A stretch of 64,000 nt of DNA from Rufibacter immobilis (GTDB lineage: Bacteria; Bacteroidota; Bacteroidia; Cytophagales; Hymenobacteraceae), in NCBI RefSeq assembly GCF_003721565.1, contig NZ_RJJE01000009.1:558001-622000 (forward strand), in the 5' to 3' direction. Positions 1 to 64,000 of the stretch are shown piece by piece (the stretch's first letter is position 1; each line of letters starts with the position of its first letter). A model generated the notes under the pieces. It searched no databases. It worked only from the letters and a program-made list of their open reading frames with translations, and was not told the DNA's origin. Made by a program: the position numbers and the translations under genes.

Positions 1-704
1 CCTTTTTTTTGTTTCTTATTGTACATCTCAATCCGTTCGGCATAGATCCTATTGAGTAAGTTCTCCAGTCGATTGATCTTATTGAGTTTGGCAGTCTCAG
101 CTTCTTGTGCCTCTCTTTTGGCTTTGCGTTCTGCTGCCTCTTTAGCTTTTTGTGTTTTAGTATCTATTGGTTCATTAGTACCATCAGAAGAAAAAGAAGA
201 ACTAACTGTAGGTGTGTCAACACCTACCATATTCTTTTCTTTTCTTAAGTTGCTTATAGGTTCCTTATTAGGTTCCTTATAAGTTCCTTTATGCTTACTG
301 ATTTCGGGTAAAAGTTTACTGAAATAAGACAATAGTTTACCGTTATCAGTTAATAGTTTTCCGTTTTCAGCAAACTGGTAAATCTGAGGAATTAGGGCTA
401 ATACACTTTCTTTATTAACACAGAAGTAAGAGCATTTAGGCATACCTTTACGTTCAACTTTTATTATTCCAAGCATTTCAAATTTCTTAATGATGGTAGA
501 TAGTTGAGCTTTCCTTATTTTGGTTTCTTCAGCAATCCTTCTTATCGAATAGTAAAACTCAACTAGGTTTTTAAAGGAGCTTGCTTTTACCATAAGCCAT
601 TCAAAGAGGACAACTTCAGATAGGTCAAAAAAGTCTGTATAATTCTGTAACCTAAGAATATTGATGGCGAGGGGGTTAAACTCTTTATCTTTAGGTGCAC
701 TCAT
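1..704 (-). CDS. Hypothetical accessory protein of the integrative element (partial)
   Basis: An open frame starts at ATG 704-702 and runs without a stop off the left edge, giving at least 234 codons. The first ~110 residues look like a compact helical domain with a segment resembling a winged helix (IRRIAEETKIRKAQLSTIIK, about residues 56-75). This is followed by a Ser/Thr-rich linker and then a strongly charged Ala/Lys/Glu-rich coiled-coil segment at the C-terminal end visible here. The start overlaps the stop of the preceding gene by 14 bases, so the two are probably translationally coupled. A DNA-binding or replication-initiation role is conceivable from the winged-helix-like part, but I do not recognise the family. 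Confidence 0.75.
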   Translation of the reverse strand, partial: MSAPKDKEFNPLAINILRLQNYTDFFDLSEVVLFEWLMVKASSFKNLVEFYYSIRRIAEETKIRKAQLSTIIKKFEMLGIIKVERKGMPKCSYFCVNKESVLALIPQIYQFAENGKLLTDNGKLLSYFSKLLPEISKHKGTYKEPNKEPISNLRKEKNMVGVDTPTVSSSFSSDGTNEPIDTKTQKAKEAAERKAKREAQEAETAKLNKINRLENLLNRIYAERIEMYNKKQKK

Positions 705-1002
705 CTAACCCTCCTTTTTCAATTTCTGCCATGTTGGTGGTGTAGAATCCGGCTCGGAAATGGGTAATAGGACAAAAGCCTTTCCATACCAGAGCGATTG
801 CTCCGGCTTTCCGTAAAGTGGCTACATAGCGGCAAATTGATGCTCTTTCTATGCCCGTCTTATGGGCAATCATTAGCATGGTGGCGGGAGTTTGATAAAA
901 GGCAGCTCTTATTAAACTAAGTTGTTTTTGGCCTTTATCTGTATTATCTTTGCTTCTGTCAAATTGCAAAGAATCTTTAGGAGGAGTTAAATGTTTAGGC
1001 AT
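691..1002 (-). CDS. Small winged-helix-like protein
   Basis: A 103-residue protein. Residues ~28-70 resemble a helix-turn-helix: MIAHKTGIERASICRYVATL is a typical recognition-helix pattern of MarR/IclR-like folds. A short hydrophobic C-terminal part follows. It overlaps the next gene by 14 bases and the previous one (excisionase-like) by 8 bases, so the three form a tight operon in the order 1357 to 1. A regulator or DNA-binding accessory factor of the integrative element is the likely role. The specific family was not recognised. Confidence 0.75.
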   Translation of the reverse strand: MPKHLTPPKDSLQFDRSKDNTDKGQKQLSLIRAAFYQTPATMLMIAHKTGIERASICRYVATLRKAGAIALVWKGFCPITHFRAGFYTTNMAEIEKGGLDECT

Positions 1003-1357
1003 TAGCTCCTCCTTTCTTTTTACGTCTTGAACTTCTGGCTAAGGTTAGCTCAATTTCGCCTGTATTCCTTTTATCAACTGTTTGGGAATCTAGCCAAACA
1101 AGCAACTCCTTACGGCTAAAAATTAGCTGCCTCCCAAATGTTTTAAAGGGTATCTCTTTAGCAGCTGTCTTTTTGTATAGCTGTGATTCACTTATTTTGC
1201 AACCCTGGTCATTGAGAAATTTTAGAGCCTGCTCTTTGTTGCAGCGGTCAGGATGGCTTTGCTTACCATCATTTTTCAATAATTTAAGAAGCTCTTCTAG
1301 GAGAAACTCTTGCCGGTTAAACCGTCTTTCAATTACTGCAAATGGATTATCTATCAT
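995..1357 (-). CDS. Excisionase-like helix-turn-helix protein
   Basis: A 120-residue protein. After an N-terminal helix (residues 1-30), residues ~38-95 match the HTH_17/excisionase pattern: NKEQALKFLN, then ISESQLYKKTAAKEIPF, then FGRQLIFSRKELLVWLD, as in MerR-like Xis proteins of Bacteroidota elements. The C-terminus is very basic (SSRRKKKGG). It is the first gene of a three-gene operon and has a TAnnTTTG box 23 bases upstream. The expected role is recombination directionality or regulation of the element. The fold assignment is fairly safe; the exact role is inferred. Confidence 0.8.
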   Translation of the reverse strand: MIDNPFAVIERRFNRQEFLLEELLKLLKNDGKQSHPDRCNKEQALKFLNDQGCKISESQLYKKTAAKEIPFKTFGRQLIFSRKELLVWLDSQTVDKRNTGEIELTLARSSRRKKKGGANA

Positions 1358-1380
1358 GGTCTTTACGTTAATGTATAGAC

Positions 1381-1388
1381 CAAACTTA
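1381..1388 (-). promoter_or_regulatory. Promoter -7 box of the accessory operon
   Basis: Minus-strand TAAGTTTG matches TAnnTTTG, with its downstream edge 23 bases upstream of the ATG at 1357. Copies of the heptamer AGTTGCT lie just upstream of it. Confidence 0.55.
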
Positions 1389-1399
1389 CGAGGATTAGT

Positions 1400-1446
1400 A
1401 GTTGCTATTTTTGCTTAGAAGTTGCTGCAACTAATTAGCAACTTCT
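1400..1446. repeat. AGTTGCT heptamer cluster upstream of the HTH operon
   Basis: AGTTGCT occurs at 1400-1406 and 1420-1426, and inverted as AGCAACT at 1437-1443. The last two belong to a perfect 10-base inverted repeat (1417-1426 and 1437-1446). The cluster lies just upstream of the -7 box at 1388-1381 and spans the stop codon of the 1431-2450 gene. It may be an operator or excisionase binding site, or a hairpin ending the upstream transcript. Confidence 0.5.
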
Positions 1447-2450
1447 AGGTTGTCGGAAAATTTTTGTAGCTGTTCTTTTATCGACTGCACTTCTGCACTC
1501 TCTGAGGCCGACAAACCTTTCTTGTCTTTGTTATTTATATTCTTGTTTAAAGCTTGCCTTTTTCCAATGTTCCCAAAACTAGTAGTTAAAGCTTTCCAAA
1601 TGGCAGTTTGGTTTATACTAATTGAGTTCTGATTTAATGATTCTACAACCAGTTTTAAGTCTATAAGTGCGTATAACAGATATAAAATTCTTCGAGGCTT
1701 AACATTGGCAAAATGGACTTTCATTTGAGGGTATAACTTTTTCCCATCTTCATTTAAGTAATTTTTAAAAGAGATAAAATCCGAATCAAAAGTATGATTT
1801 GGGCTATTATCAGATGTAAGACAATTCTCTACATCATCACTTCTAATGCCTTCTAAAAAGTCTTGATAAGTTAGCTCTTGAGAAGCACAAGTTAAAGCAA
1901 TCTTAAAAAGTTTATCTTGATTAAATCCATAATAATCTAAAACTTCCCATTCCCTTCTTTCTTGCAACTTTATACCAACTTTATTTTGTATTGAAGGGAA
2001 ATCTAAATTAAAGGAAGCACACGTAACATCAAGAAGGGTAATAAACTGCTTTTCTACAATAAAGCAGTTTATTACATAATTTTTAAAATCAGTTAATTTT
2101 TCTAATTTACTTTCTATCTTACAATAACTATCTATTATTTTCTCATTCCTCTTTCGGGTAAAAGAACCTTTACCTATAGCCCTACTAAAATCTCTAATTA
2201 TTCTTTGTACGTACAGCTCCCTATCTTCTGCTGCAAGTTCAAATAGATTGTTTTCTATTTCACTGATAGTCTCATTAAATATATTGTTAGTAGCTGTTTT
2301 CATTAAAACACCTTCTAGTTGTTGGAAGAGCTCTTCATGTAACTTTATTTGTCTTTCCCATTTATGTTTGTGTTGCTCAGGTATATTTTGAGGAAAAGAC
2401 AATCCTTGAAAAATTGAACAAAATTTTATTAAATTATCATGTATGAGCAT
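1431..2450 (-). CDS. Hypothetical protein of the integrative element
   Basis: A 339-residue, very AT-rich, mostly helical protein with no signal peptide or membrane segment. I recognise no domain. The N-terminal half is rich in Glu/Lys helices, and the C-terminal third (from ~260) has an Asn-rich patch (SLNQNSISINQT) that reads like a small HTH-like module at the end. It lies 11 bases downstream of the integrase stop, so the two are probably co-transcribed. A similar position next to the integrase is often held by regulatory or excision-assisting proteins, but no function can be assigned. Confidence 0.75.
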   Translation of the reverse strand: MLIHDNLIKFCSIFQGLSFPQNIPEQHKHKWERQIKLHEELFQQLEGVLMKTATNNIFNETISEIENNLFELAAEDRELYVQRIIRDFSRAIGKGSFTRKRNEKIIDSYCKIESKLEKLTDFKNYVINCFIVEKQFITLLDVTCASFNLDFPSIQNKVGIKLQERREWEVLDYYGFNQDKLFKIALTCASQELTYQDFLEGIRSDDVENCLTSDNSPNHTFDSDFISFKNYLNEDGKKLYPQMKVHFANVKPRRILYLLYALIDLKLVVESLNQNSISINQTAIWKALTTSFGNIGKRQALNKNINNKDKKGLSASESAEVQSIKEQLQKFSDNLEVAN

Positions 2451-2461
2451 AGAATAGCGTA

Positions 2462-3700
2462 TTAAAACTTAGTCAACAAAATTGCATTTTTTACCCGCTC
2501 TTCCTGCTCAAATGATGCAAGATAGTTTTCAGTCGTTTTAAGGTCATTGTGGCCTAGACTTTCGGATATGAAAGCAATATTAGCACCGGAACGTTTTAAA
2601 ACGGTAGCGTAACTATGGCGGGCTGTGTATGTGCTTATATTTTGTATACCTAAATTCTTACCTATAGCTTTCATTTTGGTATTCATAAGCTTAGTAATAT
2701 TCTTAATCTTAGTACGCTCCATTTCAGGGCTTTCACCACCTTGCAGGATAGGGAATAGGAATGTATCAGGAGTTTCCTCAATATTGCCCCAGCGCTTTAT
2801 AATAGCCTCCATTTCGGGCAGCAATGGTGCATGTATAAGTTTTTTCTTTTTGGCCTTTGCAATAGTTTTTTGACGGTAAAAGCAAATTTCACCGTTTCGG
2901 ATGTTGGAGTACTTGAACTTACAAAGGTCTGTAATATTGGCTCCGTTACATAAATAGGAGAAAAACCACAAATCCCGACACATCTCTATAGTATGGGTTT
3001 CACAATCATACTTTACAATCTTACCAATATCGCTAATGCTTAAGGCTATGTTGCGGCCTTCGTGTTGAGGTATCTCGTATTTGCCTTTCCCGAACGGGTG
3101 CTGTGTTGGCTTTATTAAGCCCGTGCTCTTTGCCTCATTTACTACAACTTGCAATGCTCGCATGTACATAGATATAGTAGTATAGCTTTTCTGCTCTGAT
3201 AGCAAATGTTGCTCATAGCGTTTTAACCAATCAACTGTTATTTGGCTAAACTTTATCTTATCACCTGCAAACAAGTCTAAACTTCGTAAGGTGTATTTAT
3301 ACCAATCGGCTGTACTCACTTTGCCGTTTTCTTTTAGGTCTGCTATTCTGTTTGTAAAAGCCGCATGTACTGTATCTTCGGCAGAATTGCCTTTGCTCAT
3401 TCGTTTGTTAAGTGAATCAAACGAAAACAGGTCAAGCTTTACAAGTTTCTCTACATGGTGTTTAACTACTATGGCAGCATCCGTTACCGTTTGCCTAATA
3501 TCTTTTAACTCCTTAACCTTTGCTGTTGGCAGACGCTCCCAATCAGATACAGAAAGAGCCGAGCCAGTTGAATAGTACTTCTGTACTCTTTGATGCGTAA
3601 CCCTTACCCTTATTGGGTATGTTCCGTTCTTATTGGGTTTCCTAGTGTCAAGAAGAGCCACAATTTTAACTCCTCCATCTTTTGGGGTAAAATCAAACAT
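2462..3700 (-). CDS. Tyrosine recombinase / site-specific integrase
   Basis: 412 residues. An N-terminal arm-DNA-binding domain (~10-95) is followed by a SAM-like core-binding domain (~105-200) and a catalytic domain (~220-400). Visible catalytic residues are Arg361-His362 in TARHSYAT, His384 in SLGH and the nucleophile Tyr393 in TENYL. At the place where most family members have Arg I (GLRxxE-like), this protein reads NGANITD, so Arg255 appears to be replaced by Asn; the CTnDOT integrase is known to lack the same arginine. The gene lies next to the tRNA-Ala fragment and transcribes away from it. It catalyses insertion and excision of the element. Confidence 0.93.
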   Translation of the reverse strand: MFDFTPKDGGVKIVALLDTRKPNKNGTYPIRVRVTHQRVQKYYSTGSALSVSDWERLPTAKVKELKDIRQTVTDAAIVVKHHVEKLVKLDLFSFDSLNKRMSKGNSAEDTVHAAFTNRIADLKENGKVSTADWYKYTLRSLDLFAGDKIKFSQITVDWLKRYEQHLLSEQKSYTTISMYMRALQVVVNEAKSTGLIKPTQHPFGKGKYEIPQHEGRNIALSISDIGKIVKYDCETHTIEMCRDLWFFSYLCNGANITDLCKFKYSNIRNGEICFYRQKTIAKAKKKKLIHAPLLPEMEAIIKRWGNIEETPDTFLFPILQGGESPEMERTKIKNITKLMNTKMKAIGKNLGIQNISTYTARHSYATVLKRSGANIAFISESLGHNDLKTTENYLASFEQEERVKNAILLTKF

Positions 3701-3717
3701 ACTGCATTCACTTAAAG

Positions 3718-3756
3718 TGTATGTACTTCAAAAGCATTACATACAAAGTACATACA
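3718..3756. repeat. 11-bp inverted repeat upstream of the integrase
   Basis: The perfect arms TGTATGTACTT (3718-3728) and AAGTACATACA (3746-3756) are separated by 17 bases. The direct repeat ACATACAAA also occurs at 3739-3747 and 3751-3759. The repeat lies between the integrase start and its promoter -7 box and may be an operator or an arm-type recombinase/Xis site. Confidence 0.6.
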
Positions 3757-3762
3757 AATATA
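3755..3762 (-). promoter_or_regulatory. Promoter -7 box of the integrase gene
   Basis: Minus-strand TATATTTG matches TAnnTTTG, about 55 bases upstream of the integrase ATG. No convincing -33 TTTG box was found. Confidence 0.5.
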
Positions 3763-3878
3763 GCGAATACATGAAAGTTAAAGAAATATAATGCGAGGTT
3801 AAAACAGTCTAATTCTGCGTTTTAAGCATCTTTCAAGCATTATTGATAAAAGGTAAAAACCATTGAAAAAGACACAGT

Positions 3879-3925
3879 CCTGCATGGCATGCAAGAGGTC
3901 ATCGGTTCGACTCCGATATTCTCCA
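3879..3925 (+). other. 3' fragment of tRNA-Ala(GGC): element attachment site
   Basis: The sequence reads as a tRNA from the anticodon arm onward: stem CCTGC, loop ATGGCAT with anticodon GGC, variable loop, T arm ATCGG-TTCGACT-CCGAT and acceptor strand ATTCTCC plus A. The 5' half (acceptor, D arm) is absent: nothing resembling GGAGAAT or a D loop lies in the preceding 60 bases. The 3' anticodon strand is GCAAG where pairing with CCTGC needs GCAGG, another sign of a non-functional remnant. It is the chromosomal-side att site left by integration into the tRNA 3' end. Confidence 0.85.
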
Positions 3926-3927
3926 CT

Positions 3928-3956
3928 AAAGGCTCACCCAACGGTGAGCCTTTTTT
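3928..3956 (+). terminator. Original terminator of the disrupted tRNA-Ala
   Basis: Stem GGCTCACC / GGTGAGCC (3931-3938, 3943-3950) with loop CAAC is followed by six T. It directly follows the tRNA fragment, marking this side as the original chromosomal 3' flank. Confidence 0.85.
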
Positions 3957-4102
3957 ATTTCACATTAGCCTTTTAAGGCTGCCGCGTCTTGCGAGCCCGC
4001 CCCTCCCATAGCTCTCCCCTTGGGCTTTTTTAGCGGAAATGTAGTACCCTACGTCAGTAAGTAAAGGCAGAATTCCGTTATTTTGCTGCTAGTACAGAGT
4101 AA

Positions 4103-4591
4103 ATGAATAATCACGTATCCTTGACGCAGAAAGACCTAGTTGAGATTGCCTACAGATGGGTTCTGAAGGAAGCTGGATGCGCTGCTTCCTTCAGGGAGTA
4201 TATGAAGCCCGATGTTGGTGAATGCCCTGTCATTGGGTTTGCCTCCTTCGGGAAAAGCGTATTGGTTCAAGTAAATACCACCCGCGCAGAATTTGACCAA
4301 GCCATGGCCAGCCAGTTTTGGCTGCAGCCGGAAAACAACATGGGGAGGTATCGGTTTCTATGTGTGCCTCAGGACTTGGTGCAACCAGAAGAACTTCCAG
4401 AACGCTGGGGCCTGCTTTACGTTGATGAGGCACAGAAAATAACCTGCGTATACAACCCGTATAGCCCCAACGGTAGCTACTTCTGGCGCAATGGTTTTGA
4501 AGACGAGAACCTGTACAACCTGTTGGGGCAAAACGAACAGCTCTACGCCGCCTGTAGACGCTTTAAATACATGGCCCGATTCCTCAATTAA
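4103..4591 (+). CDS. Degenerate PDDEXK (MmcB-like) nuclease-fold protein
   Basis: 162 residues, cytoplasmic. The pattern from residue 38 to 110 follows that of small MmcB-like restriction-endonuclease-fold proteins common in Bacteroidota: an IGF strand, a VLV-V-TTRAEF strand and helix, then MGRYRFLCVPQDLVQPEELP and WGLLYVDE. In catalytic members I expect PDxIGF and ExKxSRxDF; here these read PVIGF (Val43) and QVNTTRAEF (Gln56, Asn58), so the Asp, Glu and Lys of the active site look replaced. It is the first gene beyond the integration site and is followed by a strong terminator. Family assignment is from memory of the pattern; loss of catalysis is inferred. Confidence 0.6.
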   Translation: MNNHVSLTQKDLVEIAYRWVLKEAGCAASFREYMKPDVGECPVIGFASFGKSVLVQVNTTRAEFDQAMASQFWLQPENNMGRYRFLCVPQDLVQPEELPERWGLLYVDEAQKITCVYNPYSPNGSYFWRNGFEDENLYNLLGQNEQLYAACRRFKYMARFLN

Positions 4592-4671
4592 CCTTTGCCC
4601 CTATTGAGTATTCAATACACCCATCATGCGGCTAAAGCTATCGGGATGCGTTTAGAGGCTTAAAATCTGAA

Positions 4672-4729
4672 AATCGCTAAAAACAAGGCCGCCCCTGCAT
4701 TGGCAAGGGCGGCCTTGTTTTTAGCGATT
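4672..4729. terminator. Bidirectional terminator between convergent genes
   Basis: A perfect 23-base stem (4672-4694 with 4707-4729) contains A5/T5 runs and GGCCGCCC, with a 12-base loop. It separates the gene ending at 4591 from cysK. A degenerate hairpin-repeat relic (GCGTTTAGAGGCT at 4648) lies just before it. Confidence 0.85.
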
Positions 4730-4745
4730 AACTGCCAGAAAGAAA

Positions 4746-5660
4746 TTATACAAACAAACCTTCTACAGATAAGTAGCGCTCGCCGGTATCATAGCAGAAC
4801 GTGAGGATCTTGGCGCCTTTTTCTACTTCGGTTAGTTTCTGGGCCACTGCGGCCAGGGAACCACCAGAAGAGATCCCCAGGAAGATACCTTCTTCTCTGG
4901 CGGCTCTTCGGGTATACTCAAAGGCATCTTGCGGGGCTACCTGAATGATGCCATCTAGCAGGGACATATCCATGATCTTGGGAATGAACCCCGCGCCTAC
5001 GCCTTGGATAGGGTGCGGACCCGGAGCACCACCGCTCAGCACCGGAGAAAGGGTAGGCTCCACGGCAAACACCTTCAGGTTCGGGAATTTCTCTTTAAGT
5101 ACTTGGGCAACGCCGGTAATGTGCCCACCGGTTCCTACGCCGGTAATCAGGTAATCTATGCCATCCGGAAAATCACGCAGCACTTCCTGGGCCGTGGTCT
5201 CCACGTGAATGCGCGTGTTGGCCTCGTTTTCAAACTGCATGGGAATCCAGGCATTCTGGTTTTCGGCAGCCAGCTCATTGGCGCGTTCAATGGCTCCTTT
5301 CATGCCTTTTTCACGCGGGGTCAACTCCAACTTGGCTCCATACGCAGCCATTAGCCGCCGCCGCTCAATAGACATAGACTCCGGCATGACCAACGTGAGG
5401 GCGTAGCCTTTTACGGCCGCCACCATGGCCAGACCTACGCCCGTGTTGCCCGACGTGGGTTCAATGATATGGCTGTTCTCATTCAGCAGGCCGCGCTTCT
5501 CAGCGTCTTCAATCATGGCCAGGGCAATGCGGTCTTTGATGCTTCCGCCGGGATTGGCCCGCTCTAATTTGACCCAAACCTGGGCATCGTTCCCGTATAA
5601 TCTATTAATGCGTACCACCGGTGTGTTACCAATGGTCTGTAAAATGTTGTCTGCTTTCAT
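4746..5660 (-). CDS. cysK: Cysteine synthase A (O-acetylserine sulfhydrylase)
   Basis: 304 residues, the usual length. It makes L-cysteine from O-acetylserine and sulfide using PLP. Lys42 in GGSIKDR is the PLP lysine, PTSGNTG (68-74) is the asparagine/substrate loop, and [11 protein letters not shown] binds the phosphate. [10 protein letters not shown] and [10 protein letters not shown] are more CysK- than CysM-like. The serine acetyltransferase gene lies 100 bases upstream in the same direction, so substrate supply and use are linked. cysK also has its own TACCTTTG promoter box in that gap. The protein ends at GLFV, without the longer CysK tail that binds the acetyltransferase in enterobacteria, so complex formation is uncertain. 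Confidence 0.93.
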
Positions 5661-5719
5661 AGCGTTACAGTTCTTATATAAAAGAATAAAAGCCTTTGCG
5701 GCAAACCATGCTGCCTCTG

Positions 5720-5727
5720 CAAAGGTA
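5720..5727 (-). promoter_or_regulatory. Promoter -7 box of cysK
   Basis: Minus-strand TACCTTTG lies 59 bases before the cysK ATG, with a TTG about 21 bases upstream. It allows cysK to be expressed apart from cysE. Confidence 0.65.
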
Positions 5728-5760
5728 ATCTTAATTTAGTAAGCCTATCAAGTTAGTAGA

Positions 5761-6594
5761 CTAAATAGAATAGTCTACAATATCTTCGGGCGCTTCAGAC
5801 CTGCTCACTTTAATCTGGGCACGGTGGTAAAGCCGGGAGTAAGGAGGTACGCTCTCCGTGAGCCATACGTTACCCCCAATAATGCTGTGCGACCCAATAA
5901 CCGTGCTGCCTCCCAGAATAGTAGCCCCGGCGTAAATAATCACGTGGTCTTCCAGCGTGGGGTGACGTTTAATATCCGTCATGTATTTGGCCACGCTCAG
6001 CGCTCCCAGGGTTACGCCCTGGTAGAGCTTCACATGTTTGCCTATGACGGTGGTCTCCCCAATCACGATTCCGGTACCGTGGTCAATGCAGAACGGGAAG
6101 TCAATGCGCGCGCCGGGATGGATGTCGATGCCGGTGCGGTTGTGCGCCGATTCCGTGAGGATGCGGGGCAGCAGCGGAACTCCCGCCTGGTGCAGCACGT
6201 GAGCCGTGCGGTACACGGCAATGGCATAGAACCCAGGGTAAGACCGCATCACCTCCTCAATGTGCCGGGCAGCGGGGTCTTCCTGTAAAATAAACTGCGC
6301 ATCTGCCAACAGCTGTTCATGCAGCGCCGGTAGTTGCCGCATAAATTGCTCCACCGTCTCCGCCGCCGAAAAGGTACTGATGTGCTGCACCCCTTCCAGG
6401 AGAGACTCCAGTTCCTGCTCCAGAAAAGAGGCCTCCTGGGCCAACTCCTGCGCCGTCTGGAACGGATGCTCGGCCAAAGGCGGGAAAAGCATCTGCAGCA
6501 AGCGGTTCTGGAACTGGCAAAGCAAACTGGTGGGTATCCGGAACTGGTTCTGCTGGTGCAAACCCCAGAGCCGTTGTAAAAAAGATTCTTCCAT
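5761..6594 (-). CDS. cysE: Serine O-acetyltransferase (EpsC/CysE family)
   Basis: 277 residues. It converts serine and acetyl-CoA to O-acetylserine, the first step of cysteine synthesis. An N-terminal helical domain (~1-140) is followed by left-handed beta-helix hexapeptide repeats (~145-255): IHPGARIDFPFCIDHGTGIV and IGETTVIGKHVKLYQGVTLG. The catalytic His is in DHGTG and the cofactor-side His is in IDIHPGA. The N-terminus is of the longer EpsC type seen in Bacteroidota. The gene has a TACCTTTG box upstream and lies before cysK on the same strand. The divergent ABC exporter gene and a hairpin repeat separate it from the next unit. Confidence 0.92.
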   Translation of the reverse strand: MEESFLQRLWGLHQQNQFRIPTSLLCQFQNRLLQMLFPPLAEHPFQTAQELAQEASFLEQELESLLEGVQHISTFSAAETVEQFMRQLPALHEQLLADAQFILQEDPAARHIEEVMRSYPGFYAIAVYRTAHVLHQAGVPLLPRILTESAHNRTGIDIHPGARIDFPFCIDHGTGIVIGETTVIGKHVKLYQGVTLGALSVAKYMTDIKRHPTLEDHVIIYAGATILGGSTVIGSHSIIGGNVWLTESVPPYSRLYHRAQIKVSRSEAPEDIVDYSI

Positions 6595-6655
6595 AAATGT
6601 AGCCTACGAAATAATACAGAGGAAGGAAACAGATTCACGCCCTCTTTCTTAGAGA

Positions 6656-6663
6656 CAAAGGTA
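6656..6663 (-). promoter_or_regulatory. Promoter -7 box of cysE
   Basis: Minus-strand TACCTTTG, 61 bases upstream of the cysE ATG at 6594. No clear -33 box. Confidence 0.6.
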
Positions 6664-6712
6664 AAGCACCCTCACGCAGCGTAGTAGTTCTTCTGGTTTC
6701 TTACAGTATAGT

Positions 6713-6752
6713 GCGTTTAGGGGCTCTTTTTCCAAAAACAGCCCCTAAACGC
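6713..6752. repeat. Hairpin repeat copy 1
   Basis: Arms GCGTTTAGGGGCT and AGCCCCTAAACGC are perfectly complementary around CTTTTTCCAAAAAC. It lies between the divergent cysE and ABC exporter genes, where no terminator is expected. Confidence 0.9.
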
Positions 6753-6872
6753 AAGAGAGTTCAAGATCGGCCCAAAGATTCCTGTGTAGATACCGGGAAC
6801 CGATAGAAAGGGGCTCTTCCCCATTTTACCGTTTTACCCGTAAATAAACGCTTTGGTGTAACTTCACCGCTT

Positions 6873-8726
6873 ATGGCATTTTGGAATAACTTATTTGGTA
6901 AGAAGCCGCCCCAGCAGGGGCAGCCGCAGCTTTCTGTACAGCAACGCGTCAGCGCATTGAAACACCTGCCCCCGTTTCTAAAGATGGTATGGCAAACCAA
7001 TCCGCGCATGGCTTTCCTGAACGTGGTATTGCGCCTTTTCAGGGCGGCGGTACCGGTGGCCGTGCTCTACGTGGGGCAGCTCATCATTGACGAGGTGGTG
7101 CGCCTTACCCAAAGCAACGAAAAAGAACTGAATTACCTGTTCACGCTGGTGGCCCTGGAGTTCGGTTTGGCCGTGGTCTCTGATTTCCTGAACCGGGGTA
7201 TCGCGCTCATAGATGGCCTGTTGGGCGATCTGTTCGCCAACCAGTCCTCCGTCAAACTCATGGAGCACGCCGCCGAATTGGACCTGGACCAGTTTGAAGA
7301 CTCGACGTTCTATGACAAACTGGAGCGTGCCCGCCGCCAGACCCTGAGCCGCACAGTTCTTATGAGTCAGGTGCTGGGGCAGATGCAGGACATCCTCTCC
7401 ATGATCTTTCTGGCGGCGGGTTTGGTTTCCTTCTACCCTTGGCTCCTGCTCCTGTTATTGGTGGCGGTGCTGCCCGCGTTTCTGGGCGAGTCTCACTTCA
7501 ATGAACGCAGCTATTCCCTGGTCCACGGTTGGACTCCCGAACGCCGCGAACTGGATTACCTGCGCCAAACCGGCGCCAGCGATGACACCGCCAAGGAAGT
7601 GAAGATCTTTGGGTTATCTGGTTTCCTCATAGACCGCTTCAGAACCTTATCTAACCAGTTTTACCAGGACAACAAGAAACTGGCTACCCGGCGGGCCGGC
7701 TGGGGCAGCGTGTTTGCCGCTCTGGGCAGCGCTGGGTACTACGGGGCGTACGTCTACCTCATTTTGCAGACGGTGCAGGGGCAGGTGTCTTTGGGGCAGC
7801 TCACCTTTCTCTCTGGTTCCTTCATGCGCCTGCGCGGGCTGCTGGAAGCCGTGCTCAACCGGTTCACCAGCGTGGCCGAAGGGGCGCTCTACCTCCAGGA
7901 CTTCTTCGATTTCTTTGAGTTACAACCTAATATCCGCCGTCTGGCCTCGGCCCCGCCCTTCCCTAAACCTATCCGTGAGGGCTTTACGTTTGAGAATGTA
8001 GGGTTTAAGTACCGCAACGCGGAGAAATGGGCCATCCGGAACCTCAGTTTCACCTTACGGGCCGGGGAGAAATTAGCCTTGGTGGGCGAAAACGGCGCGG
8101 GCAAAACGACCATGGTTAAGCTCCTTTCCCGCCTCTATGACCCCACTGAGGGCCGCATCCTCCTGGACGGCATAGACCTGCGTGAATATGACCCCGCAGA
8201 CCTGCGCCGCGAGATTGGGGTCATATTCCAAGATTTTGTGCGGTTTCAGATGAGCGCGGGCACCAACATTGCCATTGGCCGCATTGAAGAGAAAGAAAAC
8301 CAACCCCGCATTGAAACCTCGGCGCGGCAAAGCTTGGCAGACACAGTGATTGCCAAACTTCCGCAGGGCTATGAACAGGTCATTGGCCGGCGCTTCAACA
8401 GAGGTGTAGACTTATCAGGAGGCGAGTGGCAGAAGATTGCCTTAGGCCGGGCCTACATGCGCGATGCCCAGCTCCTCATCCTGGATGAGCCCACCGCCGC
8501 CCTGGACGCCCGCGCCGAGCACGAGGTTTTCCAGCGTTTCTCAGAGCTCACCCAGGGCAAAACCGCCGTGCTCATCTCGCACCGCTTCTCCACCGTTCGC
8601 ATGGCCGACCGGATTTTGGTCATCGAGAACGGGCAATTTGTAGAGATGGGTTCGCATGAAGAACTAATCGCCAAAGGCGGAAGGTATGCGGAGCTGTTCC
8701 GTTTGCAGGCGAAGGGGTATTTGTAA
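6873..8726 (+). CDS. ABC exporter, fused membrane and ATPase domains
   Basis: 617 residues. An N-terminal type-I exporter membrane domain with about six helices (~55-340) is followed by an ATPase domain (~370-610). Walker A GENGAGKT is at ~405, the signature LSGGEWQK at ~514, Walker B LLILDEPTA at ~533 and the switch His in LISHRFST. The signature motif reads GGEW rather than GGQ, a variant frequent in lipid/peptide half-exporters. Such half-transporters act as homodimers in the inner membrane exporting lipids, peptides or drugs; the substrate cannot be told. It stands alone, not in an operon. ATG 6873 precedes a short cytoplasmic Gln/Pro-rich tail. Confidence 0.9.
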   Translation: MAFWNNLFGKKPPQQGQPQLSVQQRVSALKHLPPFLKMVWQTNPRMAFLNVVLRLFRAAVPVAVLYVGQLIIDEVVRLTQSNEKELNYLFTLVALEFGLAVVSDFLNRGIALIDGLLGDLFANQSSVKLMEHAAELDLDQFEDSTFYDKLERARRQTLSRTVLMSQVLGQMQDILSMIFLAAGLVSFYPWLLLLLLVAVLPAFLGESHFNERSYSLVHGWTPERRELDYLRQTGASDDTAKEVKIFGLSGFLIDRFRTLSNQFYQDNKKLATRRAGWGSVFAALGSAGYYGAYVYLILQTVQGQVSLGQLTFLSGSFMRLRGLLEAVLNRFTSVAEGALYLQDFFDFFELQPNIRRLASAPPFPKPIREGFTFENVGFKYRNAEKWAIRNLSFTLRAGEKLALVGENGAGKTTMVKLLSRLYDPTEGRILLDGIDLREYDPADLRREIGVIFQDFVRFQMSAGTNIAIGRIEEKENQPRIETSARQSLADTVIAKLPQGYEQVIGRRFNRGVDLSGGEWQKIALGRAYMRDAQLLILDEPTAALDARAEHEVFQRFSELTQGKTAVLISHRFSTVRMADRILVIENGQFVEMGSHEELIAKGGRYAELFRLQAKGYL

Positions 8727-8816
8727 TCTGGCTTTAGCTGGGTTATAAATTAGGATAATAAAATATATTACTTTATTTTATCATCATTGTATAACTATTT
8801 AACCCCCAATAATCTT

Positions 8817-9182
8817 ATGAAAAAGAATTATGTACTTTTAGCCGTCCTATTGGTAAGCATCACAGCGTTTGTTTGCTCCTCCTTTATCAGTTTTAAAACT
8901 GAATCTATGACCAACTCCGGTGTGGTTTACCTTGATGTCCAATATTGGGGCTATATGGGAGGTACTGCATCTATTCAAAATACAGACACAGGACAAACAT
9001 ACCAAATAGTAGCCCCAGACACCCAAGGTTCTGTAGATGTACCCTATGGCAACTACGTGGTTACAAGTTGTTCCAATAACTACTGTGAACGAGGTCTCAT
9101 TAATGAATCTACTCCTATAGGCACCACCTTCACCCTTGACGGTGACAATCCAAGTTATGGCCTTTACACCCGTTGTTACTAA
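8817..9182 (+). CDS. Small secreted protein of unknown function
   Basis: 121 residues from ATG 8817 (MKKNYVLLAVLL), chosen because it gives a clean signal peptide; an in-frame ATG 30 bases upstream would put ten polar residues before it. The signal peptide runs to ~residue 25. The mature part has a beta-rich, carboxypeptidase-regulatory-like flavour (VYLDVQYWG, ASIQNTDTG, VDVPYGNYVV) and three Cys in its C-terminal half (SCSNNYCERG, TRCY) that could form disulfides. I recognise no family. It is AT-richer than its neighbours and sits alone between the ABC exporter and MFS genes. Confidence 0.7.
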   Translation: MKKNYVLLAVLLVSITAFVCSSFISFKTESMTNSGVVYLDVQYWGYMGGTASIQNTDTGQTYQIVAPDTQGSVDVPYGNYVVTSCSNNYCERGLINESTPIGTTFTLDGDNPSYGLYTRCY

Positions 9183-9246
9183 AGCACTGATCCAACAGAA
9201 AAAGCTTTGATAACTTATTCAGCTTTTAGAAGCATATTACTCTAGC

Positions 9247-9284
9247 CGTTTAGGGCCTGTTTTTGGAAAAACAGGCCCTAAACG
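9247..9284. repeat. Hairpin repeat copy 2
   Basis: Arms CGTTTAGGGCCTGTTTTT / AAAAACAGGCCCTAAACG are near-perfect. It ends one base before the stop codon of the minus-strand MFS gene. Confidence 0.9.
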
Positions 9285-9285
9285 T

Positions 9286-10464
9286 TTATGCCTCGGCCCG
9301 CTTGGGGAACCGGCCCAGCAGCACGTACAGGAAGGCCACCAGACACAGCAGCGACGCTCCCCAGAACACGTACGGAATTGAAGAGAAGTCATTGCCGTAG
9401 ATCCAGCCGGCGGCGAAGGCCCCTATGCCTATCCCCGCCTCCAGTGCGATATAGACGGTGGCCATGGCGCGGCCGCGGCGGTCAGCGTGGCTCAGGTCAA
9501 TGGCCCAGGCGTAGAGCGTGGGCGAGTTCATGCCCGTCCCGATGCCGTATAGAACCGCCGCCCCCAGAAATAGCGTCTTCGTCTCGGCCAGGCCCAGCAG
9601 CAGCATGGAGGCGGCCATGGTAAACGTAGAGAACCGGAGCATGGCTACCCGCCCGTAGCGGTCAGAGGCCCGTCCGGCCAGGAACCGCACCCCAATAGAC
9701 GCAACGGTGTAAAAGGTAAAGAACAGCCCTTTGTTGGCGATGCCCAGGTGCTGGCTGAAATCTGGCGTAACGGTAAGAACTGCGCCATAACAGAACAGCG
9801 TGAGCAGCATCACCAGAAAGGGCGGCATCACCTTGGGTTCAAAGATCTCGTCGCGCCGGATGCGCAGGAGCCCCAGCCGGAACCGCTGCGGTTGCGCCAG
9901 AGTTTCCTTCAGGTTCACCAGCACCAAAATGGAAAGCAGGGCCATGCCCGAAGAACAGTAGAAAAGAGCGTTCAGGGAAAAATACCGGCTGAACTCCCCG
10001 CCAATGGCCGGACCGGCCGCCAAACCCAGACTTCCGGCCAACCCGAATATCCCGATGGCGGCTCCCCGTTGCTCCAGCGGCACAATATCCGCAATATACG
10101 CCGACTCGCCCGTGGGCGTGAACCCTGTGGAGAACCCGTGTACCAGCCGCAGCAGCAGAAACGCGAAGACGGTGGTAATTAAAGGGTACAGCAAACTACA
10201 GAGAATACACACCGCCACCCCAAAATACATGACCGGCAGTCGGCCCACGGTATCGGTCAGTTTGCCGCTGAACGGGCGCGAGAGCCCCGCCGTGAGCGTG
10301 AACAGGCCAATGATGTAGCCTTTGTAGTCAGCGCCGCCCAGGTGGGTGAGGTAATTGGGAAGCTCTGGGATGATCATGTTAAAGCTGGCCGAAAACAGGA
10401 AAGAACTCAGGCACAGCATCCAGAAGCGGAAAGAGTAAACAGGGGCAGCAGACGTCGTCATCAC
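9286..10464 (-). CDS. MFS transporter
   Basis: 392 residues, twelve predicted membrane helices. The motif-A-like loop GKLTDTVGRLPVM lies between helices 2 and 3, and its second-half counterpart is RASDRYGRVAML. It resembles drug/metabolite efflux members (YfcJ/YhhS-like). The substrate is unknown. A hairpin repeat lies just after the stop and another in the divergent gap before the HEAT/cyclophilin gene. The upstream sequence has only an imperfect TAnnTTTG match (GACCTTTG), so expression signals are unclear. Confidence 0.87.
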   Translation of the reverse strand: MMTTSAAPVYSFRFWMLCLSSFLFSASFNMIIPELPNYLTHLGGADYKGYIIGLFTLTAGLSRPFSGKLTDTVGRLPVMYFGVAVCILCSLLYPLITTVFAFLLLRLVHGFSTGFTPTGESAYIADIVPLEQRGAAIGIFGLAGSLGLAAGPAIGGEFSRYFSLNALFYCSSGMALLSILVLVNLKETLAQPQRFRLGLLRIRRDEIFEPKVMPPFLVMLLTLFCYGAVLTVTPDFSQHLGIANKGLFFTFYTVASIGVRFLAGRASDRYGRVAMLRFSTFTMAASMLLLGLAETKTLFLGAAVLYGIGTGMNSPTLYAWAIDLSHADRRGRAMATVYIALEAGIGIGAFAAGWIYGNDFSSIPYVFWGASLLCLVAFLYVLLGRFPKRAEA

Positions 10465-10502
10465 GGGCGCAAAGGTCAGTAAATTTCCCGCAAGGTGGTT
10501 GC

Positions 10503-10540
10503 CGTTTTAGCCCTGTTTTTAGAAAAAGAGCCGCTAAACG
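10503..10540. repeat. Hairpin repeat copy 3
   Basis: Imperfect arms CGTTTTAGCCCT / GAGCCGCTAAACG around TTTTTAGAAAAA, in the divergent gap between the MFS transporter and the HEAT/cyclophilin gene. Confidence 0.75.
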
Positions 10541-10619
10541 GTATTTTCCGTAGGCTTCCTTCCGGCTGGGCTACGCACACTCAACACTCTTTTGTATCTT
10601 CCCTGCTCATACCCATTTT

Positions 10620-12563
10620 ATGAAGAACTCCCTCAGAACCGCAGCTTTCCTGTTGCTGCTTGCCACCTCCTGCCAACCCGCTCCCCAACAAAGCCGCCAA
10701 GGCCAGGTGAACAAGTTCCAGGATGTCACCCTCCGGAAAATCCATACGCTTCAGGATGAACGCAAAACCCAGGAGCTGCTCCCGTTCCTGCAACGCCCCG
10801 AGACCATGTACCGGCAGGAAGCCGCGTTGGCCTTCGGTTCTGTGCAAGACACCCTGGCGCTTCCGCAGTTAACCCCGCTGCTGCAAGACACAGAGGCTTC
10901 GGTGAGGAAAGCTACGGCCTATGCGTTGGGCCAAATGGGCAGCGCCGCCGCGGAGCCCGCTTTGATGGAGGCCTTCCAGCGGGAACAAGACCCCGCCACC
11001 CGCACCGAGATCCTGGAAGCCTGGGGCAAGTGCGCCACCCAAACCGGACTGGACATGATGTCCAGGTATACCGCACAACCTCCGCTTGAGGCCGCGCAGG
11101 CCTGGGCGCTGTACCGGGCGGGGCAACGAAAGTTAGAGTACAGTTTGGCAATAAAGAAAGCGACCGCGCTCTTGCAGGCCAGCCCAGAAGAAGCCCGCGC
11201 CGGGGCCGCCCAGTTTCTGGCCCGAACACCCAAAATAGACCCTAGCCCAGCTAAAGCGCAGCTATTTCAGGTACTGGCCCAAGATCCCAGCGCCCATGTG
11301 CGCATGGCCGCCGCTTTGGCGGTAAGCAAGATGAAAGACACTACCGGAGTAGCCCAGGCCATTACCAAAGCTCTGCTCCAGGATGCTGATTACCGGGTGC
11401 GGCTCTCGGCCGTAAGACCCTTGTACCAACTGCCTTACTCCGCGGTGCAAGCCGCCGCCTGGCAAGCGCTCCAGGACAAGCACCCGCACGTGGCCCTCAG
11501 CGCCGCGGAGTACTTATCGGCGAAAGCTCCTGCCACTGAAGCCAGACGCTTAGCGGAGGCTGCCGCCCAACAGCCGGACTGGCGGGTACGGGCCACCCTT
11601 TATGGGGCGGCGCTGGCATCTGCTCCGGTCAATCAGAAACGGGAAGTGGGACAGCAGATACAGCAACGGTTTACCGCCGCCAAAAGCCCCTATGAAAAAG
11701 CTGCGCTGCTTACGGCCCTCAGCAAAGACCAGACGCAGTACCCGTTTATTGAACAGCAAACGTTTGGAGCCAAGCACCCCGCCATCAGTACTACGGGGCT
11801 GGAGGCCTTGGTAGCCATTAGAGGGCAGAAAGACTTTGCGGCAGCCAGCGCCCCTGCGTTTGAGCAACTGTTCCAGCGGGCCATTGCCTCCGGCGATGTG
11901 GCCATGGTAGGCATTGCCGCCGGTGCCCTCCGCAACCCCGACCTGAACCTGAAAAGCACCTATCTAGACCGCACCTTTCTCACCCAGGCCCGCGACAAAC
12001 TCACCCTGCCGCGCGACATGGAGACCTATCTGGAATTGCAGAAAACCCTGGATTATCTGGAAGGGAAAACCGCCGCACCCACTCCGCCCACGCCCTACAG
12101 CCACCCCATTGACTGGACGCTGGTGAACAAGCTGAAGAAGGGCCAACAGGCAAAGCTGAAAACCTCCAAAGGCGATATAATTTTTGAATTGCTGGTGGAA
12201 GACGCGCCGGGTTCGGTGGCCAATTTTGTGGAGCTGCTGGAGAAAGGCTTTTACAACGGCAAGACCTTCCATAGGGTAGTGCCCAATTTTGTGGCCCAGG
12301 GCGGCTGCCCCCGCGGCGACGGCTGGGGCTCTACTGACTACGCCATCCGCTCAGAGTTCGCTGACCTGAACTACCAGGAAGGCTACGTAGGCTTGGCCAG
12401 CGCCGGCAAAGACACCGAAAGTTGCCAATGGTTCATCACCCACTCCCCCACCCCGCACCTGGACGGCCGCTACACCATCTTCGCCCGCGTGGTGAAAGGC
12501 ATGGACGTGGCGCATCAGTTGAATATTGGGGATAGGATTGAGAAGGTGGAGTTGGTGAAGTAG
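10620..12563 (+). CDS. HEAT-repeat lipoprotein with C-terminal cyclophilin domain
   Basis: 647 residues. The signal peptide ends in a lipobox (LLLATSC, Cys19), so it is a lipoprotein of the envelope. Residues ~60-480 are tandem HEAT/ARM-like helical repeats (AALAFGSVQD, VRKATAYALGQMG, VRMAAALAVSKM and similar). Residues ~500-645 are a cyclophilin-type peptidyl-prolyl isomerase (FHRVVPNFVAQGGCPRGDG, SCQWFITHSPTPHLDGRY, FARVVKGMDV). It probably acts as a periplasmic folding factor with a protein-binding scaffold. The active-site Arg is present in FHRVV. It is monocistronic and preceded by a hairpin repeat. Confidence 0.88.
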   Translation: MKNSLRTAAFLLLLATSCQPAPQQSRQGQVNKFQDVTLRKIHTLQDERKTQELLPFLQRPETMYRQEAALAFGSVQDTLALPQLTPLLQDTEASVRKATAYALGQMGSAAAEPALMEAFQREQDPATRTEILEAWGKCATQTGLDMMSRYTAQPPLEAAQAWALYRAGQRKLEYSLAIKKATALLQASPEEARAGAAQFLARTPKIDPSPAKAQLFQVLAQDPSAHVRMAAALAVSKMKDTTGVAQAITKALLQDADYRVRLSAVRPLYQLPYSAVQAAAWQALQDKHPHVALSAAEYLSAKAPATEARRLAEAAAQQPDWRVRATLYGAALASAPVNQKREVGQQIQQRFTAAKSPYEKAALLTALSKDQTQYPFIEQQTFGAKHPAISTTGLEALVAIRGQKDFAAASAPAFEQLFQRAIASGDVAMVGIAAGALRNPDLNLKSTYLDRTFLTQARDKLTLPRDMETYLELQKTLDYLEGKTAAPTPPTPYSHPIDWTLVNKLKKGQQAKLKTSKGDIIFELLVEDAPGSVANFVELLEKGFYNGKTFHRVVPNFVAQGGCPRGDGWGSTDYAIRSEFADLNYQEGYVGLASAGKDTESCQWFITHSPTPHLDGRYTIFARVVKGMDVAHQLNIGDRIEKVELVK

Positions 12564-12711
12564 TATAAAGACACACATATCAAGTAGCAAGACTTTCTCT
12601 CTTCTTTGTCATTCTGAAAGAATCTTGTGGGCGAGCCAGTAAAGTAGTTTCAATAACTGCTACTTGTCAATCTTCAAATTAATGTAACTTTTGATTTAAA
12701 ATATTATTAAG

Positions 12712-13791
12712 ATGCCCCATCTGATAGATGCATTTGATGATTATAATGACTTCAGCCGAACCCGATATTACATCATCTGTTTTAATAGGCTACCTTCCAG
12801 TATCAGTTTTGAGACAGCCTTTAAAGAGAACAAAGAATCCATGGGATTGGTAATAGCTTCTCTTGATTTTGAAATACATAAGCTTACAGAAGTATTCAAA
12901 CATTGGAACACAGAGGATGACAAAGACTCAGATTCTTCTAAAGACTTTCCTTACCAGTATCTGTTGAAAAGCACGGAGAAGGATCTGCTTATTTGGCTTT
13001 CCTTGTCAAATAATGAACTGCATGTTGAGTTTTTGTATGATGCAACTGATTTGAATCTAGAGCGCGAAGTAATCTCCTTGAATAAAACTTTACGTGATGA
13101 ATTTGGCACCATCAAGGCTCCCACCTTTAAAGTATTGACATACAACTCTAAATATTTTGACACAGAAGACGTCAAAAGTGAGTTTCTTCAGGTCAACATA
13201 AATGATAATTACAATGATGACTTTCATGAGATCAACACCATCATAGAAAATGCTCTGGGGCAGGAAAAGTCAGGGCTGATCTTACTGCACGGGGCGCCTG
13301 GCACTGGAAAAACCTCTTATATAAAACACCTTCTCTCCAAGTTCCACGAGAACAGCTTCATCTTTGTGCAGAATGAATTTGTCAAGGATTTACTGAACCC
13401 AGATTTCATCTCTTTCCTATTGAAGAACCGAAATGCTATTCTGGTGATAGAAGATGCCGAAAAAGTAATCACCACAAGAGAAAGCATCAGTGAAAACTCA
13501 GTGGCATCTACTATTCTGCAACTCACGGACGGGCTTTTCAGCGACTATCTGAACATCAAGATTATCTGCACCTTCAACACAAACATAGAACGAGTAGACA
13601 AAGCCTTGCTCCGTAAAGGCCGCTTAATTGCCAACTATGAGTTTAAGCCCCTTACAGCAGAGAAATCAAATAAACTGCTGCAGGCACTAGGATTTAGCTC
13701 TAAAGAAGCAGAGATGTCGCTCGCTGACATATTTAATTTTGAAGAGAAATCGTTTGATACAGCAAGTCCCAAGAAGAAGATTGGTTTTTAA
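12712..13791 (+). CDS. AAA family ATPase
   Basis: 359 residues, cytoplasmic, clearly AT-richer than its neighbours. The N-terminal ~170 residues are of unknown fold and acidic. An AAA core follows: Walker A GAPGTGKT (194-201), Walker B ILVIEDAE (243-250, with the ED order instead of DE), sensor-1-like TFNTN (~287-291) and arginine-finger region LLRKGR (299-304). The fold resembles single-gene BCS1/FtsH-like AAA proteins. It stands alone with a strong terminator after it. The AT bias suggests acquisition. The upstream TAACTTTTG is one base longer than a standard -7 box. Substrate unknown. Confidence 0.8.
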   Translation: MPHLIDAFDDYNDFSRTRYYIICFNRLPSSISFETAFKENKESMGLVIASLDFEIHKLTEVFKHWNTEDDKDSDSSKDFPYQYLLKSTEKDLLIWLSLSNNELHVEFLYDATDLNLEREVISLNKTLRDEFGTIKAPTFKVLTYNSKYFDTEDVKSEFLQVNINDNYNDDFHEINTIIENALGQEKSGLILLHGAPGTGKTSYIKHLLSKFHENSFIFVQNEFVKDLLNPDFISFLLKNRNAILVIEDAEKVITTRESISENSVASTILQLTDGLFSDYLNIKIICTFNTNIERVDKALLRKGRLIANYEFKPLTAEKSNKLLQALGFSSKEAEMSLADIFNFEEKSFDTASPKKKIGF

Positions 13792-13808
13792 TCGTTCTCC
13801 TAATACAT

Positions 13809-13848
13809 AAAAGCCGAAGCCGCTCCAAATGAAGCGGCTTCGGCTTTT
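13809..13848. terminator. Bidirectional terminator
   Basis: A perfect 16-base stem (13809-13824 with 13833-13848), AAAAGCCGAAGCCGCT, with an 8-base loop, between the convergent AAA ATPase and rsmG genes. Confidence 0.85.
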
Positions 13849-13858
13849 ATTATATTCT

Positions 13859-13894
13859 GTTTAGCGGCTCTTTTTCTAAAAACGGCCGCTAAAC
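13859..13894. repeat. Hairpin repeat copy 4
   Basis: Arms GTTTAGCGGC / GCCGCTAAAC around TCTTTTTCTAAAAACG. It ends three bases before the rsmG stop and sits beside the separate terminator at 13809-13848. Confidence 0.9.
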
Positions 13895-13897
13895 ACT

Positions 13898-14539
13898 TTA
13901 TGCCGTAGGATGCTGCGGCACGAATACCACTTTCTTCGTCTCGAAGAATTCTTCCTGAAAATAGGCATTCAAATCAAACACTTCGTGGACTAAACCAGAT
14001 TCGGCTAATTCTTCGGATAAGTCGCCGCCTTTAAGGTAGTACAGTCCCTGACCGGGCACCGATTCTTTTTTGAAGCTGAACTGAATCCACTGGTAGAAAG
14101 TAGCCAAGCGCGCCACGGCCCGGCTCACAATGAAATCATATTTCTCAGGCACCTGCTCGGCGCGGGTGTGGGAGGCTTTCACGTTGTGCAACCGCAGCTC
14201 CTGCGCAATTTCCTGCACCACATGTATCTTCTTGCCAATAGAATCTACCAGGTGGAACTTCACCTCGGGGAACAGGATGGCCAGGGGCAAACCCGGCAAA
14301 CCGCCGCCCGTGCCCACATCCATGACGCTGGTGCCCGCCGGGAACTGCACCACTTTGGCAATGCCTAATGAATGCAAAAGATGGTTCACCACCAAGTTGT
14401 CCATGTCTTTGCGGGAGATAACGTTGATCTTGGTGTTCCACGCAACATACAGTTCGGCCAGACGCTCAAACTGCCGCTGCTGCTCTGCGGTGAGTTCTGG
14501 AAAATAGTGGGTCAGGATATGGGCAGAAGTTGAATTCAT
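13898..14539 (-). CDS. rsmG: 16S rRNA (guanine527-N7)-methyltransferase
   Basis: 213 residues from ATG 14539. It methylates G527 of 16S rRNA with SAM. The SAM-binding loop DVGTGGGLPGLPLA and the downstream FIVSRAVARL match RsmG/GidB. The open frame continues upstream to 14767, but that part is translated from a hairpin repeat and the GAGTCTCC repeat, and a TATATTTG promoter box (14552-14545) lies inside it, so the ATG at 14539 is chosen. The transcript would have almost no leader. Confidence 0.93.
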   Translation of the reverse strand: MNSTSAHILTHYFPELTAEQQRQFERLAELYVAWNTKINVISRKDMDNLVVNHLLHSLGIAKVVQFPAGTSVMDVGTGGGLPGLPLAILFPEVKFHLVDSIGKKIHVVQEIAQELRLHNVKASHTRAEQVPEKYDFIVSRAVARLATFYQWIQFSFKKESVPGQGLYYLKGGDLSEELAESGLVHEVFDLNAYFQEEFFETKKVVFVPQHPTA

Positions 14540-14544
14540 AGGCT

Positions 14545-14552
14545 CAAATATA
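14545..14552 (-). promoter_or_regulatory. Promoter -7 box of rsmG
   Basis: Minus-strand TATATTTG five bases upstream of the rsmG ATG, implying a leaderless or nearly leaderless transcript and supporting the short start. Confidence 0.55.
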
Positions 14553-14617
14553 CGACTGAAAGAGTTCTGAGTGGTGGGTTCTGCCTCCTGAGTTGCAAAC
14601 CAATGGCCCCCAACTTT

Positions 14618-14657
14618 ACGTTTAGGGGATCTTTTTGGAAAAAGAGCCCCTAAACGT
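14618..14657. repeat. Hairpin repeat copy 5
   Basis: Arms ACGTTTAGGGG / CCCCTAAACGT around ATCTTTTTGGAAAAAGAG. With copy 6 it brackets the GAGTCTCC-type repeat at 14662-14780. Confidence 0.88.
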
Positions 14658-14661
14658 AACA

Positions 14662-14780
14662 GCGTCGCTGCACCCACGTCTCTGGCAAACGTCGTTTCGC
14701 TGCGCGGCAGCGAGGGTAGCCTGGAGACTCCCCCCTCATCCAAAGGCACGAGTCTGGAGACTCGCACCAGCAGCCTTATT
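14662..14780. repeat. GAGTCTCC-type dispersed repeat, locus A
   Basis: Contains TCGCTGC...GCAGCGAGGGTAG, GGAGACTC, AAAGGCACGAGT and CTGGAGACTCG in the same order as the second half of locus B (35414-35586). Together with hairpin copies 5 and 6 it fills the 632 bases without a gene between rsmG and the sigma factor. Nothing coding is convincing here. Confidence 0.75.
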
Positions 14781-15057
14781 TGAGCGGTTTACAACTATGG
14801 AATGTCAGCTATATTAAATTTCAAACTAGAAAAGCCCTTACTAAACGCACCTATTCCAGTCTTTCCCTAGAGCGCCTCGCTTGTGGCCAAGTAAGAAAGA
14901 AACTAAACGCCAACTGCACTAGCCTGGCCGCAAGGGCAGTGCGAGAGGGGAAGACGGGGCCCCGCAGCCGTGAGCGCTTACCAGAAAAGATGAAACAACA
15001 CAGCCCATAAAGCCACAGACAAGCCGCAAACCCAAGGCATCAGCCAGATACAATCCT

Positions 15058-15095
15058 GTTTAGGGGCTCTTTTTCCCAAAACGCCCCCTAAACGC
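15058..15095. repeat. Hairpin repeat copy 6
   Basis: Arms GTTTAGGGGC / GCCCCCTAAAC around TCTTTTTCCCAAAAC, downstream of the sigma factor gene. Confidence 0.88.
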
Positions 15096-15100
15096 AAAAG

Positions 15101-15136
15101 CAGCAAAAAACAGAAAGCAGCCCCTAAAGGCTGCTT
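15101..15136 (-). terminator. Terminator of the glycosyltransferase/sigma operon
   Basis: Stem AAGCAGCC / GGCTGCTT (15115-15122, 15129-15136), followed on the minus strand by TCTGTTTTTT, 35 bases after the sigma factor stop. Confidence 0.75.
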
Positions 15137-15171
15137 CCCATCAACGCTAAAATACTATCTTAAAAAACCCC

Positions 15172-15780
15172 TTAGATGAGGTGCTTCTTGTTCTTCACCA
15201 TGTCATACAGCAACTCGCGGGCGCGGTGCAGCTGGGCTTTCACGGTACCCAGGGGAGCGCTCAGCTCAGTGGCAATCTCCTCGTAAGAAAGCTCGTCAAA
15301 GTAACGCAGCGTTACCAGGCGCTGGTACTTGTCTGGCAGCTTGCTCACAATGTACTGCATGATCTCAATCTTCTGGTTCTTGATGGCAGACTCCTGCGGG
15401 TTCAGGTTGTTGTCTTTGAAATCAATGGTGATCTCATCGCCGTTGTCGATCTTGATGGCAGAGTCAATGCTCATGGTCTTGATCTTGTTCTTCCGGATGA
15501 AGTCAATGCAGTTGTTGGTGGCAATTCTAAAGAGCCAGGTACTGAACGCATACTCCGGGTTGAACTTGTGCAGGTTCCGGAACGCTTTGGCGAAGGCTTC
15601 AATGGTGAGGTCCTCGGCATCGTCGGCGTTGCGCACCATCTTGAGGACCACGTGGTAAACCGGCTTTTTGTAGATCTGCATCAATTCGGCGTAGGCTTTC
15701 TCATCGCCATCTTCCACCGCAGACTGGATCAGTTTAAAATCGTGTTTCGCTTTCGCGGAGAATTGCTTGTTTACTTCCAT
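15172..15780 (-). CDS. ECF-type RNA polymerase sigma factor
   Basis: 202 residues. Region 2 (DAEDLTIEAFAKAFRNL and FSTWLFRIATNNCIDFIRKN, ~52-100) and region 4 (LPDKYQRLVTLRYFDELSYE, then the HTH GTVKAQLHRARELL, ~150-195) define a sigma-70 group 4 factor. Its start overlaps the end of the glycosyltransferase gene by 10 bases, so the two are co-transcribed and probably translationally coupled. No anti-sigma gene follows; a hairpin terminator ends the unit. The acidic linker (IDNGDEITIDFKDNNLNPQE) is as in many Cytophagales sigma factors. Its regulon is unknown. Confidence 0.92.
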   Translation of the reverse strand: MEVNKQFSAKAKHDFKLIQSAVEDGDEKAYAELMQIYKKPVYHVVLKMVRNADDAEDLTIEAFAKAFRNLHKFNPEYAFSTWLFRIATNNCIDFIRKNKIKTMSIDSAIKIDNGDEITIDFKDNNLNPQESAIKNQKIEIMQYIVSKLPDKYQRLVTLRYFDELSYEEIATELSAPLGTVKAQLHRARELLYDMVKNKKHLI

Positions 15781-16901
15781 CTTACCTTTTTAGTCGTTAA
15801 AACAGAGATCCCGATCCCTATGTAATTGAGGTAATACCCCAGTTCCAGCAGCGGCAAAAGCCACCAGGGGAGCGGTATCTGCAGGCGGCGCGCCACCGGC
15901 AGATAGGTGCCGTACAGGGCCGCGTACCTTCCCCCAATAATGAGGCCAACCCATAAGAGTTGGTACTGCATACTCAAAAGAACCGGTGATATTACGTAAA
16001 ATAACACGTTTGACAGGACAAAAAGTCCGAGTCTGAACTTGTTCTTCTGCTGGTACTGCCGCCCTGCCGCCAAATGCCTCCGCTTCTGGCGCCACCAGTC
16101 GCGCCATCGGTTTTCCGGGGTGCTGTTTGTCTGGGCGCCTTGGTCTATGACAATCTGGACGGCAGAGTGTTGGGCAGCTTCCTGCACAAATAAATCATCG
16201 TCGCCTCCTAAAGACCGGATATGCGAGGCGAAGCCCTTGTTCCGGAAAAACGTTGCTTTCGTGTATCCCAGGTTTCGGCCCACCCCCATGTACGCTTGCC
16301 CTCTCTTGGCAAACGACAGATACTGCATTGCGGTCAAGAAGGTTTCATAAGAAATCAAACGATTTAAGAATCCATATATCTGTATATACGGTGAAACGCC
16401 CAAAACGATGTCGTTGTTGCCCAGAAAGCCGCCGGCCATGCCCTGCGCCCAGGCGGTAGAAGCGGGCCTGCAGTCTGCGTCTGTGAACAGTAAATGTTCA
16501 TTCTCAGCGGCTTTGATCCCCAGAAAGAGCGCGTATTTCTTGGGGCTCATGTACTCCGGAGTTTTTTTCACCTGCACCAATTTGAGGTTGGGGTACTCCA
16601 TCTGGTATTCTTTCACCAGCACCGAGGTACCGTCCCAGGAGCGGTCATCTATGAGGATGATCTCAAAAGGCTGCGGATACTCCTGCTGCAACAGCAAGGG
16701 CAGAAGCTCCTGCAAGTTCTCCACCTCATTGTGTGCACAGACCAGAATAGACAGCGGCGGCAGCCCAGCGGGGTTTTCTACCACAGGGTCTTTGTGGAAC
16801 GCCAGCGGCAGAAAATAATAAAACATATACCACAGCTGCACCAGAACACTGGCACCCAGCAGGCAGAGAAGGAGCGTGTGTAGAAGAAATACGTAGTCCA
16901 A
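15771..16901 (-). CDS. Family 2 glycosyltransferase, membrane-anchored
   Basis: 376 residues from TTG 16901, chosen because a TATTTTTG promoter box (16927-16920) lies 18 bases upstream; the frame stays open to 17042 without a better start. An N-terminal membrane helix (~1-30) is followed by a GT-A domain with ILVCAHNE, LIDDRSWDGT (nucleotide binding), FTDADCRP (metal site), GGDDDLF (base) and KRRHL. Three hydrophobic segments follow (~285-370). It transfers a sugar to a lipid or polymer at the inner membrane. It is paired with an ECF sigma gene. Confidence 0.85.
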   Translation of the reverse strand: MDYVFLLHTLLLCLLGASVLVQLWYMFYYFLPLAFHKDPVVENPAGLPPLSILVCAHNEVENLQELLPLLLQQEYPQPFEIILIDDRSWDGTSVLVKEYQMEYPNLKLVQVKKTPEYMSPKKYALFLGIKAAENEHLLFTDADCRPASTAWAQGMAGGFLGNNDIVLGVSPYIQIYGFLNRLISYETFLTAMQYLSFAKRGQAYMGVGRNLGYTKATFFRNKGFASHIRSLGGDDDLFVQEAAQHSAVQIVIDQGAQTNSTPENRWRDWWRQKRRHLAAGRQYQQKNKFRLGLFVLSNVLFYVISPVLLSMQYQLLWVGLIIGGRYAALYGTYLPVARRLQIPLPWWLLPLLELGYYLNYIGIGISVLTTKKVRWK

Positions 16902-16919
16902 AGCAAAAGAAACTGAGTA

Positions 16920-16927
16920 CAAAAATA
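16920..16927 (-). promoter_or_regulatory. Promoter -7 box of the glycosyltransferase/sigma operon
   Basis: Minus-strand TATTTTTG inside the open frame and just upstream of the TTG at 16901; it decides the shorter start. Confidence 0.5.
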
Positions 16928-16982
16928 GCACAAATATTCTTGCGCTTCCTACGCACGGGGCGGTGGAACAAAAGGTTGTTCG

Positions 16983-16990
16983 TATCTTTG
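16983..16990 (+). promoter_or_regulatory. Promoter -7 box of tgt
   Basis: TATCTTTG, 80 bases upstream of the tgt ATG. The divergent glycosyltransferase promoter is 55 bases away. Confidence 0.55.
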
Positions 16991-17070
16991 CCAATTGGAG
17001 AATCAGGGGGTGGAACAATAGCTGCTCCGTGCCCTGAACCAACGCTTCTCCAGCACTTTACCAGTTGTCC

Positions 17071-18201
17071 ATGACGTTTGACTTAGTAGCGCAAGATCCC
17101 GCTTCCAAAGCCCGGGCAGGGGTACTCACCACGGCCCACGGCACCATACAAACCCCTATTTTCATGCCGGTGGGCACCGCCGGCACCGTGAAGGCCGTGC
17201 ACCAGCGCGAGCTTAAAGAAGACATCAAAGCCCAGATTATCCTGGGCAACACCTACCACCTGTACCTGAGGCCCGGCCTGGACGTGCTGGAGAAAGCAGG
17301 CGGATTACACAAATTCAACGGCTGGGACCGCCCCATCCTCACCGACAGCGGCGGATATCAGGTGTTCTCCCTATCGGGCACGCGCAAGATTGTGGAGGAA
17401 GGCGTGAAGTTCCGGTCGCACATTGATGGGTCCAGGCACCTGTTCACCCCGGAGAACGTGATGGACACCCAACGCGTCATTGGCGCCGACATCATCATGG
17501 CTTTTGATGAGTGCACCCCTTACCCCTGTGATTACCACTACGCTAAAAACTCTATGGAGCGCACCCACCGCTGGCTCCAGCGCTGCATAGACCGTTTTGA
17601 CAGCACAGAGGGCAAGTACGGCTATGAGCAGACGCTTTTCCCTATTGTGCAGGGCAGCACCTATAAAGACCTCCGCACCCAGAGCGCCGAAACCATCGCC
17701 TCCAAAAACCGGCCGGGTAATGCCATTGGCGGCTTGTCTGTGGGCGAGCCCGCCGAGATGATGTACGAGATGACAGAACTGGTCTGCGACATACTGCCCA
17801 GTGATAAACCGCGTTACCTCATGGGCGTGGGCACGCCGGCCAACATTCTGGAGAACATCGCCTTGGGCGTAGACATGTTTGACTGCGTATTGCCTACCCG
17901 CAATGCCAGAAACGGCATGCTGTTCACCACGCAGGGCATTATTAACATCAGGAACGAACGCTGGAAAGAGGACTACTCTCCTATTGACGCGGAACTGGGA
18001 GGCTACGTGAGCACGTTTTACTCCAAGGCGTATCTGCGCCACCTCATGCACGCCACTGAGATGCTGGGCGCCCAGATTGCCAGCGTGCACAACCTTACCT
18101 TTTACCTATGGCTGGTGGGACAAGCCCGGGAGCAGATTCTGGCCGGCACTTTCCGCCCCTGGAAAGACCAGATGGTGAAGAAACTGATGACACGTTTATA
18201 A
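17071..18201 (+). CDS. tgt: tRNA-guanine transglycosylase (queuosine synthesis)
   Basis: 376 residues from ATG 17071 (a TTG two codons earlier is possible). It exchanges guanine-34 for a 7-deazaguanine precursor in GUN-anticodon tRNAs. DSGGYQVFSL, MAFDECTPYP, GGLSVGEP and MGVGTPANI are the expected active-site blocks, and VLPTRNARNGM is present. The zinc site typical of proteobacterial enzymes (CxCxxC) is absent: the aligned segment reads LGGYVS (309-314), although the following VHNL His is kept. It is followed by the LptF/G-type permease on the same strand. Confidence 0.95.
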   Translation: MTFDLVAQDPASKARAGVLTTAHGTIQTPIFMPVGTAGTVKAVHQRELKEDIKAQIILGNTYHLYLRPGLDVLEKAGGLHKFNGWDRPILTDSGGYQVFSLSGTRKIVEEGVKFRSHIDGSRHLFTPENVMDTQRVIGADIIMAFDECTPYPCDYHYAKNSMERTHRWLQRCIDRFDSTEGKYGYEQTLFPIVQGSTYKDLRTQSAETIASKNRPGNAIGGLSVGEPAEMMYEMTELVCDILPSDKPRYLMGVGTPANILENIALGVDMFDCVLPTRNARNGMLFTTQGIINIRNERWKEDYSPIDAELGGYVSTFYSKAYLRHLMHATEMLGAQIASVHNLTFYLWLVGQAREQILAGTFRPWKDQMVKKLMTRL

Positions 18202-18212
18202 TTGAGAATTCA

Positions 18213-18296
18213 GAATTAAGAGTTGAGAATTGGGGGAACTTGCCGCCTGGTTGTCTATCTACCAGAAGACAATCCCTAATTCTCAACTCTTAATTC
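18213..18296. repeat. AATTCTCAACTCTTAATTC inverted repeat
   Basis: Arms of 23 bases (18213-18235 and 18274-18296) differ at about one position. Related AATTCTCAATTCTTAATT strings occur at 19663-19698 and 41046-41079. It fills the tgt to permease gap and may form a long hairpin. Confidence 0.7.
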
Positions 18297-18311
18297 CTAA
18301 TTAAACTACGG

Positions 18312-19394
18312 GTGAAACTGAAGCTTTTAGACAATTACATCCTTAAGAAGTTCCTGACCACGTTTGTGTTCGTGGTCTTGATCCTGATTGCGGTTATTTG
18401 CGTGATTGATTTTGTGGAGAAGAATGATGACTTCATCCAGCATAATCTCCCGGCAAAAGTGATCTTGCTGGATTATTACGTGAACATGATCCCGCACTAC
18501 ATCAACATGCTCAGCCCCATCACGGTATTCATTGCCACGGTGTTTGTGACGGCCAAGCTGGCTTCGCACACAGAGATTGTGGCCATTCTGAGCAGCGGGG
18601 TTTCGTTTAAGCGCATGCTGGTGCCGTACATCATCGGGTCTGTCATCATCGGGATTTTCATCTTCTTCTTCGCTTCCTACGTCATTCCTACCGCCAATAA
18701 AACGCGCGTGGCCTTTGAGATCAAGTACGTGAAGAACCCCTACACCTATGAAGGCCGCAACGTGCACTTCCGGATAGGCCCGGAAACGTACGCGTACCTG
18801 GAAAGCTATAACAACCACGCCAACGTAGGGTACAAGTTCACGCTGGAAACCATCCGGAAGCAGGAACTGATCAGAAAACTTTCCTCAGAGAGCATCCGGT
18901 GGGACAGCACCAAGCAGAAATGGCACATGGACGCCTACACCATCCGGACCTTCAACGGCGACAAGGAAACCGTTACCCAACACAGCGCCGTAGACACCAC
19001 GCTCAACCTGCTGCCTAAGGACTTTGCCAGCACTTACCGCCTCAAAGAAACCTTGACCAACGCCGAGCTGAACAAGCTCATTGACGAGAAAATCCTGCGC
19101 GGGGCCACCGATGTGGAGATGTACATGACCGAGAAGTACGAGCGCATGAGCTACCCCTTCGCCATTACGGTACTCACCATCATTGGCGTGATCCTGAGCT
19201 CCCGGAAAGTGCGCGGTGGCGTGGGGCTTCAGATTGCCTTGGGCTTTATTCTCGCGTTTATCTTCATCATCTTCGTGATGATGAGCCGAAGCCTGGCCTC
19301 GGTGGGTGGTATTCCGCCGCAGCTGGCCGCCTTTGTGCCGCTGGCCGTATTCACCGTCATTGGCATTGTGCTCTACCGAACAGTGCCCAGATAA
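18312..19394 (+). CDS. LptF/LptG family permease
   Basis: 360 residues from GTG 18312. N-terminal helices LDNYILKKFLTTFVFVVLIL and residues ~55-125 (SPITVFIATVFVTAKLASHT, EIVAILSSGVSFKRML) are the typical YjgP/YjgQ signature. A periplasmic beta-jellyroll lies at ~130-250 and three C-terminal helices at ~275-358. It is a membrane component of the lipopolysaccharide export bridge with LptB and LptC, which are not in this window. LptF versus LptG cannot be decided. Confidence 0.9.
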   Translation: MKLKLLDNYILKKFLTTFVFVVLILIAVICVIDFVEKNDDFIQHNLPAKVILLDYYVNMIPHYINMLSPITVFIATVFVTAKLASHTEIVAILSSGVSFKRMLVPYIIGSVIIGIFIFFFASYVIPTANKTRVAFEIKYVKNPYTYEGRNVHFRIGPETYAYLESYNNHANVGYKFTLETIRKQELIRKLSSESIRWDSTKQKWHMDAYTIRTFNGDKETVTQHSAVDTTLNLLPKDFASTYRLKETLTNAELNKLIDEKILRGATDVEMYMTEKYERMSYPFAITVLTIIGVILSSRKVRGGVGLQIALGFILAFIFIIFVMMSRSLASVGGIPPQLAAFVPLAVFTVIGIVLYRTVPR

Positions 19395-19467
19395 GGGTTG
19401 ATTGTTGGTTGCTGCTTGTCTTTATCGTGCTTTCACCAGCGCAATTCTCCAGGCTTAAGCATTAGTT

Positions 19468-19505
19468 GCGTTTAGGGGCTCTTTTTGCCAAAACGGCTCC
19501 AAAAC
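19468..19505. repeat. Hairpin repeat copy 7
   Basis: Left arm GCGTTTAGGGGCT, decayed right arm CGGCTCCAAAAC. It forms a pair with copy 8 around a short spacer. Confidence 0.8.
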
Positions 19506-19601
19506 AGAAAGATGCAGATCCTTGATTCCGCTGGCGCCGAAGGGAAAGCCACGAGAGTAGCTTCCGCTCCGCAAGAGACTGCCACACACAAATTTAAATG
19601 T

Positions 19602-19639
19602 GCGTTTAGGGGCTGTTTTCAGAAAAACGGCCTCTAAAC
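19602..19639. repeat. Hairpin repeat copy 8
   Basis: Arms GCGTTTAGGGGCTG / CGGCCTCTAAAC around TTTTCAGAAAAA. The ~96-base spacer between copies 7 and 8 holds CTGGCGCCGAAGGG and GAGACTGCC, a possible relic of the GAGTCTCC repeat. Confidence 0.85.
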
Positions 19640-19698
19640 AGAAACCAAACGTCGGCCCCGCCGAGATTCTCAATTCTTAATTCCAAATTCTCAATTCA

Positions 19699-20622
19699 TT
19701 GGAAACTCCCCGCCTCAAAGACTACCTTGAACTCCATTTCATCATTCTGCTGTGGGGCTTCACGGCCATTCTGGGAAAATTCATCTCCATCCCGGCGGTG
19801 GAACTGGTGCTCTACCGCACCATTCTGGCGGCGGTGGCGCTGGCGGTGGTCATCAAGTTTAAGAAGCAGTCTTTCCGGATTGGCCGGCGCAACATTGTGA
19901 AGATCCTGGGGGTAGGGTTTCTGATTGCGGCGCACTGGATTCTGTTCTTCGCCTCGGCGCGGGTTTCCTCGGTGTCTATCTGTTTGGCGGGCATGGCCAC
20001 GGCCAGCCTTTGGACCTCTATTCTGGAGCCTATCTTCACCCAAAAGAAAATAAAGCCGCACGAGGTGGCGCTGGCGCTCCTCATCATGGTGGGGCTATAC
20101 ATCATCTTCCGGTTTGAGTTTGACCACGCGGTGGGTATTTCCATGGCCGTGGGCTCAGCGTTTCTGGCGTCCTGCTTCACCATCATCAACAGCAAACTGA
20201 CCAAACAGCACGCCGCCACCACCATTACCTGCTATGAGATGGCCGGGGCTTGGGTGGCTACGCTCCTGTTCCTGCCGTTTTACCGCCAATGGATGACCGA
20301 TACCGGCGAGCTGCAACTGGCCCTTACCGGGGTAGATATGTTCTGCATTGGCATGCTGGCTTTGGTCTGCACCGTGTACGCCTACACAGCCGCGGTGCGG
20401 CTCATGCAGAAGTTCAGCGCCTACACCATGAACCTGACCGTGAACCTGGAGCCGGTGTATGGTATTCTGCTAGCCTGGTTTATCTTCAAAGAAGGCGAGC
20501 AGATGTCGGCGGGGTTCTATTATGGGGCGGCCATTATCCTGTTCAGCGTGTTCCTGCACCCTATTTTGGAATCTGTGCTGGCCCGCCGCCAGCGGAAGCT
20601 AAAGGACGCCCTGCCAAACTGA
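19699..20622 (+). CDS. EamA/DMT-family transporter
   Basis: 307 residues, probable TTG start at 19699. Ten predicted helices are arranged as two EamA repeats (LHFIILLWGFTAILGKFISI at the start; NLTVNLEPVYGILLAWFIFK near the end with the usual LEPV motif). These inner-membrane carriers move amino acids, nucleotides or other small metabolites; the substrate is unknown. Its 3' end overlaps the convergent ispE gene by 24 bases, so no terminator separates them. Confidence 0.87.
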   Translation: METPRLKDYLELHFIILLWGFTAILGKFISIPAVELVLYRTILAAVALAVVIKFKKQSFRIGRRNIVKILGVGFLIAAHWILFFASARVSSVSICLAGMATASLWTSILEPIFTQKKIKPHEVALALLIMVGLYIIFRFEFDHAVGISMAVGSAFLASCFTIINSKLTKQHAATTITCYEMAGAWVATLLFLPFYRQWMTDTGELQLALTGVDMFCIGMLALVCTVYAYTAAVRLMQKFSAYTMNLTVNLEPVYGILLAWFIFKEGEQMSAGFYYGAAIILFSVFLHPILESVLARRQRKLKDALPN

Positions 20623-21411
20623 GTAGTCGGCCGGGAAAGGCAAGGGACTGGCCGGGGCGGTTCTGAACAACCCGTACATGGTAGACCCAGACCCTGACAT
20701 GGACGCGTACTGGGCGCCCAACTCATACAGCTGTTGCTTTATCTCCGCCAGCACCGGGTACTTAGGGAACAGGCTTTTCTCAAAATCATTCACCACTTCC
20801 CCTTTCCAGGTGGAAACCTCCTGGCTCAGGAGCGTTTCGAGGCTCTTTTTCGGGAATTGGGGCGAAACTGCGGCGTAGGCCTCGGCGGTGCTGATAGCCA
20901 AATTAGGGTACACCAACAGCACATGCCAGCCCTGTAGGTTCAGATCCACCGCCTGAAACACATCTCCTTTCTCCACGGCCAGCACCGGACGGTTCCGGAT
21001 GAAAAAGGCGCAGTCGCTGCCCAGTTGCCGGGCGTAGTTTTCCAGAGCGTCCTCAGAAAGCCCTAGCTGGAACTGTTGGTTCAGGATTTTCAGGGTGAAA
21101 GCGGCATCGGCGGAGCCGCCTCCCAAGCCCGCGCCCATGGGAATGACCTTGTGCAGGTGCATCTGGATAGAGGGCAATTCAAAGTCCCGGCGCAGCAGCT
21201 GGTAGGCTTTCCAGCAGAGGTTGACTGTGGGCTCCCCGGGTACGGGCAACCCTGACAGCGTGAACGTTGCCTCCCCTTTGGTGGGCAGAATCTCCAGTGC
21301 GTCTGTCCAGTGAACGGGGTAAAAGCAGGAAACCAGGTTATGGAACCCATCGGGGCGCTTCTCCACCAGCTGCAACCCAAGGTTGATCTTCGCGTTCGGG
21401 AATTGAATCAT
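20599..21411 (-). CDS. ispE: 4-diphosphocytidyl-2-C-methyl-D-erythritol kinase
   Basis: 270 residues. It phosphorylates CDP-methylerythritol in the MEP isoprenoid pathway. It is a GHMP kinase: N-terminal PNAKINLGLQL, ATP loop PMGAGLGGGSADAAF (~91-105) and C-terminal ASMSGSGSTMYGLF. The length is slightly short but normal for Bacteroidota. It converges on and overlaps the EamA gene. The divergent sugar-transferase cluster begins 91 bases upstream. Confidence 0.93.
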   Translation of the reverse strand: MIQFPNAKINLGLQLVEKRPDGFHNLVSCFYPVHWTDALEILPTKGEATFTLSGLPVPGEPTVNLCWKAYQLLRRDFELPSIQMHLHKVIPMGAGLGGGSADAAFTLKILNQQFQLGLSEDALENYARQLGSDCAFFIRNRPVLAVEKGDVFQAVDLNLQGWHVLLVYPNLAISTAEAYAAVSPQFPKKSLETLLSQEVSTWKGEVVNDFEKSLFPKYPVLAEIKQQLYELGAQYASMSGSGSTMYGLFRTAPASPLPFPADYSVWQGVL

Positions 21412-21451
21412 GCGTGCAAATTAACAGAATCTGCGCAGAGAATCGTACTTT

Positions 21452-21487
21452 CGTTTAGCGGCCGTTTTTCCAGAATCGGGCCAAAAC
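21452..21487. repeat. Hairpin repeat copy 9
   Basis: Arms CGTTTAGCGGCC / CGGGCCAAAAC (decayed) between divergent ispE and the sugar transferase. A near-consensus -7 box TACTTTCG (21446-21453) abuts it. Confidence 0.78.
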
Positions 21488-21502
21488 CAAAATCAGACCA
21501 CC

Positions 21503-22123
21503 ATGTACCTCGCCTTCGGGAAACGTTTGCTGGACCTACTGCTGGCCGGGGGAGCGCTGCTACTCCTGTGGCCGGTGATGGTGCTGGTGGCGTTGGTGCT
21601 CTGGGTGGGGTTTGACGGCAAGGTGTTGTTTACCCAACCGCGCCCGGGTCTGCACGGGAAACCGTTTCTGTTCTACAAGTTCGTGACCATGACCCAGGCC
21701 CATGACCTCCACGGCCAGCTGCTGCCAGATGCCCAACGGCTCACCCCGCTGGGGAAGTTTATCCGGAAGACCTCGCTGGACGAGCTGCCGCAGCTCCTGA
21801 ACGTGCTGCGCGGCGAAATGAGCATAGTGGGTCCGCGCCCGCTGCTCATGGACTACCTGCCACTGTACACTTCAGAGCAGGCGCGCCGCCACCACGTGAA
21901 GCCCGGCATCACGGGCTGGGCCCAGATCAACGGCCGAAACGCTATTTCCTGGGAACAAAAATTCCTGTTTGACCTCTGGTACGTAGAGCATGTGTCTCTG
22001 CGGGTAGATCTTCTCATTCTTTGGCGCACGCTCCGGCACGTCTTAAAACCCAGCGGGATTTCGGCGCCGGGCTCGGCAACCATGGAGCGCTTTACCGGTT
22101 CCTCTCATCCCACCTCCCCATGA
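21503..22123 (+). CDS. Undecaprenyl-phosphate sugar phosphotransferase (PglC-like)
   Basis: 206 residues. A small monotopic phosphoglycosyl transferase: one N-terminal reentrant helix (LLDLLLAGGALLLLWPVMVL), then KFVTMTQAHD, GKFIRKTSLDELPQLLNVLR (catalytic Asp-Glu pair, ~92-93), IVGPRPLLMDYLP and KPGITGWAQINGRN. It moves a sugar phosphate from a UDP-sugar to the lipid carrier on the inner membrane. Its stop overlaps the next start as ATGA, and the following two genes encode PglD- and PglE-like enzymes, which points to a diacetamido-sugar such as bacillosamine as the first sugar. Confidence 0.9.
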   Translation: MYLAFGKRLLDLLLAGGALLLLWPVMVLVALVLWVGFDGKVLFTQPRPGLHGKPFLFYKFVTMTQAHDLHGQLLPDAQRLTPLGKFIRKTSLDELPQLLNVLRGEMSIVGPRPLLMDYLPLYTSEQARRHHVKPGITGWAQINGRNAISWEQKFLFDLWYVEHVSLRVDLLILWRTLRHVLKPSGISAPGSATMERFTGSSHPTSP

Positions 22124-22779
22124 ACTCAGAAAGAAAAAGAATTGCCATTGTTGGTGCCGGTGGCTTGGGCCGCGAAGTGCTCATGCTCCTGCACCAGATC
22201 AACCACGTAACGCCCCAGTGGGACATGGTAGGGTTCTATGACGATGCCCCACCCGCCCAAGCGCAAATCTGCGGGTACCCCTATTTGGGCACCGTGGAGC
22301 AGCTGAACGAGGTAGAAAGCCAACTGTACGTAGCCATCGCGATTGGTAACTGCCAGGCCAAAACCGATGTCACATCCCGCCTGCTGAACCCGCAGCTCTG
22401 CTTCCCGGTGCTGGTGCACCCCTCGGTACACGTGTACCCAGAGCAGGACGTAAAATTGGGCGAAGGCACCATTATCTGCCAGAACTGCATTTTAACCACC
22501 AATGTCACGCTGGGCCGGCACGTGCTGCTCAACCTTTCCTGCACCATAGGCCATGACACCGTGCTAGGCGATTTCTGCTCCCTCATGCCGCAGGTGGCCG
22601 TGAGCGGCGACGTAAGATTGGGTATGGGGGTTTACGGGGGCACCAACAGCACTATTTTGCAAAACAGGCAAGTGGGCGCCTTTACCATTATTGGCGCGGG
22701 CGCGGTGGTGAACAAAGATTTGCCCAGCTACTGCACCGCCGTAGGGGTGCCGGCCCGTATCATTCAACAGACTGCATGA
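22120..22779 (+). CDS. Sugar N-acetyltransferase (PglD-like)
   Basis: 219 residues from ATG 22120, chosen because it overlaps the upstream stop as ATGA and gives the family N-terminus (RIAIVGAGGLGREVLMLL). An N-terminal Rossmann-like part is followed by left-handed beta-helix hexapeptide repeats (~90-200) with VHPSV, LSCTIGHDTVLGDFC (catalytic His) and IGAGAVVNKDLP. It is expected to acetylate a UDP-4-amino-sugar made by the next gene's product. It ends in a second ATGA overlap. Confidence 0.9.
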   Translation: MNSERKRIAIVGAGGLGREVLMLLHQINHVTPQWDMVGFYDDAPPAQAQICGYPYLGTVEQLNEVESQLYVAIAIGNCQAKTDVTSRLLNPQLCFPVLVHPSVHVYPEQDVKLGEGTIICQNCILTTNVTLGRHVLLNLSCTIGHDTVLGDFCSLMPQVAVSGDVRLGMGVYGGTNSTILQNRQVGAFTIIGAGAVVNKDLPSYCTAVGVPARIIQQTA

Positions 22780-23912
22780 GCCAACAATCCAACTTTATTT
22801 ACCTTTCGCCCCCGCACATGGGCGGGCGGGAACAAGAGTACGTGCAGCAGGCTTTTGCCCAAAACTGGATTACCACCGCCGGTGCCAACGTAGACAGTTT
22901 TGAACAGGAACTGGCATTTTACCTGAAGATACCGGCCGCCGCCGCCCTTTCCTCTGGCACTGCCGCGTTACACCTGGCGCTGCTGGCTTTGGGCGTTGGT
23001 GCGGGAGACGAGGTTTTCTGCTCTTCGTTCACCTTTGTGGCCAGCACCAACCCTATCCGGTATGTAGGTGCCACCCCGGTCTTCTTGGACAGCGAAGCCA
23101 CCACCTGGAATCTCTGCCCCAACGCTCTGGAGAACGCTTTGCAAGACCGCCAGAAGAAAGGCAAACTACCCAAGGCGTTGGTATTGGTGCACCTGTACGG
23201 CATGCCTTCCCAAATGCGGGAAATTCTGGAGATTACGCAGCACTATGGCATACCCATAATTGAAGATGCCGCCGAGGCTTTGGGTTCTACTTACCACGGC
23301 CAGTTACTAGGCACCTTTGGCATAGCTGGTGTTTTCTCCTTTAACGGCAACAAGATCATCACCACTTCGGGGGGCGGCGCTTTGGTTTCCCCTGATGCTG
23401 CCCTTGTGAACCATGCGCGTTGGTTGGCTACCCAGGCCAAAGATCCTTTGCCTTATTACCACCATACCACCATGGGCTACAACTACCGCCTGAGCAATGT
23501 CTCCGCGGGCATTGGCCGCGGGCAGCTGGAAGTACTGGAGAAACGGGTACAGCAACGCAGACAGGTATTTGAACGCTACCAGGAGCTCTTACAAGGCATC
23601 ACGGAACTGGAGTGGCAACCAGAACCCCAGGGCTTCTACGCCAACCGCTGGCTCAGCTGTTTTACCCTCAAAAAAGGCAGTAACGTTAGCCCTGAGGAGC
23701 TAAAGCTGAAACTGCTGGCGCAGCACATAGAGAGCCGGCCGCTCTGGCAACCCATGCACCGGCAGCCCCTTTACCAGAAGTATGACTACTTTGGCACGCA
23801 CGTAAGCGATGATCTCTTTGCCCGCGGCCTGTGCCTGCCTTCGGGCTCCAGCCTCACCCAAGGAGACCAGGAACGGGTGGCCCAGGTCATCAAAGATGCG
23901 TTTAGCGCCTGA
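22776..23912 (+). CDS. DegT/DnrJ/EryC1-family aminotransferase (PglE-like)
   Basis: 378 residues, PLP-dependent sugar aminotransferase. SSGTAALHLALLAL and the Lys of SFNGNKIITTSGGGAL (~190) are the family signatures, with EDAAEALGS before. It likely aminates a UDP-4-keto-sugar, feeding the upstream acetyltransferase. The cluster lacks the dehydratase that would make the keto sugar; it must lie elsewhere. The last codons (DAFSA, stop) are encoded inside a hairpin repeat, so the C-terminus was shaped by that element. Confidence 0.9.
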   Translation: MSQQSNFIYLSPPHMGGREQEYVQQAFAQNWITTAGANVDSFEQELAFYLKIPAAAALSSGTAALHLALLALGVGAGDEVFCSSFTFVASTNPIRYVGATPVFLDSEATTWNLCPNALENALQDRQKKGKLPKALVLVHLYGMPSQMREILEITQHYGIPIIEDAAEALGSTYHGQLLGTFGIAGVFSFNGNKIITTSGGGALVSPDAALVNHARWLATQAKDPLPYYHHTTMGYNYRLSNVSAGIGRGQLEVLEKRVQQRRQVFERYQELLQGITELEWQPEPQGFYANRWLSCFTLKKGSNVSPEELKLKLLAQHIESRPLWQPMHRQPLYQKYDYFGTHVSDDLFARGLCLPSGSSLTQGDQERVAQVIKDAFSA

Positions 23913-23935
23913 TTTTCCAAAATAGGGGCAAAACC
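23898..23935. repeat. Hairpin repeat copy 10, overlapping a stop codon
   Basis: Left arm GCGTTTAGCGCCT includes the final codons and TGA of the aminotransferase; the right arm AGGGGCAAAAC is decayed. Confidence 0.78.
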
Positions 23936-23949
23936 AGCTTCCTCTAAAA

Positions 23950-23988
23950 CAGAAAATCCTGCCCTGCCGAAGCAGAACAGGATTTCTG
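23950..23988 (+). terminator. Probable hairpin terminator of the sugar cluster
   Basis: CAGAAAATCCTG / CAGGATTTCTG (one base bulged) with a 16-base loop, between the convergent aminotransferase and rplY genes. The T tract is within the stem only. Confidence 0.45.
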
Positions 23989-24009
23989 TAAAGTGTAAAA
24001 GGGCAGGGA

Positions 24010-24594
24010 TTATTTCTTGCCTTTTTTCTCTTCTGTCTGAGCGCTCTTCAGAGCTCTTGGGATGGTTACCGTAGCCACTGGAGAAAGCGGGTTGGTAAGG
24101 ATAGTGTAGTTCTCAGGAGTGATTCTGTTCACTTTGATAGACTTACCTAACTCCAGTTCAGAGATGTCTACCGCAATTGAATCTGGCAAGTTAGCCGGAA
24201 GTGCTCTCACGCGCAGTTTACGCAGCTTGGTCACCAGTTTACCACCGGCCATTACACCAGGAGAAGTACCCACGAAACGTACCGGCACATCAACTTTCAC
24301 TTCTTTATCGTCTTGCAGTAACAGGAAGTCCACGTGCAGCAACATTTCGTTTACTGGGTGGAACTGCAGGTCTTGCATGATCGCTTTGTAGTGTGTTCCC
24401 TCCACGTTCAGGTCTACTTGGTAAACATCTGGAGAGTAAACCAGGTCACGGAACAGGATTGCTGGGGCAGAGAAGTGAACTTGCTCAGCACCGCCGTACA
24501 ACACACATGGAACTTGAGCTTCCTCACGAAGCGCCTTAGCTTCGGATTTACCGAGATTTGCTCTTTTAAACCCTATAATCTCTAAGCTTTGCAT
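24010..24594 (-). CDS. rplY: 50S ribosomal protein L25 / Ctc
   Basis: 194 residues: an N-terminal 5S-rRNA-binding L25 domain (~1-90) and a C-terminal TL5/Ctc beta domain (~95-180), then a Lys-rich tail (EEKKGKK). It binds 5S rRNA in the large subunit and stabilises it under stress. It lies downstream of prs on the same strand across a 238-base gap that contains small hairpins. Confidence 0.93.
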   Translation of the reverse strand: MQSLEIIGFKRANLGKSEAKALREEAQVPCVLYGGAEQVHFSAPAILFRDLVYSPDVYQVDLNVEGTHYKAIMQDLQFHPVNEMLLHVDFLLLQDDKEVKVDVPVRFVGTSPGVMAGGKLVTKLRKLRVRALPANLPDSIAVDISELELGKSIKVNRITPENYTILTNPLSPVATVTIPRALKSAQTEEKKGKK

Positions 24595-24832
24595 AAAAAA
24601 TAGTTATAAATAAAAAATGAAAAAACTCTTGCAAGAGACACAAGTATCAAGATTCAAGACACATGACCTCTATTTCTTTTATCTGCCTTTCTGCTTGTTG
24701 GTGATACCACCAACAGGGGCATTCTGGACTACTGCTTTGACCTTGTTTTAAATCGCTTTCAGGTCTACATTTTGAGTTCTTGCCGTTGTTAGGGTTATCA
24801 CCAACAACTTCCAATTCCTCAGCAATCAGCAA
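24595..24832 (-). other. prs-rplY intergenic leader with small hairpins
   Basis: The 238-base gap contains a perfect GTTGGTG-ATAC-CACCAAC hairpin (24697-24714) and a partial repeat of its sequence at about 24789-24806 (TTATCACCAACAAC). A short frame at 24647-24832 has no family features and looks fortuitous. A leader controlling rplY is possible but unproven. Confidence 0.35.
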
Positions 24833-25765
24833 TTAAATAAACAGTGAGCTGATAGAATCATGGGTGACCACGTTGGTGATAGCCCGGGCAAAAAGGTCTG
24901 AGAACGTAAGCACTTTGATCTTGTGGCTTTCCCGCTTCAAAGGAATGGTGTCTGAGATCACCAGTTCTTCCAACACAGAATTCTCAATGCGCTCGTACGC
25001 CGGACCAGATAAAACCCCGTGGGTGGCAATAGCCCGCACACTCTTCGCACCTTTGTCTTTCAACAACTCAGCAGCTTTAGTGATGGTTCCGGCAGTATCT
25101 ACCAAGTCATCTACCAACACCACATCCATACCTTCCACATCCCCAATCACCTGCATAGAGGCAATTTCATTGGCGCGCTTGCGGTGCTTATCACACACCA
25201 CCATTTCCACCCCAAATACTTTCGCAAAGCTTCTGGTTCTTACCACCCCTCCTACGTCTGGCGAAGCGAAGATCAGATCCTGTCCTAAGTCCAGGCTGCG
25301 CAGGTAAGGCACAAAAATAGCCGAACCGTCCAGGTGGTCTACCGGAATGTCAAAGAAGCCCTGGATTTGTCCGGCGTGCAGGTCACAGGTCATGAGGCGG
25401 TCTGCGCCCACGCACTGGATGGCGTTGGCCATTACTTTGGCCCCAATGGAAACCCGGGGTTTGTCTTTGCGGTCCTGGCGGGCGTAGCCGTAGTAAGGCA
25501 TCACTACAATCACTTTGTGCGCCGAGGCTCTTTTGGCAGCGTCTACCAGGAGCATCAGCTCCATAAGGTTGTCTGCGGGCGGAAAAGTGGATTGGATCAA
25601 AAAAACTTCACAGCCGCGAACCGACTCGTTGAAGTGTACTGAAATCTCTCCGTCAGAGAAATGCTGCACAGTTAGGTCACCCAAGGGTAACCCGTAAGCG
25701 TCAGCTACTTTTTCAGCGAAATACCTGGAATTGGTGCCGGAGAAAATTTTAACTGTAGGCGTCAT
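24833..25765 (-). CDS. prs: Ribose-phosphate pyrophosphokinase
   Basis: 310 residues, class I PRPP synthetase. It makes PRPP from ribose-5-phosphate and ATP for purine, pyrimidine, histidine and tryptophan synthesis. FSDGEISVHFNESVRG, YYGYARQDRKDKPRVSI (flexible loop), DLHAGQIQGFFD and the PRPP loop VVLVDDLVDTAGT (~213-225) are all intact. It has a TTTG-N19-TACTTTTG promoter and precedes rplY, a pairing common in bacteria. Confidence 0.95.
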   Translation of the reverse strand: MTPTVKIFSGTNSRYFAEKVADAYGLPLGDLTVQHFSDGEISVHFNESVRGCEVFLIQSTFPPADNLMELMLLVDAAKRASAHKVIVVMPYYGYARQDRKDKPRVSIGAKVMANAIQCVGADRLMTCDLHAGQIQGFFDIPVDHLDGSAIFVPYLRSLDLGQDLIFASPDVGGVVRTRSFAKVFGVEMVVCDKHRKRANEIASMQVIGDVEGMDVVLVDDLVDTAGTITKAAELLKDKGAKSVRAIATHGVLSGPAYERIENSVLEELVISDTIPLKRESHKIKVLTFSDLFARAITNVVTHDSISSLFI

Positions 25766-25793
25766 GTGGTGAAGAGGTTGCCGAATGAAGTCG

Positions 25794-25824
25794 CAAAAGT
25801 ACTCTATAATTTGCTAGGCTCAAA
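25794..25824 (-). promoter_or_regulatory. Promoter of prs
   Basis: Minus-strand TTTG (25824-25821), a 19-base spacer and TACTTTTG (25801-25794), with the ATG 28 bases downstream. A full Bacteroidota consensus match. Confidence 0.75.
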
Positions 25825-26030
25825 CGAAGTATGCAAAAAATAAATAGCACCTTTTAAAGATTCTGCCGGCAGAATAACGAGGAGTTGGCCTTCTGACTTA
25901 GCAGCCATGCCGCACCCATAACGAATTAATAGACAGAATATTACTTATTATTCCTCCAGCACAACCTATCTATTCACCGGCCCTTTCTGCACCACCCTAC
26001 ATAGAGAAACATTCTTGAGAAGGGACTCCC

Positions 26031-26066
26031 GTTTAGGGGCTCTTTTTCCAAAAACCGGCCCTAAAC
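26031..26066. repeat. Hairpin repeat copy 11
   Basis: Arms GTTTAGGGGC / GGCCCTAAAC around TCTTTTTCCAAAAACC, in the otherwise empty 25825-26132 gap between the prs promoter and the tRNA-Gln terminator. I see no other feature in that gap. Confidence 0.88.
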
Positions 26067-26132
26067 AGAACACCTCGTTCAATACCGCTGCAGGTTTTAC
26101 AACAGGTTGGCAAAGTTTGGGAAAAGAGGAAA

Positions 26133-26167
26133 CAAAAAAGCCTCTCAGATATTCTGAGAGGCTTTTT
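26133..26167 (-). terminator. Terminator of tRNA-Gln
   Basis: Stem AAAAAGCCTCTCAGA / TCTGAGAGGCTTTTT with a 3-base loop; on the minus strand it ends in a T run just after the tRNA. Confidence 0.88.
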
Positions 26168-26170
26168 AAG

Positions 26171-26243
26171 TTGTCCGACCAGGTTTCGAACCTGGACTCT
26201 TCTGAACCAAAATCAGACGTGTTGCCAGTTACACCATCGGACA
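26171..26243 (-). tRNA. trnQ: tRNA-Gln (anticodon TTG)
   Basis: The minus strand folds as a complete tRNA: acceptor TGTCCGA / TCGGACA plus discriminator A, D arm with GGTGTAACTGGCAAC, anticodon stem TCTGA / TCAGA with loop TTTTGGT (anticodon TTG), and T arm CCAGG-TTCGAAC-CCTGG. No CCA is encoded. A consensus promoter and a terminator flank it. Confidence 0.95.
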
Positions 26244-26280
26244 GTTTGTGTTGACAACCTGTTGTTGTCGTTTGATGATG

Positions 26281-26311
26281 CAAAGGTATACAAGAATTTA
26301 TTGACTGCAAA
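26281..26311 (-). promoter_or_regulatory. Promoter of tRNA-Gln
   Basis: Minus-strand TTTG (26311-26308), 19-base spacer, TACCTTTG (26288-26281), 37 bases upstream of the mature tRNA 5' end. Confidence 0.75.
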
Positions 26312-26337
26312 TTCTTGGCAGAAAATTTTTAAAAAAT

Positions 26338-28557
26338 TTATTCCATAATCCGCTCCAGCGCGGTGTCATAGCTGTTTTTGATCACTTGGATGGCATGGAA
26401 ATTCTCACCGTCTACCTCGCAGTAACGGGCGGTTACGTCGCCAATTTTTTTGAAAGTCAGGCCGTTACCGGAAACCAGTTTTTCAAAGGCCGCCTGCTGC
26501 GCTGGGCTCACGCTCACCACCACGCGGCTCTGGCTCTCGCCAAACAAATAAGCGTCTTTGCGGAAGGCTGCATCTGTGCTCACGGAGAAACCAAGCTCAT
26601 TTGGCATGGCAGACTCCAGCAACGTGATGTACAAACCACCGTCGGCGCAGTCGTGGGCCGATTGGATCAGCTTCTCCTCTATCAGGCTCTTCACCGTTTT
26701 CTGGAGCACCAGCTCCTTCTCCATGTCAAAAGCCGGCGCCGGAGACAGTTTCACGTTGTGGTACGAATACAGGTACTCGCTGGAGGCGATGTCGTTCTCA
26801 GGGTCACCCAAGAGATAAATAGCGTCTCCTTCGTTCTGGAACGCTAGGGTCATCACGGTCTCTTTGTTGTCTACCAGACCCAACATGCCAATAGTAGGCG
26901 TTGGGAACACCGGACCTTCGTCCGATGACTGGTTGTAGAAGCTCACGTTACCGCCGGTTACCGGCGTACCCAGCGCCTCACAGGCTTTCTTCATGCCTTT
27001 GATGGCCCCCACAAACTGCCAATACACCTCCGGCACGTACGGATTCCCGAAGTTGAGGCAGTTGGTGATGGCTACGGGCTCACCGCCGGCGCACACAATA
27101 TTACGGGCGGCTTCGGCCACGGCAATGGCGCAACCTTCCTCAGGATCGGCGTTCACGTAGCGGCTGTTGCAGTCAACGGTGATCGCAATGGCTTTGTCAG
27201 AACCTTTCACCTTCACAACACCAGCATCTGCCGGGCGGTTGGTGGTGAGGGTAGACGCGCCAATCATGGAGTCATATTGCTTGTACACCCAGCGCTTAGA
27301 GGCAATATTGGGGTGCGTGGCCAGGAACTCGGCTACTTCTTTATAATTGGTTGGCTCCTGCACAGAGTCAATGCTGAATTTCTTGGATTCTGCGTAGTAA
27401 GCCGGTTCCCGGTATTCTCTGTGGTATACGGGGGCTCCGCCACCCAACACCAGGTCCTCGGCAGGCACATCGGCCACCAATTCGCCGTTCTGGTAGTAGC
27501 GCAGGCGCTTGGTGTCGGTTACTTCGCCAATCTGGGCGCAGGACATGTCCCACTTATCGCAGATTTGGTAAATGAAGTCCTCAGAACCTTTCTCCATCAC
27601 CACCAGCATACGCTCCTGGCTTTCTGAGAGCAGGATCTCAAACGGCTGCATGTTGGCCTGGCGGGTAGGTACTTTGTCCAGCCAGATTTCCATGCCGCTT
27701 TCGCCTTTGGCGCTCATCTCTGAGGTAGAGCACGTGATACCGGCCGCCCCCATGTCCTGCATGCCAATCACTTTATTGGTAGCCAGAATTTCCAGCGTGG
27801 CCTCTAACAAAAGCTTCTCCTGGAAGGGGTCACCTACCTGCACAGACGGCAAATCGTTCACGGAATCTTCGGTGATGTCTTTAGACGCGAAGGCCGCGCC
27901 GTGGATTCCGTCTTTTCCGGTGGCAGAGCCGATGATGAACACCGGGTTGCCCACACCATGCGAGGTGGCGCTGGCGGTTTTGCCCACTTCCACAATGCCC
28001 GCAGAGAAAGCGTTCACCAATGGATTTACGTTGTAGCAGTCGTCAAAGAACAGCTCGCCGCCCACGGTGGGGATACCGAACGCATTGCCGTAGTCGCCAA
28101 TCCCTTTCACCACGCCGCGTAACAGTCGCTTGGTTTTGTCTGAGTTCAGGTTCCCGAAACGCAGGGAGTTCAGCTGCGCGATGGGGCGTGCACCCATGGT
28201 GAAGATGTCGCGGTTGATCCCGCCCACGCCGGTGGCGGCACCCTGGTACGGCTCCAACGCCGACGGGTGGTTGTGTGACTCAATCTTAAAGGAGCAGGCC
28301 AAGCCTCCCCCAATGTCTACCAGACCAGCATTCTCCTCGCCCGCCTTCGCCAGCATGCGCGGCGAATCTTTAGGCAAAGTCTTGAGCCAGACAATGGAGT
28401 TTTTATAGGAGCAGTGTTCAGACCACATCACGGAGAAGATACTCAGCTCTGTGAAGTTGGGCGTGCGGCCCAGGATTTCCTTAATGCGGTCAAACTCTTC
28501 TGGTAACAAGCCCAGCTTCTGGGCGGTATCTACGGTAGTAAGGGTCTGGGTTTCCAA
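26338..28557 (-). CDS. purL: Phosphoribosylformylglycinamidine synthase, small PurL type
   Basis: 739 residues from TTG 28557 (METQTLTTVDTAQKLGL). It converts FGAR to FGAM in purine synthesis and needs PurQ and PurS partners for glutamine hydrolysis. Blocks seen: WSEHCSYKNSI, KIESHNHPSALEPYQGAATG, GVGGINRDIFTMGARPIA and the second-half repeat DCNSRYVNADPEEG. The frame continues upstream to 28674 but runs through a hairpin repeat (residues reading PVFGKRAAKR), and a TATTTTTG box lies at 28593-28586, so the start must be downstream of it. An ATG is lacking, hence TTG. Confidence 0.92.
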   Translation of the reverse strand: METQTLTTVDTAQKLGLLPEEFDRIKEILGRTPNFTELSIFSVMWSEHCSYKNSIVWLKTLPKDSPRMLAKAGEENAGLVDIGGGLACSFKIESHNHPSALEPYQGAATGVGGINRDIFTMGARPIAQLNSLRFGNLNSDKTKRLLRGVVKGIGDYGNAFGIPTVGGELFFDDCYNVNPLVNAFSAGIVEVGKTASATSHGVGNPVFIIGSATGKDGIHGAAFASKDITEDSVNDLPSVQVGDPFQEKLLLEATLEILATNKVIGMQDMGAAGITCSTSEMSAKGESGMEIWLDKVPTRQANMQPFEILLSESQERMLVVMEKGSEDFIYQICDKWDMSCAQIGEVTDTKRLRYYQNGELVADVPAEDLVLGGGAPVYHREYREPAYYAESKKFSIDSVQEPTNYKEVAEFLATHPNIASKRWVYKQYDSMIGASTLTTNRPADAGVVKVKGSDKAIAITVDCNSRYVNADPEEGCAIAVAEAARNIVCAGGEPVAITNCLNFGNPYVPEVYWQFVGAIKGMKKACEALGTPVTGGNVSFYNQSSDEGPVFPTPTIGMLGLVDNKETVMTLAFQNEGDAIYLLGDPENDIASSEYLYSYHNVKLSPAPAFDMEKELVLQKTVKSLIEEKLIQSAHDCADGGLYITLLESAMPNELGFSVSTDAAFRKDAYLFGESQSRVVVSVSPAQQAAFEKLVSGNGLTFKKIGDVTARYCEVDGENFHAIQVIKNSYDTALERIME

Positions 28558-28585
28558 GACGGGTAATGGGTTTGGTAAGACAGGG

Positions 28586-28593
28586 CAAAAATA
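28586..28593 (-). promoter_or_regulatory. Promoter -7 box of purL
   Basis: Minus-strand TATTTTTG; with TTG 28557 as start this leaves a leader of about 20 bases. It rules out the longer open frame. Confidence 0.55.
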
Positions 28594-28629
28594 AAGATTT
28601 CTTTGAGAAGCGTACGCCCTCTTTTTTAT

Positions 28630-28667
28630 GCGTTTAGCGGCTCTTTTTCCAAAAACAGGAGAAAACC
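28630..28667. repeat. Hairpin repeat copy 12
   Basis: Left arm GCGTTTAGCGGCT, decayed right arm CAGGAGAAAACC, between divergent purL and the gene at 28813. Confidence 0.78.
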
Positions 28668-28812
28668 ACGCCAATGTAACGAAAAAGTTACCGACGCATT
28701 ACCCCTTCATGACCATGCGGTTATGTTTTGATTAAGCTTACCGGCCGCTCTGGATTGGTTCAGGCAGGCTTCGTAGACTTACACAAGCAATACACTAAAC
28801 AACCCCTGAGCC

Positions 28813-29217
28813 ATGGGAAAGACAGAAAAGAAAGCCGTTACCTTGGTAGTTTACTACAACTCCACCCAACCCATCTCCACCCTTACACTAGACCCTGAGG
28901 ATGCGTATCTGGCCTGGCTGGCAGACAGCCTGGAGGTGATTCCCTGCGGTGACTATTATTGCCTGCGGCTTACCAACGCCCAGGACTTCAGACAGGCCCG
29001 CCGCATTTTCCCCCTCATTGGGCACACCAACCGGCATCTACGGTTCAGGGGAGTATTGCGGAAGAAAGCTACCCAACGGGTTCCGGCCGCTGCCGCCGTT
29101 CAACAACCCCAGGAGACGTACACGTTACAACCAGCTTTCGCACCTGGCTTGGCCGCTATGTCTGGCTTACGCTGGGCCTGGTTCAAGTCAATCTTCCAGC
29201 TATCCCTAAACGGTTAA
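28813..29217 (+). CDS. Small hypothetical protein, paralogue of the next gene
   Basis: 134 residues, no signal peptide. Residues ~9-70 align with the next gene's product: VTLVVYYNSTQPISTLTLDP matches TTLWFYLKSASPIYTCTLPP, followed by D-AYLAWLADSLEVI against DERLAQLLEDVRMI and a C-terminal helix. It reads as a small alpha/beta unit. The extra C-terminal 60 residues (Ala/Gln-rich, then GLRWAWFKSIFQL) have no counterpart. Function unknown; I do not recognise the family. Confidence 0.65.
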   Translation: MGKTEKKAVTLVVYYNSTQPISTLTLDPEDAYLAWLADSLEVIPCGDYYCLRLTNAQDFRQARRIFPLIGHTNRHLRFRGVLRKKATQRVPAAAAVQQPQETYTLQPAFAPGLAAMSGLRWAWFKSIFQLSLNG

Positions 29218-29222
29218 ATCGT

Positions 29223-29453
29223 ATGCAAGACGCCACCACTCTCTGGTTCTACCTTAAATCTGCGTCGCCTATCTACACCTGCACGTTACCACCCCAAGAC
29301 GAGCGCCTGGCCCAGTTGCTGGAAGACGTGCGCATGATCAGGCACGGCAGCCACGTGTTTGTGCACCTGCGCAGCGAGTTTGAATGGGACCGGGTCATGC
29401 GCCTGCTGGGCGAAAACAAAGCAGTGAAGACTTCTGCTTCAACGGCGGCCTAA
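29223..29453 (+). CDS. Small hypothetical protein, paralogue of the previous gene
   Basis: 76 residues from ATG 29223, five bases after the previous stop. It is a compact version of the upstream protein (see the shared pattern there), with a C-terminal helix FEWDRVMRLLGENK. Tandem duplication is the simplest reading. Its stop is separated by one base from the stop of the convergent ABC permease gene. Function unknown. Confidence 0.65.
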   Translation: MQDATTLWFYLKSASPIYTCTLPPQDERLAQLLEDVRMIRHGSHVFVHLRSEFEWDRVMRLLGENKAVKTSASTAA

Positions 29454-29454
29454 C

Positions 29455-30585
29455 TCAACTCTCCTCTTCCCTTTCCTTTCGGAGTAAGACCTGTTCATAG
29501 CGGTAGTACCAACGCCTGTAGAGGAGAAAAGAAATCAGCAGGAACACAATGGCCACCAGCCAGAGCGGCGGAGCCAGCAGAAACAACAGCAGCAAGCCTA
29601 TGAACAGGAAAAAAACCTGCTGCAGATAGCCCTCCGGCGTGAAACGGGGCCTGTACAACAGCGCCAGCAGCAACAAGAGGTACCCAATCCCAAACGAAGC
29701 AAGCTGCACCAATGGCCAAACCGTTTCCCAGTGCCCGGCAAACCTGAACAGGAAGAACATCTCCGGCAACAGCAACACCGCCAACAGGGCCGCTTTCTGG
29801 AAAACCCGTTGGCCCATTCCCATCGGCAGCATTCGCGGCACCCCCAGGTCTACTTCTTCAAATCTCTGTATTCCCTGTACAATCATCGCCTGCAACGAGA
29901 CGGCAATCAAGAACCCTACCTGTGTAGGCCGCAAGTCGTAGCCTGGGTAAGGGTATAGTTGCAGAAAGCCCAGCAGCACCGCCACGGCCAGTAGTTTGGT
30001 CAGGAGCAACATGATTGGTTCCTGGTGCAGGAAATACCGGAGCGGCCAAAGAAAGGGAGGCCACGGCAAGGCCGGAGTCCATTTCCACATTTTTCCTCTT
30101 TGGAGCACACGGTAAGACCTGAGCTTTCGCTGCACAAGGAGCACAGTGACCAGACAAAGCCCCACCAGATACCCCAGCACCAGCAGCAGGGCCAGGGAAT
30201 TGCCTGAAGCCACGCCCACTATTGCCAGCCAAACAGTATAGACCACCGCCGGGAAAAACACCAGCATATATGCTTTGGCCAGACTCAGGCGCAATTGCCT
30301 TGCCGGCAGCAACGGGCTCAGGTAGAGGAATTCGTTTTGGGGTAACTCCAGGACCTTGAACAAGAAATGCAGGCATTTGAGGTAGTACAGGAAAAACACG
30401 CCCAGCACCAACCCCGTGAACACCGGTGAGGCCGCCACCCCAGACAGGAACATGGGGCTTACCAGAAAGCTAGCCGGTTGCTGTACCCCAAACATCAGGA
30501 AAAACGACACCAGAAAGAAACCGGCATTCTGGCTGTAGAACGGTTGCACCACCACTCGCCTCAGCACCACGTCCAGCTCTTTCAT
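29455..30585 (-). CDS. ABC-type exporter permease subunit
   Basis: 376 residues with about nine hydrophobic segments and few charged residues. It begins MKELDVVLRRVVVQPFY, like ABC-2-type permeases of Bacteroidota. Its start abuts the ATPase stop exactly (TAG then ATG), so translation is coupled. It probably forms an inner-membrane efflux complex with that ATPase. The substrate is unknown. Confidence 0.82.
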   Translation of the reverse strand: MKELDVVLRRVVVQPFYSQNAGFFLVSFFLMFGVQQPASFLVSPMFLSGVAASPVFTGLVLGVFFLYYLKCLHFLFKVLELPQNEFLYLSPLLPARQLRLSLAKAYMLVFFPAVVYTVWLAIVGVASGNSLALLLVLGYLVGLCLVTVLLVQRKLRSYRVLQRGKMWKWTPALPWPPFLWPLRYFLHQEPIMLLLTKLLAVAVLLGFLQLYPYPGYDLRPTQVGFLIAVSLQAMIVQGIQRFEEVDLGVPRMLPMGMGQRVFQKAALLAVLLLPEMFFLFRFAGHWETVWPLVQLASFGIGYLLLLLALLYRPRFTPEGYLQQVFFLFIGLLLLFLLAPPLWLVAIVFLLISFLLYRRWYYRYEQVLLRKEREEES

Positions 30586-31224
30586 CTATCTGCTGGTTAC
30601 TAAAGACAGGGTTTGGTGCTGCACCAGCCAGGTGGCGGTTAAAGGCAGATCAGGCATCTCAATGTCTTGGTGCGACGTGAGCAGGAAACTGGTGCCCTGC
30701 CGATGACGCTCCTGTATTAACCCATACATGGCTTGTACCGTGGCCGTGTCTAACGTGATGAGCGGCTCATCCAGCAGAATCAGGGAAGGCTCCCCCAAAA
30801 ACGCCAGCACCAAAGACAGCTTCTTGAGCATGCCGGAAGAATACGCGCCGGTGGCTTTTGGTAAGAAAGCGGTCGCACCCAAGGCTTCGGCCAAATGGTG
30901 GGCTTGCCCTTCAGGAGCCTGCCGGGCTTTGGCAAACAGATTCACCAGTTCCTGCCCAGTAATAAAAGCCGGGTACAACGGCTCGGCTTCGCCGAAACTG
31001 ATACTTTGCCGATGCAGCACCGGCTGTTGTGCCAAAGCCACCCTTCCATCTAGGAAAATGTCACCTTTATAGGGCAGCAGCCCCGCCAGCACCTTGAACA
31101 GCGTGGTCTTGCCAGAACCGTTCCGGCCTTTGATCCAGTGAATACCGGCCGGCACCGTCAGTTCCGGGATTTCCAGCACCGGAGCCTGGGCATATGATTT
31201 GGAGAAGCCTTGGAACGTGAGCAT
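30586..31224 (-). CDS. ABC transporter ATP-binding protein
   Basis: 212 residues, a compact ATPase. Walker A GRNGSGKTTLF (~34-44), signature YSSGMLKKL (variant of LSGGQ), Walker B LILLDEPL and switch LLTSHQD. It lacks the longer C-terminal part of many exporters. It is the first gene of a two-gene exporter operon with a TAAGTTTG promoter box 22 bases upstream. Confidence 0.9.
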   Translation of the reverse strand: MLTFQGFSKSYAQAPVLEIPELTVPAGIHWIKGRNGSGKTTLFKVLAGLLPYKGDIFLDGRVALAQQPVLHRQSISFGEAEPLYPAFITGQELVNLFAKARQAPEGQAHHLAEALGATAFLPKATGAYSSGMLKKLSLVLAFLGEPSLILLDEPLITLDTATVQAMYGLIQERHRQGTSFLLTSHQDIEMPDLPLTATWLVQHQTLSLVTSR

Positions 31225-31246
31225 GGTTAGAAGGGAGTCTGCCTAC

Positions 31247-31254
31247 CAAACTTA
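31247..31254 (-). promoter_or_regulatory. Promoter -7 box of the ABC exporter operon
   Basis: Minus-strand TAAGTTTG, 22 bases upstream of the ATPase ATG. Confidence 0.55.
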
Positions 31255-31302
31255 CTGCTTTCCACATTATTGCACTACCCGGCCAGAAAATAACGCATTT
31301 GC

Positions 31303-31340
31303 CGTTTAGAGGCTCTTTTTCCAAACACAGGCCGAAAACA
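31303..31340. repeat. Hairpin repeat copy 13
   Basis: Arms CGTTTAGAGGCT / AGGCCGAAAAC (decayed) in the divergent gap between the ABC operon and atpD. Confidence 0.78.
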
Positions 31341-31412
31341 GAATCTGGCCTTCCGTCTAATTTGAGCCTAAAACTTTTTCGCCACTTCTATGGAAATCAA
31401 GACAGAATGCCC

Positions 31413-31420
31413 TATTTTTG
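31413..31420 (+). promoter_or_regulatory. Promoter -7 box of atpD
   Basis: TATTTTTG, 48 bases upstream of the atpD ATG. Confidence 0.55.
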
Positions 31421-31459
31421 CAGCCTGAAAGAAGTGAGTATCTATCTAAATTCTTATAA

Positions 31460-32974
<1,515 letters not shown>

Positions 32975-32982
32975 TATTCATT

Positions 32983-33060
32983 AGTTCTGAGTCTTGAGTT
33001 CTGAGTCCTGAGTCTGTACAAAGATTTTGACTCAGAACTCAAGACTCAAGACTCAGAACT
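32983..33060. repeat. GAGTCTTGAGTTCTGAGTC inverted repeat between atpD and atpC
   Basis: Two 32-base arms (32983-33014, 33029-33060) of nested GAGTC(T/C)TGAGT units are almost fully complementary around a 14-base loop. A short relative occurs at 60546-60576. It lies within the atpD-atpC transcript and could form a stable hairpin. Confidence 0.8.
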
Positions 33061-33067
33061 TATAGAG

Positions 33068-33316
33068 ATGTATTTAGAGATCATCACCCCAGATAAAAGA
33101 GTATTTGAAGGCGACGTGACTTCTGTGAAGTTTCCGGGCATCAACGGTGGGTTTGAAGTGCTGAACAACCACGCAGCCCTCATCAGTGCCTTGTCTAACG
33201 GACCGGTTCGCATCACCCCTGCCACTGGCGCTCAGGTTGAGTTCCGGATTGATGGTGGTGTGGTTGAGGTGCTGGACAACAAAATCATTGTCCTGGCCGA
33301 GTCTGTGAACGCCTAA
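33068..33316 (+). CDS. atpC: ATP synthase F1 subunit epsilon (short form)
   Basis: 82 residues, only the N-terminal beta-sandwich (EIITPDKRVFEGDVTSVKFP, then NNHAALISALSNGPVRI). The C-terminal helical inhibitory domain is absent, as in other Bacteroidota short epsilon subunits. It links the rotor to the c ring. The start ATG 33068 lies seven bases after a long hairpin that separates it from atpD. Confidence 0.93.
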   Translation: MYLEIITPDKRVFEGDVTSVKFPGINGGFEVLNNHAALISALSNGPVRITPATGAQVEFRIDGGVVEVLDNKIIVLAESVNA

Positions 33317-33335
33317 AGATTCCTGTTTTCTAAAT

Positions 33336-33376
33336 GAAAGCCCGTTCTTCTGACAAGAAGACGGGCTTTCGCTTTT
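33336..33376 (+). terminator. Terminator after atpC
   Basis: GAAAGCCCGTTCTTC / GAAG-ACGGGCTTTC with one bulge, followed by GCTTTTAA. Confidence 0.75.
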
Positions 33377-33380
33377 AAGA

Positions 33381-33420
33381 GCGTTTTAGAGTTGTTTTGA
33401 AAAAAACAGGCCGGAAACGG
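33381..33420. repeat. Hairpin repeat copy 14 (decayed)
   Basis: GCGTTTTAGAGTTGTTTTGAA then AAAACAGGCCGGAAACGG: a poorly paired copy after the atpC terminator. Confidence 0.6.
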
Positions 33421-33526
33421 AAAATTGACGAACATACTCTCAGAAACTGCCAGATACAGGTTGCCACTGTTAGGGTATATTGCTTACATTGTTTGCCAGT
33501 TGTATCAAAGAACCCGCCTTGCATAT

Positions 33527-34135
33527 ATGCCGAACAAGAAACTGGTAAGAATTTGGCTTACAGCCTTCCTCATCACCGGAAGTACTGCTTTAGTCTGTTA
33601 CGGAATGGCGCAATTATTCGGTTACGCCAGTTTTGGGTTCGCCTGGACCTTGAATTTCCTGTTAATGGCGTGGTTTACTTTACTGGTCAATCAGCTAAAA
33701 CCCAACCTGGATTCCTCCTTCTTCCTTCCCAAGCCCTTTGAGATGGAAGGGAAACTCTACCGATATGCAGGAATCAACGTCTACCGGAAGCTCCTGGTCT
33801 GGACAGGCTGGGAAAAGATCACGCGCAAGGGTAATGCCATACAAGCAAATGTCGCCTCCCTTCGTACGCTTGAATACAACAGCAGAGTCTCAGAAACCGG
33901 CCACCTTCTCATATTTCTGATAGTGCTCACGGTCAGCCTCATGGCCGTTGCAACTGTACGTGAGGCGAAGTGGCTCTGGCTCACGAATATCCTTTTCAAT
34001 GTGTACCCTGCGTTCCTGCAACGCTTTAACCGCCCCAGATACCTCAGACTTCTCAGATACTTCAAGCAAGTGACAGCATCTACAGAAAAACCGGGAGCCC
34101 GAATGCACAGTAACGACTTTCATTTACTACCTTGA
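33527..34135 (+). CDS. CrtO-family acyltransferase-like membrane protein
   Basis: 202 residues from ATG 33527; an upstream TTG at 33425 would add 34 residues. Two N-terminal helices (~8-60) are followed by KPFEMEGKLYRYAGINVYRK, then SETGH (conserved Glu and His) and a C-terminal YPAFLQRFNRPRYLRLL. This order is that of the glycosyl-4,4'-diaponeurosporenoate acyltransferase (CrtO) family, whose known members acylate a carotenoid glycoside; many homologues have no tested function. Nothing carotenoid-related is nearby. Assignment is by motif pattern from memory. Confidence 0.65.
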   Translation: MPNKKLVRIWLTAFLITGSTALVCYGMAQLFGYASFGFAWTLNFLLMAWFTLLVNQLKPNLDSSFFLPKPFEMEGKLYRYAGINVYRKLLVWTGWEKITRKGNAIQANVASLRTLEYNSRVSETGHLLIFLIVLTVSLMAVATVREAKWLWLTNILFNVYPAFLQRFNRPRYLRLLRYFKQVTASTEKPGARMHSNDFHLLP

Positions 34136-34208
34136 TTTGGTAAACCTGTATTAGCCCGTTTTACCCGCTGCCATTCCTAATTCCTACTTCTGAATTCATC
34201 ATTCATAA

Positions 34209-35348
34209 TTGCAACACGCCGTGTCTATCTCCCCTAAAGTTACGCCCATCTACCAGACCTCGGTTTTCACCTTTGAGGACCTGAACGCCCTGGAAGCCTA
34301 TTTTGAGCAGCCTGGCCAGAGTTATCTGTACAGCCGCAACGGCAACCCCAACACCGATGAATTAGCCCAGGAAGTAAACCAACTGGAGAAAGGCAACGGC
34401 GCAGTGGCCACTTCCTCAGGCATGTCCGCGATTCTGACGGCGGTGCTGGTCTACTGCCAGGCCGGCGACCATGTGCTGTGTGCCGAGGAAATTTACGGGG
34501 GATCGGCGGCGCTTCTGACCCAGGAACTCACCCGCATGGGCATCCAAATCACCTTCGTACCCATGGCCGAGATGTATGGCCTTGGCTCCTACGTACAGCC
34601 CAACACCAAACTGATCCTGGCCGAAACCATCAGCAACCCCATGATGACAGTACTGGACTTAGCCAAAGTGGCCCAGGCGTGCCAGGTGCAGGGCATCAAA
34701 CTGGTGGTAGACAATACCTTCGCCTCACCGGTCATTACCAAACCATTGCAGTTGGGGGCAGATCTGGTGATCCACAGCGTGACCAAGTACCTGTCTGGGC
34801 ACAGTGATGTCACGGCGGGGGTAGTCATTGCCAAAGACACAGCAGATGCCCAACGGGCCAAACAGATTGTAGTGGCCTGGGGGCTCACCTTAAGCCCTTT
34901 TGAGAGCTGGCTGGCTTCCCGAGGCTTGAAAACCCTGAAACTGCGCATAAAGCAGCACTCTGAGAATGCCCTCGCGTTGGCTACCTACCTGAAACAGCAC
35001 CCCAAGGTGAGTGAAGTGTTCTACCCCGGCTTACCAGATCATCCGCAGCACGCGCTGGCGGCCGCGCAAGGCCATGGGTTGTTTGGGGGAATGCTCTCTT
35101 TCAGGTTGGCAGACGAGGCGGAAACCGTGAACCGCTTCATGCGCGGCTTAACCCACATGCCGTTCGCGCCGTCTTTGGCGGGCGTGGTTTCCTCTATCTC
35201 CTACCCTTTGGGCACCTCACACCGGGCGCTTACCCCAGAGCAACGCGAAAAGCTAGGCATCACGGTAGGTCTGATCAGACTGTCGGTGGGCATTGAAGAC
35301 GCCGATGAGTTGATCACGGACTTAGACAAGGCACTAGCCGCGATTTAA
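34209..35348 (+). CDS. Trans-sulfuration PLP enzyme (cystathionine synthase/lyase type)
   Basis: 379 residues, probable TTG start at 34209. It belongs to the Cys/Met metabolism PLP family: YSRNGNP (41-47), ATSSGMSAI, DNTFASPVITKPL and the PLP lysine Lys193 in HSVTKYLSGHSD. SGHSD after the lysine is common in cystathionine gamma-synthases/lyases. The family cannot be split reliably by eye into synthase, gamma-lyase or methionine gamma-lyase. The window also holds metZ and metX, so this one may run the cystathionine route. Confidence 0.85.
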   Translation: MQHAVSISPKVTPIYQTSVFTFEDLNALEAYFEQPGQSYLYSRNGNPNTDELAQEVNQLEKGNGAVATSSGMSAILTAVLVYCQAGDHVLCAEEIYGGSAALLTQELTRMGIQITFVPMAEMYGLGSYVQPNTKLILAETISNPMMTVLDLAKVAQACQVQGIKLVVDNTFASPVITKPLQLGADLVIHSVTKYLSGHSDVTAGVVIAKDTADAQRAKQIVVAWGLTLSPFESWLASRGLKTLKLRIKQHSENALALATYLKQHPKVSEVFYPGLPDHPQHALAAAQGHGLFGGMLSFRLADEAETVNRFMRGLTHMPFAPSLAGVVSSISYPLGTSHRALTPEQREKLGITVGLIRLSVGIEDADELITDLDKALAAI

Positions 35349-35356
35349 TCTTTTCT

Positions 35357-35392
35357 GTTTAGCGGCTGTTTTTTCAAAAACAGCCGCTAAAC
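35357..35392. repeat. Hairpin repeat copy 15
   Basis: Arms GTTTAGCGGCTG / CAGCCGCTAAAC are perfect around TTTTTTCAAAAA, eight bases after the trans-sulfuration gene stop. Confidence 0.9.
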
Positions 35393-35413
35393 AATACGTT
35401 TTCTTATCCCCAG

Positions 35414-35586
35414 CTGGCGCGCGACTTCCGTCTCGTGACCAGGGATGAAGCGAGTCTCCAGACACGCCGTGAACCAAGAACCGGAAATGCTGGGGATTCC
35501 GCCATACGCCGTGTCGCTGCAACGCAGCGAGGGTAGTCAGGAGACTACCCGCCACCGAAAGGCACGAGTTGCAAACCCGTGCCAGC
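35414..35586. repeat. GAGTCTCC-type dispersed repeat, locus B (longest)
   Basis: The first half (TGGCGCG-GACTT--GTCTCGTGAC, GGATGAAGCGAGTCTCCAGA) matches locus C at 43247-43385; the second half (TCGCTGC-ACGCAGCGAGGGTAG, AAAGGCACGAGT) matches locus A at 14662-14780. It lies between hairpin copies 15 and 16 and, with them, fills the gap before pth. Confidence 0.78.
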
Positions 35587-35674
35587 GTTTGGCCAGCTTT
35601 AGAGCGGTAAGCGAGCGAACAAGTGCGGACGGATGGCTCAAAGCAGAGGAACGTGTCTGCACGCAACCTCTTCT

Positions 35675-35712
35675 ATTTTCAGCCTGTTTTCAGAAAAATA
35701 GCCTCTAAACGC
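35675..35712. repeat. Hairpin repeat copy 16
   Basis: TATTTTCAGCCTGTTTTC then AGAAAAATAGCCTCTAAACG; the left arm is decayed. It ends 10 bases before the pth promoter box. Confidence 0.75.
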
Positions 35713-35721
35713 AGAAGGCCT

Positions 35722-35729
35722 TACCTTTG
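35722..35729 (+). promoter_or_regulatory. Promoter -7 box of pth
   Basis: TACCTTTG only four bases before ATG 35734, implying either a leaderless message or a start at the internal ATG 35806. Confidence 0.55.
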
Positions 35730-35733
35730 CGGC

Positions 35734-36366
35734 ATGTTTACACGTTTTGTCAACTGGCTGGGCGGAAAAAAGACCTCGGTACCAACAGATGACCTTCCAA
35801 CTGATATGAAATACTTACTGGTAGGCCTTGGCAACATTGGCCCAGAATATGCGAACACGCGCCACAACATCGGGTTTATGGTCTTGGATTACCTGGCCAA
35901 AAAGCACGAGGTATCTTTTGACACAGGCCGCCACTCCTTCGTGACCGAGTTTAAGTACAAGGGCAAGCATTTCACGCTGGTAAAACCCACCACGTACATG
36001 AACCTGAGCGGCAAGGCGGTGGCGCACTGGCTGAGCGTGCTCAAGATTCCGGCCTCGCAGATGCTGGTGATTACAGATGACCTGGCGTTGCCATATGGTA
36101 AGCTGCGGATGCGGGCCAAGGGCAGCGCGGGCGGCCACAACGGCCTTAAGCACATTGAAGAGACGCTGGGCAGCAATGACTACCCGCGCCTGCGGTTTGG
36201 GGTAGACGCGCAATTCTCCAAAGGCCGCCAGGTAGATTACGTACTGAGCCCTTTCTCAGAAGACGAGCAGATTGACCTGGCCACCTATATTGAGAAAGCC
36301 GCCGACATGTGCCTTTCCTTCGGGACCATTGGCTTGGAGCGCACCATGAACTTCTTCAACAAATAG
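35734..36366 (+). CDS. pth: Peptidyl-tRNA hydrolase
   Basis: 210 residues from ATG 35734, or 186 from ATG 35806 (MKYLLVGLGNIG), which is the classical N-terminus. It frees tRNA from stalled peptidyl-tRNA. Active-site elements are VGLGNIGPEYANTRHNIGF (catalytic His), KPTTYMNLSG, ITDDLALPYGKLRMR and GSAGGHNGLK. The first 24 residues (MFTRFVNWLGGKK...) have coding-like codons, but the promoter box sits only four bases upstream, so the shorter protein is equally plausible. Confidence 0.93.
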   Translation: MFTRFVNWLGGKKTSVPTDDLPTDMKYLLVGLGNIGPEYANTRHNIGFMVLDYLAKKHEVSFDTGRHSFVTEFKYKGKHFTLVKPTTYMNLSGKAVAHWLSVLKIPASQMLVITDDLALPYGKLRMRAKGSAGGHNGLKHIEETLGSNDYPRLRFGVDAQFSKGRQVDYVLSPFSEDEQIDLATYIEKAADMCLSFGTIGLERTMNFFNK

Positions 36367-36392
36367 GCATTTGCGGTAACAGCTACGGGTTT

Positions 36393-36432
36393 GCGTTTAG
36401 GGGCTACTTTTGGAAAAACGGCCTCTAAACGC
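36393..36432. repeat. Hairpin repeat copy 17
   Basis: Arms GCGTTTAGGGGCT / CGGCCTCTAAACGC around ACTTTTGGAAAAA, between the convergent pth and GAF genes. Confidence 0.86.
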
Positions 36433-36461
36433 CACCTGTTTTTAATCTTTTCCCTCATCGG

Positions 36462-37145
36462 CTACGCCGAAGCCAGAGTTTCCAGGCGCTGCACTACGTT
36501 CTCCAGTTTTTCCTGCAAAGCCAGAAGCCTGTCTTGCGTACCGGCAGCGGCGGGCAGGTTCTCCACCTGGGTTTTCACCTGTTGTAGCTCCGCCAGCACC
36601 TGGTACAGTTTCTGTTTTTCCTTTTCCCGCTCCAACCTACTCCGCCTAAGCTCAAAATGCAGCATGACCTGCCTGGCCAACACTTCCAGCGCTTGGCGCT
36701 GCTCAATGGTTAAAATGCGGGGCTCAGTGTCAATGATGCATAGGGTGCCCAGCGCGTGTCCCTGTGGCGTGATCAGGGGCATGCCCGCGTAGAACCGAAT
36801 GTTGGGATTACCCGTCACCAAGGGGTTGTCCTGAAAGCGGTAATCGGTGCGGGCGTCCATGACTTCAAACACCTGACTGTCTGTGATGGCATGGTGGCAG
36901 AAGGAAACGGTTCTGGGGGTTTCAGAGAGATCAAGCCCAACCTTTGACTTAAACCACTGTCTTTTCTCGGCCACCAGGGTGATGAGGGAGATGGGCACGC
37001 CGCAGAGCTGCGAGGCCAGTTCGGTCAGCTCATCCAGTTCCTGCTCGGCGGAAGTATCCAGCAGTTCGTATTGCTGGAGGGCCTGTAGCCGTGCCGCTTC
37101 CCTGCTGGGGCTATCTGCAAGCGCATTAATGTTAGGTAAGACCAT
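36462..37145 (-). CDS. GAF-domain sensor protein
   Basis: 227 residues. A GAF domain (~20-165) has SLITLVAEKRQWFKSKVG, SFCHHAI, NIRFYAGMPL and ALGTLCIID, the pattern of free-standing Bacteroidota/cyanobacterial GAF proteins. A C-terminal coiled coil (~170-225, REKEKQKLYQVLAELQQ) suggests dimerisation. No output domain is present, so it probably senses a small ligand or redox state and acts on a partner. Its upstream region is a very AT-rich stretch (37146-37200). Confidence 0.85.
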   Translation of the reverse strand: MVLPNINALADSPSREAARLQALQQYELLDTSAEQELDELTELASQLCGVPISLITLVAEKRQWFKSKVGLDLSETPRTVSFCHHAITDSQVFEVMDARTDYRFQDNPLVTGNPNIRFYAGMPLITPQGHALGTLCIIDTEPRILTIEQRQALEVLARQVMLHFELRRSRLEREKEKQKLYQVLAELQQVKTQVENLPAAAGTQDRLLALQEKLENVVQRLETLASA

Positions 37146-37296
37146 ATTATATATTGAATAAAATACAGTATTTATAATCCATATACAATATACGTAGTCT
37201 TGGTTGGTTTGTAGGCGTTACTCGTTCAACGGACACTGCTACTGGCCAGAGGGTTGTATTTACCGGTTATACGCGTGAAGATTTCCGGCATTTCTC

Positions 37297-37304
37297 TACT
37301 TTTG
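37297..37304 (+). promoter_or_regulatory. Promoter -7 box of the MFS gene at 37321
   Basis: TACTTTTG, 16 bases upstream of the ATG. Confidence 0.5.
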
Positions 37305-37320
37305 CCCCTTAACCTAGCGC

Positions 37321-38541
37321 ATGCACCAGATCTTATCCCTCTACCGAAACGCTTTTGGCGGGCTCTCCAGAGAAGCCTGGCTCCTGGCGGGCGTGATGTT
37401 CATCAACCGGAGCGGCGCCATGGTAGTCCCCTTCCTGAGCGTCTATCTCACCGAGGCCCTGGATTTTACCCTGCAACAGGTGGGGCTTCTGCTGAGCATT
37501 TTCGGGGTGGGTTCTATGTGCGGCACTTTTCTGGGCGGCTGGCTCACCGACCGGATCGGGCACTTCAAGGTACAGCTCCTGAGTCTGGTCTTGGGCGGCA
37601 GCTGGTTCTTCGTGATGCTCACCCTGAAGCAGTTTGAGTGGTTTGCCGGCGGAATTTTCCTGCTCAGTTTGCTCACGGAGTGTCTGCGCCCGGCCAATGC
37701 TTCCTCGGTGAGTTCCTACGCCCGCCCCGAGAACGTAACCCGCGCTTTCTCCCTCAACCGAATGGCCATTAACCTGGGGTTTTCCATTGGCCCGGCTTTG
37801 GGAGGAGTGCTGGCGTCTGTGTCTTACCAGTGGCTGTTCATGGCAGATGGGATCACGTGCCTTTCGGCGGGGGCGCTTTTCTTTTTCTACTTCCGGCACC
37901 GGCAGGGCCACACCCCGGCCAAGGCAGATCAGCCCCAAGATACTCAGGTGGTTCCCGTCCCCCGCTCGCCTTACAGGGATGGACTGTTCCTGCTTTTCAC
38001 GGTGCTGTGCTGCTTTTTTGCGGTGGCCTTCTTTCAGTTCTTCTCCACCATGCCCCTCTATTTCAGGCGCGTGTACCAATTGTCTGAGCTGGAAATTGGC
38101 GGCCTGCTGGCCTTTAACGGAATGGTGGTGTTTCTGCTGGAGATGATCATTGTGTACCTCATTGGTGAGAGGCACGCGGTCTGGAAAATGATTGTGCTGG
38201 GCTTGCTGCTGCTGGCGTTGGGCTTTGTGGTCCTGAACCTGTTCCAGGGGTTCTGGGTGCTGGTGCTTTCCGTCTTGCTCATGAGCCTCTCTGAGATTCT
38301 GGCCATGCCGTTCATGAGTACGCTCACCGTGCAACGCTCCGGCCCGCATAACCGGGGCGCCTACATGGGCTTGTATAGCCTTTCCTACTCGGCGGCACAC
38401 ATTCTGGGTCCGTATATTGGCACCAGCACCATTGCCGCGTACGGGTTTAACACCCTGTGGTGGAGCGGTAGCGTCTTGTGTCTGGTGGCGGCCGTGGGGT
38501 TCTACGGGGTGGTGCGACGGCTACAGCAAACCGCCGTTTAG
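37321..38541 (+). CDS. MFS transporter
   Basis: 406 residues, about twelve helices. The motif-A loop GGWLTDRIGHFKVQL (~74-88), the LNRMAINLGFSIGPALGG block in helix 5 and a long central loop (~195-220, HTPAKADQPQDTQ) are seen. It is similar in shape to the MdtH/YfcJ-type drug exporters; the substrate is unknown. A long frame on the opposite strand is only its shadow. A hairpin repeat follows eight bases after the stop. Confidence 0.88.
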   Translation: MHQILSLYRNAFGGLSREAWLLAGVMFINRSGAMVVPFLSVYLTEALDFTLQQVGLLLSIFGVGSMCGTFLGGWLTDRIGHFKVQLLSLVLGGSWFFVMLTLKQFEWFAGGIFLLSLLTECLRPANASSVSSYARPENVTRAFSLNRMAINLGFSIGPALGGVLASVSYQWLFMADGITCLSAGALFFFYFRHRQGHTPAKADQPQDTQVVPVPRSPYRDGLFLLFTVLCCFFAVAFFQFFSTMPLYFRRVYQLSELEIGGLLAFNGMVVFLLEMIIVYLIGERHAVWKMIVLGLLLLALGFVVLNLFQGFWVLVLSVLLMSLSEILAMPFMSTLTVQRSGPHNRGAYMGLYSLSYSAAHILGPYIGTSTIAAYGFNTLWWSGSVLCLVAAVGFYGVVRRLQQTAV

Positions 38542-38548
38542 CCCTTTT

Positions 38549-38588
38549 GCGTTTAGGGGCTGTTTTTCCAAAAAGAGGCGCTAAACGC
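38549..38588. repeat. Hairpin repeat copy 18
   Basis: Arms GCGTTTAGGGGCTG / GAGGCGCTAAACGC around TTTTTCCAAAAA, between the MFS and lactonase genes. Confidence 0.87.
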
Positions 38589-38651
38589 ATTTCCAGTTCC
38601 GGCTTTCGTATCTTTTGGGCATCTTTCCATTCACAACAACTTCTATCTTCC

Positions 38652-39821
38652 ATGAGAACCTTTCCTCTTCTGCTGTTGCTCAGCATAACCCTAGCGGCCT
38701 GTACCTTCGTTAAACAAGGCAAATCAAACCGAGAAATGATGGTTTACGTGGGCACGTATGCAAAATCAGACGCTGAAAGTATTTTTGGGTACCGCTTGAA
38801 CGAGGAGACAGGTGAACTCACTAAGGTATTGGGTGTGAAAGGCGTGGAGAATCCTTCTTTCCTGGCCCTGGACAAAGACCGCAGACATTTATACGCCGTG
38901 AACGAGACCGCCCAGTTCCAGGGGCAGAAAGGCGGCGGGGTAAGTGCGTTTTCCATAGACCAGCGCACCGGCAACCTCACCCTCCTGAACCAACAGCCTA
39001 CCCTGGGCGGCGCGCCCTGCTATATCAGTCTGGATCAATCTGAAAAAGTGGCCCTGGTGGCTAATTATTCCGGCGGGAACGTAGCGGCGTTCAGGATTGA
39101 GGCCGACGGGAAGCTGAGCACCGCCACCGATTCTGATCAGCATGAAGGAAGCGGCCCCAGAAAAGAGCAGAAAACGGCGCACGCCCACTGCATTGTACCA
39201 GACCCCAAAAACGACTTCGCCCTGGCGGTAGATTTGGGCATAGACCAGATCATCGGCTACAAACTGGACAAAGCCAATGGCAAACTGGAGCGCCAGGCGC
39301 AGCCCGCGTTCACGGCCAAACCAGGGGCCGGACCGCGCCACCTCACCTTCCACCCCAACCAACGCTTTGCCTACGTGATCAGTGAATTGAATTCTACCCT
39401 CACGGCCCTAATCTATAACGCCGCCACGGGCACGTTCACCGAACTGGAAACCGTCTCCACCCTGCCGGCGGGCTTCACCGGCGAAAGCTTCTGCGCCGAT
39501 GTGCACGTTTCCAAAGACGGCCGGTTTGTGTACGGGTCTAACCGTGGGCACAACAGCATAGTGGTGTTCAGTATTGACCAGACCAGCGGCAAACTTACCT
39601 TGGTGCAGCATGAGAATGTGCAGGGCAACTGGCCCCGCAATTTCGGGTTTTCGCCCTCAGGGAAAACGCTGTTGGTGGCCAACCAGCGTTCCAACAACAT
39701 CACCACGTTCAAAGTAGACACCCAAACTGGCAAGCTCACCTACACAGGTAAATCAGTGGAGTTGCCTTCGCCGGTGTTTGTGCAGGTGGTGCCCGCTTTT
39801 CCAGAAACACCCAAGTCTTAA
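38652..39821 (+). CDS. Lactonase-family beta-propeller lipoprotein
   Basis: 389 residues from ATG 38652. The signal peptide ends in LAACTF (lipobox Cys17). The rest is a seven-bladed propeller of the YbhE/6-phosphogluconolactonase family: MMVYVGTYAKSDAESIFGY at the start, GGAPCYISLD, HAHCIVPDPKN, GPRHLTFHPN, GSNRGHNSIVVF and NWPRNFGFSPSGKTLLVANQ. The lipoprotein signal puts it in the envelope, unlike the cytoplasmic E. coli Pgl, so a periplasmic sugar-lactone substrate is more likely. Longer frames to 38478 run through a hairpin repeat and are not real. Confidence 0.88.
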   Translation: MRTFPLLLLLSITLAACTFVKQGKSNREMMVYVGTYAKSDAESIFGYRLNEETGELTKVLGVKGVENPSFLALDKDRRHLYAVNETAQFQGQKGGGVSAFSIDQRTGNLTLLNQQPTLGGAPCYISLDQSEKVALVANYSGGNVAAFRIEADGKLSTATDSDQHEGSGPRKEQKTAHAHCIVPDPKNDFALAVDLGIDQIIGYKLDKANGKLERQAQPAFTAKPGAGPRHLTFHPNQRFAYVISELNSTLTALIYNAATGTFTELETVSTLPAGFTGESFCADVHVSKDGRFVYGSNRGHNSIVVFSIDQTSGKLTLVQHENVQGNWPRNFGFSPSGKTLLVANQRSNNITTFKVDTQTGKLTYTGKSVELPSPVFVQVVPAFPETPKS

Positions 39822-39823
39822 TC

Positions 39824-39863
39824 CTGTTTTCGGGCTTTTTTTAGAAAAACAGCCCCTAAACGC
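39824..39863. repeat. Hairpin repeat copy 19
   Basis: Decayed left arm CTGTTTTCGGGCT, intact right arm CAGCCCCTAAACGC; it starts two bases after the lactonase stop. Confidence 0.82.
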
Positions 39864-39888
39864 AAATCTACCTACTCCTTCGGTTCCT

Positions 39889-40857
39889 ATGAAAGCAGTG
39901 GTTATTTCAGCTCCCGGCGCGCCGGAAGTTCTGCAAGTGCAGGAGCGTCCTGTTCCTACCCCAGAGGCCCACCAGGTGCTGGTGCGGGTGAAAGCAGCCG
40001 GTGTCAATCGGCCCGATGTGGCCCAGCGCAAAGGTAATTATCCGCCCCCAGCGGGTGCCCCGGCAGACATTCCGGGTTTGGAGATAGCCGGTATCATTGA
40101 AGCGTGCGGGGCACACGTGGCGCGCTGGCAGAAGGGTGAGGCCGTCTGTGCGCTCTTGCCCGGCGGCGGCTACGCCGAATACGTGGTGGTAGATGCCCGC
40201 CACTGCCTGCCCCTGCCCCAAGGCTGGAGTTTTGAAGAGGCCGCGTCCCTTCCCGAGACGGTGTTCACGGTCTGGCACAACGTCTTCCAACGGGGGCAGC
40301 TGAAGGCCGGGGAAAACTTTCTGGTGCACGGCGGAAGCAGCGGCATCGGCATCACGACCATTCAACTGGCCAAGGCCCTGGGAGCTCGCGTCTTCGCCAC
40401 GGCGGGTAGCGCAGAGAAATGCCGGGCCTGCGAGGAACTGGGCGCTGAGCGGTGCCTCAACTATAAAACCGAAAATTTTGAGGAAGCCTTGCAACCCGAG
40501 GGCGTTGACGTGATTCTGGACATGGTAGGCGGCGACTACATCCCCAAGAACCTGAACCTGCTCAGGCCAGACGGCCGCCTGGTGTTCATCAACGCCATGC
40601 AGGGCGCCAAAGGCGAATTCAACGTGATGCAGGTCATGCAGAAGCGCCTCACCCTTACCGGCAGCACCCTCCGCCCCCGTGACGCTAATTTCAAAGCCGC
40701 CCTTGCCGCAGAGATAGAGCAGCACGTCTGGCCTTTGCTGGAAGCCAAAAAATTCAAGCCGGTGCTATCCCAAACGTTCCCCCTGGAAGAAGCCGCCCAG
40801 GCCCATACCTTGATGGAAAGCAGCGCTCATATTGGGAAGATTGTGCTACTAGTATAA
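39889..40857 (+). CDS. NAD(P)H-quinone oxidoreductase (zinc-free MDR family)
   Basis: 322 residues from ATG 39889 (MKAVVISAPG); the longer frame to 39778 is translated from a hairpin repeat. It has a GroES-like N-terminal domain and a Rossmann domain (GGSSGIGITTIQLAKALGARV, ~150-170). VNRPDVAQRKGNYPPPAG and DIPGLEIAG are typical of quinone oxidoreductase/PIG3 members. The structural-zinc Cys cluster of alcohol dehydrogenases is absent. It reduces quinones with NADPH. Confidence 0.9.
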   Translation: MKAVVISAPGAPEVLQVQERPVPTPEAHQVLVRVKAAGVNRPDVAQRKGNYPPPAGAPADIPGLEIAGIIEACGAHVARWQKGEAVCALLPGGGYAEYVVVDARHCLPLPQGWSFEEAASLPETVFTVWHNVFQRGQLKAGENFLVHGGSSGIGITTIQLAKALGARVFATAGSAEKCRACEELGAERCLNYKTENFEEALQPEGVDVILDMVGGDYIPKNLNLLRPDGRLVFINAMQGAKGEFNVMQVMQKRLTLTGSTLRPRDANFKAALAAEIEQHVWPLLEAKKFKPVLSQTFPLEEAAQAHTLMESSAHIGKIVLLV

Positions 40858-40944
40858 AATGGACTCATTGGAAATCACTGGCCACCCAATAAAATCGCCT
40901 TGCCCCGTCCACTCCCATTTGTCCTCCTGAAAGGATGACAGTAA

Positions 40945-41000
40945 CAGAAAACAGAAAAGCCTCACCGGTAAAGAAACCAGTGAGGCTTTTCTGTTTTCTG
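40945..41000. terminator. Bidirectional terminator between convergent genes
   Basis: A perfect 20-base stem (40945-40964 with 40981-41000), CAGAAAACAGAAAAGCCTCA and its complement, between the oxidoreductase and metG. A hairpin repeat overlaps its last base. Confidence 0.85.
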
Positions 41001-41035
41001 TTTAGGTGCTGTTTTCAGAAAAACGCCCCCTAAAC
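41000..41035. repeat. Hairpin repeat copy 20
   Basis: Arms GTTTAGGTGC / GCCCCCTAAAC around TGTTTTCAGAAAAAC, overlapping the neighbouring terminator by one base. Confidence 0.85.
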
Positions 41036-41075
41036 AGCATTCCATTTTTAATTCTTAATTTCTAATTCTCAATTC

Positions 41076-43121
41076 TTAAGAAACGCCCCCGCCGTTCACC
41101 ACCGGTTTAGACGGTTGCATAAAGGCCAGAGAGCCATCAGCGTTCTCGGCCATGAGCAGCATGCCTTGGCTCACAATACCTTTGATTTCGCGCGGCGCGA
41201 GGTTTACCAACACGCTTACCTGCTGACCAATAATTTCCTCGGGGTTGAAGTGCTCGGCGATGCCGCTCACAATGGTGCGCTGGTCAAGGCCGGTGTCCAC
41301 CTTCAGTTTGAGGAGTTTTTTGGTTTTGGCTACTTTCTCGGCCTCCAGAATAGTGCCGATGCGGATGTCAATTTTAGAGAAATCCTCAAAGGTGATGTTC
41401 TCTTTGGCCGGGGCCGCCACAGCGTTGGCTATCTCATTGGCTTTCTTGGTGTCCAGCAGTTTCTGCACCTGGGCCTCAATCACGGCGTCTTCAATCTTCT
41501 CAAACAACAGCGCGGCTTCGCCGATGGTGTGCCCGGCCGCAAGCAAGTCTGTAGAACCCGCCTCATCCCATTTGCCTGGGGTGTAGTGGAGCATGGCCGC
41601 CAGTTTAGCAGCGGTTTGCGGCAGGAACGGCTCTGCCAGAATAGCCAGACTACCCGAAATCTGCAGCGCGATGTTTAGGATGGTTTCCACGCGCGCGGCA
41701 TCGGTTTTGATGAGTTTCCACGGCTCGGTATCGGCGAGGTACTTGTTGCCCAGGCGGGCCAGGTTCATGAGTTCGCCCAGGGCTTCCTTGAAACGGTACT
41801 GCTCCAGGGAGGCAGCAATTTTCTCGGGGAACCCGGCCAGTTGTGCCAGCACTTCCTGGTCAAAGTCCGTCAATTCGCCGCGTTGCGGAACGGCGCCCTG
41901 GTAATATTTATGCGTGAGCACCACCGCGCGGTTAATGAAATTCCCGAAGATGGCCAGCAGTTCGTTGTTGTTCCGGGCCTGGAAATCTTTCCAGGTGAAG
42001 TCGTTGTCTTTGGTCTCGGGGGCGTTGGCGCAGAGCACGTAGCGCAACACATCGGCTTTGCCGGGCAGTTCCTCTAAATATTCGTGCAGCCACACCGCCC
42101 AGTTGCGCGAGGTGGAGATTTTGTTGCCTTCCAGGTTCAGGAACTCGTTGGCGGGCACGTTGTCGGGGAGCACATAATCGCCGTGGGCCTTAAGCATGGC
42201 CGGGAAAATGATGCAGTGGAACACAATGTTGTCTTTGCCAATAAAGTGAACCAGCTTGGTGTTCTGGTCTTTCCAGTACAGTTCCCAATCCGGAGTCAAG
42301 TCTTTGGTAGCCGAGATGTAGCCGATGGGCGCATCGAACCACACGTAGAGCACTTTCCCTTCGGCGCCTTCTACGGGCACGGGCACGCCCCAGTCCAAGT
42401 CGCGGGTCACTGCGCGGGGCTGCAGGCCTTGGTCAATCCAGCTTTTGCACTGGCCATAGACGTTGGTTTTCCAGTCTTGCTTGTGGCCTTCCACAATCCA
42501 TTCGCGCAGCCAGGCTTCATATTGGTCTAAAGGCAGGTACCAGTGTTTGGTTTCGCGCAGCACGGGCGGCTCACCGCTGAGGGTACTTTTCGGGTTGATG
42601 AGGTCGGTGGCGTTGAGGGACGTGCCGCAGCTTTCGCACTGGTCGCCGTAGGCGTTCTCGTTGCCGCACTTGGGGCAGGTGCCCACAATGTAACGGTCTG
42701 CCAGGAACTGCTGGGCTTTCTCGTCATAGTACTGCTGGGTGGTCTGCTCTATGAACTTGCCTTCGTTGTAGAGCTTCAGGAAGAAACCCGAGGAAACCTC
42801 GGCGTGCGTCTTGGACGAGGTGCGGGAATAGATGTCAAACGAGATGTTGAAATCAGCGAAGCTCTGCTTGATGAGCTCGTGGTATTTGTCAACGGCCTGC
42901 TGCGGCGTGATGCCTTCTTTCTTGGCCCGGATGGTAATAGGCACGCCGTGCTCATCTGACCCGCAGACAAACTTCACATCGCGCCCTCTGGAACGCAGAT
43001 AACGGGCGTAAATGTCGGCCGGAATGTACACGCCCGCCAGGTGCCCAATATGTACGGGGCCGTTGGCGTAGGGCAGCGCGGCGGTCAAGGTATATCGTTG
43101 GGGATAGGTAGTTTCAGCCAT
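41076..43121 (-). CDS. metG: Methionyl-tRNA synthetase
   Basis: 681 residues from ATG 43121 ([16 protein letters not shown]). Class I synthetase: HIGH motif HIGHLAG (~24), zinc knuckle [18 protein letters not shown], and a KMSKS-equivalent that reads KISTSRN. A C-terminal EMAP/Trbp111-like tRNA-binding domain (~575-675: [17 protein letters not shown]) is fused. The longer frame to 43352 passes through a hairpin repeat and the GAGTCTCC repeat, and a TATATTTG promoter box lies at 43147-43140, which fixes the start downstream of it. Confidence 0.95.
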
Positions 43122-43139
43122 GTTCTTTCTTTGAAAAGG

Positions 43140-43147
43140 CAAATATA
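43140..43147 (-). promoter_or_regulatory. Promoter -7 box of metG
   Basis: Minus-strand TATATTTG 18 bases before the metG ATG, between the start and the hairpin repeat. Confidence 0.6.
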
Positions 43148-43185
43148 CAGAAAATGCAGGCAACCTTTTCTTCTGTGAACACCCA

Positions 43186-43223
43186 GCGTTTAGCGGCTCT
43201 TTTTCTGAAAACAAGGCTAAAAC
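43186..43223. repeat. Hairpin repeat copy 21
   Basis: Left arm GCGTTTAGCGGCT, decayed right arm AAGGCTAAAAC. It pairs with copy 22 around repeat locus C. Confidence 0.8.
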
Positions 43224-43246
43224 ACCTACACCTTTCTTCACTTTCC

Positions 43247-43385
43247 TGGCGCGAGACTTTTGTCTCGTGACAAAGGATGAAGCGAGTCTCCAGACTCGCC
43301 GGGAACCATGAGCCGAGCATGTACGGAAATGGAGTCTGGAGACTCCACACACCTATCGGCACGAGTCTGGAGACTCGCGCCGGGG
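43247..43385. repeat. GAGTCTCC-type dispersed repeat, locus C
   Basis: Contains TGGCGCGAGACTTTTGTCTC, GCGAGTCTCCAGACTCGC, TGGAGTCTGGAGACTCCA and CACGAGTCTGGAGACTCGCG: nested palindromes on a GAGTCTCCAGACTC core. It matches the first half of locus B and, with copies 21 and 22, fills the 337 bases between metG and the peroxidase gene. Confidence 0.8.
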
Positions 43386-43400
43386 CAAAAGTTGGGTTCC

Positions 43401-43438
43401 AGTTTAAGCCTGTTTTAAGAAAAAGAGCCCCTAAACGC
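43401..43438. repeat. Hairpin repeat copy 22
   Basis: Decayed left arm AGTTTAAGCCTG, intact right arm AGAGCCCCTAAACGC, 20 bases before the peroxidase stop. Confidence 0.82.
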
Positions 43439-43458
43439 CTGTTAGAACATCTGCAAAA

Positions 43459-44595
43459 TTACTGCGGAAGCTCCGGTTGGTTGATGCGCTGCTGCACCGA
43501 TGAGATGGCGCCCAGAAACGCGATCACGGCTTGTTTCTCGTCTTCAGACAAACCCAGCGGCTTGAGGTGGCTGGAGGTTTTGGGGAACAGCGTATCTGCT
43601 TTCTGGGCCGCAGTGGTGGGTTGCAGGTTGGGCATGCCCATGTTGTACATGTTGAGTGTGCCGTCTAGCGTGGGGAAGAGCCCGTTGTGGAAGTAGGGAG
43701 CGGTGTAGACCACATCGCGCAGGGAAGGCGTCCGGAATTTCCCCACGTCTTCGGCGCGTTTGGTCACGTGGTAGCGGCCCAGGTCTTCGTATTTGCGGCC
43801 GTAGTAGGTAAGCCCCACGTTGTGGAACTGGTTGTCTGTGAACAGCGGACCGTTGTGGCAGTTGATGCAGCGGGCCTTGGTTCTAAACAGGTGCAGGCCT
43901 TTGATTTCCAGATCTGTGAGTTCATTCTTTTTGCCTTCCAGGAAACGGTCAAAACGGCTTTTGCGGCTCACGATGGTGCGTTCAAAGGTGGTCAAGGCCT
44001 GCGCTATCTCCTGAATGGTGAATCTCTCCTTCCCGAAGACTTCTTTGAACAGCACCTGGTAGCCTTTGATTTTGTTCAGGTTCTTCTCCATCTGGGTCAG
44101 CTCATGGTTCATCTCCACCCTGTCCTGCACCGGGAACCGCATCTGGTGCTCCAGGCTGTTAGCGCGGCCGTCCCAGAAAAGGTGCTCGTTGTTCCAGACG
44201 TTGAGCAGGGTCATGGCGTTGCGCTTGCCAGGCTGCCGGTCATGGCCCAGAGACACCTGTTTGCCGTCGCCCCAGCCCAGCTGCGGTTCATGGCAGGAGG
44301 CGCAGGCAATCTGCCCGCTCACAGACAAGCGGGGGTCAAAGAACAGGAACTTGCCCAGCTCGGCTTTCTTCTCTGAGTACGGGTTGTCCTTCGGGAATTT
44401 AGGATCGGGCCGAACGCCTAGTTCCTGAAAATTCTTAATGTCTGGGTCTACGTCTGGTTTAGGCCACTGGCTGGTAGGCTGACTGTAGAGCTGACGCAGT
44501 TGCTCCAAGGTAAAAGGTTGGTCTGTGAGGGTAACAAACGCCGACCCTAGGAAGAACACCCCGGAGAGGGCTAGCAGATAAAGTTTCGTACGCAT
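43459..44595 (-). CDS. Di-heme cytochrome c peroxidase
   Basis: 378 residues, signal peptide ~1-22. Two heme c sites: CASCH (98-102) and CINCH (243-247), the arrangement of bacterial CcpA/MauG peroxidases. FDPRLSVSGQIACASCHEP and LFTDNQFHNVGL are family blocks. It reduces hydrogen peroxide in the periplasm or, as in MauG relatives, oxidises another substrate. It follows the TonB receptor/DUF4876/DUF6850 genes on the same strand, 114 bases after DUF6850, with a hairpin repeat between, so it may have its own promoter. Confidence 0.92.
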   Translation of the reverse strand: MRTKLYLLALSGVFFLGSAFVTLTDQPFTLEQLRQLYSQPTSQWPKPDVDPDIKNFQELGVRPDPKFPKDNPYSEKKAELGKFLFFDPRLSVSGQIACASCHEPQLGWGDGKQVSLGHDRQPGKRNAMTLLNVWNNEHLFWDGRANSLEHQMRFPVQDRVEMNHELTQMEKNLNKIKGYQVLFKEVFGKERFTIQEIAQALTTFERTIVSRKSRFDRFLEGKKNELTDLEIKGLHLFRTKARCINCHNGPLFTDNQFHNVGLTYYGRKYEDLGRYHVTKRAEDVGKFRTPSLRDVVYTAPYFHNGLFPTLDGTLNMYNMGMPNLQPTTAAQKADTLFPKTSSHLKPLGLSEDEKQAVIAFLGAISSVQQRINQPELPQ

Positions 44596-44657
44596 GGCAA
44601 GGTACAGGTAAGTCTTGTCTTAACTTGAGTAAGCGAAAATGAATGAAACCATAACAG

Positions 44658-44695
44658 AGCTTTTAAGCTGATTTCAGAAAAAAAGGCCTAAAACG
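44658..44695. repeat. Hairpin repeat copy 23 (decayed)
   Basis: AGCTTTTAAGCTGATTTC then AGAAAAAAAGGCCTAAAACG, between the DUF6850 and peroxidase genes. Confidence 0.65.
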
Positions 44696-44709
44696 GCATA
44701 GGACTTGGC

Positions 44710-46233
44710 TCAAAGATAGATGTTCAGTTGCAAAGCCCAGGTTTGGTAGTTGTTCCCAGGCGCAAAAGCAGTCTGGGGAAGCGACTGTGGCGAAAGCGCC
44801 TGTTGCCATGTATAATGGACCGCTGGCATGAGCATCACTTGCTTTACCTTTACCCCATACCCTGCCTGTAAGCCAGCTTCTACCTGCTCACTGCTGTAGT
44901 AGGTAAAGTCTGGCAAGATGACACCCGTCATAAACGCATTGTACTGGCTCCCAATGGTAAGGTGCGAGTTCAGATCGGTTCGGTAACCCAGTTGGGCTTT
45001 CAGCCGAACGAAGTCTTTGCCCCAGGGAAGCTCTTTGGCCGCCTGCCCACTTAGCGTCAACGTCTGCACCAGATAATCTACAGAGGCTGTTCCGTCCTTT
45101 TTTGACACGCTCTGGTAACTACCCTTCAGGCCAAATTCCCACGCTGGGCGTTTCTCATTATAAGTAAAAACAGCTTCTTTGGCTATCCCTAGATAGTTAT
45201 TTCCCTGGATAATGAGCTGGTTGAAGTCTTTGACGTGTGTATAGCGGAGTTCTCCACCCCATAGCCGCTGAGCCAGGTCTCCCGCCCACGTATAGCTGGA
45301 AACTACTCTATGTTCTTTCTGGGTGACTTCCCCTATAGGCGAGTAAGGACTTATGTCTCCGGTGGCGTCTATTTTACGGCGGTACCTCCTGTCTACCAAT
45401 TGGTAGCTATACCCTACATTAAATTGCCCGGCCTGTAGCACCAGACTCCCGCCCTTAAGGTTGCGAAACTCATACAGGTTGCGTTTGCTGGACACAATAC
45501 GGTAATAGCCATACCCCATGACATCCTGTGTCGTATACTCAGGTCGCCCATCTGACTGGTTCATGATGTTCTGATAGGAGACAGAGGCAACTTCCTCGCC
45601 GTACCCATACCGGCCAGAAAGAACTGCCGTCACTGGCCCTATACGGTAGCCCAAACCTCCATCTACGGTGAGCCGGTACCGGGTGATGTCAGCCCTGGGA
45701 TCATTAGACCGCCCGTATGTGCCCGTTTCTAACTGGGCACCGGCCACCAGGCTTAGCCGTCGGGTAAGTGGCACGCCTCCGGTACCTTTCAGTTGATACT
45801 CATGGTTGTCCCAGTTGCCGGGACGGATGTTGGCGAGGTAGTACGGGCTTATGTCAGCCTGGTCTGGTTTCAGCCGCCAGCCTATGCTGTCTTCCAGATT
45901 ACGCCGGTACTGGAAATCTCCCCAGAGCTTGAATTTGTTCACTTGCGTTACTCCGCGTGAGGCAATCTTGTATTGCGTATTGCGTTCCGGCAACTGCGGC
46001 GTACGCCAACTGCCGCTAGCCCTCATAAACTCTAACGTACTGTGGCTGTACCCTGCCGAGGGATGAAACAAGACTTGCCCCGGCACCTGCTCATATAAAG
46101 AGTACAGGCGCTGGTGATATAATCCTACAGTCTGAAAGGCCGCACCAGCAGATTGATCATGGAGAGAATCATTCTGCTGCGCATGCCCCCACATGGGTAG
46201 AAATAAACTGAAAACGGTAAAAAGGATGCGCAT
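44710..46233 (-). CDS. DUF6850-type outer-membrane beta-barrel protein
   Basis: 507 residues with a signal peptide (~1-18, cleavage after GHA). The rest is a string of amphipathic beta strands ending in an aromatic C-terminus (WALQLNIYL), as in outer-membrane barrels. I recognise the pattern as the DUF6850 barrel that accompanies DUF4876 proteins. Its start overlaps the DUF4876 stop by one base (TAATG), so translation is coupled. Role unknown; possibly the export or surface partner of the TonB system. Confidence 0.78.
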   Translation of the reverse strand: MRILFTVFSLFLPMWGHAQQNDSLHDQSAGAAFQTVGLYHQRLYSLYEQVPGQVLFHPSAGYSHSTLEFMRASGSWRTPQLPERNTQYKIASRGVTQVNKFKLWGDFQYRRNLEDSIGWRLKPDQADISPYYLANIRPGNWDNHEYQLKGTGGVPLTRRLSLVAGAQLETGTYGRSNDPRADITRYRLTVDGGLGYRIGPVTAVLSGRYGYGEEVASVSYQNIMNQSDGRPEYTTQDVMGYGYYRIVSSKRNLYEFRNLKGGSLVLQAGQFNVGYSYQLVDRRYRRKIDATGDISPYSPIGEVTQKEHRVVSSYTWAGDLAQRLWGGELRYTHVKDFNQLIIQGNNYLGIAKEAVFTYNEKRPAWEFGLKGSYQSVSKKDGTASVDYLVQTLTLSGQAAKELPWGKDFVRLKAQLGYRTDLNSHLTIGSQYNAFMTGVILPDFTYYSSEQVEAGLQAGYGVKVKQVMLMPAVHYTWQQALSPQSLPQTAFAPGNNYQTWALQLNIYL

Positions 46234-47534
46234 TAGAAACCTCTGGGCTGTGCTCTGTCCAGCACTTTGAAGTCATTAGTGGAATTATTGGTGTCTTGCA
46301 AGATGTTGCGCCCGTTGAAGTTCTTCACCACCTTCCGGATTACCGACTGTGATGAGTAAGAACCTAGGGGCGTATAGGTATAGCCAGCATCCAGGTCATC
46401 GGTCAGTTTCTTAGGAATCAGTTTTGCGGGGCTCTGTTGTGCCTCCACGGCGTCAATGACCCAAGTGTTGGGTATCTGGTAGTACAGTTTAGTGGTTGCC
46501 GTGATGGTTCTTACTTCGGGGGCAGAATATTGCTTTAAGGAACTAAGCGGCCCCTGTTTCTTCACAAGAACATAAGCATCTCTACCAGGGTTGTCAAGAA
46601 GCATATCTTTGCCATAAGTCTGGTGCAGGATGATGTTAGGAACGGCAGGATTATCTATATCTGAGTTAAAGGCCTGGTTGTAAAAAGCCTCAAAATCGGC
46701 ACCGCTCAAGTCTACCGTCAGGCTTGGGTCATTGGGCGTGATGGTTTCCCCTTTTTGGTTCTGGTAAGGAGCCTTGTGATTTAATGCGTTCTGGGCGATG
46801 ACAATACTTTTACCAGGCTCAATTGGGTATTGTGTACCAGTGCCCGGCAGTTCAAAGAAAGATTCCATGTAGACATACTCTCCGTTGGCATCAATACCAG
46901 ACGGCATATTTAACGCCGCATTCCAGTTGTATTGCCCGTTGGGTTGTAGATAGGTCTGCTCTATCTTTGCGTTGGCTCCTAAGCCATACACTTGCCCAAA
47001 GCAGAGGCCATCTGCGTATGCCACCTGGTCTGAGTTGTTGTAGATCTCAATGAATTGATCACGGTAAAGCGCCCCGTCTTTGGCATTGGAGCCAGCATAA
47101 TATATCTGCTTAATCAAAAGACTACCCACCGGCGATGATTTCAGCTCTAGTGCAAAGAAGTTGCTGCTGCTGGTGTTAATGGTTTGGTTGGTAAGGGAAG
47201 CATTAAAAATAACGTCACTTTCAACGGTAACCCCGGCAAATTCCAGAAACTGCGCGGGGGTATAGGTCCGGCTCACAGAAATATCATAGATACCTACGGG
47301 TAGGTTCTCAAACCGGGCTATGCCCAGAGAATTGGTGGTAGCCTCCGTTGATATTTTACTGTCTGCATTGGTCACTTTGACGGTAAGGTTAGGGGCTACC
47401 TGGCCAGCATAGGCGCTGCCAAACTTAACCGCCACTTCAAAGGTAGTAGGCTGCACCAGAGGGGAATCATCTTCCTCACAAGAAAGTAAAAAGAGGGGCA
47501 ACAACGCCAGCAAAAAGAGTTTAAGTTGCTTCAT
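46233..47534 (-). CDS. DUF4876-type lipoprotein
   Basis: 433 residues. Signal peptide with lipobox LLSC (Cys19). A CNA-B/carboxypeptidase-regulatory-like beta domain (~30-125: VKVTNADSKIS, GIARFENLPVGIYDISVS) is followed by a larger domain (~140-400) with IKQIYYAGSNAKDGALYRDQ and FIEIYNNSDQ, the DUF4876 core that resembles a lamin-tail-like domain. It sits 21 bases after the TonB receptor and overlaps DUF6850, forming one operon. It probably works at the outer surface with the receptor. Function unproven. Confidence 0.8.
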   Translation of the reverse strand: MKQLKLFLLALLPLFLLSCEEDDSPLVQPTTFEVAVKFGSAYAGQVAPNLTVKVTNADSKISTEATTNSLGIARFENLPVGIYDISVSRTYTPAQFLEFAGVTVESDVIFNASLTNQTINTSSSNFFALELKSSPVGSLLIKQIYYAGSNAKDGALYRDQFIEIYNNSDQVAYADGLCFGQVYGLGANAKIEQTYLQPNGQYNWNAALNMPSGIDANGEYVYMESFFELPGTGTQYPIEPGKSIVIAQNALNHKAPYQNQKGETITPNDPSLTVDLSGADFEAFYNQAFNSDIDNPAVPNIILHQTYGKDMLLDNPGRDAYVLVKKQGPLSSLKQYSAPEVRTITATTKLYYQIPNTWVIDAVEAQQSPAKLIPKKLTDDLDAGYTYTPLGSYSSQSVIRKVVKNFNGRNILQDTNNSTNDFKVLDRAQPRGF

Positions 47535-47555
47535 AGTCTGTGTCTTTATGGTTGT

Positions 47556-50279
47556 CTACTTTAGGGTTAATCTTATTTCCATCCCGAAGGATGGGGCTTG
47601 ATTCAGGACTTTGCGCTCTTTGGCCTTGGCATCATAATACTCAGGGCGGTAGTTGAGGAAGTTATTGGCGTAGAAAGAAAGCCGGAACACGCGCCGCACT
47701 TCCTTGGCCAGGCTAATGTGGTAATTAGAGTAAATCAAGTTTTGATAAATACGGGTTTTGCTGGTTTCCTCTTTTAATAGATGGGCGTATTGGTCATAAG
47801 TGCGCTCCGCCTCTGGTATTGTAATGAATTGGCCATCGGCGTTATAATAGGCCACCGGATAAACTGATTTAGGATTTGCCTTAGTCCATTCATCCCAGAA
47901 GAATTGTGCCCGCAGGTTCACCAGTAACCCCAGGCGTGAGATATGGTGCGTGGTTGATAGGGTGGAAAGCGTGCGGAGCCCTTCAGAAAACCCACTTTGG
48001 TAAACCCCTATAAGTGCCTCTTTTTCATAATTCCAGATGGTGGGCTGCTCTACCTGGTATAAACTATTGTAGTAGTTGGAGTAATACAGGGTAGTAGAGA
48101 AGTTGAAGGAAGTTTGCAGTGCCCTCACCTTAGCCGTACTCAGCATAAATTCCAAACCGGTGTCTTTGGTATTTAAGGCATTGGCAAACTGAGAGTAAAA
48201 AGCATAGCCCGGGGTAGAGGCACCCGTAGGTTCATAGACTGGTTGCTCATTGGGTCTAGCTTCCAGAATCTGGTATTGGGGTATGTCTATAATCTGCACG
48301 CGCTTGTGCGGAGTAAAGCCTTTGTCTGTACGCCGGTGAAATGCTGTGACAGAGACCTGAAACCTAGGCTGCTGATACTGCAAGCCCACTTCTATGCTAC
48401 GGCTGCGCATAGGGTTGAGCTTGCTATTGTCTGGCACTACTTTGGTGGTATACAGGAGGTACAAGTTCTCTCTGTAGTTATTGGTATAGTGGTTAATGAG
48501 CGGGAAGTCATAATAGATGGGTTTTGCCTGCACGTGTACGATCCCCGGCGATTTGGTGGATATCCCGTATGCCGCATTCAAGGAGAGTGCAGGGTTAAGT
48601 TCTAAAGCGGCGTTTACCCTTGGAGAGAGCGAGAAATAATGAAACTGCTTGTCGCCACGTACCCCTACAGAAGCTCGCCACTTTTTCCCCATTACCTCCC
48701 CACTGAGCCCGTCTTCCAGGTAAACCCCCAGGTTGCTCAATGCCGGAGTGGTGTAAAAATCATAGTCCCGCATGTAGGAGTCGCTGGTACGGAAAGGCCG
48801 GTAAGGGTCTACATCCAAGCCATTTCCCCGGTTGGTCTCATAGCTGTAATTGATCCCATAAGAAAAGGTATGCACCACAGCACCAGTCGTTAATCTCCAA
48901 GACGCACCCAAACTTCCGCTCCAGCGCATGGGGTTACCAGTAATACTGCTTTCTGCGTTATAGTTGGGATAGGAATATCCGCCTTCCACCACCCCCACTT
49001 CCGCTGACACGGGAACGGGCTTGGTACCAGGATTTAAGTACCAAGATTCATAGGAGTATTGCTGGGCATTGCTGTAAGCCAAACTGTAGGTCAACACATC
49101 AACCAAGGGCAATTCTGCCCGCCAGCTTCCCCGGTAATTCACCCGTACATTACTGTTCTCTGTTTTCACATGGCGCGTGGCATCATCAGGGTCTGTTTTC
49201 CAGTTATCAAAGCTGGAAGAATAGTCTATGCCCAGGTTACTGCTGATTTTGCGGGCTTTGTCTAGATGCGTAGACCAGAGGACTCCGGCAGAAACTCTAC
49301 GGTACGACTTAAGCTTATCTGTAGTGCTGGGAGTGGCATTGAGGTAATCCAGTGAGACGTTCAGAGCACCCAGCCGAGGACCTATCTTAAACCCTTTGCC
49401 TAACGAAAAATTATCGGTGCCGTTCTGAAAGCGGGCCGAGAGACTCCAGGGTGACATTCCGGCTTTGCGGTCAATGAGAATAGCCCCAGAGGTCATATCT
49501 CCGTATTTGGCCGAGGCCACCCCTTGTATCACCTCAATCTTCTCAATATTGCTGGCTGGAATCTGCCGCAAGTCAGTTGAACTAAAAGTGTAATCTCCCG
49601 AGCTGTAGCCTCTGGGGTTAAGTTGATCTAAGGTCTCGCTGCGGCCACTAAAGGTAGTCTGCAAGTTTGCATTGTTGGAAAGAGCCTCCCCATCCAAGAC
49701 AATACTGGTCCCGAATTGGTTGTTCAGCGCATGATTCCCCGTGGAGACACTCCTGAGATTGATAGCCTTAGCCGACTGTAGGTCTGGATTGAGAATGGTC
49801 TGCCCTGGTAACAGATTGAGCAAAATATCAGAGAGACTGTAGGGCTGGATCTGCTCAATGGCGTTCTGCCCGATGACGATGGAAGAGTTGGAGTTATTTG
49901 TATGCTGGCGCAGTGCGTTCACCTCTACTTCATTCAGGTACAGGTTGTTGTCCTCCAGAATAAAGAAGACGGAGGCTGTTTGGTTTTTCACCAGTGACAC
50001 CACCTGGCGCTGCTCTTTTTTACCTACGTAACTGGCCACCACCGTAATTTTGGTATAGGTCTGATCAGTGGGAAACGTATGGCTAAACTCGCCTTTCTCA
50101 TTGGCACCCACAAAAATATGGGGTTCTACCAAGTGGACGCGGGCGAAGGGAAGAGACTCTTTCTGAGCGTTTGTAATGAGCCCATTGATTCTGGTTTGCC
50201 CAACTACCCTGCCCCCTACCAACAGAAGCAGCATAAAAAAGATGTGACGTTGAGGAAACACAGTGAGAGGAGGCAGCAC
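47556..50279 (-). CDS. TonB-dependent receptor
   Basis: 907 residues with a signal peptide (~1-27). A carboxypeptidase-regulatory-like N-terminal domain (~30-115, INGLITNAQKESLPFARVHL), plug (~125-270, ending in IEKIEVIQGVASAKYGDMTS) and a 22-strand barrel follow, closing with FGMEIRLTLK. It imports a ligand across the outer membrane using TonB energy. The pairing with DUF4876, DUF6850 and a di-heme peroxidase, plus a perfect palindrome in the promoter spacer, suggests a metal or heme ligand; SusD is absent, so it is not a glycan system. Confidence 0.92.
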   Translation of the reverse strand: MLPPLTVFPQRHIFFMLLLLVGGRVVGQTRINGLITNAQKESLPFARVHLVEPHIFVGANEKGEFSHTFPTDQTYTKITVVASYVGKKEQRQVVSLVKNQTASVFFILEDNNLYLNEVEVNALRQHTNNSNSSIVIGQNAIEQIQPYSLSDILLNLLPGQTILNPDLQSAKAINLRSVSTGNHALNNQFGTSIVLDGEALSNNANLQTTFSGRSETLDQLNPRGYSSGDYTFSSTDLRQIPASNIEKIEVIQGVASAKYGDMTSGAILIDRKAGMSPWSLSARFQNGTDNFSLGKGFKIGPRLGALNVSLDYLNATPSTTDKLKSYRRVSAGVLWSTHLDKARKISSNLGIDYSSSFDNWKTDPDDATRHVKTENSNVRVNYRGSWRAELPLVDVLTYSLAYSNAQQYSYESWYLNPGTKPVPVSAEVGVVEGGYSYPNYNAESSITGNPMRWSGSLGASWRLTTGAVVHTFSYGINYSYETNRGNGLDVDPYRPFRTSDSYMRDYDFYTTPALSNLGVYLEDGLSGEVMGKKWRASVGVRGDKQFHYFSLSPRVNAALELNPALSLNAAYGISTKSPGIVHVQAKPIYYDFPLINHYTNNYRENLYLLYTTKVVPDNSKLNPMRSRSIEVGLQYQQPRFQVSVTAFHRRTDKGFTPHKRVQIIDIPQYQILEARPNEQPVYEPTGASTPGYAFYSQFANALNTKDTGLEFMLSTAKVRALQTSFNFSTTLYYSNYYNSLYQVEQPTIWNYEKEALIGVYQSGFSEGLRTLSTLSTTHHISRLGLLVNLRAQFFWDEWTKANPKSVYPVAYYNADGQFITIPEAERTYDQYAHLLKEETSKTRIYQNLIYSNYHISLAKEVRRVFRLSFYANNFLNYRPEYYDAKAKERKVLNQAPSFGMEIRLTLK

Positions 50280-50303
50280 TATTAAGTAGATTAATTGATG
50301 CTA

Positions 50304-50335
50304 CAAACCTATTGTTTAGAATTAGTCTAAACAAA
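50304..50335 (-). promoter_or_regulatory. Promoter with 23-bp palindromic operator, TonB receptor operon
   Basis: On the minus strand TTTG (50335-50332), a 20-base spacer and TAGGTTTG (50311-50304) form a full Bacteroidota promoter. The perfect palindrome TTGTTTAGA-N5-TCTAAACAA (50312-50334) exactly fills the spacer. A repressor bound there would block polymerase. The TTTAGA...TCTAAA form resembles sites of DtxR/MntR-type metal repressors; that identity is inferred. Confidence 0.7.
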
Positions 50336-50397
50336 AATAAATTAATAATTTTTTTTAACATCTTCTACCTCACAAGAAATAGGCGGCACCATAACAA

Positions 50398-50449
50398 AAA
50401 CTCCCTTTGTCTACCTGCTTGTAAAACCGCAGGTAGACAAAGGGAGTTT
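50398..50449 (-). terminator. Strong terminator of the lipoprotein gene
   Basis: A 21-base stem (50398-50418 with 50429-50449), AAACTCCCTTTGTCTACCTGC and its complement, loop of 10; on the minus strand it ends in a T5 run. It lies between the lipoprotein gene and the TonB promoter. Confidence 0.85.
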
Positions 50450-50480
50450 AGGGGGTCTTTTTCCAAAAACTGAACGAAAC
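50446..50480. repeat. Hairpin repeat copy 24 (decayed)
   Basis: Left arm GTTTAGGGGGTC, right arm lost (TGAACGAAAC); it overlaps the right edge of the terminator. Confidence 0.65.
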
Positions 50481-50487
50481 CAGGTAA

Positions 50488-50844
50488 TCAGCCCCCGGTG
50501 GTGTTTCCTATGCTGGGCGGCATGGCGGGCCGCCGAATGGTATCTGGTGCAACCGGCTGCCTGCCGGGCAAAATTTTCTGGCTACGCACGGCCGGCGTCT
50601 GGTTTCCGGGAGAATTGAGATTTCGGTCCTCAATGTTTTTCTTCTGGTTTACCTGGCTCGCCTGCTCATTCATGTCCCTCACTGTGGGGGTAGCTCTGTA
50701 CGTGCGCACCGGCTCAGGAGACTCCAGGGCAGGATTATCTCTTGAAGAGGTACAGCTTACAGCTATTGCCCCGCAGATAGCTATTGTGATTGCATAAGAC
50801 GTTTCGCGCCTCTTTTTCCCAAAACTCCTCCAAAACGTCTGCAT
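50488..50844 (-). CDS. Small lipoprotein of unknown function
   Basis: 118 residues from ATG 50844. The basic N-terminus (GKKRRE) leads to a hydrophobic stretch and lipobox AVSC, then a polar, Pro/Asn/Gln-rich low-complexity tail. The first ~16 codons (MQTFWRSFGKKRRETS) lie inside a hairpin repeat (50798-50839), so that element has supplied the basic part of the signal peptide. A TTG at 50853 right after the upstream stop is an alternative start. It is the last gene of a two-gene unit. Confidence 0.65.
   Translation of the reverse strand: MQTFWRSFGKKRRETSYAITIAICGAIAVSCTSSRDNPALESPEPVRTYRATPTVRDMNEQASQVNQKKNIEDRNLNSPGNQTPAVRSQKILPGRQPVAPDTIRRPAMPPSIGNTTGG
50798..50839. repeat. Hairpin repeat copy 25, inside a coding region
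   Basis: GACGTTTCGCGCCTC-TTTTTCCCAAAA-CTCCTCCAAAACGTC: outer arms GACGTTT / AAACGTC pair, inner arms are decayed. It encodes the N-terminus of the lipoprotein at 50488-50844. Confidence 0.68.
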
Positions 50845-50853
50845 GGCTACCAA

Positions 50854-51159
50854 TTAACGTGCGTTGCTTTGACTTAGATCTTCGTCCTCCAACTCCTGCA
50901 CGGCTTTGTAGCCTACAGGCGTCAGGCGTAGCCCAGCCGGATCTGGAGTGGCATAGCCCTGGTTGCGCAAATGTTCCTCGGCGCGTTTCTGCACGTCTTT
51001 ATAATGGTACTTCTCATCTTCCTGGTGCAGAAACGGATAAATATCCGTCCAGGCCAATACCTCTTCTGCCTGGATACCTTTGGCTTTGAAAGCTTTTAAT
51101 ATGAGGTAGCCGGTGTTTTCAATATTCTCGCTGTTGGAGCTCAGGTTCTCTAAATCCAT
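50854..51159 (-). CDS. Small hypothetical protein
   Basis: 101 residues, acidic, no signal peptide. A short helical N-terminus is followed by ILKAFKAKGIQAEEVLAWTD and YKDVQKRAEEHLRNQGYATP, then LRLTPVGYKAVQELE, which resembles a small winged-helix module, perhaps DNA-binding. The lipoprotein gene follows within ten bases. Family not recognised. Confidence 0.6.
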   Translation of the reverse strand: MDLENLSSNSENIENTGYLILKAFKAKGIQAEEVLAWTDIYPFLHQEDEKYHYKDVQKRAEEHLRNQGYATPDPAGLRLTPVGYKAVQELEDEDLSQSNAR

Positions 51160-51222
51160 AGTTCATGTGTTAAGGTCTGTGTCTGTACAGTACGTTAACC
51201 CTTTCCCAAAGGATTTAGCCGC

Positions 51223-52047
51223 TTAATACCGCTGAATACGGGCCAAAATGCCGTCCCAGAGGTGCAGGCGCATGCGCTGGCAAGCAATGGCTTCCTCCAG
51301 GCACTCTGCCCATTTAAGCTGGTCATCGCCGCACAGTTCAGACACCATTTGCATGGCCAGCGGTGAGTGCACCTCATCATCTAACTGAATGTGGCGGTCC
51401 ATGTAGAATTGGAACGTGTCCAGGGTGCCGGGGTAGCGGCGGTTCATGTCGCCAATGAGGCAACGGAACATGTCTGGGATCACGTCTTCGCGCCCAAAGG
51501 TGAAGGCGGCGGCAATGCGGTGCGCCTGCCCGCTCTGGATAATCTGGAAGGTATGCTTCACAAAGTCTTTGGTGTGCCCGGGTACCGGCAGGTTTTCCAG
51601 CTGGGTGAATACCGCTTTGCCCTGGTGAAGCCCGGCCATAAATTCATGGATGAGACGGGTATCTGCCCCACACTCTTCCATAGCCCGCACATAGAGCTCA
51701 AAATGGCTGATGGGGTTGCCCTCCGGGTCTACGTCTGTTTCTTCTTCCAGCACAATCTCATTGATAAGGCGGCGGCTGGAGGGATTGCCGTGCGGAGTCC
51801 AGGGCACATCTACGCAGGTAAGGTGGCGTTGCAGGCTCTTGAGCAGGCTCATGAAATCCCAAACGGCAAAAATATGGTGCTCCATGAAAACCCGAAGATC
51901 GGCCAGGTCATAGATAGATTCATAGAGCGGGTGCTGCATCAGTGCCTCGCGGTGGGGCCGTAACTCCCGCTGCAGCCAATTGATTCTTTCTTGGTTAATA
52001 TGGTGCAGCGAAGGCAAATATCCAGTTTTCTCAGAGGTTATAGGCAT
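51223..52047 (-). CDS. DUF3050 protein (heme-oxygenase-like fold)
   Basis: 274 residues from ATG 52047 (MPITSEKTGYLPS); an ATG 33 bases upstream gives an unlikely hydrophobic extension. It is all-helical with FMEHHIFAVWDFMSLLKSLQ, NEIVLEEETDVD, SHFELYVRAMEE and HIQLDDEVHSPLA. These Glu/His/Asp clusters fit the heme-oxygenase-like helical bundle, whose members include di-iron oxidases; the motif spacing would allow a di-metal site, but this is inference. Function unknown. Confidence 0.75.
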   Translation of the reverse strand: MPITSEKTGYLPSLHHINQERINWLQRELRPHREALMQHPLYESIYDLADLRVFMEHHIFAVWDFMSLLKSLQRHLTCVDVPWTPHGNPSSRRLINEIVLEEETDVDPEGNPISHFELYVRAMEECGADTRLIHEFMAGLHQGKAVFTQLENLPVPGHTKDFVKHTFQIIQSGQAHRIAAAFTFGREDVIPDMFRCLIGDMNRRYPGTLDTFQFYMDRHIQLDDEVHSPLAMQMVSELCGDDQLKWAECLEEAIACQRMRLHLWDGILARIQRY

Positions 52048-52457
52048 AAGAGTATGAATAAGATAAAGAAAGAGATACACCAGGCGGCAGAATCACTTAT
52101 GCCAGCCTCCCAACGCTTCTTCTTCGCAGACCTATTTCTTTTAGGTAAAGATACGTCGTGAACCGCTCATTACGCAAAAAGCCTTACAGAGTTTTGGTAT
52201 TATTTTACCACATATGACACAAATAAGACTGCCCTCTCCGGCACCCAATCCTAGCAGCCAGATGCATCACCTAAAGATGATAAAACCGCTCTTCTGACCA
52301 TGGTGCGGGCATTTGGCAAAACCTATGGCCTTTCTTGCCTGGTCAGTTCCGGAACTTAGTAAATGCGCTTTCTGTTTACTCATCTAAGAAAATAACCGTA
52401 ACTGGTTGGGCAAAAGGCATTTTTATGAAAAAACATAAAATAACCTGAGAAAAACCT
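52048..52457. other. Intergenic region, nothing convincing
   Basis: The 410 bases between the DUF3050 gene and the typA promoter show no coding frame, RNA fold or hairpin repeat that I can support. An imperfect -7-like TATCTTTA for the minus strand occurs at 52147-52154. Confidence 0.5.
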
Positions 52458-52465
52458 TACCTTTG
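52458..52465 (+). promoter_or_regulatory. Promoter -7 box of typA
   Basis: TACCTTTG, 21 bases upstream of ATG 52487; it excludes the upstream TTG at 52463 as start. Confidence 0.6.
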
Positions 52466-52486
52466 CGGCCTGTAAAAATCCTCTTA

Positions 52487-54286
52487 ATGCAAAGTATCCG
52501 CAACATCGCGATTATTGCCCACGTGGACCACGGTAAAACCACGCTGGTAGACAAGATCATCCACGCCTCAAAAATTTTTGACGCACACCAACAGTTCGAC
52601 GACCTGATCCTGGACAATAATGACCTGGAGCGGGAACGCGGCATCACCATCGTTTCCAAAAACGTATCGGTTCGTTACAAAGATGTGAAAATCAACATCA
52701 TTGACACGCCTGGTCACGCCGACTTTGGAGGTGAGGTAGAGCGCGTTTTGAAAATGGCCGACGGCGTTCTTTTGTTGGTAGACGCCTTTGAAGGCCCTAT
52801 GCCCCAGACTCGTTTCGTGTTGGGCAAAGCTATCTCGTTAGGTCTTAAGCCTATTGTGGTAGTAAACAAAGTAGACAAGGAAAACTGCCGTCCGGACGAA
52901 GTACACGAAATGGTATTCGACCTGATGTTCAACCTGGACGCCACCGAAGACCAATTAGACTTCGTGACTATCTACGGTTCCAGCAAAAACGGCTGGATGA
53001 GCACCGACTGGCAGAAACCAACCGATAACATCACGCCTCTTCTGGATGCGATCATTGAGGTGATTCCTCCGGCCCCTTCAGAAGAAGGAACACCGCAGAT
53101 GCAGATCACTTCTCTGGACTACTCTTCTTTCGTGGGCCGTATCGCCATTGGACGTGTGAAGCGTGGTACTTTAGTGGAAGGTGCCAACATGAGCCTTTGC
53201 AAACGCGACGGTTCTATCAAGAAAGTAAAAATCAAAGAACTTCAGGTATTTGAAGGCCTGGGCCGCGTGAAAGTGGAGTCCGTATCGGCTGGCGAAATTT
53301 GTGCGGTAACTGGTATTGAAGGTTTTGAGATTGGCGATACCCTCGCTGACTTCGAGAACCCAGAGCCGTTGGCGCGCATCGCCATTGATGAGCCTACCAT
53401 GAACATGTTGTTCACCATCAACAACTCTCCTTTCTTCGGGAAAGAGGGCAAGTTTGTAACGTCTCGTCACCTGCGTGACCGTCTGTACAAAGAGATGGAG
53501 AAAAACCTGGCCCTGCGCGTAGACGAAACCGACAAAGAAGACACCTTCCTAGTGTACGGACGCGGTATTCTTCACTTGTCTGTCCTGATTGAAACCATGC
53601 GCCGCGAAGGCTATGAGTTGCAGGTAGGTCAGCCGCAGGTAATCTTCAAAGAAGAGAACGGCCAGAAAATGGAGCCGATGGAGCACTTAGTAGTAGACGT
53701 TCCTGAGGAATCTGCGGGTAAAGTGATTGAACTGGTAACCCAGCGTAAAGGTGACCTGTTGATCATGGAGCCGAAAGGCGACTTACAGCACTTAGAGTTC
53801 AACATTCCGTCACGCGGTTTGATTGGTCTGCGTAACAACGTATTGACCGCTACTGCCGGTGAAGCCATTATGAACCACCGCTTTGTGGCCTATGAGCCTT
53901 TCAAAGGCGCTATACCGGGTCGTATCAACGGTTCTTTGATCGCGATGGAGACGGGTCCAGGCACTGCTTATTCCATTGACAAACTGCAAGACAGAGGCGT
54001 GTTCTTTGTGGAGCCGGGCGAAGATGTGTACATGGGTATGGTGATTGGCGAGCACTCTCGTCAGAATGACCTTACTGTGAACATCCAGAAAGGAAAGCAG
54101 CTGACCAACATGCGTGCTTCCGGTTCTGACAACAACGTGAAGATTGTTCCTAAGAAACAGTTCTCTCTGGAAGAGGCCATGGAATACATCCAGAAAGATG
54201 AATTGCTGGAGATTACTCCTAAGAGCATCAGAATGCGGAAAATCTACTTAGATGAGAACGAGCGCAAGCGCTACGGGAACAACTAA
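52487..54286 (+). CDS. typA: Translational GTPase TypA/BipA
   Basis: 599 residues from ATG 52487 ([20 protein letters not shown]). G1 AHVDHGKT (11-18), RERGITI (switch I), [12 protein letters not shown] (G3) and NKVD (G4) are intact, followed by domains II, III, V and the BipA-specific C-terminal domain. It is a ribosome-associated GTPase needed for large-subunit assembly and stress or cold growth. Codon use is strongly biased, as for atpD. A hairpin terminator follows. Confidence 0.96.
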
Positions 54287-54309
54287 GGAGCAACATTCTC
54301 CGCTATAAT

Positions 54310-54344
54310 AAAAGGCCTTGCTGTTTCTGCAGCAAGGCCTTTTT
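54310..54344 (+). terminator. Terminator of typA
   Basis: Stem AAAAGGCCTTGCTG / CAGCAAGGCCTTTTT with a small loop. Confidence 0.85.
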
Positions 54345-54370
54345 GTTGTACAACTATGAAACTGCAACGG

Positions 54371-54412
54371 TGCGTTTAGGGGCTTTTTTTTCAAAAACTG
54401 GCCCTAAACGCA
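54371..54412. repeat. Hairpin repeat copy 26
   Basis: Arms TGCGTTTAGGGGC / GGCCCTAAACGCA around TTTTTTTTCAAAAACT; it ends two bases before the stop of the minus-strand oxidoreductase. Confidence 0.88.
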
Positions 54413-54414
54413 CC

Positions 54415-55488
54415 TTAACTGAGTCTGACTCTTCGTTTCTCCTGGCTGCTCTGCATGATCAACTCAATCACTTTGATCACATCCCGGGCTTGTTCTGGTT
54501 TCACTTCCAGGTCTGCTTGTCCGGTGATGGCGGCGTACACGTTGTCATAGAAACCGCGGTAATGCCCGGTTTCACTTTCTACCTTCCCCATAAAGTGCAA
54601 TCCCTGATGCTCTGTGTTCAGGTGCCCCCAAATGGTCTCGGGCTCCACGCCCCAGTTGGACGTGAGATGCGGAAGCGCTCCCTCATTCAAGGCTTTCTCC
54701 TGCACATCCAGTCCGTATTTCAGAAAGGAACCACGGTCACCGTGCAGGGTGTAGCGGGGGCTCAATTCCCGCACCAGTAACCCCGCCGACAGGTTCACTT
54801 GCAGGCGCTCATAGTACAGTGTCGCCTCAAATTTATCGGCCACGGGGCTGGCGGGCCGCTGGATGCAGACCTCTGCGGAGATTTCCTTCGGAAGCCCGAA
54901 CAAGACGAGCGCCTGGTCAATGAGGTGCGAACCCAGATCATAGACAATCCCGGCGCCCGGTCCCTCCTGCTCTTTCCAGGTATTGCCCTTCAGCAGAGGC
55001 CTGAACCGGTCAAAATGGGCTTTGTACTCCACTAGATTCCCGAGCACCCCACTTTGGATTACCTTCCGTACCGTTTTAAAATCACTGTCCAAACGGCGAT
55101 TCTGGTAGACAGTAAGCAGTTTCTGTTGCTGTTGGGCCAATTGGATCAGTTCATCGGCCTCAGCGGTGGTGGCGGTAAAGGGCTTTTCCACTACCACGTG
55201 CTTTCCGGCCAGCAGGGCCTGCTTGGCCAGCGGAAAGTGTGAGGTGTTGGGCGTAGCCACTACCACCAGGTCAATAGCAGGGTCATGGATGAGCTCATCT
55301 GCTTGGCTGGTGATTCTGGCCTCTGGGTACCGGCTGCGGGCGAGCCGAATCTTTTCTTCCTTGGTTTCCCTGATGCAGACCAGTTCCAGCCCCTCCACCA
55401 CGTGGATGAAAGGTGCATGGAAAATCTGCCCGGCCATGCCAAACCCAATAAGCCCTACTTTTATCTTTTTCTGTTCTTCGGTGGCCAT
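54415..55488 (-). CDS. Gfo/Idh/MocA-family oxidoreductase
   Basis: 357 residues. A Rossmann domain (VGLIGFGMAGQIFHAPF, ~11-27) and VVEKPFTATTAEADELI, typical of the family, then the C-terminal alpha/beta domain with AGIVYDLGSHLIDQALVLFG (His of the active site). Members oxidise or reduce sugars and inositols with NAD(P). The substrate is unknown and no sugar genes lie nearby. Confidence 0.9.
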   Translation of the reverse strand: MATEEQKKIKVGLIGFGMAGQIFHAPFIHVVEGLELVCIRETKEEKIRLARSRYPEARITSQADELIHDPAIDLVVVATPNTSHFPLAKQALLAGKHVVVEKPFTATTAEADELIQLAQQQQKLLTVYQNRRLDSDFKTVRKVIQSGVLGNLVEYKAHFDRFRPLLKGNTWKEQEGPGAGIVYDLGSHLIDQALVLFGLPKEISAEVCIQRPASPVADKFEATLYYERLQVNLSAGLLVRELSPRYTLHGDRGSFLKYGLDVQEKALNEGALPHLTSNWGVEPETIWGHLNTEHQGLHFMGKVESETGHYRGFYDNVYAAITGQADLEVKPEQARDVIKVIELIMQSSQEKRRVRLS

Positions 55489-55792
55489 TCCTTTTTTGTT
55501 TACTACTCCTTTATGCGTATTCCTCCCAGAGGAATTCCTTTATTCTCCTAAGGTACTGCTACAGATTTAGAAATAGCAGCAGGCAATGGCAATATGATAG
55601 ATTCACCAACCAAATAGAGCCGTAGTACACCTGCGGGGCTTCCTGCCTTTGGCTATTTACTCTTAGGAATATTCCAATTTCACCCGCACTTATCAACCTT
55701 GCTTCTGATTCATTTACAGAGAATTAAAACCATCATTTCTCCGGAAACGTAAAATACTTTGTATAAAAGGCCAGAGTATTGATTTTAATCTC
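55489..55792. other. Intergenic region before the cold-shock gene
   Basis: About 300 bases without a coding frame or repeat that I can support, apart from the promoter just after it. Confidence 0.5.
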
Positions 55793-55800
55793 TACATTTG
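55793..55800 (+). promoter_or_regulatory. Promoter -7 box of the cold-shock gene
   Basis: TACATTTG, 23 bases upstream of the ATG. A second near-match (TACTTTG) occurs at 55755-55761, which would give a longer leader. Confidence 0.5.
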
Positions 55801-55823
55801 TTTAGTATTTATCATCACTATTA

Positions 55824-56015
55824 ATGAAAAACGGTAAAGTAAAATTCTTTAACGATTCCAAAGGATTTGGTTTCATTAAAGACGCAGAATCAAACGAAGA
55901 GTATTTCGTACACGTGTCTAACCTTGTGGACGAAATCAGAGAAAATGACGAAGTAACTTTTGAGCTGAAAGAAGGCCGCAAAGGTTTGAACGCTGTAAAT
56001 GTGAAACTTGCGTAA
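55824..56015 (+). CDS. Cold-shock domain protein
   Basis: 63 residues, the CspA-type OB fold: NGKVKFFNDSKGFGFI (RNP1) and EYFVHVSNLV (RNP2), ending NAVNVKLA. It binds single-stranded RNA/DNA as an RNA chaperone. It is monocistronic, AT-richer than its neighbours, with a strong terminator directly after. Confidence 0.95.
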   Translation: MKNGKVKFFNDSKGFGFIKDAESNEEYFVHVSNLVDEIRENDEVTFELKEGRKGLNAVNVKLA

Positions 56016-56039
56016 GTTTTAATATACATCAGTCCTCCG

Positions 56040-56070
56040 AAAGGGTCCTGCACGAGCAGGACCCTTTTTT
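56040..56070 (+). terminator. Terminator of the cold-shock gene
   Basis: Stem AAAGGGTCCTGC / GCAGGACCCTTT with loop ACGA and a T6 run. Confidence 0.88.
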
Positions 56071-56102
56071 GTTACCCTAAGGCTACCTATCTGCGCCAGA
56101 AA

Positions 56103-56142
56103 GCGTTTAGGGGCTCTTTTTCTAAAAACAGCCCCTAAACGC
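56103..56142. repeat. Hairpin repeat copy 27 (archetype)
   Basis: Arms GCGTTTAGGGGCT / AGCCCCTAAACGC are perfect around CTTTTTCTAAAAAC; one base different from copy 1. Confidence 0.92.
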
Positions 56143-56248
56143 CTTTGGGGTAAATGCGCTATTGAGTAGATTACACCAAGAAGAACAGGGAAACCGGAAC
56201 CAGCCAAACTCTTGCCCTATCACTCCAGTAGATTCATTTTTGAGACAC

Positions 56249-57154
56249 ATGCTTTTCACCCCAGTAAGCGCCAGATACTTTCTTCTGGCAGCCCTTAGCT
56301 TCAATTTGTTTGCCTGCTCACCGGCCGAACCGAAGGCGGAAATCACTTCTACTCCCCAGTCGCGCCCCCAGGAACAAACCCCACCAACAGATACAACCCA
56401 GGATTTGGATGCTCCGGCCGTGTTGGCTACCCCACCAGCAGACACGGCACCGGCTAGCGCAGCCACTATTCTGGCCCGCCAACAGGTTCCTATTCTGTGC
56501 TATCATCAAATTAGGGAATGGACGCCCAGAGACGGAAAAGTAGGCAAAGACTATATTGTCAAACCCCAGGAGTTCAGGGCGCAGATGAAGATGCTCGCCG
56601 ACAGCGGCTACCACACCATCCTGCCCCACCAGCTCCAGGACTACCTCACCAAAGGCACGCCCCTGCCCCCCAACCCCATCATGCTCACCTTTGATGACAC
56701 CAAACTGGACCAGTACACCGTGGCCAAACCCGAACTGGACAAATATGGCTTCAAAGGCGTGTTCTTCATCATGACCGTTTCCATTGGCAGGCCCAACTAC
56801 ATGACCAAAGCCCAGATCAAGGAACTCTCTGACAAAGGCCACGTGATTGGCTCCCACACCTATGACCACCACAACGTAAAGAAGTACGAGGCCAAAGACT
56901 GGGTCACCCAGATTGAGAAACCCACCAAACAGCTGGAGGCCATCACCGGCAAACCGGTGGAATACTTTGCGTACCCCTTCGGGCTTTGGCGGCCCGAGGC
57001 TATTCCGGAACTACAGAAACGTGGGTTTAAAGCCGCCTATATCTTAGCCACCAAACGCGACCCGCAAGACCCATTGTTCACCATCAGGCGCATTATTGCC
57101 AGCGGCTACTGGAGTACCAAAGGTCTGTATAACAGTATTCAGAATAGTTTTTAA
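56249..57154 (+). CDS. Polysaccharide deacetylase lipoprotein
   Basis: 301 residues from ATG 56249, chosen for its signal peptide with lipobox LFAC. A Pro/Thr-rich linker (~25-75) is followed by a NodB-homology domain (~85-290): VPILCYHQI, MLTFDDT (metal Asp pair), GSHTYDHH (metal His) and YFAYPFGLW. It removes N- or O-acetyl groups from a cell-surface or peptidoglycan glycan in the envelope. The in-frame extension upstream to 56162 has no signal-peptide character. Confidence 0.88.
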   Translation: MLFTPVSARYFLLAALSFNLFACSPAEPKAEITSTPQSRPQEQTPPTDTTQDLDAPAVLATPPADTAPASAATILARQQVPILCYHQIREWTPRDGKVGKDYIVKPQEFRAQMKMLADSGYHTILPHQLQDYLTKGTPLPPNPIMLTFDDTKLDQYTVAKPELDKYGFKGVFFIMTVSIGRPNYMTKAQIKELSDKGHVIGSHTYDHHNVKKYEAKDWVTQIEKPTKQLEAITGKPVEYFAYPFGLWRPEAIPELQKRGFKAAYILATKRDPQDPLFTIRRIIASGYWSTKGLYNSIQNSF

Positions 57155-57184
57155 CCTTTAGTAGAAACCGGTAAAGAAAACCTT

Positions 57185-57928
57185 ATGCGAACTTCAGCCT
57201 GGTGGTGCCTTCTCTTCCTCTGTCTTTGTGCGTGTGACCAGGAGGAAGTTAATCCAAGTGACCTAGAAAGTGGGCTTGTCGCCTATTATCCCTTCAATGC
57301 TTCTACCCATGATGAAAGCGGGAACAACTACCATCTCACAGCACATAACACCACCTTTACCCAAGACTATTCCCTAAAGGAAAACAAGGCCATTAGTTTG
57401 AATGGTCAGACTGCTGGTTTAGATGTACCTGGGTTAGTAAAAGCCTCCAAGTTAACCCACTTCACCATCTCCCTTTGGGCAAAACCAACCCTTGTACTAA
57501 ACAAGACCTTTTGCCTGCTTTCTCTCTTTGGCCAGGGAGGCATCAACATGGATGTAAACGCCACGGAAGCAGGTATGCTGTCTGCCAATAGACTTTATGT
57601 GCCCATGAGCGAAGGTTTCGGGATTAAACCCTTGAGCCAGCTGATCAGCGCACCTGCCCCTGGTACATGGGTACATCTGGTAATGGGCCAAAGCGATGAA
57701 GAAACCTTCTTGTATGCCAATGGTGTCAAAATCAAATCTATCGCCTCTACCCAGGTACCCCTTTCCCTAGAAACCGGCGGCACAATAGGGTATAGGATAA
57801 TAAATGCCGGTAACCCTGAGCTAGAACGTCAAGAAGATTTCTTTAACGGAGTTCTAGACAACCTCAGGATATATAACAGGTCCCTGAGTTCAAAGGAGAT
57901 TGACTACTTGTTTTCTAGGAAAGATTAG
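57185..57928 (+). CDS. LamG-domain lipoprotein
   Basis: 247 residues; signal peptide with lipobox LCAC. Residues ~30-240 form a concanavalin-like LamG/Laminin_G_3 domain: LVAYYPFNASTHDESGNNYH at its start, FTISLWAKP, and a C-terminal FFNGVLDNLRIYNRSLSSKE. Such domains bind glycans or proteins at the surface. It lies 30 bases after the deacetylase and may be co-transcribed. Confidence 0.85.
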   Translation: MRTSAWWCLLFLCLCACDQEEVNPSDLESGLVAYYPFNASTHDESGNNYHLTAHNTTFTQDYSLKENKAISLNGQTAGLDVPGLVKASKLTHFTISLWAKPTLVLNKTFCLLSLFGQGGINMDVNATEAGMLSANRLYVPMSEGFGIKPLSQLISAPAPGTWVHLVMGQSDEETFLYANGVKIKSIASTQVPLSLETGGTIGYRIINAGNPELERQEDFFNGVLDNLRIYNRSLSSKEIDYLFSRKD

Positions 57929-58044
57929 CGCGTTAATTAAATCAACTATTATGAATTAGAAATGGGTTGAAAGCTGCCTTGATTGATGTTTCCAGGAGTC
58001 ACTAAAGGCAAAGGGACTTTACTCAACCGCTTCTAGTTTGATTC

Positions 58045-58098
58045 CAGCGTTGCCATTAGCGGTTGTTTTCTATAAAATAGCCGCTAATGGCAACGCTG
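58045..58098. repeat. Hairpin repeat copy 28 (divergent arm sequence)
   Basis: Arms CAGCGTTGCCATTAGCGG (58045-58062) and its exact complement (58081-58098) around TTGTTTTCTATAAAATAG. The arms differ from the common family but keep full pairing. It is the only feature in the 57929-58178 gap. Confidence 0.8.
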
Positions 58099-58178
58099 AT
58101 TGTATGGGTTGACCGCCTGGTAAAAACCGAAGCTCTCCAAAATCAGTACATCTAGTTTCACCTAGACACCACGTACCC

Positions 58179-58717
58179 ATGGATAGCATCAACCAAAACC
58201 AACCCGAGAAAAACCACCAGGACCTGCAGGGCAGGAGGCCGCCCAGAAAATGAAGGAACTGGCCCAGAACGCCGAAAGCTGCTTTTTCTGCACCCATATC
58301 ACCAGCGGGCAACCCATCACCTCCAGACCCATGGCGGTGCTCAAGGCAGATGACGCCGGTCATTTCTGGTTCCTCACTTCAGATGACTCACACAAAGTGG
58401 AGGAGCTGCGGCAAGACCCGTTTGTGCAGCTGTTTTTCCAGGGCTCCAAGTACTCAGACTTTCTGACCGTACACGGCACCGCGCAGATCAGTAAAGACAA
58501 AGCCAAGATCAAGGAACTCTGGAACCCCATGCTCAAAACCTGGTTCACCCAAGGCGAAGATGACCCGCGCATTACCGTGTTACAGGTAGTACCCACCGGC
58601 GGTTATTACTGGGACAACAAACACGGCAACGCCATCGCGTTTATGAAACAAGCCGTGGGTGCAGCTGTGGGAGTTACCCTGGATGATTCCATTGAGGGAA
58701 ATTTGAATGTGAAATAA
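58179..58717 (+). pseudogene. Pyridoxamine-phosphate-oxidase-family protein, frameshifted
   Basis: The intact part (58250-58717, 155 codons) encodes a general-stress-protein-26-like flavin-binding split barrel: ESCFFCTHITSGQPITSRPM, HFWFLTSDDSHKVEEL and VQLFFQGSKYSDFLTVHGTA. ATG 58179 opens another frame (MDSINQNQPEKNHQDLQ) that matches the family N-terminus as I remember it and then joins the second frame at QEAAQKMKELA with one base missing at 58230-58231. Either a true one-base deletion or a sequencing error. A shortened protein from ATG 58250 could still be made. Confidence 0.7.
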
Positions 58718-58731
58718 GCTTATAGCCTGCT

Positions 58732-58799
58732 CATACAACCGCGCCGCGTTTAGAGCCTGTTTTTCAAAAAACAGGCTCTAAACGCGGCGCGGTTGTATG
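58732..58799. repeat. Hairpin repeat copy 29 (longest perfect arms)
   Basis: 33-base perfectly complementary arms (58732-58764, 58767-58799) with loop CA; the core GTTTAGAGCCTG/CAGGCTCTAAAC is extended outward by CATACAACCGCGCCGC and its complement. It lies between the convergent PNPOx-family gene and metZ. Confidence 0.92.
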
Positions 58800-58859
58800 C
58801 TGGCAACAATGTTAATTTGTAACCGTCCCTTTCAAAGGAGATGAAAGGCACAAGGGCAA

Positions 58860-60038
58860 CTAGCACTTCTCCAGCGCCTGTAGAATATCGTTCAGAATAT
58901 CATCGGCGTACTCCAAGCCTACGGAGATTCTGATGAGACCCGGCGTGATGCCTACGGCCTGGCGCTCGTCTTCGGTGAGTTTGGCGTGGGTGGTGCTGGC
59001 GGGGTGCGAGGCAATGCTGCGGGTATCGCCTAAGTTAGCGGTGAGCGACATGAGTTGCAGGCTGTCCAGGAATTTGCGCCCGCTCTCCAGGCCGCCTTTC
59101 AGCTCAAAGCAGAAAAGCCCGCCGCCGTTCTGCATCTGTTTTTTGGCAATCTCATAGTTGGGGTGCGTGGGCAGGAACGGGTATTTGACCCAGGACAGCT
59201 TCTCATGCCCCTGCAGTTTAGTGGCCACCGAAAGGGCATTGGCCGCGTGGCGCTCCATGCGCACGTCCAGCGTCTCCAGGCTTTTGCTCAGCACCCACGC
59301 GTTGAACGGTGACAAGGCTGGGCCCGAGCTTCGGCAGAAAAGGAATATCTCCTTCACCAGTTCTTTCTTGCCCACAATGACGCCGCCCAACACGCGCCCC
59401 TGCCCGTCAATCCACTTAGTGGCCGAGTGCACCACCAGATCAGCGCCAAACTCAATGGGGCGTTGGTTCACGGGCGTGGCGAAGCAGTTGTCTACGTTGA
59501 AGATGAGGTTATGCTTCTTGGTGAGCTGCCCGGCAAATTCCAGGTCAATGATATCTAGCCCGGGGTTGGTGGGGGTTTCCAGGTACAGCATTTTGGTGTT
59601 GGGCCTGATGGCGGCCTCCCAGTCCTGAAGCTTGTCTGCGCTCACATACGTGTACTCAATGCCGTACTTGGGCAAATATTTGGTGATGATGGTATGCGTG
59701 CTGCCAAAAATGGAGTTGCAGACCAGCAAATGGTCGCCTTGCTTTAAAAGCGCCATAAACGAGGCGAAAATGGCACTCATGCCCGAGGCGGTGGCGTACC
59801 CGGCCTCGGCCCCTTCCAAGGCGCACATCTTATCGGTGAACTCCTGTACGCTGGGGTTGCTGAAGCGGCTGTAGATGTTGTCGTCGGTTTCATCGGCGAA
59901 GGCGGCGCGCATGTCCTCAGCGTTCTCAAACTGGAAACTGCTGGTCAGGAACAAGGGCGTGGCGTGCTCCATCTCATTGGTACGCTCGGTCTGTATTCTA
60001 ATGGCTTTGGTAAGCGGATGGTATTCCATTGGGTTCAT
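58860..60038 (-). CDS. metZ: O-succinyl/O-acetylhomoserine sulfhydrylase
   Basis: 392 residues. Cys/Met metabolism PLP family with YSRFSNPSVQEFTDKMCALE, ATASGMSAIFASFMALL, DNCFATPVNQRPIEFG and PLP Lys208 in HSATKWIDGQGRVLGG; this last block is typical of the MetZ group. It makes homocysteine directly from activated homoserine and sulfide. The homoserine acetyltransferase gene metX is 1 kb away, with OsmC between, so the two act in one pathway. Confidence 0.9.
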   Translation of the reverse strand: MNPMEYHPLTKAIRIQTERTNEMEHATPLFLTSSFQFENAEDMRAAFADETDDNIYSRFSNPSVQEFTDKMCALEGAEAGYATASGMSAIFASFMALLKQGDHLLVCNSIFGSTHTIITKYLPKYGIEYTYVSADKLQDWEAAIRPNTKMLYLETPTNPGLDIIDLEFAGQLTKKHNLIFNVDNCFATPVNQRPIEFGADLVVHSATKWIDGQGRVLGGVIVGKKELVKEIFLFCRSSGPALSPFNAWVLSKSLETLDVRMERHAANALSVATKLQGHEKLSWVKYPFLPTHPNYEIAKKQMQNGGGLFCFELKGGLESGRKFLDSLQLMSLTANLGDTRSIASHPASTTHAKLTEDERQAVGITPGLIRISVGLEYADDILNDILQALEKC

Positions 60039-60130
60039 GTGCTAATGGGTATCACGTATCAGGTAGCACGTAGCAAGATATTTGACACTCACATTATAAG
60101 TACTTTTTTCTTTTTAACTATTGCAGATAC

Positions 60131-60158
60131 TCCCCCTTTGAAGGGGGTGAAGGAGATG
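60131..60158. repeat. CCCCCTTTGAAGGGGG repeat
   Basis: TCCCCCTTTGAAGGGGGTGAAGG is a single copy related to the inverted pair at 63352-63490. Confidence 0.6.
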
Positions 60159-60192
60159 TTTACACCTGATGGTCTGCGCATTTCTGATAGTA

Positions 60193-60230
60193 CCTTTTGG
60201 GCCTGTTTTTGTGAAAATAGGCCCAAAACA
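60193..60230. repeat. Hairpin repeat copy 30
   Basis: CTTTTGGGCCTGTTTTTGTG then AAAATAGGCCCAAAACA: the GTTTTGGGCC subtype, also seen in copy 32. Confidence 0.8.
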
Positions 60231-60288
60231 GAACTTGCTCTTATCACGTACCGCTTTCGCGGAAGCCGATTGGCCGCAACCGTTACCG

Positions 60289-60336
60289 GCACAGACGCTC
60301 GCAGGTCCCCTGGACGCTACGAGATCTTTTGAACTG
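60289..60336. repeat. CAGACGCTCGCAGGT repeat, copy 1
   Basis: GGCACAGACGCTCGCAGGT, then GACGCTACGAGATCTTTTGA; the same pair of blocks in the same order occurs at 62217-62266. Confidence 0.7.
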
Positions 60337-60364
60337 GCGGAAAAGCGGTGGCAAACGTGATTGA

Positions 60365-60532
60365 ACCCACCCCTACCCCTCCCGGGAGGGGAGTATCAGC
60401 AAACGATCATAAAGACAGCATGCGAGAACGCTATAAAGCCAGGGCCGTGTGGAATGGTTTCAGCCTTTTTTCAGGAAAACAGCCCCTAAACGCATCTGCG
60501 GAATTCCCCTCCTGGGAGGAGTAGGGGTGGGT
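60365..60532. repeat. Inverted ACCCACCCCTACCCCTCC arms around a hairpin repeat
   Basis: Arms of 28 bases (60365-60392, 60505-60532) differ at two positions and enclose hairpin copy 31. With copy 30 and the CAGACGCT repeat they occupy most of the 538 bases without a gene between metZ and the OsmC gene. Confidence 0.7.
60457..60493. repeat. Hairpin repeat copy 31
   Basis: Decayed left arm GGTTTCAGCCT, intact right arm AGCCCCTAAACGC. Confidence 0.78.
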
Positions 60533-60576
60533 ACTCTTCCCCAACTCAGGACTCAGGACTCTAGACTCAGAACTCG

Positions 60577-60999
60577 TTACGCAGTAACTCGCACTTCCCA
60601 GGTGATCTCGGCGCCTGCCCTTCGCAGGGTCTCGGCCACTGAGCAGTATTTCACCATGGAGAGCTCGCAGGCGCGTTCGGCTTTGGCCGGTTCTACATTG
60701 CCCTGTAGCTCAAACACCACGTGTACTTTGGTCCAGAGGGCGGGTTCTTTGCCTTTCTCGCGCTCCCCAGAAATATCCATCTTGAACCCGGTAAGTTCCT
60801 GCCGCTGCTTCTTCAGGATCATGACCACGTCTATGCCGCTGCAACCGCCCAGGGCCATCAGCAACATCTGCATGGGGCGTACCCCAAAATTGGTTCCGCC
60901 GCTCTCGGGGCTGGTATCGGTGGTAATGATGTGTCCGTTGGCGTCACGGGCCTCAAAACCATAGTCGCCGCCCACGCGGTTCATCTCAATTCTTATCAT
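60577..60999 (-). CDS. OsmC/Ohr-family protein
   Basis: 140 residues. Both peroxidatic and resolving cysteines are seen: GGCSGIDVV (Cys53) and KYCSVAETL (~Cys118). ESGGTNFGVRPMQMLLMALG is the family core. It is closer to the YhfA/SACOL1771-like branch than to Ohr. It probably reduces organic hydroperoxides or handles reactive sulfur species; its place between metZ and metX would fit the latter. It is transcribed toward metZ, divergent from metX. Confidence 0.88.
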   Translation of the reverse strand: MIRIEMNRVGGDYGFEARDANGHIITTDTSPESGGTNFGVRPMQMLLMALGGCSGIDVVMILKKQRQELTGFKMDISGEREKGKEPALWTKVHVVFELQGNVEPAKAERACELSMVKYCSVAETLRRAGAEITWEVRVTA

Positions 61000-61055
61000 A
61001 ATTATTACGGTTTTACACCTGTAGGCCTTTTCTTTGTAAAAGCTAAAGGTACTAC

Positions 61056-62111
61056 ATGAATTATTTTCAATACAACCAGCCTTTTACCTTAGAGGGCGGG
61101 CAAACGCTTCCGGAAATCACCATCGCTTACCACACCTTTGGTACCCTCAACGCAAATAAAAGCAATGTGGTCTGGATTTGCCATGCCCTTACCGCTAATT
61201 CCAACGTGCTGGACTGGTGGGACGGTATAGCGGGCGAAAGTAAGATCATAGATCCTGAACGGCACTTTATCGTTTGCGCCAACATTCTGGGTTCCTGCTA
61301 CGGCAGCACCGGCCCCTTGAGCCTGAATCCTGACACGCAAGAACCGTATTACACTTCGTTTCCGCAGGTCACCATCAGAGACATGGTCAAAGCGCACATT
61401 TTGCTGCGCGAACACCTGGGGCTACACAAAATCCACATTCTGGCAGGTGGCAGCTGTGGCGGCTATCAGGTTCTAGAATGGGCCGTGGCCGAACCTGAGG
61501 TGGCAGAGAACCTTTTCGTGCTGGCTACCTCCGCCGCCGAAAGCACCTGGGGCATTGGCATTCACACCACGCAACGCCTCATACTGGAGGCCGATGGCAC
61601 CTGGGGCGAACCAAGTCCCACCGCCGGCAGCAAAGGCCTTAAAGCGGCCCGCGCCCTGGGCACGCTCACCTACCGCAACTACCAGATACTGGCCCAGAAA
61701 CAAACCGATCCAGACCCCGAGAAACTGGACAACTACCGTGTTTCCTCTTATCTGAATTACCAAGGTGATAAACTGGTGGCCCGTTTCAATGCCTACAGCT
61801 ACTGGTTCCTGACCAAAGCCTTAGACAGCCATAACCTATCCAGAGGCCGCGGCGGACAACTGGAACCCGTGCTGGAGAAAATCAGGCAGAAGGCGCTCAT
61901 TATCGGTATCAGCAGCGATATTCTGTGCCCGGTGCAGGAGCAGCAGTTCCTGGCCCAGCACCTGCCCAATGCCACCTACGTGGAGATTGACTCCAACTTC
62001 GGGCATGACGGGTTCATCATTGAGGGCGAGAAGATCACTAAACATTTTGTGGCATGGCTGGCTGAGGTGGAAGATGAACAATTGGCTCCAAACCCAGCGT
62101 TACCATTGTAA
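61056..62111 (+). CDS. metX: Homoserine O-acetyltransferase
   Basis: 351 residues, alpha/beta hydrolase. Nucleophile Ser133 in GGSCGGYQ (more often GGSMGG), Asp288 in SSDILCPVQEQ and His317 in NFGHDGF form the triad; WICHALTANS and GSTGPLSLNP are family blocks. It activates homoserine for MetZ. The start ATG 61056 lies 56 bases from the divergent OsmC start. Acetyl versus succinyl specificity is not certain from sequence alone. Confidence 0.93.
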   Translation: MNYFQYNQPFTLEGGQTLPEITIAYHTFGTLNANKSNVVWICHALTANSNVLDWWDGIAGESKIIDPERHFIVCANILGSCYGSTGPLSLNPDTQEPYYTSFPQVTIRDMVKAHILLREHLGLHKIHILAGGSCGGYQVLEWAVAEPEVAENLFVLATSAAESTWGIGIHTTQRLILEADGTWGEPSPTAGSKGLKAARALGTLTYRNYQILAQKQTDPDPEKLDNYRVSSYLNYQGDKLVARFNAYSYWFLTKALDSHNLSRGRGGQLEPVLEKIRQKALIIGISSDILCPVQEQQFLAQHLPNATYVEIDSNFGHDGFIIEGEKITKHFVAWLAEVEDEQLAPNPALPL

Positions 62112-62216
62112 AAATTGGTAAGCCAGCTTTATAAACTTCTGCCGCAAGTTTAGCAATAGCGTAACTTGTGGCTACTATCAGGTACGTTTAAAAACTTACC
62201 TGATAATTCCACAGCA

Positions 62217-62266
62217 GTTGGCACAGACACTCGCAGGTATGAAAGACGCTGCGAGGTCTTTGAGTA
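62217..62266. repeat. CAGACACTCGCAGGT repeat, copy 2
   Basis: GGCACAGACACTCGCAGGT, then GACGCTGCGAGGTCTTTGAG, matching 60289-60336. It lies just before hairpin copy 32. Confidence 0.7.
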
Positions 62267-62275
62267 ACTGCCAAC

Positions 62276-62315
62276 CTGTTTTGGGCCTGTTTTTCCCAAA
62301 ACAGGCCCAAAACAG
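62276..62315. repeat. Hairpin repeat copy 32
   Basis: CTGTTTTGGGCCTGTTTTTC then CCAAAACAGGCCCAAAACAG: near-perfect arms, GTTTTGGGCC subtype. It ends five bases before the stop of the minus-strand EEP gene. Confidence 0.88.
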
Positions 62316-62320
62316 AAACC

Positions 62321-63196
62321 CTACTTCTTCCCCTTCTGCGCCACTGCTAACTCCACCATCACCGGGAAGTGGTCTGATGGGTATTTGCCGGGGCCGTAGG
62401 TGTTGGTCAGGATGCCGTATTTCTTTACCTGGAACTGCGGAGTCAAGAAGATGTGGTCAATGCGCCGGTCGGTTTGCCGCAGTACATTGAAGCCGTTGAA
62501 CGTACCGTTGGGCACCAGCTTGAACTGCGCCGTCTCAAACGCGTCTTTCAGCTTGCCCGAGGTGTTCAGGATTTGGTAGCTTTCGTTGTCCTGGTCAATG
62601 TTGAAATCGCCCAGGAGCACCACCGGGGTATTGGGCGCCACGGCCTGCATTCTGGCCAGAATCTGCTTGGAGCTTTCACGGCGGGCTTCTACGCCGCGGT
62701 GGTCAAAGTGCAGGTTGTACACGTAGAACACAAACCCAGAGGCTTTCTCTTTGAGCTGCACCCACGTGCAGATGCGCGGGAAAGCGGCGTCCCACCCTTT
62801 GCTGGGCTTCTCCGGCGTGGGCGACAGCCAGAACGTGCCCGAATTCAGCAGTTGGAACTTATCTTTCCGGTAGAAAATAGCCGAATATTCCCCGGCTTCT
62901 TTCCCATCATCGCGCCCTACACCGGCAAAGGCATACCCCGGAAGCTCCTGCTGCAAATGTTGGATTTGGTGGGCTTTGCCTTCCTGCGTACCCACTACGT
63001 CCATGTCATAAAACTTGATGAGATTGGCCACCTGCGGGTACCGGTCTTTCCAGGGGTTGAGCGAATCAGCTTTCACGTCTACCCGCACATTAAACGTAGC
63101 TACACTCAGTGTTTGCGCTTGGGAAATATGAGAAAGAAGGCTAACGCCGAAGGCCAGAACTAACAGAGGAAGTCTGGAAAAAGAGAAGGTTTTCAT
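62321..63196 (-). CDS. Secreted endonuclease/exonuclease/phosphatase-family protein
   Basis: 291 residues with a signal peptide (~1-27, cleavage after SQA). EEP fold: SVATFNVRVD (metal Asn), VVGTQEG (metal Glu), YNLHFDHRG, VVLLGDFNID (Asp/Asn) and SDHFPVMVEL (catalytic Asp-His). Secreted Bacteroidota members are mostly phosphodiesterases or phosphatases of lipids, nucleotides or inositol phosphates. The substrate is unknown. Confidence 0.88.
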   Translation of the reverse strand: MKTFSFSRLPLLVLAFGVSLLSHISQAQTLSVATFNVRVDVKADSLNPWKDRYPQVANLIKFYDMDVVGTQEGKAHQIQHLQQELPGYAFAGVGRDDGKEAGEYSAIFYRKDKFQLLNSGTFWLSPTPEKPSKGWDAAFPRICTWVQLKEKASGFVFYVYNLHFDHRGVEARRESSKQILARMQAVAPNTPVVLLGDFNIDQDNESYQILNTSGKLKDAFETAQFKLVPNGTFNGFNVLRQTDRRIDHIFLTPQFQVKKYGILTNTYGPGKYPSDHFPVMVELAVAQKGKK

Positions 63197-63262
63197 AGGA
63201 GGAAGATGAACCGGCAGCGTTTGATGAAGTAACTGCTTGCTCCAAATTAAAGGAAATTCGGT

Positions 63263-63302
63263 CTGTTTTGTGCCTATTTTCAGAAAAACTGCTCAAAAAC
63301 GC
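63263..63302. repeat. Hairpin repeat copy 33 (decayed)
   Basis: CTGTTTTGTGCCTATTTTC then AGAAAAACTGCTCAAAAACGC, between the EEP gene and the TauE gene. Confidence 0.65.
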
Positions 63303-63351
63303 ACCAACTGCTTTCCCTTTATCTGCCAGCGAAGAGATACGTTATCAGATA

Positions 63352-63490
63352 GTCCCCCTTTGAAGGGGGTAGGGGGATGACAAGGGCGGCAGAAGAACCA
63401 CCAGCTTCAGATAAGTGAATAGGAGGCCGATTCTCGGGAATGCGTACCTCTGCACGAGTAATCATCCCCCTACCCCCTTCAAAGGGGGAC
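63352..63490. repeat. Perfect 29-base inverted repeat
   Basis: Arms 63352-63380 and 63462-63490 (core CCCCCTTTGAAGGGGG with GTAGGGGGATGA) are exact complements 81 bases apart. With hairpin copy 33 they occupy the 326 bases between the EEP and TauE genes; nothing coding is convincing. Confidence 0.85.
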
Positions 63491-63522
63491 GAAATACGTG
63501 CAATCTTAATGAAGAAGCGGTT

Positions 63523-64000
63523 TTAAAACACGCCAACTGCCTTGAGCAAGATTCTGAGGCTCCAGATAATTACCAGCGAGCCTACCGCGATGAACATGGT
63601 CTTCACGGGTAGTTTACCTGCTAACTGAGCCGCAATGGGAGCCGCGATGAGCCCGCCCAGGATCAGACCCAGAATGATGTGCAGGTGGCTCATGCCCAGC
63701 ATGGCAAAAAAAGTGACGGAACTGGCCAGCGCCACAAAAAACTCCGTGATGCTCACCGAGCCAATCACAAACCGGGGGGTACGGCCTTTAGAGATGAGGG
63801 TACTGGTCACCAGAGGTCCCCAACCGCCGCCGCCAAAGGAATCCAGGAAACCTCCGGCCCCGGCCAGCCAACCGGCTTTTTTGATTTTCTTGCGCTGCTT
63901 CGTCTTCCGGAAGGCGGCATAAATAATTCGGGCACCTAAAATCAACGTATAAAATGCCAGGAAAGGCCGCACGTAGTCGCCGTACTCCTCTCCTACCACA
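63523..64000 (-). CDS. TauE/SafE-family permease (partial)
   Basis: The frame is open to the right edge; about 158 C-terminal residues are visible. Four hydrophobic segments and GAGGFLDSFGGGGWGPLVTS, the conserved second-repeat loop of the family, are present. Members export sulfite, sulfoacetate or similar anions across the inner membrane. The nearby sulfur genes (metX, metZ) fit a sulfur role, but the substrate is not proven. The N-terminal half lies outside the window. Confidence 0.87.
   Translation of the reverse strand, partial: VVGEEYGDYVRPFLAFYTLILGARIIYAAFRKTKQRKKIKKAGWLAGAGGFLDSFGGGGWGPLVTSTLISKGRTPRFVIGSVSITEFFVALASSVTFFAMLGMSHLHIILGLILGGLIAAPIAAQLAGKLPVKTMFIAVGSLVIIWSLRILLKAVGVF

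Follow-up and report, generated by a model that had tools for sequence, protein, structure and literature searches.

Enterobacterial REP/BIME and Pseudomonas REPIN sequences are extragenic elements made of inverted pairs of palindromes, present in many copies, with the foot GT[AG]G and a cognate REP-associated tyrosine transposase (RAYT). RAYTs and REP palindromes of Bacteroidetes are treated in the literature as well (PMC6006769, PMC3733652). The part of PMC6006769 that deals with TnpA-REP subclass 2.6 describes mostly Bacteroidetes genes with the motifs NH[LIV]H, WQ, and YIH[QN]NP, flanked by structures that are copied elsewhere in the genome; these structures were called atypical and were found by manual inspection. 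Mosaic intergenic elements of Neisseria, as outlined in a section of PMC3898611, include dRS3, a 20-bp repeat that is a target of prophage integration.

The window, a stretch of 64,000 nucleotides (G000:C1:558001-622000), belongs to a 4.77-Mb draft genome in 17 contigs from a host of the Rufibacter group of Bacteroidota, and the comparison set consisted of 16 genomes of the genus, G000 included. At three loci (A, B, and C) two hairpins stand around a GAGTCTCC repeat, and a fourth pair of hairpins was also considered. Module boundaries of the inner elements at loci A, B, and C were set by eye. The features are as follows.

14617–14656, unstranded: left hairpin of locus A (weight-matrix score 53)
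14691–14770, plus strand: inner half of locus A, module R2, GCAGCGAGGGTAG ... GGCAC-GAGTCTGGAGACTC-GCACCAG (by eye)
14838–15046, plus strand: repeat family X of locus A, structured
15055–15094, unstranded: right hairpin of locus A (score 52)
19467–19506, unstranded: left hairpin of the fourth pair (score 53)
19601–19640, unstranded: right hairpin of the fourth pair (weight matrix), with a weak relic at most between the two hairpins
35354–35393, unstranded: left hairpin of locus B, directly 3' of the stop of a PLP-enzyme-like gene (frame ends at 35348)
35414–35585, plus strand: inner element of locus B, L1 (CTGGCGC..GATGAAGC-GAGTCTCC..) + R2 (by eye)
35672–35711, unstranded: right hairpin of locus B, about 20 bp upstream of the ATG of the pth frame
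43185–43224, unstranded: left hairpin of locus C (score 40)
43246–43383, plus strand: inner element of locus C, L1 + R1 (boundaries by eye)
43398–43437, unstranded: right hairpin of locus C (score 41)

The hairpins had the form GTTTAGGGGC..TTTTT-AAAAA..GCCCCTAAAC and a length of 36–40 bp. They were called with a weight matrix trained on 32 of the window's own hairpins, at score thresholds of 9 and 12, and every cross-genus site was rescored at both. The matrix carries the hairpin pairs shifted by two columns, and trust in its calls rests on the near-zero background, namely, over 279,720 bases of reversed sequence, 1 match at threshold 9 and 0 at threshold 12, versus 146 and 144. Within the window, 34 hairpins were called, against none in the reversed window and a mean of 0.02 (maximum 1) in 50 dinucleotide shuffles, while the inner palindrome (at most one mismatch) occurred five times versus zero in each of 50 shuffles. 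The two hairpins around the GAGTCTCC repeat at loci A, B, and C, which an earlier note had described with positions correct to within a few bases, are real and far above chance. The ordered set of blocks that it ascribed to all three loci was confirmed in part: GCAGCGAGGGTAG was present in A and B but absent from C (best match with 5 mismatches), GCGAGTCTCCAGACTC occurred in B with 1 mismatch but in A on the minus strand, within the right-end palindrome, and AAAGGCACGAGT had 2 mismatches in C. No left module was seen at locus A, which holds an additional 200-bp repeat (X, 14838-15046) that had not been listed. The relic reported for the fourth pair was weak, with 6, 3, and 2 mismatches to the three blocks; in the orthologous gap, G032 and G045 hold the inner GAGTCTCC repeat, and palindrome matches were present in five relatives.

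Genome-wide, GAGTCTCCAGACTC (at most one mismatch) was found 95 times, versus 0 for the backwards-read pattern, in 44 clusters; 43 intergenic regions were analysed. As read through the clusters, the typical inner repeat was made of two double palindromes in inverted orientation and had the ends CTGGCGCGAG and CTCGCGCCAG, each half comprising two palindromes and the full element extending over about 140–170 bp in the window; a few of the 44 clusters were partial or doubtful as inner elements. The recurring order was CTGGCGC-palindrome-GTGnC-nnn-GGATGnnGC-palindrome, followed by the inverted counterpart with the CTCGCGCCAG end. Modules differed in the second palindrome, that is, GCGAG..CTCGC in L1, GGAG..CTCC in R1, and GGTAG..CTACC after GCAGCGA in R2; locus C was composed of L1+R1, locus B of L1+R2, and locus A of R2 alone plus X. 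A heuristic classification of the 44 clusters gave 17 with L1+R1 without X, four with L1+R2 without X, and nine in all with R2 and X, these classes being rough, with locus A labelled L1/R1, neither of which was seen there by eye, and two clusters unclassed. Since, by these heuristic classes, other clusters of the genome share the layouts of A and of C, the proposal that both are deletion derivatives of B is unsupported. As single-stranded DNA, the locus C element (43245-43386) had a folding energy of -37.9 kcal/mol (z -5.4), and none of 200 shuffles was as low. Exact 15-mers of the inner repeat numbered from 0 to 97 across the 16 genomes. The inner element shares with REP/BIME and REPIN the extragenic inverted palindrome pairs, the many copies, and a cognate RAYT (in relatives), but its outer foot, by eye, is GGCAC instead of GT[AG]G (GGTAG being found at the inner palindrome of R2), and each half carries two palindromes.

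Y1_Tnp matches were found in 15 of the 16 genomes. In a tree of 38 of these, from which L109, L111, and five loci without a parsed frame were left out, five RAYTs formed a clade (UFBoot/SH-aLRT 100/99), namely L092 of G032 (Rufibacter psychrotolerans SYSU D00308), L104 of G045 (Sabulibacter ruber SYSU D00434), L106 of G060 (Rufibacter ruber CCM 8646), L108 of G022, and L110 of G012. All five had GAGTCTCC-type palindromes within 450 bp upstream; downstream palindromes were clear in four of the five (degenerate in L092), those of L108 being partial only. Other clades possessed their own cores in the same frame, likewise within 450 bp: GGAAGTT/CACTTCC in the second clade (4/4), GAGCTTGCAGCTC or GAGCCTCCGGCTC types in the third (5/5), and AAGCGTCCGCTT in the fourth (2/2). 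One TGGCGC..GTGnC frame is common to four core types, clade by clade; no palindrome in that frame was found on scanning the remaining 22 RAYTs.

The NCBIfam model NF047646 (REP-associated tyrosine transposase) was matched with 103 bits against a cut-off of 80, and PF01797 by L092 with 27 against a cut-off of 23. Residues H60, H62, and Y145 were invariant across four aligned clade proteins, the alignment excluding L104, whose gene has an in-frame stop. The motifs of L092 were NHLH, WQ, and YLHQNP (I to L), and exceptions in the clade were NHHH in L110 and YLHHNP in L108. With motifs of the NHxH, WQ, and Y-x-H-[QN]-NP types, about 180 aa, a Bacteroidota host, and a RAYT gene flanked by secondary structures that have copies elsewhere in the genome, the clade resembles subclass 2.6 as characterized in the relevant part of PMC6006769, and its members would fit that subclass by motifs. 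Unlike in that part of the description, the palindromes here are split by clade, and a population without transposase is described.

A search of this genome with the L092 protein revealed no RAYT of the GAGTCTCC clade; it yielded one RAYT of another clade and one broken RAYT. The broken RAYT (L138, G000:C10:128063-128338) had GAGCTTGCAGCTC-type palindromes on both sides, and the genome's one intact-looking RAYT had other repeats upstream (GGATTTATCAATCC, TTTACTAATCC; L067 2200-2450), perhaps its own palindromes. Among the genomes of the genus, the number of inner repeats and the presence of the transposase had no simple relation: G063, G037, and G000 were rich in the repeat without the clade transposase, and G012 had four exact 15-mers with it.

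Because one RAYT clade is flanked by GAGTCTCC palindromes and the other clades by their own cores, the preferred reading of the inner repeat is a non-autonomous element of REP/BIME type that belongs to a subclass-2.6-like RAYT, and the earlier suggestion of a non-autonomous, BIME-like multicopy element is supported, with a plausible transposase in relatives. Its palindromes would fold into hairpins in single-stranded DNA; by analogy with the RAYT family, an HUH transposase would bind these hairpins and cut at the foot, after which the element would be copied into intergenic DNA. This resolves which palindromes go with a branch of REP transposases that has been little described, several RAYT clades of one genus having their own cores in a common frame; this arrangement makes the recognition of substrate by transposase testable by core swaps, and a large element population (44 clusters) is present in a genome in which the search revealed no cognate transposase.

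It appears quite likely that the composite consists of two independent repeat families side by side, the RAYT-type REP/BIME inner element and the gene-border hairpins. The two are clearly associated. With 43 inner-repeat regions taken for the 44 clusters, hairpins were present on both sides in 26, on one side in 15, and on neither in two, so that the earlier reading survives the refutation that it had itself proposed, the inner repeat not occurring equally often without hairpins, and hairpin pairs were in excess over length-matched gaps. Among gaps of 300–900 bp, at least two hairpins were present in 27 of 36 with the inner repeat versus four of 22 without it (Fisher p 3e-5), an excess that is not fully explained. 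These counts would agree with the composite being a single mobile unit that ends in the hairpins, as the earlier note had suggested, and so would sites B and D, where the repeat-free genomes mostly have one hairpin or none. At site B (no row for G017, G022, and G048), two hairpins were present in all four clearly repeat-bearing genomes, and the nine other genomes had none (five), one (two), two (G060), or three (G057), the last with one palindrome match; the gaps of G057 and G060 were longer. At site D, the inner repeat was present in 9 of 14 genomes, eight of these nine having two hairpins and G045 one, whereas all five repeat-free genomes had one (G027 at threshold 9 only) and none had two. 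At B and D the number of hairpins can thus vary together with the insert.

Site E, however, retained both hairpins in eight of the nine repeat-free genomes at threshold 9 and in six at threshold 12; other sequence lay between them in G051, G054, and G037, and five of the gaps were 163–201 bp long. Its repeat-bearing genomes had two hairpins in five of seven (four of seven at threshold 12), with one in G045 and in G060, the locus of the latter being short and read as clipped by a contig end. In the gap of the fourth pair, genomes with palindrome matches had one hairpin in G012, G032, and G045 (three of five) and two in G057 and G060; those without matches had two in G000, one in five genomes, and none in G051. 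The stricter threshold weakens the evidence from site E, and the fourth pair strengthens the case for independence. Ends and insert, expected to be jointly absent from the empty sites of a composite transposon, were not so at E, with B and D partly showing the opposite. Since most gaps at E without the repeat keep two hairpins and repeats in the fourth gap occur with one in three of five genomes, the hairpins are unlikely to be ends of the inner repeat.

Further observations are also at variance with a single unit. Hairpins far outnumber the inner repeats, and were confined to one side or missing in 15 and two of the 43 regions, respectively. The clade RAYT genes are flanked by the inner palindromes, and in the stretch shown no hairpin was seen to the left of the upstream element at L106 and L108. 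The distance from hairpin to repeat varied widely: 46 spacers gave 113 alignments, 65 of which join X-bearing loci, among them all 40 best, and of the other 48, 25 were viewed, several of them arising by eye from a further repeat, GACGCTCGCAGGTCCTCCGGACG, so that the spacer similarities viewed stem from other repeats in between. A single unit bounded by hairpins is therefore regarded as highly improbable. A further repeat, about GACGCTCGCAGGTCCTCCGGACGCTACGAGGTC, was noted between hairpin and inner repeat in the spacers of L034, L045, L047, L049, and L063.

At site A (no row for G045), two hairpins were present in 14 of 15 genomes, although two or more palindrome matches were found in G000 and G022 only, which favours independence; the loose matches of G017 and G054, one in each, fell, by eye, in GAGTTCT-like simple repeats. 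On the other side, G017, which has the shortest gap, had one hairpin, and in most of the repeat-free genomes the stretch from one hairpin to the other was seen by eye to contain other inserts. In several relatives (L161-L169), an inverted repeat around CAAGTTTGAGCGnAGCGGTAACTTG was observed between the same two hairpins.

An alternative role for the hairpin is that of a target, in which the element, as a circle with a hairpin, integrates at a hairpin centre and leaves two hybrid hairpins, in a manner similar to phage attachment. At a few loci, among them locus C and L038, each outer arm is more similar to the opposite outer arm than to its own partner, cross-matching exceeded within-matching in 11 of 26 repeat-flanking pairs versus 21 of 77 others, and the model would account for those empty sites at B and D that have one hairpin. 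Against this, no excess of cross-pairing was detected in 119 same-gap pairs compared with 191 gene-separated pairs (p 0.56 and 0.92), the 26 repeat-flanking pairs gave p 0.12 and 0.26, this genome alone gave p 0.03 by one measure and 0.35 by the other, and repeat-free gaps at E have two hairpins. This hybrid-hairpin model, prompted by locus C and by site D of G048, gave no robust signal in two tests, and we consider it most improbable. No target-site duplications or exact junctions were readable, the relatives being too diverged.

Loss of the interior is another route to fewer hairpins in repeat-free gaps, since recombination between two hairpins would remove the interior and leave one of them. 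The near-palindromic hairpins would act as direct repeats, and the presence of the repeat in 9 of 14 genomes at site D fits an old insertion with later losses, but the repeat-free gaps at E keep both hairpins; as an account of the association, deletion is rather unlikely, though it can coexist with two independent families and may be an additional cause. Under the preferred reading of two independent families, the residual association would best be put down to a tolerance for insertion in the space from one gene border to the next: the composite would arise when an element lands in an intergenic gap, with the border hairpin of one gene on either side, and harms neither gene, long gaps tending to retain one hairpin per gene and short gaps often sharing one.

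The hairpins are a repeat family distinct from the inner repeat. Extrapolation from 34 per 64 kb gives about 2,500 per genome, and a first look at the whole genome, with a covariance model whose pairs are likewise shifted by two columns, returned 6398 candidates, both strands counted, and 150 of these were scored. The 263,036 bases drawn from the surroundings of inner repeats, the window, and one RAYT locus contained 149 hairpins, with 138 counted in intergenic gaps. With the pairing corrected, changes on both sides of a pair were observed in 10 of 18 pairs among 32 window hairpins; the covariation score was 0.145 versus 0.113 in shuffles and was reached by one of 500, and the proportion of paired cells, 78.6%, was reached by 40 of 500. 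Predicted RNA energies were modest, from -27.1 to -0.1 kcal/mol with a median of -11.8.

With gene borders from a simple gene finder that missed some genes, hairpins were present in 14 of the 15 convergent gaps lacking the inner repeat, in 30 of the 59 tandem ones, and in 10 of the 22 divergent ones. Distances to the genes were alike for single and multiple hairpins: by medians computed by hand, single hairpins in tandem gaps (n = 19) lay 27 bp past the stop and 75 bp ahead of the start, and in tandem gaps with at least two hairpins (n = 25) the first lay 25 bp past the stop and the last 77 bp ahead of the start. Around inner repeats (66 sides), the 10th to 90th percentiles of the distance were 4–261 bp between hairpin and gene versus 13–282 bp between hairpin and repeat; these spreads are about equal, and anchoring to genes is thus not proved. 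Four gene pairs lacked any hairpin in 15/15, 12/12, 12/12, and 14/14 genomes and one had a single hairpin in 9/9, whereas hairpin number was variable in three others (0–2, 0–1, and 1–3). For hairpins like the 34 of the window (for example 6712-6751 and 56102-56141), presence or absence per gene pair was often, not always, constant over the genus. A fixed polarity of the hairpins in pairs was dropped, both directions occurring by eye.

At gathering scores, Rfam found only tRNA in the window; at E up to 1, region 14500-15200 had four weak sub-gathering matches (E 0.13–0.91), three of them on the left hairpin of locus A. A limited search revealed no literature on Rufibacter intergenic repeats, which does not establish that the hairpins are absent from print. 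In being short inverted repeats with hundreds of copies, situated beside larger repeats in intergenic arrays, they are similar to Neisserial dRS3/RS as presented in the pertinent section of PMC3898611, but are 36–40 bp long instead of the 20 bp of dRS3. The composite is mostly ordinary; the very abundant hairpins form the less explained part, occur genus-wide, often at the same gene pairs, and, if functional, would be relevant to the boundaries of transcripts in Bacteroidota. As a tentative suggestion, they may represent an undescribed genus-wide gene-border class of about 2,500 per genome, kept by selection on base pairing and marking neutral intergenic sockets, where unrelated RAYT-mobilised families and X accumulate and hairpin number fits gap size.

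Fifteen of the 16 genomes of the genus have matches to repeat X, a sequence of about 200 bp with 40 copies or more in this genome. No Rfam match overlapped X at E up to 1 in 14500-15200, no fixed orientation relative to genes was found, and no published description was noted in a limited search, by which its absence from print is not established. In an alignment of 37 rows, 844 of the 884 cells of a long stem were paired, at least two Watson-Crick types were seen in 11 of 24 pairs (a count without shuffle control), and the GGGGCCCCGCGGCCGTGAGCGC tail was almost invariant; X is a candidate structured RNA or mobile unit. It adjoins 16 of the 44 inner-repeat clusters, and L239-L260 provide further examples.
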